From Bacteroidales bacterium (GTDB lineage Bacteria > Bacteroidota > Bacteroidia > Bacteroidales > Muribaculaceae), in assembly GCA_020859845.1 (NCBI GenBank), contig JAJBVL010000098.1, positions 1-39,426 of the forward strand: 39,426 nt of DNA, read 5' to 3'. The notes below the pieces were generated by a model that searched no databases, was not told the origin of the DNA, and saw only the letters and a list, made by a program, of their open reading frames with translations. Below are positions 1 through 39,426 of this stretch, in pieces. A program made the position numbers and the translations under genes. Position 1 is the first letter of the stretch, and the number at the start of each line of letters is the position of its first letter.

Positions 1-401
1 CCAACACCGCTGTGGGACGCATGGGAGGCCAACTGCTGCGTGGCGACCTTGAGGGCGCCTTGGAGTTGATAAAGAAGTTCTTCGCCACCGTCCCCTACTG
101 CAGCAACATCGACCACGAGGGCCACTGGCAGCAGATGCTCTATGTGGTGTTCTCGCTGCTGGGGGCCTACGCCGACGTGGAGGTGCGCACGCGAGAAGGC
201 CGCGTGGACATCGCCATGACGTGCGCTGGAAAGCTCTACCTGATAGAGGTGAAGCTCGACGGCTCGCCCGAGGAGGCGCTGGCGCAGATAGAGCGCAAGC
301 AGTACGCCGCCCGCTTCCAGCTCAGCAAGCTCCCGCTGGTCAAGGTGGGCATCAACTTCTCCACCACCCAGCGCGGCATCACCGGCTGGCTGATAAAGTA
401 A
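1..401 (+). CDS. C-terminal part of AAA-ATPase/PD-(D/E)XK (DUF1703-like) protein, cut by window edge
   Basis: The frame is open to the left edge, so the beginning of the gene lies outside the window; the GTG at 12 is not a convincing start. The visible 130 or so residues match the C-terminal nuclease-like domain of the large Bacteroidota family of AAA-ATPase proteins with a DUF1703 tail. The segment EVRTREGRVDIAM followed by LYLIEVKLDG gives the D...ExK signature of the PD-(D/E)XK fold, and QIERKQYAARF is a typical following helix. The N-terminal AAA domain is not visible. These proteins occur in many copies per genome and their function is not established; defence or mobile roles have been suggested only by analogy. 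The assignment to family is firm, the function is not. Confidence 0.8.
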   Translation, partial: NTAVGRMGGQLLRGDLEGALELIKKFFATVPYCSNIDHEGHWQQMLYVVFSLLGAYADVEVRTREGRVDIAMTCAGKLYLIEVKLDGSPEEALAQIERKQYAARFQLSKLPLVKVGINFSTTQRGITGWLIK

Positions 402-404
402 GTC

Positions 405-447
405 GCGTCGGAGGGCCGACGCTTAAAGAGCAGCGGAGGGCCGCTGC
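405..447. repeat. Two tandem hairpins with the same loop and covarying stems
   Basis: Directly after the stop codon of the first gene lie GCGTCGG-AGGG-CCGACGC (405-422) and GCAGCGG-AGGG-CCGCTGC (430-447). Each has a perfect 7-bp stem and the same AGGG loop, sharing the core CGGAGGGCCG while the outer stem bases differ in compensatory fashion. No U-tract follows, so they are not classical intrinsic terminators. They look like REP-type palindromes or mRNA 3'-end stabilisers. Confidence 0.7.
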
Positions 448-499
448 ACTGCGAAAGCTGGCGCAGAGGGGCAAGAGGGGGGAAGGTTAGTGTGATTCC

Positions 500-530
500 T
501 TTGATATTTGGAGAGGAATGAGTAACTTTG
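500..530 (+). promoter_or_regulatory. Bacteroidota-type promoter of the GH20 gene
   Basis: TTTG at 500-503, a 19-bp spacer and TAACTTTG at 523-530 match the TTTG / TAnnTTTG consensus exactly. Transcription would begin near 537, leaving a leader of about 44 nt before the ATG at 581. Confidence 0.75.
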
Positions 531-580
531 TGGTCTTACCACTAACGCTCACAGATTGACCAACCAAAATAATTCATCCT

Positions 581-2557
581 ATGAAGCTAAAACAACTGTT
601 GGTAGGGCTGGCGCTGATAGCGCCCCTTGCCGTGGCCATGGGAGCTCCTAAGGAGACCAACCCCAAGCCTTTCGTAATCCCTGAGCTGCGCCAATGGAAA
701 GGCGCTACTGGCTCATTCACCCCTCAACGCATCACGTATGCCAACGACTCGCTGCAGCGCGTAGCCGACCGTCTGGCGGCCGACTGGACCACGCTCATCG
801 GTGGCCATCTGGCCACAGCCCCTGTGGCAAAGCCCCAGAAGGGCGACATCCACATCGCGTGCCGCCCCCTAAAGAAAAACGAGTCACAGCTTGGCACCGA
901 AGGATATATCATTGAGATTACCCCCGAACGCGCCATCATCACGGCACCCACAGCCACAGCAGCCTACTGGGCTACCCGCACCTTGCTCCAGATGGCCGAG
1001 CAAGCCCCCGACAACACCCTCGTGGCTGGCACTATCACCGACTGGCCCGACTATGGTCTGCGAGGACTGTCGCTCGACGTAGGCCGCAAGTTTTTCCCCA
1101 TGGACTATGTGGAGAAGTTGGCCCAAGTGCTCAGCTACTATAAGCTCAACTCGCTGCGTCTCCACCTCAACGACAACGGCTTCCCCTACTATTTCGGCAA
1201 CGACTGGGACAAGACCTACGCCGCATTCCGCATGGAGTGTGACACCTATCCAGGCCTCACGGCTCGCGACGGCTACTATACCAAACAGGAATATCGCGAC
1301 TTGGTAAGCCTCGCCGACAGTCTCTGCGTAGACATCATGCCAGAGATTGATATCCCAGCTCATGCCCTGGCCTTCGCCCACTATAAGCCTGAGATTGGCA
1401 GCAAGGAGTTTGGCATGGACCATCTTGACCTCTTCAACCCTGAGACGATGCCCTTCCTTGACGCTCTCTTCGCTGAATATCTTGGAGGCGACGACCCCGT
1501 GTTCTCTGGCCCCAACATGCATATCGGCACCGACGAGTTTGGCAAGGACTATGAGGGTTTTGACAAGCGTCAAGAGACCATTGAGAAGTTTCGCGCCTTT
1601 GCCGACCACTATATCCGCCTGGTAGAAAGCTACGGCAAGACCCCTTGGGTATGGGGAAGCCTCTCCAACGCCCGTGGCGAGACGCCAGTAAAGACCGAGG
1701 GCTTGCATCTCGACGCTTGGTATAACGGCTATGCAGATCCCCTGGAGATGGTGGAACTGGGTTGCAAACTCAACAGCATCCCCGACGGTATGGTCTACAT
1801 CGTGCCTATGGCTGGCTACTATCATGATTACCTCAACACGGAGTGGCTCTACAACAACTGGACTCCGGCTCGCGTAGGCGAGGTGCAGTTTGAGGAGCAA
1901 GACCCAGCGCTGCTTGGTGGATACTTCGCAGTGTGGAACGACCATGTGGGCAACGGTGTGACCGTGAAAGACGTGCACCATCGCGTGATGCCAGCGCTTC
2001 AGACTCTCTCAGGCAAAATGTGGGCTGGACCTAACGTGACGGTGCCTTACGAGGAGTTTGACACTCTGCGTCTGGCCCTCTCGGAGGCTCCCGGCATCAA
2101 TGAGCTGGCTCGCGTGGGCAGTGGCGTAGTGCTCCAAAAAGCCTCGATAGCCTCTGGAGAAGAGTTGCCTATCGACGAAGTGGGCTATGGCTACACTGTA
2201 GAATTTGACTGGGAGGCCGCAGAGGAAGCGCCCGGCACTGAGCTCTTCCGCTCTGACAACGCCGTGGTGTATCTCGCCGACCCCGTGAAGGGACTGCTGG
2301 GCTTTGCTGGCGATGGATATCTCCATACGTTCAACTTCGCGCCCTACCCTGGCGAGAAGGTGCATATCGCCATTGAGGGCGACAACCGCGCCACGACGCT
2401 CTACGTCAACGGCAAGAAGTATGAGTCGCTCGAGCCAGTGACTATCAACGGCCTGGAGAATCGCAAGATGTACTACCTCTCCACGCTCGTCTTCCCTCTG
2501 AAGCAGGCTGGACAGTTCAACTCCAAGATCAAGAATCTCAAGGTGGAAGCTAGATAG
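581..2557 (+). CDS. Secreted family GH20 beta-N-acetylhexosaminidase
   Basis: The 658-residue protein removes terminal beta-linked GlcNAc/GalNAc from glycans, probably in the periplasm or at the cell surface. Residues 1-21 form a signal peptide (MKLKQLLVGLALIAPLAVAMG). A GH20b-like alpha/beta domain spans about 40-150 and the catalytic TIM barrel about 155-480; LRLHLNDNGFPY is the strand with conserved H and D. HIGTDEF carries the catalytic pair D318 (stabilises the oxazolinium intermediate) and E319 (acid/base) of substrate-assisted catalysis. The last 160 or so residues look like an added beta-sandwich (laminin-G/concanavalin-like) domain, so the protein is longer than a minimal GH20. It has its own promoter and no SusC/D neighbours, so it is not in a classical polysaccharide utilisation locus. 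The family call is firm; the glycan substrate is unknown. Confidence 0.93.
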   Translation: MKLKQLLVGLALIAPLAVAMGAPKETNPKPFVIPELRQWKGATGSFTPQRITYANDSLQRVADRLAADWTTLIGGHLATAPVAKPQKGDIHIACRPLKKNESQLGTEGYIIEITPERAIITAPTATAAYWATRTLLQMAEQAPDNTLVAGTITDWPDYGLRGLSLDVGRKFFPMDYVEKLAQVLSYYKLNSLRLHLNDNGFPYYFGNDWDKTYAAFRMECDTYPGLTARDGYYTKQEYRDLVSLADSLCVDIMPEIDIPAHALAFAHYKPEIGSKEFGMDHLDLFNPETMPFLDALFAEYLGGDDPVFSGPNMHIGTDEFGKDYEGFDKRQETIEKFRAFADHYIRLVESYGKTPWVWGSLSNARGETPVKTEGLHLDAWYNGYADPLEMVELGCKLNSIPDGMVYIVPMAGYYHDYLNTEWLYNNWTPARVGEVQFEEQDPALLGGYFAVWNDHVGNGVTVKDVHHRVMPALQTLSGKMWAGPNVTVPYEEFDTLRLALSEAPGINELARVGSGVVLQKASIASGEELPIDEVGYGYTVEFDWEAAEEAPGTELFRSDNAVVYLADPVKGLLGFAGDGYLHTFNFAPYPGEKVHIAIEGDNRATTLYVNGKKYESLEPVTINGLENRKMYYLSTLVFPLKQAGQFNSKIKNLKVEAR

Positions 2558-2590
2558 AGCGAAGCACAGAGAGATAGAAGGTTAAATCCG

Positions 2591-2643
2591 CAGAAATTCT
2601 TTGCAAATTTAATATCGGATATTAAATTTGCAAAGAATTTCTG
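2591..2643. promoter_or_regulatory. Palindromic bidirectional promoter upstream of AAA/DUF4143 gene
   Basis: A 26-bp inverted repeat (2591-2616 and 2618-2643) with a 1-nt centre has perfect arms. The rightward promoter lies inside it: TTTG 2600-2603, 19 bp, TAAATTTG 2623-2630. Because of the symmetry the identical promoter also exists leftward (-33 at 2634-2631, -7 at 2611-2604), which would run antisense into the end of the GH20 gene. A further copy of TTTAATATCGG (also at 2608-2618) follows at 2648-2658 in the presumed leader. It may be an operator for a dimeric regulator or for the gene product. Confidence 0.8.
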
Positions 2644-2666
2644 TAATTTTAATATCGGCCTTCTAT

Positions 2667-3827
2667 ATGGACCTCATACCTCGCCAATTAGAAAGCAAGC
2701 TGCGCGAACTTTCTACTAAATATCCATTTGTAACCCTGACAGGGCCTCGCCAGTCGGGGAAGTCGACATTGGCACGCATGGCTTTCCCGGATTACCGGGT
2801 GGTGTCGCTCGAAGATCTGGACATGCGTATATTTGCCGAGTCAGATCCGAGAGGTTTTATCTCCACCTATAGCGAAAGAGTGATAATCGATGAAGTGCAA
2901 CGAGTACCTACCCTGCTTTCCTATCTACAGACGTTTACTGATCAGCATCCTTTGGATGGGCGTTACATACTGACTGGCTCTCAGAATGAATCTTTGATTA
3001 AGGCCGTGGATCAGTCGCTGGCTGGCCGCACCGCTCTACTTTACCTCCTTCCCTTTTCAGAGAAAGAACTCTTCAGCGCCCATCTAAATTCACAAACTGT
3101 GGACCAACAGATCTTCGAAGGAGGCTATCCACGGCTCTTTGCTAAAGGGATATCGCCCGGGGATTTCTATCCAAGCTATATCTCCACGTATCTGGAGCGA
3201 GACGTAAGACAAATGTCAGGAGTAGGCGACTTAGACAAATTTTCTCGCTTCGTCAAGCTCTGTGCAGGCAGATTAGGGTGTGTGCTCAACAAAAGCTCTT
3301 TGGCCATAGAGGCGGGAGTTTCGGTACCCACGGCCGATCGTTGGCTCTCGGTGTTGCAATCAAGCTATATCATCTATCTGCTGCCACCTTACCATAACAG
3401 TTTCAACAAGCGCCTCATAAAAAGCCCTGTGCTATATTTCTATGACACAGGGCTTGCTTGCTCTCTTCTCGACATCCTCTCGTCGCAACAAGTGGAGAAT
3501 CATTACTTGAGAGGACATCTATTTGAGAATCTCGTCATAAACGAGATCTATAAAGGATATTTCAACAAAGGGATAAAACCCTCGCTGGCCTTCTGGAGGG
3601 ACAGCGCTGGCCAAGAAGTGGATCTCGTAGATTATACCGGGGGCACCCTTCGTCCTTATGAGATAAAATCGGGAGCTACGTTTAATCCCAGTTTTTTCAA
3701 GAATCTCACTAAGTGGGGAGAAATGGCATCAGTAGACACCAGTGAGCGCACTGTGGTATATACAGGAGAGCAATCGCTCCAGACATCGCATGGCCAATTG
3801 CTGGCTTGGCGTGAGCTATACCATTAG
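2667..3827 (+). CDS. AAA ATPase with C-terminal DUF4143 (nuclease-like) domain
   Basis: I chose the ATG at 2667 (386 aa), because the upstream in-frame TTG at 2628 lies inside the -7 promoter box. Residues 26-33 (GPRQSGKS) are the Walker A loop, VIIDEVQ (D75/E76) is Walker B, and YILTGSQN is the sensor-1 region of the AAA_14 domain. The C-terminal DUF4143 part contains QEVDLVDY and YEIKSG, a D...ExK pattern like that of PD-(D/E)XK nucleases. These ATPases are abundant in gut Bacteroidota and have no agreed function. The gene is inserted between GH20 and pgi, converges on pgi and overlaps its end by 4 bp, so there is no room for a terminator between them. The palindromic promoter upstream suggests autoregulation (inference). 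Confidence 0.88.
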
Positions 3828-5152
3828 AGGCGAGCCTTGATGGCTGCTGTCTCCTTCTCGTAGCCGGGCTTTTCGAGGAGGGCAAACATATTGCGCTTGT
3901 AGGCCTCCACGCCTGGCTGATTGAAGGGGTTGACACCGAGCATGTAGCCGCTGATGCCGCAAGCCTTCTCAAAGAAGTAGATAAGTTGACCGAGATACTC
4001 TTCGCGCAGGGCGGGAAGGGTGATCTGGATATTAGGCACACCACCGTCGACGTGGGCAATGCGAGTGCCAAGCTCGGCCATCTTGTTGACTTGGTCAATG
4101 CGCTTGCCTGCAATGTAGTTGAGGCCGTCGAGGTTGGCATTGTCGAGAGGGATAAGCACCTCATGTTCCTGCTTCTCGAGCGAGATTACGGTCTCGAAAA
4201 TGGTGCGCTCGCCTTCCTGTATCCACTGTCCCATGGAGTGAAGGTCGGTAGAGAAGTCGACAGCTGCAGGGAAGATACCCTTGCCATCCTTGCCTTCGCT
4301 CTCGCCATAGAGCTGCTTCCACCATTCGCCGAAGTAGTGGAGCTTGGGGCAATAGTTGACGAGAATCTCTATCTTCTTGCCAGCCTGATAGAGAGCGTTG
4401 CGGGCCTCGGCATACACCAGCGAAGGATTAGCCTGGGAGTCGTCGCGTGTGACAGCTTCCATCTCTTGAGCGCCTTGCAGCAGGGCCTTGATGTCGTAGC
4501 CAGCCACGGCGATAGGCAGCAACCCTACGGGGGTCAGCACTGAGAAACGACCACCCACATTGTCGTCGATGACGAATGTCTTGTAGCCTTCCTCGGTGGC
4601 GAGCTGACGCAGAGCGCCCTTCTTGGCGTCGGTGATAGCCACGATACGCTCAGCCGCCTTGGCCTTGCCCAGCTTCTTCTCAAGCATGTCCTTGAGCAGA
4701 CGGAAAGCGATGGCTGGCTCGGTGGTGGTGCCGCTCTTGGAGATGACGATGATGCCAAACTTCTTGTCGTCGAGCAGACGCATCAGCTCAAAGAGATAGT
4801 CCTCACCGATGTTTTGGCCTGCAAACACCACCTTGGTCTTGGTGTGCTCGTTGCGATAGGCAGCAAAGGAGTCGCTCAAAGCCTCAATGACAGCCTTGGC
4901 GCCGAGATATGAACCTCCGATACCGATGGCCACCACGTAGTCGCACTTGTCGCGCAGGTCGGCAGCCGTCTTGCAGATGTCTTCTACAAGCTCAGGAGCA
5001 ATCGTGGATGGGAGGTTGACCCAGCCAAGGAAGTCGTTGCCAGCACCTGTGGCTTGATCAACGGTGGCGAGGGCCTTGCGAGCAGCCTCAGCCTGTGCCT
5101 GTATAGCCTCTTGAGAGGCAGCCTGTGAAATGTTTACTTGAATTTGATTCAT
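3824..5152 (-). CDS. pgi: Glucose-6-phosphate isomerase
   Basis: The 442-residue enzyme interconverts glucose 6-phosphate and fructose 6-phosphate in glycolysis and gluconeogenesis; it is cytoplasmic. [12 protein letters not shown] and [11 protein letters not shown] are the sugar-phosphate-binding loops of the SIS folds, [15 protein letters not shown] is PROSITE signature 1, and [14 protein letters not shown] near the C terminus is the second signature with the active-site lysine. The length fits the short bacterial form (about 440-450 aa). It is the last gene of the lysS-gpsA-pgi unit, 54 bp after gpsA, and its stop overlaps the convergent DUF4143 gene. Identification is secure. Confidence 0.97.
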
Positions 5153-5177
5153 TATTTATAGGGATTAAAGATGATTA

Positions 5178-5205
5178 CTTTTGACTCTTGCCTTTTGACT
5201 CTTGC
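5178..5205. repeat. Two tandem 14-bp copies between gpsA and pgi
   Basis: CTTTTGACTCTTGC occurs twice in direct succession (5178-5191 and 5192-5205), starting at the gpsA stop codon. On the coding strand the unit reads GCAAGAGTCAAAAG. It fills half of the intergenic gap and is probably a simple slippage-prone repeat. Confidence 0.8.
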
Positions 5206-5206
5206 C

Positions 5207-6202
5207 TTAAATAAAAGTATCCGCCATCTCGGCTATGGCCTTTGAGGGACGCTTACCGGCGTAGAGGATATCGTAGACTCCCTCAAGGATAGGCATTGCC
5301 ACATCGTAGCGAGCGTTGATCTCGTGGATACACTTCGTGCCATAATAACCCTCTGCTGTCTGCTCCATCTCCATGCGAGCGGCCTTGACGGAGTAGCCCT
5401 TGCCAATCATGGAGCCGAAGTTGTGGTTGCGGCTAAATCGAGAGTAACTGGTGACAAGGAGGTCGCCGAGATACACCGAGTCGCATATCTGGCGAGGACG
5501 AGGGCACACAGTATCGACAAAGCGCTCCATCTCGCGTATGGCGTTGGAGACGAGCATTGCCAAGAAGTTGTCGCCATTCTTCAGCCCGTGGACAATACCG
5601 GAGGCTATAGAATAGACATTCTTCAGCACGGCAGCATACTCTATGCCGTCAACATCGCTGGATGTGATAGTCTTCATGGCCTTCCCAGCCAGACAAGTGG
5701 CAAACTTCTCAGCCAAAAAGATGTCATGGCACCCTACGGTCAAGTAGCTTTGGCGATCGAGCGCCACCTCCTCGGCATGACACGGACCCGACACCACAAG
5801 GGTGCGCTCGGGGTTGACACCAAAGCGGCGCTCCATGTAGGTGGAGATTATCTCATTGTCGTCGGGGACGATACCTTTCACAGCCGACACGACGTTTTTC
5901 TGCGAGATATCTACTTTAATCTTGTCGATATGGCTCTTGAAGTAGGGGGAGGGCATCACCAAGAGGAGAGTGTCGGCCTTCTCACACACTTCGTTGATAT
6001 CAGAACTGAAGTCGATGCGGTCGATGTCAAACACTACATCGGTCAAGTAGGCGGGGTTGCGATGCAGGCGCTTGAAGTCGTCGATGCGGTCGTCGCGCCG
6101 CATATACCACATAATCTTGTCGCAATTCTGGAGAAGCAGCTTGGCAAGGGCCGTAGCCCAGCTGCCGCCACCCATCACAGCTATTTTGCCAGGGAAATCC
6201 AT
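5207..6202 (-). CDS. gpsA: Glycerol-3-phosphate dehydrogenase [NAD(P)+]
   Basis: The 331-residue cytoplasmic enzyme reduces dihydroxyacetone phosphate to sn-glycerol 3-phosphate for phospholipid synthesis. The N terminus KIAVMGGGSWATALAK is the Rossmann dinucleotide-binding loop (GxGxxA type). AVKGIV and AAVLKNVYSIASGIVHGL include the substrate-site lysines of the family, and the C-terminal domain is all-helical. Length is typical. It lies 17 bp downstream of lysS and is co-transcribed with it. Identification is secure. Confidence 0.96.
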   Translation of the reverse strand: MDFPGKIAVMGGGSWATALAKLLLQNCDKIMWYMRRDDRIDDFKRLHRNPAYLTDVVFDIDRIDFSSDINEVCEKADTLLLVMPSPYFKSHIDKIKVDISQKNVVSAVKGIVPDDNEIISTYMERRFGVNPERTLVVSGPCHAEEVALDRQSYLTVGCHDIFLAEKFATCLAGKAMKTITSSDVDGIEYAAVLKNVYSIASGIVHGLKNGDNFLAMLVSNAIREMERFVDTVCPRPRQICDSVYLGDLLVTSYSRFSRNHNFGSMIGKGYSVKAARMEMEQTAEGYYGTKCIHEINARYDVAMPILEGVYDILYAGKRPSKAIAEMADTFI

Positions 6203-6219
6203 AGACTTAGGTGTTGATA

Positions 6220-7743
6220 TTACTTTTCGGGGCGCATCTGAGGGAAGAATAACACCTCTTGGATGGTGGTCTGGCCAGTCATGAGCATCACCAGACGGTC
6301 CATGCCTATACCCATGCCCGAGGTAGGCGGCATGCCATACTCGAGCGCGCGGATGAAGTCGTGGTCGATAATCATCGCCTCGTCGTCGCCCTTCTCGCTT
6401 AAACGCATTTGCTCCACAAATCGTTCATACTGATCGATAGGATCGTTGAGCTCTGAGTAGGCGTTGGCCAGCTCCTTGCCGTTGACCATCAGCTCGAAGC
6501 GCTCTGTCAGCTCGGGATTGGAGCGGTGGCGCTTGGTGAGTGGCGACATCTCGATGGGATAGTCGATGATGAAGGTGGGCTGGATATAGTTGCCCTCACA
6601 CTTCTCGCCAAAAATCTCGTCGATCAGCTTGCCCTTGCCCATCGATGGCTCCACCTCGATGTGGAGCTGACGGCATACGTCGCGCAGCTGGTCTTCATTC
6701 ATGCCAGTGATGTCGATGCCCGTATGCTCCTTGATGGCATCAATCATCGTGACGCGACGATAGGGCGCCTTGAAATTGATGACATTGTCGCCCACGCGCA
6801 CTTCGGTGGTGCCGTTGACGTCGAGGCATATCTTTTCGAGCATCTGCTCGGTGAAGCGCATCATCCAGTTGTAGTCCTTGTAGGCCACGTAGATTTCCAT
6901 GCAGGTAAACTCGGGATTGTGGGTGCGGTCCATACCCTCGTTGCGGAAATTCTTGGAGAACTCATACACGCCTTCAAAACCACCCACTATCAAGCGCTTA
7001 AGATATAGCTCGTCGGCTATACGCAGGTAGAGGGGTATGTCGAGAGCGTTGTGGTGGGTGATGAATGGTCGAGCAGCCGCTCCTCCGGGGATTGACTGCA
7101 GGATGGGGGTCTCCACCTCCATATATCCGTGGTCGTTGAAGAATTGGCGCATGGAGTTGTAGACCTTGGTGCGCTTGATGAAGATATCCTTCACCCCCTC
7201 GTTGACCACGAGGTCGACGTAGCGGCGGCGATAGCGCATCTCAGGGTCCTCAAATGCATCATACTTCACACCGTCCTTCATCTTGACGATAGGCAGGGGG
7301 CGGAGCGACTTGCCCAGCACCACGAGCTCTTTGGCATGGATGGAGATTTCGCCCGTCTGAGTGCGAAACACAAAGCCACGGATACCCACAAAGTCGCCAA
7401 TATCGAGCAACTTCTTGAACACTACGTTATAAAGGTCTTTGTTTTCGCCGGGACACACTTCGTCGCGGTTGACATATATCTGTATGCGGCCCGTGGAATC
7501 CTGCAGCTCCATAAAGGAAGCTTTGCCCATCACGCGGCGGCTCATCAAGCGGCCAGCTACGGCCACTTGACGCGGCTCGTAGGTGGTATCTTCGGGGGCA
7601 GGGTCTACAAAGGTCTCTTTGATTTCGGTGGCATAGCCTGTCACGGGAAACTCGGCAGCGGGGAAAGGCTCGATGCCCATCTGGCGCAACTTCTCGAGGC
7701 TCTCGCGGCGGATAATTTCTTGCTCAGAACGCTGTTCTAACAT
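6220..7743 (-). CDS. lysS: Lysyl-tRNA synthetase, class II
   Basis: The 507-residue enzyme charges tRNA-Lys. The N-terminal OB-fold anticodon-binding domain covers about 55-160 ([21 protein letters not shown]). The class II core follows: [20 protein letters not shown] is motif 2 and [15 protein letters not shown] is motif 3, the ATP-binding arginine loop. It is the first gene of the lysS-gpsA-pgi operon. A tRNA-Lys(CUU) gene lies about 14 kb away on the other strand. The start at 7743 is 28 nt from the -7 box at 7772-7779. Identification is secure. Confidence 0.97.
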
Positions 7744-7771
7744 ATACGTATGGTTATAATATTTTAAGCTG

Positions 7772-7799
7772 CAAATTTAGGAAAGTTTTCCTAATTTTG
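7772..7799. promoter_or_regulatory. Symmetrical divergent -7 boxes between lysS and response regulator
   Basis: CAAATTTA at 7772-7779 is a leftward -7 box (TAAATTTG) for lysS; TAATTTTG at 7792-7799 is a rightward box for the response regulator. They flank 12 bp, and the whole 27-nt block is an inverted repeat (13-bp arms, one mismatch) centred on TTAGGAAA-GT-TTTCCTAA. The -33 elements are weak. The rightward box ends only 4 bp before the ATG at 7804. Confidence 0.6.
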
Positions 7800-7803
7800 C
7801 AAT

Positions 7804-9141
7804 ATGATATTGATTGTCGACGATGATGCGTCCATCACACTCTCGCTGTCGCTGCTGCTCAAGCGCGTGGGTTACAAGGTGAAGACAGCGGCTTCGCCAA
7901 GCCAAGCTGCCGACATCGTGCGCGAGCAGGCGCCGCAGCTCATCCTGATGGACATGAATTTCACTCAGTATGCCACCTCAGGCGAGGAAGGGCTGACGCT
8001 GCTGCGCCAGCTCAAACTCTTTGTGCCCTCTACGCCCATCATCTTGATGAGCGCTTGGGGCAGTATACCCTTGGCCGTCAAGGGGATGCGGCTTGGAGCT
8101 TTTGACTTCATCACCAAGCCTATGGACACTGGCTTGCTGCTCCAACGCATAGCCACTGCCTTAGAGCTGTCGGCCCATAAAGGCGAAGAGACTCATGGGG
8201 ATAAGACGCTGGACCGCAAAGGGATTATAGGGAAGAGCCAGGCCTTAGAGGAGGTGCTCTCCACCGTAGAAAGGATAGCTCCTACGAATGCCTCAGTATT
8301 GATACTTGGCGAGAACGGGACAGGCAAAGAGCTGATAGCCCAGGCTATCCACCGCAACAGTCAGCGCTCCTCGGGCCCGATGGTGATGGTGAATCTTGGA
8401 GGCATCTCCCAGTCGCTCTTCGAGAGCGAGATGTTTGGCCACAAGAAGGGAGCTTTCACTGGGGCTATTGCCGATAGGCAGGGACGTTTCGACGTGGCCA
8501 ATCATGGCACTATCTTCCTCGACGAGATAGGCGACTTGGACCTTAGTTGCCAAGTGAAACTGCTGCGTGTGCTTCAGAGCCAGACCTTTGAGCCTCTTGG
8601 CGACAGTACGCCCCATCGAGTAGACGTGCGTGTAGTGTCGGCCACAAATGCCCCGCTAGAGGAGATGGTAGCCGCTGGCACCTTTCGCGAAGACCTCTTC
8701 TATCGCATCAATCTCATCACCTTGCGCCTGCCTCCGCTACGCGAGCGCCGCGAGGATATCCCCTTGCTGGTCGACTACTTTATGCGCGACATTGCCCGAC
8801 GCCATCACGTGGAGCGTCCAGAAGTGAGCGCTGAGGCCATGAGATATCTGGCTGGATTGCCTTTCCCAGGGAATATACGCCAGCTACGCAACGTAGTGGA
8901 ACGCACACTGCTCGTCAACCACGGTAAACGCCGGCTTGAGAAAGAAGATTTCCCCGAAGAAGCAGAAGCACCTGAGGCCAAGGCCACATCTCAAGGCAGC
9001 CAGACGCTGGCCGACGTAGAACGCCGAGCGATAGAAGCCGCCATGGAAAAGTATAAGGGTAACCTGACGCAAGTGGCCGCCGCGCTCGGCATCACACGCC
9101 AAAGCCTCTACCGTCGCCTCGAGAAGCTCAAAAACCAATAG
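7804..9141 (+). CDS. Sigma-54-dependent response regulator (NtrC family)
   Basis: The 445-residue transcription activator has three domains. The receiver (1-120) contains the acidic pocket DDD at 6-8 and phospho-acceptor D50 in LILMDMNF. The AAA+ sigma-54 interaction domain contains Walker A GENGTGKE and the GAFTGA loop that contacts sigma-54. The C-terminal Fis-type helix-turn-helix ends the protein (LTQVAAALGITRQSLYRRLEKL). All key residues are present, so it should be functional. The receiver begins at the first codon, leaving no shorter start; with the -7 box ending 4 bp upstream, the mRNA would be leaderless. The convergent histidine kinase 180 bp away is the likely partner. Target promoters are unknown. 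Confidence 0.94.
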   Translation: MILIVDDDASITLSLSLLLKRVGYKVKTAASPSQAADIVREQAPQLILMDMNFTQYATSGEEGLTLLRQLKLFVPSTPIILMSAWGSIPLAVKGMRLGAFDFITKPMDTGLLLQRIATALELSAHKGEETHGDKTLDRKGIIGKSQALEEVLSTVERIAPTNASVLILGENGTGKELIAQAIHRNSQRSSGPMVMVNLGGISQSLFESEMFGHKKGAFTGAIADRQGRFDVANHGTIFLDEIGDLDLSCQVKLLRVLQSQTFEPLGDSTPHRVDVRVVSATNAPLEEMVAAGTFREDLFYRINLITLRLPPLRERREDIPLLVDYFMRDIARRHHVERPEVSAEAMRYLAGLPFPGNIRQLRNVVERTLLVNHGKRRLEKEDFPEEAEAPEAKATSQGSQTLADVERRAIEAAMEKYKGNLTQVAAALGITRQSLYRRLEKLKNQ

Positions 9142-9173
9142 GCTAATTGAAACAACCCCTACGGGGTTGGTTG
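9141..9173 (+). repeat. REP-like palindromic element, copy 1
   Basis: This 33-nt element starts at the last base of the response regulator stop codon and contains the hairpin CAACCCC-TAC-GGGGTTG. It is identical to copy 2 at 9192-9224, with a 51-bp period that also includes a CGGAACGGG motif after each copy. Confidence 0.8.
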
Positions 9174-9191
9174 CTAGGCCGGAACGGGATC

Positions 9192-9224
9192 GGCTAATTG
9201 AAACAACCCCTACGGGGTTGGTTG
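9192..9224 (+). repeat. REP-like palindromic element, copy 2
   Basis: Exact second copy of the 33-nt element in direct orientation. Read on the minus strand the hairpin is followed by TTTC, so it may help terminate the leftward histidine-kinase transcript. Confidence 0.8.
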
Positions 9225-9250
9225 GCACGACGGAACGGGCTGACGAGGTG

Positions 9251-9267
9251 GAATCCCGTAGGGATTC
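9251..9267. repeat. Related short palindrome GAATCCC-GTA-GGGATTC
   Basis: A perfect 7-bp stem with loop GTA; it shares the CCCGTAGGG core with the three REP-like elements around it. Confidence 0.6.
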
Positions 9268-9300
9268 TTCCAACTAGCATTTCAGGAAATCCACTCATTT

Positions 9301-9326
9301 ACAACCCCGTAGGGGTTGTTTTAATT
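9301..9326 (-). repeat. REP-like element, inverted copy 3 / terminator-like
   Basis: This is the same element in opposite orientation, overlapping the stop codon of the leftward histidine kinase (9321-9323). On the plus strand the hairpin ACAACCCC-GTA-GGGGTTGT is followed by TTTAATT, so it could terminate the rightward response-regulator transcript. Confidence 0.7.
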
Positions 9327-10601
9327 GGGGAATAGGATGGTAAACCGAGTGAGATGATCTGTGGCCGACGTAGCCAGCGAGAACCGACACCCATGTCGGC
9401 GGAGCGTCTCGCTTATCATCATAAGGCCTATGCCTTGCCCACCTTGCTTGGTGGAGAAGAAAGGGCTAAATAGCTGCTGGGCCGTGGCCTCATCTATACC
9501 AGCGCCATTATCGGCCACAATGAGCTGGCGCTCGCGTGGATGTATGGTTATGGAGATAAGCCCTTCACCCTTAGATGCCAGACTCTCCGCACTGTTTTTT
9601 ACCATATTGACCAATACCTGCTCCAGCAACACCTTGTCACCTCTTATCCTCAAGGGATGGTCGGCATGATGGATCTCCAGCCTCACCCCCTGAGGAAGAA
9701 GACTTTCAAGAAAGGCTTGACACCCTATTACCAAATCGTCGATATTCATAGGTGCCAAGGTAGGCTCAGGGAGCTTTACCACCTCGGCATAGCGACTGAT
9801 AAAACCACTCATCGACGAGCATCGATCGCGACACCCCGTAAGAGCCTCTACTACCTCGGCGTCGGCGCCACTGACAGCCACGAGCGCATCCAGAAGGGTA
9901 ATCACTCCCCCCATAGAATTGTTTACCTCGTGGGCCATGGTACGAATCACCTTTTCGTAGCCTTTGCGTTCGGCGCGACGCAGTTCTTCGGTCATAGGTT
10001 CCATCATGATAAAGGGCCGGCGAAAACCACTTTCAACAAACCAAAGCCGCGAGCATCGGTAGCTTTGGGCATCCTCCATCTTCACCACCTCTGCAGAGCC
10101 AGGGGCTATTCGCGCAATGGCCCTCGCCACAGAGCTGTCAACATCGCCAATCTGCCGGCCACGCCAATCCACATCCCTTTTGACCCCGAGCAGAGAGGCC
10201 ATCACTTGGTTAAGCTCCACCAAGCGACCATCATAGTCGCAGATAGCGATGGCCAGCGGGGAGGCCTCGATGAGAAGGTGGAGAAAAGAGTTCTGTTCCT
10301 GCACACGCAGGCGTTCACGCTTCAGGCGGTCCATCATGTCGTTGAAGAGATGAACCAGAGTGTCGGCATCGGCCTGACCTACAGTGGATAGGCGGCTGGC
10401 AAAGTCTTGCGCCTTCACCAGGTCCATACCTTTCACCATTGAGCTGACAGGCTTTACCATCTTGCGATAGAGAAAATAGAGCATGACCAGAAGCAGGGCC
10501 AATCCTCCCAATGCATACCACATCGAGAGATGGAGCGCCACCACGGCGCCACAGCCCAACGTCAGCAATACAGCCACCCAAAAAGGCCACGTCACCTTCA
10601 T
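9321..10601 (-). CDS. Membrane sensor histidine kinase (NtrB/NtrY-like)
   Basis: The 426-residue inner-membrane kinase has two adjacent N-terminal membrane helices (about 6-24 and 28-45) with almost no periplasmic loop, so it probably senses a cytoplasmic or membrane cue. A HAMP segment follows (about 46-100), then a PAS domain (about 103-160). The H box TMAHEVNNSMGGV has the phospho-acceptor H224. The ATPase domain shows the N box (VLVNMVKNSAES), G1 box (VADNGAGID) and G2 box (GGQGIGLMM). HEVNN is typical of kinases that pair with NtrC-type regulators, which agrees with the convergent regulator at 7804. It is the last gene of a prs-rlmN-kinase run, only 3 bp after rlmN. Confidence 0.92.
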   Translation of the reverse strand: MKVTWPFWVAVLLTLGCGAVVALHLSMWYALGGLALLLVMLYFLYRKMVKPVSSMVKGMDLVKAQDFASRLSTVGQADADTLVHLFNDMMDRLKRERLRVQEQNSFLHLLIEASPLAIAICDYDGRLVELNQVMASLLGVKRDVDWRGRQIGDVDSSVARAIARIAPGSAEVVKMEDAQSYRCSRLWFVESGFRRPFIMMEPMTEELRRAERKGYEKVIRTMAHEVNNSMGGVITLLDALVAVSGADAEVVEALTGCRDRCSSMSGFISRYAEVVKLPEPTLAPMNIDDLVIGCQAFLESLLPQGVRLEIHHADHPLRIRGDKVLLEQVLVNMVKNSAESLASKGEGLISITIHPRERQLIVADNGAGIDEATAQQLFSPFFSTKQGGQGIGLMMISETLRRHGCRFSLATSATDHLTRFTILFPN

Positions 10602-10604
10602 CCT

Positions 10605-11666
10605 CTATCCCTCTGTCCCTCTATCCTCTGTCCCTCTATCCTCTCTCTCCCTCCGCTCTTCTGCTCCAGCCAGCATACCACAGGCTGCCATGATATCCTC
10701 GCCGCGAGAGGCACGGATGGTGGCCGTGATACCCTTGTCGTTGAGACGGTCGCGGAAGGCCTCCATATCGGCTTCGCGCGAGGGCTGCCCTTTAAATCCT
10801 GGGATGGCATGGAAACGGATGAGATTGACGCGACAGTCGAGCCCGTGGAGCATACGCGCCAAGGCATCGGCATGGCGGAGGTCGTCGTTGACCCCGCGCC
10901 ACATGATATACTCTATCGACAGGCGACGCTGATGGCTGAAGTCGTAGCGATTGAGCACCTTCACCACCTCGGCTATAGGCCAAGCACGCTCCACCGGCAT
11001 CAGCGCTCCGCGCTGTTCGCTATAAGGGGAATGGACGCTGATGGCCACATGCACCTTGGTCTGATCCAAGAGCCGACGCAGCATATCGAGGCGTCCGATG
11101 GTGCTGACCGTGATGCGCTTTGGGCTCCATGCCAGCCCCCAAGGCGCTGTAAGAATCTCGATGACAGTCATCACGGCGTCGAGATTGTCAAGCGGCTCGC
11201 CCATCCCCATAAAGACGAGGTTGGTGAGGTCGGCGCTCTCCTCCACGCTGAGGATCTGATTCATAATCTGAGCCGGAGAGAGATGGCCATGAAAACCTTG
11301 CTGGCCCGTCATACAGAAAGCGCAGCCCATGCGGCATCCTGCCTGCGAACTGACGCAAAGCGTGCGACGCTCCTTGTCGGGAATCATCACAGCCTCCACG
11401 CGGCGGCGCGGTGCGCCCTCGAAGAGGTATTTCACTGTGCCATCCTTCGACACGGCAGTTGCCAGTGGGGCCGTTCGCCCCACGTCGTAGCCCAGCTCAG
11501 CCAGGCGTTGACGCCCAGCCTTAGGCAGGTCGGTCATCTCGTCGATGGTGGTCACTCGACGGTGGTAAAGCCAAGCGGCCATCTGCTTGGCAGCAAATGG
11601 CCGCAATCCGGCTTCGGCAGCCACTTGGCGCAGCTGCTCAAGGGTGAGCCCTATGAGTGGTTTCAC
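10605..11666 (-). CDS. rlmN: Dual-specificity 23S rRNA A2503 / tRNA A37 C2-methyltransferase
   Basis: The 353-residue radical SAM enzyme methylates C2 of adenine 2503 in 23S rRNA and A37 in some tRNAs. The cluster-binding motif is CRMGCAFC (C111, C115, C118). The C-terminal segment RASRGEDIMAACGML holds the methyl-carrying cysteine, which distinguishes RlmN and Cfr from other radical SAM proteins. The start is GTG at 11666, overlapping the prs stop (GTGA), so translation is probably coupled. The normal protein end is followed by a charged tail of about 17 residues with DRGTE repeated, encoded by a 15-nt tandem repeat; this tail is not part of the family fold. Confidence 0.95.
   Translation of the reverse strand: MKPLIGLTLEQLRQVAAEAGLRPFAAKQMAAWLYHRRVTTIDEMTDLPKAGRQRLAELGYDVGRTAPLATAVSKDGTVKYLFEGAPRRRVEAVMIPDKERRTLCVSSQAGCRMGCAFCMTGQQGFHGHLSPAQIMNQILSVEESADLTNLVFMGMGEPLDNLDAVMTVIEILTAPWGLAWSPKRITVSTIGRLDMLRRLLDQTKVHVAISVHSPYSEQRGALMPVERAWPIAEVVKVLNRYDFSHQRRLSIEYIMWRGVNDDLRHADALARMLHGLDCRVNLIRFHAIPGFKGQPSREADMEAFRDRLNDKGITATIRASRGEDIMAACGMLAGAEERREREDRGTEDRGTEG
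10610..10639. repeat. 15-nt tandem repeat inside the rlmN 3' end
   Basis: CCTCTGTCCCTCTAT is present twice without interruption (10610-10624, 10625-10639), flanked by further CT-rich sequence to about 10655. On the coding strand it encodes DRGTE repeats in frame. The period is a multiple of three, so copy-number change would lengthen the tail without shifting the frame. Confidence 0.85.
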
Positions 11667-12607
11667 TTGAAGACGTAGTTGGTAGAGATTGATTCGTTGT
11701 TGTGTACACGGCGGATGGTGTCGGCCAGCAGCTCGGCAACGCTGAGCACGTGGGCCTTCTTACAATCCTTGGTGAAGGGTATACTGTTGGTAAACACCAT
11801 CTCGGTCATGGCGCTATTGTCAACGCGCTCCGAGGCGGGGTCGCTCATGATGGCGTGGGAAGCGAAAGCACGCACCGACTTGGCGCCCTTGGACATCATC
11901 AGGTCGGCAGCCTTGGTGATAGTGCCTGCGGTGTCGACCATGTCGTCGATGAGAAGCACGTTCTTACCCTCCACATCGCCGATGACAGTCATCGACTCCA
12001 CTACGTTGGCTTTAGCACGCTGCTTGTGGCAGAGCACCAAAGGCACGTCGAGATACTTGGCGTAGCTGTTGGCACGCTTGGCGCCGCCTACGTCGGGCGT
12101 GGCCACCACTACATCCTCCAGATTGAGGCTCTTGATATAAGGGATGAATACCGAGGAGGCATAGAGGTGGTCGACGGGGACGTTGAAGAAGCCCTGTATC
12201 TGGTCGGCATGGAGATCCATCGTGATGACGCGATTTACTCCGGCAGCCATCAGCAGGTCGGCAACGAGCTTTGCGGCAATCGACACGCGAGGCTTGTCCT
12301 TGCGGTCTTGGCGTGCCCAGCCAAAGTAAGGGATGACGGCAATCACGGAGTGGGCTGAGGCGCGCTTGGCGGCGTCGATCATCAGCAGGAGTTCCATGAG
12401 GTTGTCGCAGTTGGGGAAGGTTGACTGTACGAGGTAGACATCGCAGCCGCGCACGGGCTCCTCAAACGAAACTTCAAACTCGCCATCGGCAAAGTGCTGG
12501 ATATTCATCTTGCCCAGCTCGATACCAAGGTATTTGCAAATCTCTTCGGCCATGTAGCGCGACTTCGTGCCGGCGAAGATTTTGATGGGGTGTACCACGT
12601 TGTTCAT
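11663..12607 (-). CDS. prs: Ribose-phosphate pyrophosphokinase (PRPP synthase)
   Basis: The 314-residue cytoplasmic enzyme makes PRPP from ribose 5-phosphate and ATP for nucleotide, histidine, tryptophan and NAD synthesis. Typical segments are FADGEFEVSFEEPVRG near residue 40, the Mg/ATP region TMDLHADQIQGFF, and the PRPP loop VLLIDDMVDTAGT. Length is standard for class I enzymes. It is followed with a 4-bp overlap by rlmN and preceded by its own putative -7 box. Confidence 0.97.
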   Translation of the reverse strand: MNNVVHPIKIFAGTKSRYMAEEICKYLGIELGKMNIQHFADGEFEVSFEEPVRGCDVYLVQSTFPNCDNLMELLLMIDAAKRASAHSVIAVIPYFGWARQDRKDKPRVSIAAKLVADLLMAAGVNRVITMDLHADQIQGFFNVPVDHLYASSVFIPYIKSLNLEDVVVATPDVGGAKRANSYAKYLDVPLVLCHKQRAKANVVESMTVIGDVEGKNVLLIDDMVDTAGTITKAADLMMSKGAKSVRAFASHAIMSDPASERVDNSAMTEMVFTNSIPFTKDCKKAHVLSVAELLADTIRRVHNNESISTNYVFK

Positions 12608-12639
12608 CGTGAGAAAGGGGATATGATAGATTGAGACTG

Positions 12640-12647
12640 CAAAAATA
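12640..12647 (-). promoter_or_regulatory. Putative -7 box for prs
   Basis: The minus strand reads TATTTTTG (TAnnTTTG), immediately after the amylase stop codon and 32 nt before the prs ATG. No good -33 TTTG is present, so support is moderate. Confidence 0.45.
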
Positions 12648-14357
12648 CTATTTTTTCGCGGATGTAGCAGAATTTTTATACTTTACCTTCCAAATGGCAG
12701 CATCGTAGGGGCCTACATAGGTCTCAAATGGCTCGGTGGAAGAGAAGCTCTTCTCCATCGTCTGGCGCGTCAGCAGCTCGGTCATCATGGCGTTGCCTTC
12801 GGGTAGCTGGAGCATCTCAAAGGCGTGGCGCGGGATGTTGATACGCAGGTCGGCGCTGTCGGGCGAGAAATTGACGGCTATGACGAGAGTCTCGTTGGCA
12901 AAGCTGCGGAGAAATACGTAGTGGCGATGGGGGTTGAGCGTGGGATTCTGATAGTTGACATACATCAGGTCGAAGAAGCGCCCCTTGGCGATGGCCTTCT
13001 CGCTGTTGCAGAGGCGTAGGATGGTGCGATACTTCTGGAGGAGCCACTTCTCGCGCCCTGAGAGGAGAGCCTCCGTGGGGTGGCCATTGTTGAGACGGCG
13101 ACGCAGGGTGCCAAGGCTCCAATAGTCGAAGATGGTGGTGCGACCGTCGCGTCCGCTGAATCCCTCGGCGTCCATGCCCTGTTCGCCAAGCTCTTGTCCG
13201 GCGTAGATCATCATAGGGCCGGTGTTGATCATTGAGCTCACCACCAGCGAGGGTATCACCTTGGCGGGGTCGCCAGCGTAGAACTTCGAACCAAAGCGTT
13301 GCTCATCGTGATTCTCCAGGAAGTTGAGCATACGGTCGTTGATGCCTTCCACACGCTGCCAGCAGCTGGTGATTTGGGCTGTGGAGTAGTTGGCGGTCTG
13401 GATGCCTCGCAGGGTGTCGTAGAGGTTCACCTTGTCGTAGAGGTAGTCAAAGCCTCCAACCTTTATGAAATCGTTGTAGAGGTTTACGTCGTAGATCTCA
13501 GCTATGAAGATAATGTTGGGAAAATGCTCCTTCACCACCGGGATGGCCCACCGCCAAAATTCGAGAGGCACCATGTGGACCATGTCGCAGCGAAAACCAT
13601 CCACCCCCTTCGAGGCCCAGAAGCGAAGGATGTGGAGCATCTTATACCACGTGTCGGGGATTGGGGAGAAGTGCTGGCTGTTGTCGCCGGGGTCCCAACC
13701 GTAGTTGAGTTTCACAGTGTCATACCAATCGTTGGGGCAAGCAAAGGCGTTGAAGCAGTTGTTGCCCGAGGCTTTTGCGGGAAACTCCACATAGGCCTGT
13801 CGGCCACTGCCCATGTCGACCGACGGGGCAAATAGCTGGCGCGGAATGTAGTAGTAATTATTGCGCGGGGAGAAAAACTTGGAGTCGTCGTCGTAGGACC
13901 CAAAGTCTTGGATTCCGGTGGGAGCAGCATCGCTATGATACTGGCGTGCGGTGTGGTTGGGGACGAAGTCGATGATGACGTTCATACCATTGTCGTGGGT
14001 ACGCTCCACGAGGCGTACAAACTCCTCCATGCGGTTGGGGACATCCTCGGCCAGGTCGGGGTCGATGTCGTAATAGTCCTTGATGGCGTAGGGAGAGCCA
14101 GCCTCGCCCTTCACCACATGGGGGTTGTCGGGGCGGATTCCATACTGCGAGTAGTCGGTCTTATGAGCATGTTCGATCACTCCTGTATACCATATGTGGG
14201 TGGCTCCAAGGTCTTTGATGGAGCCGAGCACCTCGTTGGTGATAGAGTTGAGCTTGCCCGAGCCATTCTGGGCATAAGTGCCACCGGGAACGCATTTCTC
14301 ATTATAATTGGTGTAGAGCCGGGGCAGCAATTGGTAAATAATGGGTTTTGTGTTCAT
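12648..14357 (-). CDS. Family GH13 alpha-amylase-type glycoside hydrolase
   Basis: The 569-residue enzyme acts on alpha-glucans. The conserved GH13 regions are IIDFVPNHT (region I), GFRCDMV with nucleophile D258 (region II), IFIAEIYD with acid/base E287 (region III) and FLENHDEQRF with D351 (region IV). The C-terminal beta-domain covers about the last 90 residues. No signal peptide is seen, so it is probably cytoplasmic and acts on imported malto-oligosaccharides or glycogen rather than external starch. Its ATG overlaps the patatin gene stop by 4 bp (ATGA). Exact specificity (amylase, maltogenic or debranching) cannot be read from sequence alone. Confidence 0.9.
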   Translation of the reverse strand: MNTKPIIYQLLPRLYTNYNEKCVPGGTYAQNGSGKLNSITNEVLGSIKDLGATHIWYTGVIEHAHKTDYSQYGIRPDNPHVVKGEAGSPYAIKDYYDIDPDLAEDVPNRMEEFVRLVERTHDNGMNVIIDFVPNHTARQYHSDAAPTGIQDFGSYDDDSKFFSPRNNYYYIPRQLFAPSVDMGSGRQAYVEFPAKASGNNCFNAFACPNDWYDTVKLNYGWDPGDNSQHFSPIPDTWYKMLHILRFWASKGVDGFRCDMVHMVPLEFWRWAIPVVKEHFPNIIFIAEIYDVNLYNDFIKVGGFDYLYDKVNLYDTLRGIQTANYSTAQITSCWQRVEGINDRMLNFLENHDEQRFGSKFYAGDPAKVIPSLVVSSMINTGPMMIYAGQELGEQGMDAEGFSGRDGRTTIFDYWSLGTLRRRLNNGHPTEALLSGREKWLLQKYRTILRLCNSEKAIAKGRFFDLMYVNYQNPTLNPHRHYVFLRSFANETLVIAVNFSPDSADLRINIPRHAFEMLQLPEGNAMMTELLTRQTMEKSFSSTEPFETYVGPYDAAIWKVKYKNSATSAKK

Positions 14358-15163
14358 GGGGTTGATGTTGGTGGTAGGGGCGCAGGCTTGAAGCCGTTGG
14401 CCAAAAGATAATTACGCGTTAGGGAATAACCGCTGTCGTAGACACGCTTAATCTGCTTGAGGTTGAACACGCGATAGCGCGCTATCTCGTCGGTCTTGAT
14501 GACGATGTCGCAGAGGTTCATGTCGGGGATGGCATTGTTTTTGGCCATCAGCTCATAGCTGCGGAGAGCTATGTCGACCAGAGTGTCCTTGACTGTGGCA
14601 TTAGCAAGGGGAGAACAATTGACACCTATAAGATACTTGCAGCGCTCGCGGATGAGACCCGCGGGGAGGTTGTGGAGCACACCTCCGTCGACGTATCTCA
14701 CGCCATCGATTTTGACGGGCTGAAACACGATGGGGATGCTGCATGAGGCCATGACGCGCTCGGCGATGGGGCCTTCCTCGAAGGCTGTCATCGTGCCGTC
14801 GTCGAGATTGGTGGCGCCTATCACCACGGGAATGGGTAGCTCCTCAAGATTTTCGTAGGGAATCACTTTGCGCAGGAATTTGCGGAATCGGTCCATCTTG
14901 AAGAAGCCATTCTTGGGCACGCTTAGCTCGCAGAAGTCGGTGAGCTTGGCCTCTTGAAAGAGGGCGAGCATCTGCTCGGGGGAGAGGCCTGCAGCAGCCA
15001 TAACGGCCGCTATCGACCCGGCGCTCACACCCGCTATGATGCCTGGGCGGATACCCATCTCGTTGAGAGCCTTGATGGCTCCGGCATGGGCAAAACCGCG
15101 GGCGCCCCCGCCGCTCAGGGCGAGGCCAATCTTATACGGATGTCGGGTGCCTAATCCCAGCAT
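14354..15163 (-). CDS. Patatin-like phospholipase (RssA-like)
   Basis: The 269-residue protein is a predicted serine acyl hydrolase with a Ser-Asp dyad. The oxyanion loop LSGGGARGFAH comes first, GVSAG carries the nucleophile S47, and YVDGGVLHNLP carries D159 of the DGG motif. No signal peptide is visible, so it is predicted cytoplasmic or peripheral to the inner membrane. It overlaps the downstream amylase gene by 4 bp, so the two are co-translated although no shared pathway is obvious. The substrate is unknown. Confidence 0.9.
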   Translation of the reverse strand: MLGLGTRHPYKIGLALSGGGARGFAHAGAIKALNEMGIRPGIIAGVSAGSIAAVMAAAGLSPEQMLALFQEAKLTDFCELSVPKNGFFKMDRFRKFLRKVIPYENLEELPIPVVIGATNLDDGTMTAFEEGPIAERVMASCSIPIVFQPVKIDGVRYVDGGVLHNLPAGLIRERCKYLIGVNCSPLANATVKDTLVDIALRSYELMAKNNAIPDMNLCDIVIKTDEIARYRVFNLKQIKRVYDSGYSLTRNYLLANGFKPAPLPPTSTP

Positions 15164-15201
15164 AGTAATCGTGTAGCGTTAATTTAGGTGTCGATGTCGT
15201 T

Positions 15202-15252
15202 TAAAAATAGATAGGTCGAATAAGCACCGTGTGTTGGAGTTTATTCGACCTA
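15202..15252 (-). terminator. Intrinsic terminator of the TPR gene
   Basis: Inverted repeat TAGGTCGAATAA (15212-15223) / TTATTCGACCTA (15241-15252), with a 17-nt loop, followed on the minus strand by TCTATTTTTAAA. It lies in the gap between the TPR gene and the patatin gene and would end leftward transcription from the TPR promoter. Confidence 0.75.
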
Positions 15253-15318
15253 CTCTTTGGGTATTCGAGTGAGAGAGAATTATTAGATTTGTAATATGTA
15301 AACGAGTAGACGATGTGT

Positions 15319-15999
15319 TTAGTTTTCGGCTTCAGCTTGGGCGCGGATGATATACTTCTGGATATCAATGTTGGACTGCGCTCCGTAGTTGGGATACTTG
15401 TCGGCTATCTCTTGATAGAGAGCGGCCTCGGCCTTGTGGTTGCCTAGATGACGCTCCACTGTGGCTTCCTTCATCAGGAACACGGGGGTGTAGTAGGGGT
15501 TGTTGTCGCTTAGCTTCACGGCCTTGCGGAAGCAATCGAGAGCCTTGTCATACTGCTCGAGGTTGACGTAGCAATCGCCTTCGAGCGACTGGCTTGAAGC
15601 GCCGATGAGCGATTCGCGAGTGCTGTACTTCTGCAGGTAGTTGATGGCCTCCTGATAGTCGCCCTTCTGATAGAGAAGGATAGCAGCGTTGAGCGCGGCG
15701 CGGTTGCCACCCTCGTAGCCATAGTTGTCGGCCACTTGCTTATACTGAGCCAAGGCGAGCGAGTCGTTGCCCATAGTGAGGGTCATATCAGCTTGACCCA
15801 CAGCATCGTTGGCAGCCTGGATGCCCGGACGGCGAATAGCATAGACATAAAGAAGCACTAAGCATATCACTGCAGCCACTGCAACGCATGCCCACATAAT
15901 GATTTTCTGATTGTTTTGAACCTTCTGTTCAATGCCCGTCAGGGTGTCGTTGAGCTCGTCAACTGATGTACGGGTCTCCTGTTGATTGGTGTTTGCCAT
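15319..15999 (-). CDS. Membrane-anchored tetratricopeptide-repeat protein
   Basis: The 226-residue protein has a charged N-terminal segment (1-32), one membrane helix (about 34-53), and a C-terminal part with at least three TPR-like helical pairs (about 70-185), e.g. LALAQYKQVADNYG and YDKALDCFRKAVKLSD. The layout resembles YfgM-type proteins, a single-pass membrane protein with TPRs facing the periplasm that aids protein export or folding; this comparison is by architecture only. It stands as a single transcription unit with a consensus promoter upstream and a terminator downstream. Confidence 0.82.
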   Translation of the reverse strand: MANTNQQETRTSVDELNDTLTGIEQKVQNNQKIIMWACVAVAAVICLVLLYVYAIRRPGIQAANDAVGQADMTLTMGNDSLALAQYKQVADNYGYEGGNRAALNAAILLYQKGDYQEAINYLQKYSTRESLIGASSQSLEGDCYVNLEQYDKALDCFRKAVKLSDNNPYYTPVFLMKEATVERHLGNHKAEAALYQEIADKYPNYGAQSNIDIQKYIIRAQAEAEN

Positions 16000-16031
16000 A
16001 TTTAATGTTACTTATTTCGCAAAATTTGCCG

Positions 16032-16063
16032 CAAAGGTAATAAATATTCCCCACACCCACAAA
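16032..16063 (-). promoter_or_regulatory. Consensus promoter of the TPR gene
   Basis: On the minus strand TTTG (16063-16060), a 20-bp spacer and TACCTTTG (16039-16032) match the Bacteroidota consensus exactly; the leader would be about 25 nt. Confidence 0.78.
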
Positions 16064-16116
16064 GATTTTCCCTTACTAAATGCATCCTGCGCCTTAAACT
16101 GGACCACCGCATTATC

Positions 16117-17316
16117 TTACTCCAAGGGCTTATAGTAGGTGAAAGGACGATCTTGGAGCTGGGAGGGATGGAAAATTTTGATGAGGTCTTGTAGCACGAG
16201 TTGGGGATTGACCACGCCGCTCTCCCAGTAGTCGTTGCCGCCGCCGGGAGTGGAGCGAAGGGTGGTGTTGTAGACGTGGCCGTTGACCACTGGAGGCGTG
16301 TCGGCAAACTTGGGATACTGTCGCCGCAGGTCGGCGAGGCTTGTTATGGCACTTACGTTGAGCCAATAATCTGATTGAGAGGCCAAGAGATAGGCAGTCT
16401 CCATGTCGATGGTCTGTGACTGATTGCCGAGGTGCTGATTATATATGTATTGAGCGCCAGCGTCCTGAAGGAGTTTTACTATGTAGCTCCCTTGAGAGGG
16501 CATATACCACATGTCGCCATAGGGAGTGTTGAGCATCACCGACGGTCGGCCTTCAGCCTCGGCCGCCTCCTCAGCCACTTGGCAGAGAGCATCATAAGCC
16601 TGAGGGATCTCCGCATATATCCTTTCACCCAATGGGCGCTTGCCTACAATCTCAGCGATGGCTACCATCCACTCGGCCTTGCCCAGAGGATTCTCCTCCA
16701 GATAATCGCAGACGTAAGCGTAGGGAATGCCGAGTTGATGCAGCTTGGTCTCCATAGTGCTGGCGCCGTTCACACCGTAGAGCAGCACAAGGTCGGGCTC
16801 AAGCCCCACGAGAGCCTCGTAGTCGATATTGCCCTCGTAGCCCACATCCACCACGCCGTCGCCACGCTCAAGGATTTGGGGATTGGTGATAAATCGCAGG
16901 CCCGACACACCCACCACTCGGTCGGTCTCGCCCAGAGCGTCGAGCATGGCCACGTGGCTCGACGACATACACACTATTCTCTTTGCTTCTCCACGAATCA
17001 CCTGCCCTTCAAAGCCATCGGGAGCCTCCTCATCGCCGCGCAAGATGAGCAACGGCTCCGACACCTCATTAGCCCCCTGCCAAGGATTGCGCACATCGAG
17101 GAGCACGCTCTCGCACCCAGGGGCCTTCTTTATTTCAAAGAGCGAGGCATAGCGGGGAGTGTAGTCGGCCTCATTGTAATCGCTGAGGGTGGCTTTATGG
17201 CCACAACTGCCTAAGGCAATACACAGGAGCACGGCCAACAGCCATTGTGGGTGGTTGAGGATAAGAGATAGCAAGGAGGAGGGTCTGGAAGAATGGTTAT
17301 GAGTGAAGCAAGTCAT
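16117..17316 (-). CDS. Lipoprotein substrate-binding protein, BtuF/FepB type
   Basis: The 399-residue protein has an N-terminal hydrophobic segment with a lipobox (CIALGSC, lipidated C38), so it should be attached to a membrane facing the periplasm. The rest is a type III periplasmic binding fold: RIVCMSSSHVAMLDALGETDRVVGVSG (first lobe, cobalamin/siderophore family), DYEALVGLEPDLVLLYG, a long connecting helix, and SVMLNTPYGDMWYMPSQGSYIVKLL (second lobe). The ligand is probably a metal chelate such as an iron siderophore, haem or cobalamin. No ABC permease or ATPase gene is adjacent; the partners, if any, are elsewhere. Confidence 0.88.
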   Translation of the reverse strand: MTCFTHNHSSRPSSLLSLILNHPQWLLAVLLCIALGSCGHKATLSDYNEADYTPRYASLFEIKKAPGCESVLLDVRNPWQGANEVSEPLLILRGDEEAPDGFEGQVIRGEAKRIVCMSSSHVAMLDALGETDRVVGVSGLRFITNPQILERGDGVVDVGYEGNIDYEALVGLEPDLVLLYGVNGASTMETKLHQLGIPYAYVCDYLEENPLGKAEWMVAIAEIVGKRPLGERIYAEIPQAYDALCQVAEEAAEAEGRPSVMLNTPYGDMWYMPSQGSYIVKLLQDAGAQYIYNQHLGNQSQTIDMETAYLLASQSDYWLNVSAITSLADLRRQYPKFADTPPVVNGHVYNTTLRSTPGGGNDYWESGVVNPQLVLQDLIKIFHPSQLQDRPFTYYKPLE

Positions 17317-17358
17317 AGTAATAAAAGAGTAGTAGTAATAAAAGAGTTAAAACGGATG

Positions 17359-17386
17359 CAAAGTTAGGAAATTTTTCTTACCTTTG
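17359..17386. promoter_or_regulatory. Symmetrical divergent -7 boxes between binding protein and GH25 genes
   Basis: CAAAGTTA at 17359-17366 is a leftward -7 box (TAACTTTG); TACCTTTG at 17379-17386 is the rightward one. As at 7772-7799 they flank exactly 12 bp and form an imperfect inverted repeat (CAAAGTTAGGAAA against TTTCTTACCTTTG). The rightward box ends 5 bp before the GH25 ATG. A direct repeat GTAATAAAAGAGT (17318-17330, 17335-17347) lies in the leftward leader. Confidence 0.6.
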
Positions 17387-17391
17387 TAGAC

Positions 17392-18111
17392 ATGCGAGGC
17401 ATCCTTCTCACGATTATATCAGTCTTGGTGGTGGCCGGAGCATTGGTGGCCTACCGCATGGTTGACACCTCCAGCGCTCCTCCGGTGGCCGTCACCCTTG
17501 ATGGTTATCCCGTCAAGGGGGTTGATATATCGTCGCACAACGGCGAGGTTGACTTCGTGGCCATGCGCCGCGCCGGCATCGACTTCGTATTTATCAAGGC
17601 CAGCGAGGGGGGGAGCTTCAAGGATCCTCGATTTCATAAAAACTGCCGAGCAGCCACAGCTGCTGGACTGCGTGTAGGCGCCTACCACTTCTTTCGCTTC
17701 GACACGCCGGGGTATATGCAGGCTCTCAACGTGATGCACTCCGTGCGCCATCGCGAGCTCGATCTCCCGGTGGTTATCGACCTCGAGGAGTGGACCAACC
17801 CCAAGCAACTCACCACCGAGGCTATCATCACCGAGCTCTTTGCCCTGGTTGACTGCCTGGAGCAGCACGGCTACCGAGTGATGCTCTACACCAACAAGGA
17901 CGGCTATCATCGCTTTGTCAAGGGACGACTGGAATACCTGCCGCTATGGCTATGCTCATTTGTGCCCATCAGCCAAGAGATTGACTGGACTTTCCGCCAA
18001 TACACCCATCGAGGCACCATCCCGGGGGTGAAAGAGAAGGTGGACCTCAACGTCTTCAACGGCTCGAGAGACGAATGGGAAGAATGGTGTCTTGACCACC
18101 CCGTCAAGTAG
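17392..18111 (+). CDS. Membrane-anchored GH25 muramidase (lysozyme-type)
   Basis: The 239-residue protein has an uncleaved-looking N-terminal hydrophobic helix (about 4-21) and then a complete GH25 barrel. GVDISSHNG carries the conserved D45, and VVIDLEEW carries the catalytic D130-x-E132 pair; VGAYHFFRF and YTNKDGY are further family motifs. It should cleave the MurNAc-GlcNAc bond of peptidoglycan in the periplasm. The -7 box 5 bp before the ATG suggests a leaderless mRNA. A second ATG at 17458 would remove the anchor and is less likely. Confidence 0.92.
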   Translation: MRGILLTIISVLVVAGALVAYRMVDTSSAPPVAVTLDGYPVKGVDISSHNGEVDFVAMRRAGIDFVFIKASEGGSFKDPRFHKNCRAATAAGLRVGAYHFFRFDTPGYMQALNVMHSVRHRELDLPVVIDLEEWTNPKQLTTEAIITELFALVDCLEQHGYRVMLYTNKDGYHRFVKGRLEYLPLWLCSFVPISQEIDWTFRQYTHRGTIPGVKEKVDLNVFNGSRDEWEEWCLDHPVK

Positions 18112-18157
18112 GCTCAGACAATATTACCCCACGGCGTCGCGTTATATCCTTTAAGGC

Positions 18158-18173
18158 GACCCCTGTGAGGGTC
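18158..18173. other. Weak hairpin after the GH25 gene
   Basis: GACCC-CTGTGA-GGGTC between the GH25 gene and porU; only 5 bp and no U-tract, so a terminator role is doubtful. No consensus promoter for porU was found in 18112-18193. Confidence 0.3.
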
Positions 18174-18193
18174 ATCACATTATACCACAACCA

Positions 18194-21100
18194 ATGATAT
18201 CACATCTACTCCGTCATACTACTACTCGTATAAGCATCGTGGCTTCGCTGCTGGCTTTCCTTGCCATGGCGCCTCAGCTACATGCCTTCTCCACCGACAC
18301 TTACACCACCCAGTCGGTACTCTCCGAGGGCTCCTGGGTAAGGGTAAGCGTGGACGCCACAGGGATACATGCCATCAGCTATAGCGACCTGCGCAAGTGG
18401 GGCTTCAGCAATCCTCAAGCCGTCAACGTCTACGGCTACGGCGGCCAACGCATGAGCGACCGACTATCGCTGGCCAACTATATCGACGACCTGCCTCAGC
18501 TACAATGTGTCCACCAAGGCGAGACGCTCTACTTCTTTGCCTCGGGGCCAGTGACCGTCACGAAGGGCACCGACGGGGTGCTCTACCACACTCTCAACCC
18601 CTATAGCGAAGTGGGCTACTATTTCCTGAGCGATGTAGACGCTACCCAACGCGATATACCCACCGAGGGACGCGCCGAGACGGCCAGCAACTCTATCACC
18701 TCCTTCACCGAGCTGGCGTGGCACGAGCAAGAGCTGGTATCGTATGGCGAATCGGGATGGAAACTCTTCGGCGAAGACTTTCGCTACACCACGTCGGGAG
18801 CCTTCACATTCTCCCTTCCAGGGCTGGTGGCCGGGAGCGAAGCCACAGTGAGAGTAATCTTTGCCTCCACATCCTCCTCATCGGCGTCGCTCAACATTAC
18901 GGCCGATGGCGAAGCTCTCAACGCAGCGTCAATCTCCGCCACATCGAGTTCGAACTACGGTACGCTTACCACAGCCGACCGCAAGTATAGCCCCTCCTCC
19001 ACCTCAACTCGCATACAGCTACAATACGTGCCCAGCGGCACTGTCAGCGCAGCCAACCTCGAAGGCATCGACATCAACTACAAGCGGTCAATAGCCCTTT
19101 ACAACGGCGAGATAACGTTTGATGCCTCACAGACAGGCGTAACTCTCACGGGAGCCGACGCCAACACTCGTGTGTGGGACGTCACCGACCCTCTCAACAT
19201 CATAGAGATGAACCTCCTGGCGAGCGGCGACACTCGCTCGTGGATCAACGACTATACCGGGACAAGGAACTATGTGGGGTGGTCGACCGCAGGGTCGTTT
19301 CCCTCGCCTGTCTACGTGGGGAGCGTTGACAACCAAAACCTCCACGACCGCTCGGCTGGGGTGCCCGACATGGTGATTGTCAGTGTGCGCGAATACTTGG
19401 CACAGGCAGAGCGGCTGGCAGAGCATCGCCGCCAGCAGGGGCTGAAGGTGACGGTGGCCGAGCTGCAAGAGGTGCTGAATGAGTTTGGCTCGGGCGTAGC
19501 CGATGTCAACGCCATACGCCATTACCTTAAGATGCTCTACGACTGCTCGACGGATACGTCGGCTCTTAAATATGCTCTCCTTATAGGGTGTGCCTCCCAC
19601 GACAACCGCGGCCTCACCTCCACCATCAAGGCTCTCAACCTCCCACTGCTGCCAACTTGGCAGAGCGACGAGTCGATGCGCGAGAGCTCATCCTACACCA
19701 CCGATGATATCTACGCCTTCCTGCGCGACGACTCGGGCCAGCGCTTCGCCACCGACGCTCTGTGTATAGGCGTAGGCCGCATACCCGCGCGCAGCCTCTC
19801 CGACATGAAAGAGTATGTCGACAAGGTGATAGCCTACGATGCTCGCACGGGCAACTGGAAAAACCGTGTGTTGATGCTGGCCGACGACGGCGACAAGGCA
19901 GTACACATGACACAAACCGAAAGCGAGATTGAAGCCATGCAAAGCGCGCCACTGGGAGGTAATATCTTGGTGGACAAGGTATATCTTGACGCATTCCCAC
20001 TCAACGCCAGCACTTGCACCGACGGCCGCGAACGCCTACATCGCCTGCTTGGCGACGGCGTGATGTGGTGGAACTACATAGGCCATGCCTCGAAGGGCTA
20101 CATCACAGGCCAAAACGTGATGAACTACAACGACGTCAACAATCTCTCGCTCTCGCAGCCACCTCTGTTTTATGGCGCTACGTGCAACTTCCTGCAGTGG
20201 GACGGTGCCGACCCATCGGGCGTAGAGGTGATGGCTTTCAATCCCGATGGTATCCTTGCGGGTATTAGCGCCACTCGCTCGGCCTACATCTCGGAGAATG
20301 CTCTCTTGAGCAACGCCATGGGCGCGGCCTTGGCCTCTACCGACAGCAACGGGGAGGCACGGAGGCTCGGCGACGTATTCTGCTCGGCCAAAAACACCTT
20401 GTCGGAGCTCAACAACTCGTCCAACTCCAACAAGCTGCGCTACGTGCTTCTCGGCGACCCATCCACGCCAATTCCTCTCCCCTCGCGCTCGGCTGTGATC
20501 GACATGGTGGGCGACGAGGTGGTGACCGACGACGCTACTCCTACCCTGATGGCACGCCAACGCGCTGTAATCAAGGGTTACATCCAGACTTCTGACGGGC
20601 TGACTGACCAAGCCTTTAGTGGCGCTATCACCGCCGTGCTCTACGATGCGGAGCTGACCACCACTACCCTTGGGCGCAACATTGACGACACAGAGGGCGA
20701 GGTGATCAACTTTGAGGAGCATGGCGACATGCTATGGACAGGCCGCGACACAGTAGCAGCAGGCGAGTTTACCCTCACCATAGCGATGCCTACCGACATC
20801 GCCGACAACTTCCGTCCAGCTACGCTTCATCTCTATGCTTTGGCGGCTGATGGGGCCGAGGCTATCGGGTGCTCGCGTCAGCTTTACGTATATGGCTACG
20901 ATGACGAGGCCGAGGACGACACAGAGCCACCCACGGTTGACTATGCTTGGCTCAACCATGAAAGCTTCGTGCAGGGTGGCACGGTGGGCGACAACCCAGT
21001 GTTTATGGCTGGGGTGAGCGACAACGTAGGTGTCAACCTCTCCCTCGCTGGCGTAGGCCACGTGATGACCCTCCGCCTCGACGAGACTACGACCTATGCC

Positions 21101-21583
21101 GACGTGGCCAACTATTACACTCCTCTTGCAGGAGGCGCGTCGGGCACCATCCAATATCCTCTCTCTAATCTCTCGGTGGGCAACCATACGCTCGACTTCA
21201 AGGTGTGGGACACCTCGGGCAACTCTACTACCCACCGCTTGGAATTCTACGTGCAGCCTGGTCACGCTCCCAAAGTATACGACATTTACACCGACGTAAA
21301 TCCTGCCTCTACCGAGGCCAACTTCTACATCACTCACGACCGCCCCGACGCTCAGCTCACCGTGAGCCTCACTATCCACGATATGCTGGGCCGCATGGTA
21401 TGGACCTCAACATCCACAGGTCGGAGCGACATGTTTACCTCAGCGCCAATCACTTGGGACCTCACCGACATGGCAGGACGCCGAGTGCCACGTGGCATCT
21501 ATCTCTACCAAGCCATCGTGAAGGAAGGCGACAGCGCCCCACAAAGTTCCGACGCCAAGCGCATCGCCGTCACCTCTCGCTAA
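18194..21583 (+). CDS. porU: Type IX secretion system sortase PorU (peptidase C25)
   Basis: The 1129-residue protein belongs to the gingipain-like C25 family and by length and architecture matches PorU, the cysteine protease that removes the C-terminal signal of T9SS cargo and joins it to A-LPS at the cell surface. Residues 1 to about 31 form a signal peptide. A beta-rich region follows, then the C25 domain (about 390-755): WWNYIGHASKGYI carries the catalytic H631 and FYGATCNFLQWDG the catalytic C664. The C-terminal 100 residues resemble a T9SS/FlgD-like immunoglobulin fold (GRMVWTSTS ... GRRVPRGIYLY). porV, often next to porU, is not in this window. A simple secreted C25 protease is the alternative, less likely given the N-terminal part. 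Confidence 0.88.
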   Translation: MISHLLRHTTTRISIVASLLAFLAMAPQLHAFSTDTYTTQSVLSEGSWVRVSVDATGIHAISYSDLRKWGFSNPQAVNVYGYGGQRMSDRLSLANYIDDLPQLQCVHQGETLYFFASGPVTVTKGTDGVLYHTLNPYSEVGYYFLSDVDATQRDIPTEGRAETASNSITSFTELAWHEQELVSYGESGWKLFGEDFRYTTSGAFTFSLPGLVAGSEATVRVIFASTSSSSASLNITADGEALNAASISATSSSNYGTLTTADRKYSPSSTSTRIQLQYVPSGTVSAANLEGIDINYKRSIALYNGEITFDASQTGVTLTGADANTRVWDVTDPLNIIEMNLLASGDTRSWINDYTGTRNYVGWSTAGSFPSPVYVGSVDNQNLHDRSAGVPDMVIVSVREYLAQAERLAEHRRQQGLKVTVAELQEVLNEFGSGVADVNAIRHYLKMLYDCSTDTSALKYALLIGCASHDNRGLTSTIKALNLPLLPTWQSDESMRESSSYTTDDIYAFLRDDSGQRFATDALCIGVGRIPARSLSDMKEYVDKVIAYDARTGNWKNRVLMLADDGDKAVHMTQTESEIEAMQSAPLGGNILVDKVYLDAFPLNASTCTDGRERLHRLLGDGVMWWNYIGHASKGYITGQNVMNYNDVNNLSLSQPPLFYGATCNFLQWDGADPSGVEVMAFNPDGILAGISATRSAYISENALLSNAMGAALASTDSNGEARRLGDVFCSAKNTLSELNNSSNSNKLRYVLLGDPSTPIPLPSRSAVIDMVGDEVVTDDATPTLMARQRAVIKGYIQTSDGLTDQAFSGAITAVLYDAELTTTTLGRNIDDTEGEVINFEEHGDMLWTGRDTVAAGEFTLTIAMPTDIADNFRPATLHLYALAADGAEAIGCSRQLYVYGYDDEAEDDTEPPTVDYAWLNHESFVQGGTVGDNPVFMAGVSDNVGVNLSLAGVGHVMTLRLDETTTYADVANYYTPLAGGASGTIQYPLSNLSVGNHTLDFKVWDTSGNSTTHRLEFYVQPGHAPKVYDIYTDVNPASTEANFYITHDRPDAQLTVSLTIHDMLGRMVWTSTSTGRSDMFTSAPITWDLTDMAGRRVPRGIYLYQAIVKEGDSAPQSSDAKRIAVTSR

Positions 21584-21656
21584 GAGATGTAACCTTCTAC
21601 TCTTCTTGCGATTATCTGGCCACCAAAAAATATTTGCTAAAAATGTTGGCAAAAAA

Positions 21657-21688
21657 TTTGGCCATGTCGGAAATAGTGGCTACCTTTG
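21657..21688 (+). promoter_or_regulatory. Consensus promoter of tRNA-Lys
   Basis: TTTG 21657-21660, 20-bp spacer, TACCTTTG 21681-21688. The short leader contains the hairpin GCAATT-GAG-AATTGC (21692-21706). Confidence 0.8.
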
Positions 21689-21722
21689 CATCGCAATTGA
21701 GAATTGCACTTGACAAAGCGTT

Positions 21723-21798
21723 GACTCCGTAGCTCAGTTGGTAGAGCAACTGACTCTTAATCAGTGGGTCGAGAGTTCGAGCCTCTCCGGGGTCACCA
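21723..21798 (+). tRNA. tRNA-Lys (anticodon CUU)
   Basis: The 76-nt gene includes an encoded CCA (21796-21798). The acceptor stem GACTCCG pairs with CGGGGTC (one G-U pair); U8-A9 precede the D stem GCTC/GAGC; the anticodon stem ACTGA/TCAGT encloses loop CTCTTAA, giving anticodon CTT at 21756-21758, which reads AAG lysine codons. The T arm has the usual GTTCGA loop. Promoter and terminator flank it, so it is a single-tRNA transcription unit. Confidence 0.97.
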
Positions 21799-21815
21799 AT
21801 AATAGGCATCTTGCC

Positions 21816-21856
21816 AAAGACACTGAAAATCAGCTGATTTTCAGTGTCTTTTTTTC
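21816..21856 (+). terminator. Strong intrinsic terminator of tRNA-Lys
   Basis: A perfect 18-bp inverted repeat (21816-21833 / 21834-21851; right arm CTGATTTTCAGTGTCTTT) without spacer, running into a T-tract. It isolates the tRNA from the following DUF4143 gene. Confidence 0.9.
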
Positions 21857-21866
21857 AAGGAGAATA

Positions 21867-21898
21867 TTTGGAGATTTTGATTATTATCTTTAACTTTG
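21867..21898 (+). promoter_or_regulatory. Consensus promoter of second AAA/DUF4143 gene
   Basis: TTTG 21867-21870, 20-bp spacer, TAACTTTG 21891-21898; transcription should start near 21905, at the left arm of the inverted repeat that follows. Confidence 0.8.
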
Positions 21899-21902
21899 CT
21901 CC

Positions 21903-21939
21903 GTTTCCCAAAAGCAAAAACAATTCAAGTTTGGGAAAC
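21903..21939. promoter_or_regulatory. Inverted repeat at transcription start of second DUF4143 gene
   Basis: Perfect 10-bp arms GTTTCCCAAA (21903-21912) and TTTGGGAAAC (21930-21939) around 17 nt. The repeat fills the presumed 5' leader between the promoter and the ATG at 21950, so it could be an operator over +1 or an mRNA hairpin. Confidence 0.75.
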
Positions 21940-21949
21940 GACAAAGAAA

Positions 21950-23158
21950 ATGAAACTCATAAGCCGTCCCCATTACCTCGATCAATTAAAAAGAGTTTGG
22001 CACACACCTGATATAAAGATAATATCGGGGATTAGGCGTTCTGGCAAGTCAAAACTATTAAGCGCCTATATAGAGCACATACGCGAGGTTGACCCTACTG
22101 CTAATATCATTAGCATCGACCTTACTAAGATAAAGTTTGAGCATCTTAAAGAATACCATGCTCTAAATGATTATGTGGAGTCTAATCACAAAACAGGGGT
22201 CAATAACTATGTGATGATTGACGAAGTGCAGTTGTGCAAGAGTTTCGAACTGGCAATTAACAGTCTTCATTCAGAAGAAAAATATGATATATATATTACG
22301 GGGTCAAATGCCTTTCTTCTAAGCAGCGATTTAGCAACTTTGTTTACCGGACGCCATATCGATATCCATGTCTATCCTTTCAGCTTCAAGGAATATTGTA
22401 TCTACTTTGATGTAGAAAAAGAGAATATCCAATTGGCCTTGGACGATTATCTTAAAACTGGCGGACTTGCGGGCTCATATCTTTATTCGGAGGAGACAGA
22501 CAAGCAAAGGTATGTGCGGGAAATATATGGCACGATATTAACCCGAGATTTAGTGGATAAATACAGACTGGGCAATCCTGAGATGCTGAAAAAAATCGGC
22601 AATTATCTTATGGACAATATTAGCAATATAGCATCTTCTAGAAATATCAGCAATGCTTTACGAGCTGATGGAAATGAAACCAACCATAAAACAGTGGGTG
22701 CCTATATCAGTTATCTGTGCAACGCATTTGTTTTCTATGAGGCTAAGCGCTACGATGTCAAAGGCAAAACTTATCTCCAATCACTAAGTAAATTTTATCT
22801 TTCTGATACCAGCATCAGAGTGTCCTTATTGGGAAAGCGAAATATGGATTGGGGCCGTATGTTGGAGAACATCGTGTTCGTAGAACTATTGCGGCGAGGC
22901 TACGATGTGTATGTTGGTAAGCTCTACAAGAAAGAGATAGACTTCGTTGCGATGAAAGCCAACGAGAAAATCTATATTCAGGTGAGTGACGAGATTTCCC
23001 AAGATGAGACCTTCCATCGTGAAGTAGAACCTTTATTACAGATACGCGATGCTTATCCAAAAATTCTTCTTGCAAGGACACGCCACGAAGAAAGCGACTA
23101 TGAAGGGATACGTGTTATCGATCTTACTAATTGGTTGTTGGAATATAACGGCATCTGA
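21950..23158 (+). CDS. AAA ATPase with DUF4143-type C-terminal domain, second copy
   Basis: The true start is the ATG at 21950 (402 aa), since the in-frame TTG at 21896 lies in the -7 box. GIRRSGKS (27-34) is Walker A, YVMIDEVQ (D91/E92) is Walker B, and YITGSNA is the sensor region. In the C-terminal domain KEIDFVAM keeps the first acidic residue of the nuclease-like motif but the following strand reads YIQVS, lacking the ExK pair found in the copy at 2667, so it may be catalytically dead. The gene is visibly AT-richer than its neighbours and sits directly behind a tRNA terminator, which suggests acquisition by transfer (inference). Confidence 0.88.
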   Translation: MKLISRPHYLDQLKRVWHTPDIKIISGIRRSGKSKLLSAYIEHIREVDPTANIISIDLTKIKFEHLKEYHALNDYVESNHKTGVNNYVMIDEVQLCKSFELAINSLHSEEKYDIYITGSNAFLLSSDLATLFTGRHIDIHVYPFSFKEYCIYFDVEKENIQLALDDYLKTGGLAGSYLYSEETDKQRYVREIYGTILTRDLVDKYRLGNPEMLKKIGNYLMDNISNIASSRNISNALRADGNETNHKTVGAYISYLCNAFVFYEAKRYDVKGKTYLQSLSKFYLSDTSIRVSLLGKRNMDWGRMLENIVFVELLRRGYDVYVGKLYKKEIDFVAMKANEKIYIQVSDEISQDETFHREVEPLLQIRDAYPKILLARTRHEESDYEGIRVIDLTNWLLEYNGI

Positions 23159-23199
23159 AGCCGGGAAGATAAATAGGTTAAAAAATGCAAGAAAATGAC

Positions 23200-23207
23200 T
23201 AATTTTG
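23200..23207 (+). promoter_or_regulatory. -7 box for MFS gene
   Basis: TAATTTTG fits TAnnTTTG; no clear -33 element is present. It overlaps the in-frame TTG at 23205, which rules that codon out as a start. Confidence 0.5.
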
Positions 23208-23264
23208 CATAAGGGATTTGCATCCTATACCCTTCACCGCATCGGCCTTTTTACTTTTGTATCG

Positions 23265-24494
23265 ATGAATATCCTTCAGAAAGCTCGCAATATATCACAG
23301 CTCCCTACCTTCCACGTGCTGCTGGCCCTGTGTGGCGCCCACTGCATGAACGACATGCTGCAGTCGGTCATCACAGCCGTCTACCCCATGCTGAAGGCGG
23401 AGCTGGGTCTTAACTTTGCAGAAATAGGTCTCATCACGCTCGTCTACCAGATATGTTCCTCGGTGTTTCAGCCAGTGATAGGCTATGCCTTCGACCGTCG
23501 ACCGTTGGTATGGAGCCTACCCTTGGGGATGTGTAGCACCACGCTTGGCATCGTCATTCTTGCCTTTGCAGAGAGCCTTCCCCTGCTCTTGGTGGCCGTA
23601 GCCACCATAGGTTTAGGCTCCGCCACCTTGCACCCCGAGGCTTCGCGTATCACATCGCTTGCCAGCGAGGGACGTAGAGGTATGGCTCAATCGGTATTTC
23701 AGGTGGGAGGCAATCTGGGGAGCTCGCTTGGCCCTCTCTTGGTGGCCCTCATCGTGGCTCCTTATTCACGCCATGCGGTGTTGTGGTTTCTGATAGTCTC
23801 GGCAGGGGCCATCACTGTGATGCAACCCATCTGCCGCTGGTATCGCGGCTATCTGGCGCAGCATCGAGCCAATGGCAGCCGCAGCCGTGGGCCGCTTCTC
23901 CCCCGCCCTCTGTCGCGCGCCAAGACGTGGTGGGCCATCAGCATCCTGCTGGTATTGATCTTCTCCAAGTATGTCTACATGGCCAGCATCACGAGCTATT
24001 ATACCTTCTACGTCATCCAGAAGTTTGGCCTTTCAATCTCCGCCTCTCAACTCTGTCTTTTTGTCTTCGTGATAGCCACGGCTATAGGCACGCTGGTGGG
24101 AGGCCCCTTTGGCGACCGCTACGGACGTAAGGTAGTGATCTGGGTCTCCATCCTGGGGACGGCGCCGTTTAGCCTCCTATTGCCCCACGTCAACCTGTGG
24201 CTCACGATAGTGTTGAGTTTCTGCGCCGGCTTTATGCTCTCCTCGGCCTTTCCAGCCATACTGCTTTATGCCCAAGAACTGCTTCCCAACCATTTAGGGA
24301 TGGTGTCGGGGCTGTTTTTCGGGCTTGCCTTTGGTATCGGAGGTATTGCCTCGGCTGTGCTGGGACATTTTGCCGACACCTATAGCGTGGAGGGCATCTA
24401 TGCCTTCTGTGCCTATATGCCACTGCTGGGCCTCGTTGCGGCCCTCTTGCCACGTCTCACCCAACCTCAATCGCCTAATGCTCCCTCTTCATGA
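23265..24494 (+). CDS. Major facilitator superfamily exporter, fosmidomycin-resistance (Fsr) type
   Basis: The start is the ATG at 23265 (409 aa; MNILQKARN), downstream of the -7 box. Twelve membrane helices can be recognised. CGAHCMNDMLQSVITAVYPMLKAELGL is the typical Fsr beginning, GSATLHPEASRI is characteristic of the subgroup, and GPFGDRYGRK is the MFS loop motif between helices 8 and 9. The family exports small molecules using the proton gradient; the real substrate cannot be deduced. It is a single gene. Confidence 0.88.
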   Translation: MNILQKARNISQLPTFHVLLALCGAHCMNDMLQSVITAVYPMLKAELGLNFAEIGLITLVYQICSSVFQPVIGYAFDRRPLVWSLPLGMCSTTLGIVILAFAESLPLLLVAVATIGLGSATLHPEASRITSLASEGRRGMAQSVFQVGGNLGSSLGPLLVALIVAPYSRHAVLWFLIVSAGAITVMQPICRWYRGYLAQHRANGSRSRGPLLPRPLSRAKTWWAISILLVLIFSKYVYMASITSYYTFYVIQKFGLSISASQLCLFVFVIATAIGTLVGGPFGDRYGRKVVIWVSILGTAPFSLLLPHVNLWLTIVLSFCAGFMLSSAFPAILLYAQELLPNHLGMVSGLFFGLAFGIGGIASAVLGHFADTYSVEGIYAFCAYMPLLGLVAALLPRLTQPQSPNAPSS

Positions 24495-24504
24495 CACCAC
24501 GCAT

Positions 24505-24537
24505 AAAAAGAGACCTCTGGCTCCATCGGGCCAGAGG
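24505..24537 (-). terminator. Leftward intrinsic terminator with no known leftward gene
   Basis: Stem CCTCTGGC (24514-24521) / GCCAGAGG (24530-24537), loop 8 nt; on the minus strand it is followed by TCTCTTTTT. The U-tract exists only in the minus direction, whereas both neighbouring genes are on the plus strand. Confidence 0.7.
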
Positions 24538-24742
24538 CGCTCATCGTCCACTCTGAGGGGAATTGATTTTGGTCTGATAGCTGGACTTCCGAGGGAGACA
24601 GCACGGCGTCGGCAATGTCACCCAAGTGCGCCACTCTCAGCACCTTACAACATCACGTGTCAGGCGCTTGGGGAGAGCACGACGCTCACTGTAGAGCTTG
24701 CCGGCTTCTGTGGGGCAAGCTTAGCAGGAATCTTGGTTATCC
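24505..24742 (-). ncRNA. Candidate structured small RNA, about 235 nt
   Basis: The 336-nt gap between the MFS gene and purN has no convincing protein gene. On the minus strand it contains a -7 box (TAACTTTG, 24755-24748), several helices and an intrinsic terminator. The helices in 5' to 3' order are a small CTTGG/CCAAG hairpin; GCTTGCC/GGCAAGC; and a long arm made of ACAG/CTGT, GCGTCG/CGACGC and CCCAAGCGCC/GGCGCACTTGGG separated by internal loops. The -33 box is poor. The size and long interrupted arm would allow a 6S-like RNA, but I see no sequence signature that proves this, and it could be a new family. On the plus strand the same DNA would be the purN leader, so a leader element is the alternative. 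Confidence 0.5.
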
Positions 24743-24747
24743 AAGGG

Positions 24748-24755
24748 CAAAGTTA
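24748..24755 (-). promoter_or_regulatory. -7 box for candidate small RNA
   Basis: CAAAGTTA on the plus strand reads TAACTTTG on the minus strand, the same box used by the GH20, binding-protein and DUF4143 promoters in this window. No TTTG is seen at -33. Confidence 0.5.
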
Positions 24756-24830
24756 AGAAAAATATTTCATAATATTATACCTCTACTCCAAATTAACATA
24801 TACCAACCCATAACAAATACTCATCTCAAT

Positions 24831-25415
24831 ATGAAGCGCATAGCAATCTTTGCATCTGGAGGTGGCACCAACGCCGAGGCTATCGCTCGCCACTTCAAGG
24901 ACCATCCCTCAATCCACGTGGCGCTGGTGGTTTGTAATCGCCGCGTGGCAGGAGTGTATCAACGCATGTCCCCGTTGGGGGTGCCGTGCAAGTGGTTTGG
25001 CGCGCAGGAATGGCGCCCGGAGGCACAGGGAGGCCTTGGCGGCAAGAACGTTCTGGAACTGTTGCGTCGCGAGAAAATCGACTTGGTAGTCCTGGCCGGT
25101 TTCCTGGCTTACATTCCCGAAGCCCTGACACAAGGGTATAAAGACAAGATGGTCAACATCCATCCCTCGCTGCTCCCGCTCCATGGAGGACCAGGAATGT
25201 GGGGCCACCATGTACACGAGGACGTATTGCGCTGCGGCGACCGCCGAAGCGGCATCACTATCCACCGCGTCAGCGAGGTGGTGGATGGAGGGGAGATACT
25301 GTTCCAAGCCTCGTGTCCGGTGATGGCCGACGACACGCCCGACAGTCTCGCCGAGCGTGTCCACCATCTAGAATACGTCTATTATCCGCAAGTGATAGAG
25401 CGGCTCTTGGCCTAA
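24831..25415 (+). CDS. purN: Phosphoribosylglycinamide formyltransferase 1
   Basis: The ATG at 24831 starts a 194-residue protein; the longer open frame to 24615 has no family support. It transfers a formyl group from 10-formyl-THF to GAR in purine synthesis, in the cytoplasm. IAIFASGGGTNAEAIARHF is the phosphate-binding loop, MVNIHPSLLPLHGGPGMWG contains the catalytic N, H and surrounding loop, and VSEVVDGGEIL contains the conserved Asp. The adjacent prs gene is not linked (about 12 kb away). No rightward consensus promoter was found in the leader. Confidence 0.95.
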   Translation: MKRIAIFASGGGTNAEAIARHFKDHPSIHVALVVCNRRVAGVYQRMSPLGVPCKWFGAQEWRPEAQGGLGGKNVLELLRREKIDLVVLAGFLAYIPEALTQGYKDKMVNIHPSLLPLHGGPGMWGHHVHEDVLRCGDRRSGITIHRVSEVVDGGEILFQASCPVMADDTPDSLAERVHHLEYVYYPQVIERLLA

Positions 25416-25456
25416 GCCACAAGAAGCAGAAAGGAGGCGCTAATAGGGTACGGCTT

Positions 25457-26020
25457 TTATTCGCCGAAGAGCTCCCGGAGATGCTGGAAACGGGCTGTAG
25501 GACCCGAGCCGTAGCGCCGCATGGCCGCCTCGACGGTGGCGATATCCTTGCGATCCATAGTTTTTGTAAAACCGCCTCCCTTGGAGAAGAAATTGTCGGC
25601 GTAGCATACGAGTTTCTCCAGAAGGGTCTGAGGACAGTATTCGCGCCCTTTAGGGAGGGGGATACCCTGCGCTTCTATCTCCTCGGCGGTAAGACCTGAG
25701 CCCGTGTGGCGCTCGGCCACACGAGCCACCTCCTCCTCGACGCCGAGACTGCGCAGCAAGTCGGCACCCAACGGCCCATGCTTGATATAAGGCTCAGCGC
25801 CATGGCAGTCGATGCCTGGAGCGTTGCAGAGGAAGATACCTATATCATGGAGCATCGCAGCAGCCTTGACTTGCTCCTCATCGAGAGGGAGCTGCTGACG
25901 ACGCGCTATCTCCAGAGCCAAAGCTGCCACGTCGCTGCAATGGCGCATATAAATATCCCGCAAACGGCTGCCTGCGGGATAATATTTATCAATAATCGCT
26001 TGGTAATCGGCAGCTTTCAT
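25457..26020 (-). CDS. HD-domain phosphohydrolase-like protein
   Basis: The 187-residue protein has the HD metal-binding pattern: H27, then LHDIG (H58/D59), H81 in IKHGPLGADLL, and H105 in AERHTGSG. This resembles small uncharacterised HD proteins annotated as phosphohydrolases; the substrate may be a nucleotide or phosphate ester. No signal peptide. Its ATG overlaps the ilvE stop codon (ATGA), so it is translated with ilvE. It converges on purN with about 40 bp between the stop codons. Confidence 0.85.
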   Translation of the reverse strand: MKAADYQAIIDKYYPAGSRLRDIYMRHCSDVAALALEIARRQQLPLDEEQVKAAAMLHDIGIFLCNAPGIDCHGAEPYIKHGPLGADLLRSLGVEEEVARVAERHTGSGLTAEEIEAQGIPLPKGREYCPQTLLEKLVCYADNFFSKGGGFTKTMDRKDIATVEAAMRRYGSGPTARFQHLRELFGE

Positions 26021-27048
26021 CAGATACCCTCAACGATAGTATTCCATCCGTGTACATCCTCTTCGTCGCCCAGCTGCACGGCGCGGAGCTTGTTGTAGAG
26101 CTTGGTCGTGATAGGGCCAGGCTCGCCATCCTTAGAGATGATGTAGTGTTTGCCGGTGTCGAGGTCGTGGATCTGAGCCACTGGGGAAGCCACAGCAGCA
26201 GTGCCGCAGGCTCCTGCCTCATCGATATGCTCCAGTTCGTCGAGCTCTATGTGGCGACATTCTACGGGAATCCCCATGTCGCGAGCCAGCTGCTGAAGGC
26301 TATTATTGGTCACGGAAGGTAGAATCGACTCAGAGGCCGGGGTGATATACTTGCCATCGCGGATGGCGAAGAAGTTGGCCGGACCACACTCGTCGAGATA
26401 CTTCTTCTCGCGAGGATCAAGATAAAGCACAGCAGAGTAGCCAAGCTCATGGGCACGCTCGCCAGCCTCAAGGCTCGCTGCATAGTTGCCACCCACCTTC
26501 CAACGGCCAGTACCCTTAGGAGCCACACGGTCAAACTCGCGCATGATGCATATATTGGTGGGACGGAAACCCTCCTTGAAATAAGGCCCTACAGGCATTA
26601 CCATGACTATAAAGAGGTATTCCGAAGAAGGGTGTACACCTATCTGGGCAGTCATGCCAATCTCCAGCGGACGGATATAAAGCGAAGCTCCGCTGCCATA
26701 GGGAGGTATAAAGCGAGCGTTAAGCTCCACACACTTCACCACCATCTGCTTGAAAAGCTCCTCGGGGACGGGCTCCATCTTGATGCCACGCGCCGATTCG
26801 CGTATACGCTCTGCATTCTGATCCAGACGGAAGATGCGCACCTTGCCGTCCTTGCCGCGGAAAGCCTTGAGGCCTTCAAAGATTTCTTGACCGTAATGGA
26901 GCGACGTGGCAGCCATGTGCATATTGATAGTCTCGCTGCTTGACACTTCGATTTCGCCCCATTGTCCGTTGCGATACCAGCAGCGGACATTGTAGTCGGT
27001 AGGGATGTAACCAAATCCAAGGTTACTCCAGTCGAGTTGTGATGTCAT
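26020..27048 (-). CDS. ilvE: Branched-chain amino-acid aminotransferase
   Basis: I chose the ATG at 27048 (MTSQLDWSNLGFG, 342 aa); the longer frame to 27114 runs through the promoter. It is a fold-type IV PLP enzyme making Val, Leu and Ile from their keto acids in the cytoplasm. GRWKVGGNYAASL holds the PLP lysine K184, YLDECGPANFFAI and EAGACGTAAVASPV are the other cofactor and substrate loops. The length is that of the longer BCAT type (about 340-360 aa). It is co-transcribed with the HD gene. Confidence 0.96.
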   Translation of the reverse strand: MTSQLDWSNLGFGYIPTDYNVRCWYRNGQWGEIEVSSSETINMHMAATSLHYGQEIFEGLKAFRGKDGKVRIFRLDQNAERIRESARGIKMEPVPEELFKQMVVKCVELNARFIPPYGSGASLYIRPLEIGMTAQIGVHPSSEYLFIVMVMPVGPYFKEGFRPTNICIMREFDRVAPKGTGRWKVGGNYAASLEAGERAHELGYSAVLYLDPREKKYLDECGPANFFAIRDGKYITPASESILPSVTNNSLQQLARDMGIPVECRHIELDELEHIDEAGACGTAAVASPVAQIHDLDTGKHYIISKDGEPGPITTKLYNKLRAVQLGDEEDVHGWNTIVEGI

Positions 27049-27093
27049 TATATTAAATACTAAGTGTATAAAAGATTCTAAGAGATTAGGCCG

Positions 27094-27101
27094 CAAAATT
27101 A
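27094..27101 (-). promoter_or_regulatory. -7 box for ilvE
   Basis: Minus strand TAATTTTG, about 45 nt upstream of the ilvE ATG; no clear -33. Confidence 0.45.
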
Positions 27102-27176
27102 GCAAATCTTTCAATATCTAAGGACGCTTTAGCGCCTAAAATATGGGGAAATGTGTGGAGTATCACCGAAATGTAG

Positions 27177-27184
27177 TATCTTTG
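27177..27184 (+). promoter_or_regulatory. -7 box for lptD
   Basis: TATCTTTG fits TAnnTTTG; the -33 region shows only TGTG at 27153-27156. The leader would be about 27 nt. Confidence 0.5.
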
Positions 27185-27217
27185 TAGCGAATTTTATTCC
27201 TATCCAACGATAAAAAT

Positions 27218-30079
27218 TTGAGGTCAACTCATCATAATATATTAGTATTCATCGCAGTGCTACTGGCTCTCTCGGCGTTTGCCTCGCGGCAGATCCCCGA
27301 GGGCGAGGAGGAATATGCTATCCCCAATAAATATACTTTAGACTCTCTCGATATTAGCGATACTATCGAGAATATCGATACTATCGAGAATATCGATACT
27401 ATCGAAAAAATCGATACTCTTCTCTCCGTTGACTCTCTGCGGCCACAGCTTTCGGCCCAGCAGCTTCAACGCCAGCGCATAGGAGCCGGCAACCCTCGCG
27501 AAACCAACGCCGACAGGCCATCGCGCATCCGCCGCGTCAAGACCGACATTGACAATCCTGTCGACCTCTCGGCCACTGACTCTATGGTGCTCATAGGCCG
27601 CAACAATGCCTACCTCTACGGCTCAAGCGAGGTGACCTACGGCGAGATAAAGCTCAACGCCGACCGCATAGAGATGGACCTCAACACCAACGTGGTGTAT
27701 GCCGTGGGCACACAAGACTCTACAGGGGAGGTGATAGGGATGCCCGTATTTAACGACAAGGGCACCGACTACGAAGCCGAAACCATGCGCTACAACTTCA
27801 AGACCGGCGAGGGCTACATCACCGATGTCGTGACCCAGCAAGGCGAGGGCTATCTCACAGGCGGACAGACAAAGAAGATTGACGACGAGACCTTTTATCT
27901 CCAGAATGGACGCTACTCCACCTGCGACCAGCATGAGAACCCCCACTTCTACTTTCAAATCACAAAGGCCAAGCTCCGTCCCAAGAAAGATATCATCACA
28001 GGGCCGGCCTATATGGTGCTTGCGGGCCTCCCCTTGCCTTTGGCCGTTCCCTTTGGCTATTTTCCCTTCTCGGAGAAATACTCCTCGGGCGTAATATTCC
28101 CCACCTTTGGCGACGACTATAATCGAGGGTTCTACCTAAGCAACGGCGGCTATTACTTTGCCATCAGCGACAATATCGACCTGGCGCTGACAGGCGAGAT
28201 ATACACCAAAGGCTCCTGGGGACTGCAGGCACGCTCGGCCTACATCAAGCGCTACAAATACTCGGGTAGCTTCAATATGAGCTACCTGAAGACCATCCTC
28301 GGCGATAAAGGAGCCCCCGACTATTCCGAGCAGACCAACTTCCAGATACTCTGGAGCCATACCCAGGACTCAAAGGCCAACCCCAACCTCACCTTCTCGG
28401 CCTCGGTCAACTTCACCACTGCTGGCTATTCGCGCAACGACCTTAACAGCTACTATAGCAGCGCGTTTACTGAAAACACCAAGAGCTCAACAGTCAACAT
28501 GACTTACCGTCCGCCGGGCAGCAAATGGTCGTTCTCCACCACGGCCAACATCTCTCAGCGCACCGCCGACTCCACGCTGACAGTGTCGTTTCCCAACGTC
28601 ACCATCACCATGAGCCAGACAGCTCCCTTCAAGCGCAAGGTGAGCGTAGGCTCCGAGCGTTGGTATGAGAAGATAAAGCTTTCCTACTCCGGACAGTTTA
28701 ACAACTCGCTGACGGCTCAGCAAAATGTATTCTTCCAGAAGAGCCTCATCAAGGACTGGCGCAACGGTATGCGTCATAGCATACCCATCTCAGCGACATT
28801 CAACGTGTTGAAGTACTTCAACCTCACCCCTTCGATATCGCTGACCGACCGTATGTATACCACCAAGGTGCGCCGCGAATGGGATCCTGCGGCCTCAGCG
28901 GAGGTGTGCGACACGAGCTACAGCTTCTACAACGTATGGGACTTCACGACTTCGCTCTCGCTCGACACCAAGATCTACGGATTCTACCAGCCGCTCCCCT
29001 TCCTTGGCGACAAGGTGAAGATGATACGCCACGTGCTGACCCCTACAGTGTCGTTCTCGGCGAGTCCCGACTTCAGCTCGCCATTCTTTGGATATTATGG
29101 CACGTATCAATACACCAACTCGGCTGGCGAACTGGTGACCAACAAGTACTCCATGTTCCCCAACAGCCTCTTCGGTGTGCCGAGCCAAGGCAAGACGGGG
29201 TCGGTCAGCGTGTCGCTCGACAACAATGTGGAGATGAAGGTCAAGAGCGACAACGACTCGATAGGCGAGAAGAAGATATCGCTTATTGAGAGCCTGCGCA
29301 TATCTCAAAGCTATAACTTCGCTGCCGACTCCATGCGCTGGAGCAACATCACCACTTCGCTCTTGCTGCGCCTCACCAAGAACTTTAATCTCAACCTAAG
29401 CGCCACCTGGGACGTCTACACCTATCAGCTCAACGCTGCGGGTAATCCTGTGCGCGTCAACCGCACACGCCTCCAAGCCGGCAAGGGAATAGGGCGCCTT
29501 TCAAGCACGGGCACATCCTTCTCCTACACCTTCAACAACAACACCTTCAAGCGCAACAAGGACGACAAGAAGAAGAAAGGCACCACCGCCACCGATGACG
29601 ACGACTGGGAGGATGACCCCAACGACCCCATGGCCAACGCCCCCGACAATACTCGCGACCGCAAAAAGCGAAAGAACGAAGATGATATAACTATGGGCAA
29701 CGATGGCTACATGCAATGGTCGGTGCCTTGGAGCCTGAGCTTCAACTATTCTATCAACTATAGCTATGGGGCGTTTAACAAGGAGAAGATGGAGTATGAC
29801 GGCAAGATTACCCAGAATCTCAGTTTCTCGGGCAACATACGCCCCACCAACAACTGGAGCTTCAGTTTCAGCGCCAGCTACAACTTTGACACCCACAAGA
29901 TAGCCTATATGAACTGCAACGTGACGCGCGATCTCCACTGCTTCTCGATGCGCGCCAGCTTTGTGCCCCTCGGTCCATACAAGAGCTACAACTTCCACAT
30001 CGCCGTCAACTCCTCGCTGCTCAGCGACCTGAAATACGACAAGCGCTCTTCGCTCTCCAACGGCGTAGATTGGTATTAG
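27218..30079 (+). CDS. lptD: LPS-assembly outer-membrane protein LptD
   Basis: The 953-residue protein is the Bacteroidota version of LptD, which inserts lipopolysaccharide into the outer leaflet of the outer membrane. A signal peptide (1 to about 22) is followed by an unusual repeat (DTIENI, three units), then the OstA/LptA-like beta-jellyroll (about 125-250; NAYLYGSSEVTYGEIKLNADRIEMD begins it) and the large C-terminal barrel (from about 270 to the terminal WY). A charged insert (KRNKDDKKKKG, then an acidic stretch) near 785-830 is probably a loop. The start is TTG at 27218, as no in-frame ATG lies near; this gives a good signal peptide. It is followed by tamB after 99 bp. Confidence 0.92.
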   Translation: MRSTHHNILVFIAVLLALSAFASRQIPEGEEEYAIPNKYTLDSLDISDTIENIDTIENIDTIEKIDTLLSVDSLRPQLSAQQLQRQRIGAGNPRETNADRPSRIRRVKTDIDNPVDLSATDSMVLIGRNNAYLYGSSEVTYGEIKLNADRIEMDLNTNVVYAVGTQDSTGEVIGMPVFNDKGTDYEAETMRYNFKTGEGYITDVVTQQGEGYLTGGQTKKIDDETFYLQNGRYSTCDQHENPHFYFQITKAKLRPKKDIITGPAYMVLAGLPLPLAVPFGYFPFSEKYSSGVIFPTFGDDYNRGFYLSNGGYYFAISDNIDLALTGEIYTKGSWGLQARSAYIKRYKYSGSFNMSYLKTILGDKGAPDYSEQTNFQILWSHTQDSKANPNLTFSASVNFTTAGYSRNDLNSYYSSAFTENTKSSTVNMTYRPPGSKWSFSTTANISQRTADSTLTVSFPNVTITMSQTAPFKRKVSVGSERWYEKIKLSYSGQFNNSLTAQQNVFFQKSLIKDWRNGMRHSIPISATFNVLKYFNLTPSISLTDRMYTTKVRREWDPAASAEVCDTSYSFYNVWDFTTSLSLDTKIYGFYQPLPFLGDKVKMIRHVLTPTVSFSASPDFSSPFFGYYGTYQYTNSAGELVTNKYSMFPNSLFGVPSQGKTGSVSVSLDNNVEMKVKSDNDSIGEKKISLIESLRISQSYNFAADSMRWSNITTSLLLRLTKNFNLNLSATWDVYTYQLNAAGNPVRVNRTRLQAGKGIGRLSSTGTSFSYTFNNNTFKRNKDDKKKKGTTATDDDDWEDDPNDPMANAPDNTRDRKKRKNEDDITMGNDGYMQWSVPWSLSFNYSINYSYGAFNKEKMEYDGKITQNLSFSGNIRPTNNWSFSFSASYNFDTHKIAYMNCNVTRDLHCFSMRASFVPLGPYKSYNFHIAVNSSLLSDLKYDKRSSLSNGVDWY
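27358..27411 (+). repeat. 18-nt tandem repeat in the lptD 5' coding region
   Basis: Three consecutive copies of CGATACTATCGAGAATAT (the third with changes), starting at 27358, 27376 and 27394, encode DTIENI repeats just after the signal peptide. The period is a multiple of three. Confidence 0.85.
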
Positions 30080-30110
30080 CCTCTGGGGCTTAATGTGAGG
30101 CAAAACATTT

Positions 30111-30126
30111 ACCCGCGCCTGCGGGT
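30111..30126. other. Hairpin between lptD and tamB
   Basis: ACCCGC-GCCT-GCGGGT, without a U-tract. It may protect or attenuate the lptD mRNA; the rest of 30080-30178 shows no promoter consensus, so tamB may be transcribed from lptD. Confidence 0.4.
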
Positions 30127-30178
30127 TGTAGTATTGTAACGTTTCAACTCATTTATAATCTTTCACAGACGTAAAGGC

Positions 30179-33100
30179 GTGTCGCGCTCTTTGGCTCATA
30201 AGGTATTACGCTCGCTGCTCCACATCGTGCTCTGGACCATAGGCATCGTAGTGGGGCTGGTGGTGATTATTTTTGTGCTCCTCTACATCCCAGGAGTGCA
30301 GGAGTGGGCCAAGAATGTAGCTTTGGAGCAAGTCAACAAAGGCGATGGGATGAAGATTACCGTCGACAAGCTACATCTACGCTTCCCTCTACGACTATCC
30401 GTTGAGGGTGTCACCATACTGGAGGCTTCGGGCGACACTATGGTAAGGGTGCAAGACGCTGCTGTGGACCTGCGCGTGGCTCCCCTCTTCAAGGGGACCC
30501 TATCGGCCGGCGATATACAAGCCACCAACGCCATGTACCAGATGGGCAATCAAGACTCGGCCATGTGGATAATAGCCAAGGGACGCAAGGCATTGATCAC
30601 CGATGCCTCGATGGACCTCATCAATAGCCGAATACATGTGGACCACGCGCAACTCTCTGGAGGCGACGTGATGCTATGGATGGCCGACACCGTGACCCCA
30701 CCATCGACCGACACCACCGCTATCAAGCCACTCACCATCACAGCTCGCCTTATCGAACTCTCCGACGTGAGATATCGCATGTCGATGATGCCCACCATCG
30801 ACTCGCTTGGAGCCGACGTGCCACAAGCACGGCTGGTCGACGCGTTGGTCGACTTGGAGACGCGCCGCATCAAGGCGCGCTATCTGGCCGTGGATAGCGT
30901 CCGGGCCACCTATTTCACCCCCTCAGAGGCCTACCTTCAGGAGCATCCTCTAAGAGAGACCACCTCCGACACCATTCCCATCAATATGGCCGAGATGTGG
31001 ACCATCACGGCCGACTCAGTAAGGCTCACAGGCCAGCGCGCCATCTACGCCATGCGCGACGCCGAGCCTCAGCCGGGGCTCGACTTCTCATGGCTTGAAG
31101 CCAGCGACATTGATATAGCCGTAGACTCATTTTACAACTGCGGACCTACGATACGTGTACCCCTCAAGCGACTTGAGGCCACCGAGCGTTGCGGGATAGA
31201 GCTGGGCGCTACAGGCGTATTCTCTATCGATACAGCCTTTGTGATGCACGCCGATGGATTTAAGATCTACACACCCTTCTCCTCGTTGGATCTGCGACAA
31301 GCCACCATGGGCGCAGGTGACCTCACTACCGACCCTTCACTCCCCATCGCTTTAGAAGCCAGCGCCCGAATAGCGCAGCAGGATATGCGCCTAGCGTTTC
31401 CTGCCGTAGGACCGATGCTAAAGAATCTCACTCCAGCCACGGAACTCACACTCCAAGCCGACCTGGGAGGCACTTCAGGGTCGCTCGACATCCGCCAAAT
31501 TGCCATCAACCTTCCCCGTTATCTCGACTTCAAGGCCGATGGTCACGTAGACAACTTTGCCGATTTCGAGAACATTTCCGGCCTTATCAACCTCAACGGC
31601 ACGCCAAGCAACCTCAACTCCTTGAAACCCACTCTCCTCGATGCGCGCATGGCTAAAGAGATCAACCTTCCTCCTACCCGTCTGAGAGGACAAATCTCTT
31701 ATAGCCCTTCGCGCGCCGATGGACAGCTCACGGCCACCACTCCTCGAGGACATGTGGCCCTCAAGGCGGAGTGGTTCCAGAAAGCCGAGGGCTACGATGT
31801 GGCCCTTACCCTCGACTCGCTGGCTGTCGACGAGTTTATGCCCTCGTTGGGGATAGGTGGCATCACGGCCCACGCCACGGCCTCGGGGCAAGGCTACGAC
31901 CCATTCTCGCCGCGCACCCACGCTCAAGCCTCGGTGACTATTGACCGCGCAGTCGTCAATGGACGCACATACGTAGATGCCTCACTTGAGGCCCAGCTGG
32001 ATAGCTGCCGAGCCACGGGCAAGCTGAGTTCGTCAAATCCCAATGCCAACTTTCTCGTACACTTCGCTGCTGAGATGCTCCCCGACAAGGGATATCGCTG
32101 GGACGTAGACGGCGACATCTCCAACATCGACCTCCTGGCAATGAAACTCAGCGAAACGCCTCTCGACGGTTCGCTAAAACTCAACACCACCGGGACCATT
32201 TATCCAGCCACCAACGACATTGACGCACGCCTTACCATCACCGACCTCCGATGGCGCGTGGGAGAGGCTCGCCTCGAAGCTGACAGCATAAAGGGAGGAT
32301 TTCGCGCCTCCGATTCTACCCTCTTGGCGGGCATTCGCTCGGCCGATATGGGGGGATATGTCAGCGCCTACTGCTCGCTTGATAGCCTCCTGGCATGCCT
32401 GACAGCCACTACCGAAGAACTCGACTCGCAGATGGCCCATCGCAGCGTCGACATCCGTCGGCTGCAGCAAAGGATGCCACGCATGGACGCTGCGATTCGC
32501 GCCGGCAGCAATAACCTCCTCACCCAATTTCTGGCCACCGACAAGATGGGGTGGAGCCAGCTGAGGATGGAGTTTCACAACGATTCGCTCTTCCACTTTG
32601 GAGCTACGGCCCTCAACTTCTACACCGGCGACACGCGCCTCGACACTATCCAAATAGAGGCAATGCAGCATGGCAAATTCCTCGTCTACAAAGCCTCCGT
32701 CAACAATCGTCCTGGGACAATGGACAATTTTGCCTTCATAGGCGCCAATGGCTATCTGGCCGACGACAAGATGTCGCTGATGGTGCGCCAAAAGGATATC
32801 AACGGCAAGCTCGGCTTCCTGCTGGGTCTTAACACCACGGCTGCCGATAGCACCATCACCCTGCGCTTCGTGCCCTATACCCCCACGATAGGAGGCAAGC
32901 AATGGACAGTCAACAACGACAATCATATCACCTACAATTTCTACAACCAGCATCTCGACGCCAATCTGGCCATGACTACCGACAAGAGCTATATCAAGCT
33001 CTTCACGGAGCATGTGGAGGGTGGCGACTCGCTACAGGAGGATGTGGTGATGCAGATGGCCCATATCCAGCTTAAGGATTGGCTGTCCATCTCTCCCTTC

Positions 33101-34999
33101 GCTCCACCTATCAAGGGCGACCTCGGCGCCAATATGCGCTTCCGCTGGAATGAGCAGCAACTCACTGGCAAGGGTACAGTGGACCTCAACGACTTCTACT
33201 TTGGGCGCGAACGCGTTGGCTCCTTTACCCTCGGCGTAGACGTGGCCAACAAAGCCAATGGCACTCTCTATGCCGATGCATCCCTGCTCGTCGACAGCAT
33301 AAAGGTAATCACGGCGCGCGGTTCGCTTAACGACTCCACGGCTCTCCACCCGTTCAATCTCGACTTCTCGATGATCCACCTGCCGCTGCGCATCGTCAAC
33401 CCCTTCCTCCCCAAGGACGTGGCGAGGCTGAGCGGTGTGCTCAACGGCGAGATGGACATCACGGGGACCATGACAGAGCCCATCTTCAATGGCTATCTAG
33501 ACTTCGACACCACAAGCGTCAAGGTAGTGATGCTGGGGTCGTCGTTCAAGTTCTCGGAAGAGAAGATACCCGTGGATAGCAATGTGGTAAGTTTCAATGA
33601 TTTTACCATTGTTGGCGTAAACGATAGTGCCATCCATGTGAATGGCACCGTGGATGCCCGCCATATCACCGACATTGCCTGCGACCTCAAGCTCTCGGCC
33701 ACCGACTTCCAGATAGTCAACACTACGCGAGCACGCTCTGGTGCCGACGTATATGGCAAAGCCAACATCGACCTCGATGCCTCGGTGAAGGGCAACATGC
33801 AGATGATGATGGTCAATGCCCAGCTCGACGTTTTGCCCTCGACCAATGTCACCTACGTAATGGCCGACGCGGCCTCTACGCTCTCTTCACAGTCGACAGA
33901 AGGAATGGTCCACTTTGTCAACTTTGCCGACTCGGCGCAAGTGGCTGAGGCTGACACCATCGACACCCACACCATGACCATGCTCCTCAACGCCAAACTC
34001 AACGTGCAAGCAGGGTCAGTGATCAACGTTGACCTCCCCAACATCAGCCTCACGGGAAGCGCCGGCAATAATAAAGTGTCGATACAAGGCAGCGGCGAAC
34101 TCGACTACACTCAAAACCCCATGGACGATGGACGCCTCACAGGCCGCTTTAATATCAATGGTGGCTACGTGCGCTACACGCCCCCGGTAATGGGCGAAAA
34201 GGTGTTCAACTTCCAAGAAGGAAGCTACGTGGCCTTCAACGGCGACATGCTCAATCCCACCCTTAATATCCACGCCGTTGACAATCTCAAGGCCAACGTC
34301 ACCCAGGAGGGCCAAAACTCACGTATCATCGACTTTGAGATTACAGTGTCGATCACCAATACGCTTGAGAATATGAACGTGGCCTTCGACCTCTCCACCC
34401 CCGACGATATCACCGTAGAGAATGAGCTCACGTCGATGAGCCCCGACCAGCGAGCCAACCAGGCCATGAACCTCCTGCTCTACAACGTCTATACAGGCCC
34501 CTCCACCAAGGCCACGAGCAATCTCGCTGCCAACCCGCTCTATACATTCCTCGAGAGCCAACTCAACTCATGGGCAGCTAACAACATACGCGGCGTGGAC
34601 ATCTCGTTTGGCATCGACCAATACAATAAGACCACCGACGGCTACACGTCGCAAGCCACGAGCTACAGCTACAAGGTGTCGAAGAGCCTCTTTGACGACC
34701 GTATAAAGATTATCGTTGGAGGCAACTACACCACCGATGCCAACGCCGACGAGAACTTCTCACAGAACCTCATCAACGATATCTCGTTTGAATATATGTT
34801 AAACCACAGCGGCTCCATGTATCTGCGCGTCTTCCGCCACATAGGCTATGAGAGCATACTTGAGGGAGAGGTGACGCAGACGGGCGTGGGCTTCGTGGTG
34901 AAACGCCAACTCAACTCCCTGCGCGACCTCTTCAACTGGACAGATCGCCTACGCCGACGCGACAAAAAAGAAATAACCGAGGAAACACCTGCCGAATGA
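30179..34999 (+). CDS. tamB: Translocation and assembly module protein TamB
   Basis: The 1606-residue protein is an AsmA-like/TamB protein: one N-terminal membrane helix (about 15-38) holds it in the inner membrane and a very long repetitive beta-strand body crosses the periplasm. The C-terminal DUF490 domain (about 1150-1570) ends near an aromatic-rich segment and contacts the outer-membrane partner. TamB-type proteins form a lipid-conducting bridge or assist outer-membrane protein assembly. The start is GTG at 30179. Its stop overlaps the tamL start (ATGA), which fits formation of one complex. Neighbouring lptD agrees with an outer-membrane biogenesis block. Confidence 0.92.
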   Translation: MSRSLAHKVLRSLLHIVLWTIGIVVGLVVIIFVLLYIPGVQEWAKNVALEQVNKGDGMKITVDKLHLRFPLRLSVEGVTILEASGDTMVRVQDAAVDLRVAPLFKGTLSAGDIQATNAMYQMGNQDSAMWIIAKGRKALITDASMDLINSRIHVDHAQLSGGDVMLWMADTVTPPSTDTTAIKPLTITARLIELSDVRYRMSMMPTIDSLGADVPQARLVDALVDLETRRIKARYLAVDSVRATYFTPSEAYLQEHPLRETTSDTIPINMAEMWTITADSVRLTGQRAIYAMRDAEPQPGLDFSWLEASDIDIAVDSFYNCGPTIRVPLKRLEATERCGIELGATGVFSIDTAFVMHADGFKIYTPFSSLDLRQATMGAGDLTTDPSLPIALEASARIAQQDMRLAFPAVGPMLKNLTPATELTLQADLGGTSGSLDIRQIAINLPRYLDFKADGHVDNFADFENISGLINLNGTPSNLNSLKPTLLDARMAKEINLPPTRLRGQISYSPSRADGQLTATTPRGHVALKAEWFQKAEGYDVALTLDSLAVDEFMPSLGIGGITAHATASGQGYDPFSPRTHAQASVTIDRAVVNGRTYVDASLEAQLDSCRATGKLSSSNPNANFLVHFAAEMLPDKGYRWDVDGDISNIDLLAMKLSETPLDGSLKLNTTGTIYPATNDIDARLTITDLRWRVGEARLEADSIKGGFRASDSTLLAGIRSADMGGYVSAYCSLDSLLACLTATTEELDSQMAHRSVDIRRLQQRMPRMDAAIRAGSNNLLTQFLATDKMGWSQLRMEFHNDSLFHFGATALNFYTGDTRLDTIQIEAMQHGKFLVYKASVNNRPGTMDNFAFIGANGYLADDKMSLMVRQKDINGKLGFLLGLNTTAADSTITLRFVPYTPTIGGKQWTVNNDNHITYNFYNQHLDANLAMTTDKSYIKLFTEHVEGGDSLQEDVVMQMAHIQLKDWLSISPFAPPIKGDLGANMRFRWNEQQLTGKGTVDLNDFYFGRERVGSFTLGVDVANKANGTLYADASLLVDSIKVITARGSLNDSTALHPFNLDFSMIHLPLRIVNPFLPKDVARLSGVLNGEMDITGTMTEPIFNGYLDFDTTSVKVVMLGSSFKFSEEKIPVDSNVVSFNDFTIVGVNDSAIHVNGTVDARHITDIACDLKLSATDFQIVNTTRARSGADVYGKANIDLDASVKGNMQMMMVNAQLDVLPSTNVTYVMADAASTLSSQSTEGMVHFVNFADSAQVAEADTIDTHTMTMLLNAKLNVQAGSVINVDLPNISLTGSAGNNKVSIQGSGELDYTQNPMDDGRLTGRFNINGGYVRYTPPVMGEKVFNFQEGSYVAFNGDMLNPTLNIHAVDNLKANVTQEGQNSRIIDFEITVSITNTLENMNVAFDLSTPDDITVENELTSMSPDQRANQAMNLLLYNVYTGPSTKATSNLAANPLYTFLESQLNSWAANNIRGVDISFGIDQYNKTTDGYTSQATSYSYKVSKSLFDDRIKIIVGGNYTTDANADENFSQNLINDISFEYMLNHSGSMYLRVFRHIGYESILEGEVTQTGVGFVVKRQLNSLRDLFNWTDRLRRRDKKEITEETPAE

Positions 35000-37317
35000 C
35001 CCTCCACAATCATCATATACCCATCTGCGCCTTTCGCTTGACGATTGTAACGGCTCTACTGCTAATGCTAGGCGCCTGCTCCACTACCCGACGCATCCCC
35101 GCCGACGAGATGCTGTATACAGGCGTGAAGGCTGTCGACATATCCCATCCCGATAGTCTAAAGTTGGCCCCAGGGCTGGAGGATGCCTTGAAAAGTGCGG
35201 TCAATGTGGCTCCCAACAATCCCATGCCGCTCTTCTCGCCCTACATGCGCACACCGCTACCTATCGGCCTGTGGGTCTACAACAACTGGAACAATCCACC
35301 TCATGGATTCAAGCATTGGCTGTATGAGAAACTCGTGAGCGAACCGGTGTTGATAAGCGACGTTCGCCCCGAAGTGCGCACCAAGATGATGGACGAGATA
35401 CTCGACAACAATGGCTACTTCCGTGGCACAGCCTCCTACGAGCTCATTCAGGGACGCAACAAGAAGAAAGCACGCATACTCTACACCGTCAACACGGGGC
35501 CCGAGTATACGATCGACTCAATACAGCTGCTCCCCGACACGTGTCGCCTCTATCATCTTATCGACTCGGTGGCGCGCCGCTCCACCTACCTGCAGCCTGG
35601 CGCACGCTACTGCACCGACTCCTTGAGCGCCGAGCGTATACGTGTGGCCAATGCCCTGCGCAATCGTGGCTACTACTTCTTCAAGCCCGACTATATAGAA
35701 TATCTGGCCGACAGCACCATCAAGCCGCTGAATATTGCCATGCGACTGACGGTGGCCAAAAACATACCAGATTACGCACTTGATTCGTACACTACTGGCA
35801 CCATCACCACTCGCATCTATCGCAATCAAGGCAACGGCACTCCCGACACCACCTACACCAACCGCGGAATGATAATACGCATGCTCCCCTCGCGCTTGCG
35901 CGAAGGGCTGATACCCAGTTGCATCACCTTCCGCGAGGGCCGTACCTTCTCCGTGCGCAACATGGACCGTACCCAGACCTACCTCTCGCGTCTGGGCATC
36001 TTCAACGGCATCGATATCAACGTCTACCCCGACTCGTCGAAACACCGAGTGCTCAACGTCGACATATCCTGCACCTTCGATGCCCCACTGGAGGCATCGC
36101 TTGAGGTGAATGTCACCTCCAAGTCAAACAGTTATCTTGGGCCGGGACTGATGTTTGGATTGACCAATCGCAACCTTTTTGGTGGCGGCGAGCAATTGAC
36201 CTTCAATCTCACTGGGAGCTATGAATGGCAGACGGGACGTCAGCGCAAGGGCTCGGTGCTCAACAGCTATGAGATAGGATTTACGAGCACTTTGGCCTTC
36301 CCCCGTCTCCTCATCCCTGGCCTCAACCGATGGATATCGCGCTCGCGCCGTCAGCTCAACTGGACCCGCATAGCCCTCAATATCGACCTGCTCAACCGCC
36401 CTCATTACTTCCGCATGGCGCAGTTTAACGCCTCACTCAACTACGACTGGCGCCAAAGCAAGTATATAAGCAGCACCCTCACCCTCTTCAAGCTCACGTA
36501 CACCAACTTGATGAGGACCACTGCCGAGTTTGACTCCATCATGGAGGCCAACCAAGCTATTGCTCTCAGTTTCCGCAGCCAATTTATCCCCCAGATAGCC
36601 TACAGCCTTACCTACGACCGCATGTTTGACCCCGACAACGGCATCAACTGGCAGCTCACCCTCCAAGAAGCTGGCAATATCATCGACCTGCTGTGGGGCG
36701 TAGGCGGCAAGAAAGGCGAGAAGACACTATTTGGCACGCCCTTCTCCCAATTTATCAAGGGGAAGACACAGCTGGTCTACAATCGTCGGCTCTATGGCGA
36801 CCATTGGCTTGTGAGCCGTGTGGCTGTCGGCGCTGCCCATGCCTATGGCAATGCCTCGCAGGTGCCTTACAGCGAGCAGTTCTACGTGGGTGGTGCCAAC
36901 TCTATTCGTGCTTATACCGTGCGCAGTGTGGGTCCTGGCAGTTACAAGGTACCAGAGAATCTTGTCAATGGCTATTTCGACCAGACGGGTACATTCCTCT
37001 TCGAGTTTAACGTGGAGTATCGTTTCCCACTGGTAAGCATCCTCCACGGGGCAGTGTTCTTTGACTCAGGCAACGTATGGCTACTCAAAAATGACCCACA
37101 GCGACCTGGAGGCAAACTCGAAGGGAAATCCTTCTTCAAAGACCTTGCCACTGGCACGGGCGTAGGTCTGCGCGTTGACATAGGTATGATGGTAATCCGC
37201 GGCGACTTGGGTATTGGCATCCACCTACCCTACGACACTGGCAAACGAGGTTACTACAACATGACCTCCTTCCGCCATTCTCTGGCCTTCCACCTTGCCA
37301 TCGGTTACCCATTCTAA
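34996..37317 (+). CDS. tamL: BamA/TamA-family outer-membrane lipoprotein (TamL)
   Basis: The 773-residue protein has a lipoprotein signal (LLLMLGACS, lipidated C28), POTRA-like domains (about 110-370; NTGPEYTIDSIQLLPDT and EGRTFSVRNMDRTQTYLSRLGIF are typical) and a C-terminal 16-stranded Omp85 barrel (about 380-773). GTGVGLRVDIGMMVIRGDLG is the conserved late barrel segment, and the protein ends in YPF, a terminal aromatic. The lipid anchor distinguishes TamL of Bacteroidota from TamA. It overlaps tamB by 4 bp and is its likely partner. Confidence 0.92.
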   Translation: MTLHNHHIPICAFRLTIVTALLLMLGACSTTRRIPADEMLYTGVKAVDISHPDSLKLAPGLEDALKSAVNVAPNNPMPLFSPYMRTPLPIGLWVYNNWNNPPHGFKHWLYEKLVSEPVLISDVRPEVRTKMMDEILDNNGYFRGTASYELIQGRNKKKARILYTVNTGPEYTIDSIQLLPDTCRLYHLIDSVARRSTYLQPGARYCTDSLSAERIRVANALRNRGYYFFKPDYIEYLADSTIKPLNIAMRLTVAKNIPDYALDSYTTGTITTRIYRNQGNGTPDTTYTNRGMIIRMLPSRLREGLIPSCITFREGRTFSVRNMDRTQTYLSRLGIFNGIDINVYPDSSKHRVLNVDISCTFDAPLEASLEVNVTSKSNSYLGPGLMFGLTNRNLFGGGEQLTFNLTGSYEWQTGRQRKGSVLNSYEIGFTSTLAFPRLLIPGLNRWISRSRRQLNWTRIALNIDLLNRPHYFRMAQFNASLNYDWRQSKYISSTLTLFKLTYTNLMRTTAEFDSIMEANQAIALSFRSQFIPQIAYSLTYDRMFDPDNGINWQLTLQEAGNIIDLLWGVGGKKGEKTLFGTPFSQFIKGKTQLVYNRRLYGDHWLVSRVAVGAAHAYGNASQVPYSEQFYVGGANSIRAYTVRSVGPGSYKVPENLVNGYFDQTGTFLFEFNVEYRFPLVSILHGAVFFDSGNVWLLKNDPQRPGGKLEGKSFFKDLATGTGVGLRVDIGMMVIRGDLGIGIHLPYDTGKRGYYNMTSFRHSLAFHLAIGYPF

Positions 37318-37355
37318 GCCAAAAACAGGGCGAAAGATTAAAAGATGTTAAAAAT

Positions 37356-37383
37356 AAAGGCCATTTTGTAAGATTTGGCCTTT
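37356..37383. promoter_or_regulatory. Inverted repeat upstream of the sigma/barrel gene
   Basis: AAAGGCCA (37356-37363) / TGGCCTTT (37376-37383), 12-nt spacer. It may be the tamL terminator (TTTCT follows) or an operator of the sigma gene. TTTG 37365-37368, 20 bp, TATCTTAG 37389-37396 is a near-consensus promoter overlapping it. Confidence 0.5.
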
Positions 37384-37385
37384 CT

Positions 37386-37408
37386 CCATATCTTAGAAAT
37401 AGATATGG
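37386..37408. promoter_or_regulatory. Inverted repeat enclosing the sigma gene start codon
   Basis: CCATATCT (37386-37393) / AGATATGG (37401-37408), loop 7 nt. The ATG (37405-37407) is inside the right arm, so an mRNA hairpin would hide it; as DNA it overlaps the putative -7 box and could be an operator. Confidence 0.6.
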
Positions 37409-37683
37409 AAACCAACGATGTCCAAAAAACAGAACTAATAGAGCGCTGCCAACGAGGCGACATCACCGCCTTAGGCTCATTATATACCACGTATCGCCGA
37501 CCTATGATAAGGGTCATCAAGCGCTATGTGGCCGACACCGCTATGATTGAAGATATCCTCCACGATGGTTTCTTCATCATTTTCAAGCAGATAGATCGCT
37601 TGCACGACTACAGTCACTTGGAGACCTGGATGGCCTCCATAATGAAGAACCTTGCGCTTAAGGCCCTGGCGGACCCAGCGTAG
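37405..37683 (+). CDS. ECF sigma factor region 2 (front fragment of frameshifted sigma/barrel gene)
   Basis: The 92-residue product starts at the ATG at 37405; the upstream TTG at 37375 is not a likely start. It contains sigma-70 region 2: LGSLYTTYRRPMIRVIKRYV, then IEDILHDGFFIIFKQIDRL (core-binding helix and -10 recognition region) and LETWMASIMKNLALKAL. It stops at a TAG (37681-37683) where region 2 ends. Region 4 continues in the -1 frame without any other stop, with an acidic linker of about 20 residues typical for the region 2-4 junction. One additional C in the CCC run at 37674-37676 would fuse both frames exactly. I infer one gene, 37405-39191, of about 595 residues when intact. Confidence 0.85.
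   Translation: METNDVQKTELIERCQRGDITALGSLYTTYRRPMIRVIKRYVADTAMIEDILHDGFFIIFKQIDRLHDYSHLETWMASIMKNLALKALADPA
37672..37683 (+). other. Apparent one-base deletion between sigma regions 2 and 4
   Basis: The frame in use reads GAC CCA GCG TAG. With one more C it would read GAC CCC AGC GTA GAG and continue (DPSVEEALSEEDEE) into region 4. The context is not a classical X_XXY_YYZ slippery heptamer, so mutation or assembly error is favoured over programmed frameshifting. Confidence 0.75.
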
Positions 37684-37742
37684 AGGAGGCTCTCAGCGAA
37701 GAGGATGAAGAAGCTGAGGAGGAAAGCGAAGAGCCCATCAGC

Positions 37743-39191
37743 ATGGAGGAACTCCAGACCCTCATATCCCAGCTGCCAGAGAAATATCAAAACGTCTTTC
37801 GTCTGGCAGTGCTCGAAGGTCTCAGTCACAAGGAGATTAGTCAGATGCTTGGCATCACCTCCTCCAGCTCTGCAACTCAGCTCTCACGCGCCAAGGGACG
37901 CCTGCGCCAACTCTTCTTGCAATATCAGCTGGGGCTCGGCGTGGCTGGATTGCTCTTTATCGCTGGTGGAGCGCTCTATCTCACATGGCGCCCCCATTTC
38001 CAGCGCTCCAACGTTGCCGGGCCTATCGCGTCACTCCCCATCCAGAATTCCTTAAATGCTTTACTTCAAGATACAGTCAATAAGCCTAATATCGACCTTG
38101 AAACTTCTCCTTCCGCTCCCCCACAGGCAGCGCCAACAGCTCTGGGCAGACAGACTGGCGCTCCTGTGGCACCAGCGGTCGTGACGCGTCAAGCGCCAGC
38201 GCTTGTTGCCTTGGCTATCCCCGACCGGCAGTTAGGATGGTCAGTGGTAGTGATACCCGCCAAGTTGTCGCTTTGGGACTTGCCACCTCATGCCACCACA
38301 CAGACTTCTCCAGCTGAGATAGACCCCTTGCTGGATCCTGTAGCTGAATACGAAGCCCTTAAGAAGGATACTCCATCGTCTCCCGATTCTATCACTCCCA
38401 AGCCTCGCTATGACGAGGAGCCGCTCGTAGCCCACTGGGGAGAGCCACTCTACCGTCTACCCTCGGCGCGCTCCGCGAGCAAGTGGGCCATGACTCTCTC
38501 CACCAACCTTAGCGCCGTTGCGGGTGCTGACAAAGATTTGGATCTACGTGATGATATCAACGCATCTCTTCCCCCAGATAGGCCAAGTGATGGGCCTTCC
38601 AATCCCTCCGACCCCACAAATCCATCCAATCCCTCTGATCTCTCTGATCCTTCTCAGGCAGTCCGATCCTCCCAGTCAATGCCTATGGCGGGAGAGCCTA
38701 TGGCAGTTTATGACACGGAGCAGAAGGAGCCTATCGTGGTCAGCGTACGCTTTGCCCACGAGATAGCGCCTAAGATTTCGCTCGAAGTAGGGGTTCAATA
38801 TACCCTTTTGCGTTCCACTCAGTGGTGGCAGGCCGACAAACGTTATGGGAAGACGGATCTTGACGTATCTTATCTGGGCGTCACAGTGGCTGGCCGTTAC
38901 GACTGGTTTACCGCGCCCCACTGGCGACTGTCAACCCCCATAGGCACCTCCATCGACTTTCCCATAGCCACCTCTATGAAGGGCGACCATCCCGAGAAGT
39001 CATATCATGCTCCAGTCCAAGTGGGTTTCTTCGGCGGAGTCAGTCTGGAATATCGCTTCAACTCCAATGTGGGCTTGTTCATAGAGCCACAGGTCAACTA
39101 CCACCTTGACCGCCACTCTACCTTCAAGCTCCTCTGGCAAGACAAATCCACCTCCTTCACCCTCCCCATCGGCATCCGTTTCTCCTGGTAA
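37743..39191 (+). CDS. Sigma region 4 fused to transmembrane helix and outer-membrane beta-barrel
   Basis: From the ATG at 37743 the product has 482 residues; the frame is open upstream to 37662 and probably belongs to the preceding sigma fragment. Residues 1-58 are sigma region 4 (LPEKYQNVFRLAVLEGLSH, helix-turn-helix EISQMLGITSSSSATQLSRAKGRL). Residues 63-81 are a membrane helix (LGLGVAGLLFIAGGALYLTW). A Pro/Ala-rich linker (82-245) could cross the periplasm. From about 246 to the terminal W lie eight alternating beta-strands, an OmpA/PorT-like barrel with a C-terminal aromatic. Between strands 1 and 2 is a low-complexity loop (NPSD-type, about 277-305). The layout recalls the dual membrane-spanning anti-sigma (Dma) proteins of Bacteroides, but here the sigma factor itself is attached. 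The barrel call is structural, from strand pattern only. Confidence 0.85.
   Translation: MEELQTLISQLPEKYQNVFRLAVLEGLSHKEISQMLGITSSSSATQLSRAKGRLRQLFLQYQLGLGVAGLLFIAGGALYLTWRPHFQRSNVAGPIASLPIQNSLNALLQDTVNKPNIDLETSPSAPPQAAPTALGRQTGAPVAPAVVTRQAPALVALAIPDRQLGWSVVVIPAKLSLWDLPPHATTQTSPAEIDPLLDPVAEYEALKKDTPSSPDSITPKPRYDEEPLVAHWGEPLYRLPSARSASKWAMTLSTNLSAVAGADKDLDLRDDINASLPPDRPSDGPSNPSDPTNPSNPSDLSDPSQAVRSSQSMPMAGEPMAVYDTEQKEPIVVSVRFAHEIAPKISLEVGVQYTLLRSTQWWQADKRYGKTDLDVSYLGVTVAGRYDWFTAPHWRLSTPIGTSIDFPIATSMKGDHPEKSYHAPVQVGFFGGVSLEYRFNSNVGLFIEPQVNYHLDRHSTFKLLWQDKSTSFTLPIGIRFSW
38601..38658 (+). repeat. Degenerate NPSD-encoding repeat in barrel loop
   Basis: Imperfect repeats of AATCCCTCCGAC-type units encode NPSDPTNPSNPSDLSDPS, in the loop predicted to be extracellular. 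Period multiples of three keep the frame. Confidence 0.6.
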
Positions 39192-39232
39192 TTTAAAGAA
39201 AGGTTACAGAATGGAAAAAATGGCATCGCCAA

Positions 39233-39264
39233 TTTGCGGAATGTCGAGATTTTTTATACCTTTG
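39233..39264 (+). promoter_or_regulatory. Consensus promoter reading out of the right edge
   Basis: TTTG 39233-39236, 20-bp spacer, TACCTTTG 39257-39264. No convincing gene starts before the window ends, so it serves a gene or RNA to the right. Otherwise 39192-39426 contains only a 43-codon frame (39211-39342) that I do not call. Confidence 0.72.
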
Positions 39265-39377
39265 GCAAGGCTATCACGCTTTTTAACGCACAAGGCCATT
39301 TTTCTCATTTTTCTAACCATGAACTCATTTAAACTTTTGTGATTTGTGAATTTTTTTAAGGAACACCACGGCAAAAG

Positions 39378-39425
39378 CGAGATAGTTCCAGCCTTTCCAA
39401 CTGGAAACAGTCGTGTCGTATCTCG
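39378..39425. other. Nested inverted repeats at the right edge
   Basis: CGAGATA (39378-39384) / TATCTCG (39419-39425) enclose GTTCCAG (39385-39391) / CTGGAAAC (39401-39408, one bulge). Located about 110 nt downstream of a promoter, they may be part of a structured leader or RNA that continues outside the window. Confidence 0.4.
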
Positions 39426-39426
39426 T

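Follow-up and report, generated by a model that had tools for sequence, protein, structure and literature searches.

A probable frame-split relative of Dma3-type sigma factor–barrel fusions in Bacteroidales, and a promoter-like element beside many one-frame fusions

The end of the DNA discussed here (the window, i.e., the whole analysed stretch of 39,426 nucleotides from a Bacteroidales bacterium) raises the question of whether an ECF sigma factor can be carried in the same polypeptide as a membrane helix and an outer-membrane barrel and, if so, what such a chain would do. A sequence-only reading of the window had listed sigma region 2, an acidic linker, region 4, a helix, a Pro-rich stretch and a barrel ending in W, all placed in one gene for a joined 595-residue protein. 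Each of these parts is present, and the single gene is absent: positions 37405–39191 comprise 1787 bases, which is not divisible by 3; frame A ends with a stop at 37683; and region 4 through to the barrel is encoded in the −1 frame (frame B), whose last stop is a TAA at 37659 and which is open only from 37662.

The frame-split locus in the window

The features of the locus and of its upstream neighbours are as follows.

30179–34999, + strand: probable TamB (NF047952, E 7.6e-13, 47 bits, far under the cut-off of 825)
34996–37317, + strand: TamL, an outer-membrane assembly lipoprotein (NCBIfam NF052279, 745 bits, cut-off 400)
37405–37683, + strand: frame A, ECF sigma region 2, 92 aa, stop TAG at 37681–37683 (Pfam Sigma70_r2, E 3.3e-11)
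37662–37683, + strand: interval of the required −1 frame change (or of one base lost or misassembled), GGCCCTGGCGGACCCAGCGTAG
37680–37742, + strand: acidic linker between regions 2 and 4, frame B, VEEALSEEDEEAEEESEEPIS
37746–37904, + strand: sigma region 4 with helix-turn-helix, frame B (Sigma70_r4_2, E 5.6e-16, residues 2–54 of the ORF from ATG 37743)
37929–37985, + strand: predicted inner-membrane helix, 7 residues past the region 4 motif (Kyte–Doolittle 1.88)
37986–38483, + strand: disordered tether, presumably periplasmic, about 166 aa (pLDDT <50, ORF residues 86–244)
38484–39188, + strand: predicted outer-membrane barrel, about 8 strands, C-terminal W (structure model; weak Pfam OMP_b-brl_2 match)

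Sigma and barrel thus lie in different frames, and for this reason the window copy is filed as a frame-split relative and not as an intact member of the fusions described below. Programmed −1 frameshifting is judged unlikely, since GGCCCTGGCGGACCCAGCGTAG, the sole interval permitting a join, contains no in-frame slippery heptamer of the form X XXY YYZ when read by eye. The pieces nevertheless comprise both ECF sigma regions, though in different frames, as well as the predicted helix, the disordered tether and the C-terminal barrel, with the helix and the first barrel strand at modest pLDDT. The motif DILHDGF in frame A is common to the one-frame relatives, and the best NCBIfam matches of the sigma part are general sigma models.

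In the structure model of the window ORF, a helix is placed at residues 44–86 (block pLDDT 53–79). In a separate model, confidence is low for both region 4 and the membrane helix (block pLDDT 41–61), which counts against the mechanism proposed below. The model of the window ORF agrees with the earlier claim of a barrel of about eight strands with a C-terminal W; the long linker claimed with it is perhaps shorter. An uncertain first strand is predicted at residues 248–258 (about 38484–38516, pLDDT 61–66), in a stretch that aligns with a segment common to the intact relatives. If this strand is real, the Pro/Ser/Asp-rich repeat that follows it (at about 38580–38660) would be part of the first barrel loop and lie outside the tether, and the tether may be shorter than had been implied. 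Upon structure comparison, many barrels obtained near-equal scores; hence, the predicted domain is assigned only as a “small outer-membrane barrel”.

Upstream, the last 4 bp of the probable tamB are also the first 4 of tamL, and 87 bp separate the end of tamL from the region 2 frame, so that outer-membrane assembly genes (30179–37317) adjoin a sigma factor linked to the outer membrane; tamL is counted here as a neighbour and not as a part of the system, and the arrangement with tamL upstream was not seen in 13 fusion loci whose neighbours were read by eye. The 11-mer AAGGCCATTTT occurs at 37357 and 39292, flanking the split gene, which may be due to chance or reflect a diverged paired element. 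A general scan of the split gene for promoters and terminators gave values near the shuffled mean. The contig ends 235 bases past the split gene.

One-frame fusions and two-gene pairs in the Bacteroidales

A first contig scan with the tail of the window as query found no relative. When 34 genomes of the same genus were searched with the second piece, three others (G009, G017, and G020) were found to encode the sigma regions and the barrel in one frame of 517–520 residues. A profile built from these three fusions was used to scan 397 genomes of the family, with three candidates scored per genome so that all counts are lower bounds. Both its ends matched within one open frame at no fewer than 67 places in at least 64 genomes, and at no fewer than 65 places in at least 63 genomes when internal stops were disallowed. 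The looser count (sigma start matched, open frame of at least 480) amounted to at least 97 places in at least 87 of the 397 genomes. Named records in 84,980 species genomes, a set which overlaps the same-family set, contained 134 relatives, and the 80 best were retained. At 74 of these 80 loci, the frame runs without a break from region 2 through to the C-terminal end. The remaining six comprise three at contig ends (L076, L135, and L138) and three with lesions at different places—a stop near the start in L066, and broken frames in L090 and L091. Hosts of the fusions include Muribaculaceae, Paramuribaculum, Duncaniella, Prevotella, Segatella copri, Hallella, Xylanibacter and Paraprevotella, and also Bacteroides faecis, B. 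salyersiae and B. caecigallinarum. Two records titled Staphylococcus sp. and Roseburia sp. (L092 and L114) carry Bacteroidales-type fusions and are probably mislabelled metagenome bins. In the order-wide sample of 119 genomes, seven gave a match with an E-value of 1e-45 or lower, namely one with a full fusion (G496), one with a frame-split fusion (G448), and five whose single-domain matches are two-gene pairs. In G448 (L141/L147), the fusion is split just past the membrane helix, and its second frame contains a further stop.

Sigma and barrel are, hence, found in one polypeptide in the relatives and not in the window. Sigma70_r2, Sigma70_r4_2 and OMP_b-brl_2 were matched in 22/22 aligned members; regions 2 and 4 share one frame in all 81 full fusions, and the C-terminal residue is W in 67 and F in seven of these 81. 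Over 19 compared pairs with an identity of at most 0.92 (pairs share sequences), dN/dS was 0.06–0.30 for the sigma part, 0.06–0.21 for the barrel (2/19 saturated) and 0.16–0.43 for helix plus tether; barrel values above 1 for L089/L132 and L129/L132 derive from a dS of 0.02, and six further pairs at an identity of at least 0.93 carry little dN/dS information. The low values at both ends indicate that both the DNA-binding end and the barrel are kept. An assembly artefact is ruled out as the origin of the fusion because 74/80 loci are open throughout and both ends are under purifying selection, and, as judged from these sequences, the sigma-helix-barrel architecture in one chain is real in the relatives. 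The search for sigma and barrel in one ORF across the Bacteroidales, which the earlier reading had proposed, has returned one-frame fusions in many gut members of the order. Its idea that the sigma factor itself is tied to both membranes gains from the single open frames in many genomes; it does not extend to the window, where the copy is split.

Besides the fusions, the genus, family and order of the window yielded 22 two-gene pairs (32 rows, less eight duplicates and the two rows of the split G448 fusion); in these, a helix-tether-barrel frame comes shortly after a sigma frame, with both on one strand. Trees of 91 rows each were calculated for the sigma part and the barrel part by a quick method without bootstrap, containing 68 of the 81 fusions left after thinning of near-copies, i.e., 69 with the window pieces. 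One branch divides the 69 fusions from the 22 pairs in both trees, with SH-aLRT values of 100 (sigma) and 99 (barrel). The simplest reading of both trees would be one fusion event; as fusion profiles served to find the fusions, and pair profiles some of the pairs, intermediate forms may have been missed. The earlier reading had named, as an outcome that would speak against it, homologues consistently made of two ORFs, with a stop separating region 4 from the helix. This is not what the sample contains, as one-frame fusions are abundant and the two-gene forms stand across a single branch.

The two forms differ ahead of the helix. In the fusions, the gap from the region 4 motif to the helix has a median of 7 residues and a range of 1–11 (71/81 measured, the ten fusions without the motif string being omitted), and the window has a gap of 7 residues as well. 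All 22 two-gene partners possess a stretch ahead of the helix, with a median of 50 residues (start codon picked by script) and a common pattern of W, then P..LW..IE. According to the Dma layout described in the portion of PMC13088901 available, this pre-helix part of the two-gene membrane protein is the anti-sigma part. On the sequence level, the fusions are thus without a separate anti-sigma part, as the earlier reading had proposed: the approximately 50 pre-helix residues of the two-gene partners are missing. Furthermore, sigma- or anti-sigma-like genes were absent from the ten neighbour groups (groups of at least four loci) found at 77 fusion loci, counting up to three ORFs of at least 90 residues per side; an anti-sigma gene of fewer than 90 residues would escape this count.

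Several neighbours of these genes may be recorded here. The two-gene pairs L009, L010 and L012 are preceded by a secreted protein, which we take to be NigD-like. A small lipoprotein family occurs near eight fusions (L095, L097, L099, L108, L115, L118, L127, and L137), six of which also have a radical SAM protein nearby; the L097 examples match TIGR04134 (lipo_with_rSAM) and TIGR04133 above cut-offs. At 17 loci (L131, L065, L093, and L094 among them), the fusion is followed by another radical SAM gene, behind which lies a gene for a Gfo/Idh-like oxidoreductase.

A promoter-like element beside the fusion genes

The element TGCAGTCTTTT-N11-CATCTAT, or a close form of it, was found upstream of 15 compared fusions, all but L039, typically ending about 20 nt ahead of the start. 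It was counted over 83 unique fusions (two of them partial, and with frame B of the window included) under a fixed criterion of three mismatches in all, at most 150 nt upstream of the start or at most 100 nt downstream of the stop. Under this criterion, the element is present upstream in 30/83, downstream in 36/83, at either place in 43/83 and at both in 23/83 fusions, compared with 0/1660 mononucleotide-shuffled upstreams; a looser form occurs at either place in 57/83 fusions and in 1/1660 shuffled upstreams. Since the element is absent from 40/83 fusions by the first criterion and from 26/83 by the looser one, one promoter does not cover the family.

A whole-genome search, with one mismatch allowed, covered 34 chosen genomes—17 with fusions of the best-matching branch, 16 without a fusion match (best profile match no better than 3.3e-19), and the window's own. 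Sites were found in 16 of the 17 chosen fusion genomes; the genome of the window and all 16 of those without a fusion match have none, and a reversed-pattern control gave no site in the 34 genomes. All 30 sites are on the same contig as a fusion and 29 of them are within 300 nt of the fusion gene: 16 at most 300 nt upstream, 13 at most 100 nt downstream, and one, the only site of G235, 2,196 nt downstream. The fusion genome without a site at one mismatch (G017) has, at its locus L078, a copy with two mismatches. Occurrence by chance is ruled out by the shuffled-upstream, genome-wide and reversed-pattern results. At L103, a perfect copy lies about 3.8 kb upstream of the fusion, as a possible distant target.

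The genes after the 36 downstream elements, their kinds being assigned by short motifs, are radical SAM genes (12), genes for a lipoprotein which we presume to be CotH-like (11), methyltransferase genes (8), and others (5). NCBIfam matches of one radical SAM and one methyltransferase example were below cut-offs, and the CotH-like example had none. In 26/36 cases, the downstream element is situated 26–44 nt before the ATG picked by script, as for a promoter.

By its sequence, the layout of the elements matches that of an ECF sigma factor controlling its own gene and one target next to it, and we infer that the fused sigma factor itself reads the element. That the element might instead be the target of another regulator, the fused sigma factor aside, is improbable in our estimation. 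A similar element does occur about 50 nt upstream of 2/22 paired sigma genes (L146 and L156; in the looser scan, pairs L007, L159 and L160 had at most 100 nt of upstream sequence and the spacing range missed the L146 element), and the 26 fusions without any element also speak for such a regulator. However, among the 34 chosen genomes, the element is confined to those with fusions, on the contig of the fusion, and its two-part form and spacing recall an ECF promoter, for which such a form and spacing are characteristic.

These observations also bear on the nature of the window copy, which has no element (the best match has 6 mismatches) and whose pieces group with the fusions on long branches (0.97 in the sigma tree and 1.77 in the barrel tree). 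We regard it as a frame-split relative of the widespread Dma3-type fusion that is probably defective or misassembled. We give a little less than an even chance to the possibility that the window gene is in reality an intact Dma3-type fusion, its split being due to an indel from assembly or sequencing: the gene has one lesion only, the remaining 509-residue frame is open, third-position GC is alike in both halves (0.64 and 0.59), the frame-change interval contains many short runs of G and of C, and the source is a 112-contig assembly. Against this, the long branches together with the absent promoter element suit a copy on which constraint is weaker or of another kind, and sporadic lesions occur in other copies, too (L066, L090, L091, and G448). 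Bacillus SigO/RsoA is a split sigma factor acting in trans, and, by analogy, the window could encode a natural split sigma, with a free region 2 peptide and a tethered region 4. Both pieces retain conserved motifs and the region 4 piece comes with its own ATG (37743), yet no homologue with the same split was seen, the lesions of other copies fall elsewhere, and the single frame for regions 2 and 4 in the 81 full fusions points the other way; we hold this reading to be very improbable.

Proposed mechanism and relation to known systems

The explanation that we favour as a whole, and to which we give somewhat better than even chances, is that the window contains a split relative of a Dma3-type protein in which a sigma factor held at the membrane is freed to transcribe its own gene and the next operon. 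The barrel would be anchored in the outer membrane, the tether would cross the periplasm, and the helix would keep the sigma factor on the cytoplasmic side of the inner membrane, so that the tie to both membranes is the likely hold on the sigma factor in one-frame members; because the fusions have no inhibitory part, location is the likely brake. A ligand at the barrel loops, failed barrel assembly, or loss of the hold of the outer membrane could serve as the trigger, upon which the tether would be exposed to proteases and the sigma factor released or unmasked, with cleavage in or close to the inner membrane as the most likely route. In one large branch, the freed sigma factor would then act on its own gene and the next operon via the shared ECF-type promoter TGCAGTCTTTT-N11-CATCTAT. 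The sequences themselves show the architecture and its conservation, the position of the fusions on a single side of both trees, the loss of the pre-helix residues and the paired elements; the membrane topology, the signal at the barrel and the proteolytic release we infer.

A sigma factor that is active while membrane-bound, with barrel and tether setting its access to RNA polymerase and no cleavage taking place, is a rather unlikely alternative. ToxR and CadC are regulators acting from the membrane and set a precedent, and the fusions have no anti-sigma part that would need to be removed. On the other hand, only about 7 residues between region 4 and the helix would leave little room for the holoenzyme at a promoter, and the fused sigma factor that has been studied, IutY, is activated by proteolysis, according to the sections of PMC8999054 available.

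Going beyond release of the sigma factor, the fusions would be complete one-protein trans-envelope switches with a regulon of self plus next operon, portable before unrelated cargo—a reading to which we assign even chances. If it holds, sensor barrel, tether and sigma factor are united in one chain without an anti-sigma part and with a matched promoter pair, and the same switch placed before radical SAM, CotH-like lipoprotein and methyltransferase genes amounts to a portable outer-membrane-to-DNA module. Surface-to-gene signalling in Gram-negative bacteria usually passes through several proteins in turn; if one chain connects the sigma factor with an outer-membrane barrel, the relay would be about as short as it can be. 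The promoter-like element offers a direct and cheap handle on the control targets, and on a reporter-based search for the signal in common gut bacteria.

The closest known system is Dma3 of Bacteroides thetaiotaomicron. In the portion of Pardue et al. 2026 available (PMC13088901), Dma3 is stated to have its own sigma factor as an N-terminal domain, which is credited to a 2024 PNAS paper, further citations of which appear in the accessible text of PMC12045153 and PMC12596196. The architecture is therefore not new, and Dma3 is the one reported member of the sigma-barrel fusions. By its published description (PMC13088901, in part), it resembles the fusions in its layout of helix, disordered tether and barrel with an own sigma factor, whereas the window copy is split in two frames. 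The same portion reports that the dma3 locus (bt_2778-2779) is induced in both dma1 and dma2 mutants, that dma3 deletion did not reverse the vesicle profiles of these mutants, and that very little is known about Dma3.

The two-gene Dma system follows, as far as the available descriptions go, the same plan of helix, tether and barrel as the fusions, but its sigma factor is a separate ECF protein and its membrane protein has about 50 residues before the helix. Pairs of such a layout, named Das/Dma by layout alone, occur in the same genus, family and order, and the 22 sampled pairs stand apart from the fusions in both trees. Joining of an ECF sigma factor to a membrane-spanning C-terminal extension is also a feature of IutY of Pseudomonas putida (ECF243), which has a fused anti-sigma part and is activated by Prc and RseP cleavage, and of ECF48/52/53 proteins such as SCO4117, which are described with a fused anti-sigma (PMC8999054, sections available). 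In these sections, a fused anti-sigma part and no outer-membrane barrel are named for IutY and ECF48/52/53, while the reverse applies to the fusions; an IutY-type anti-sigma part between sigma and helix is absent from both the fusions and the window. More generally, C-terminal extensions occur in many ECF groups (PMC8103513, in part), and a class I anti-sigma gene is nearby for only 6% of Bacteroidetes ECF sigma factors (PMC7406223, in part). Set against these systems, the missing approximately 50 pre-helix residues and the paired element are what is apparently new about the fusions among open-licence papers.
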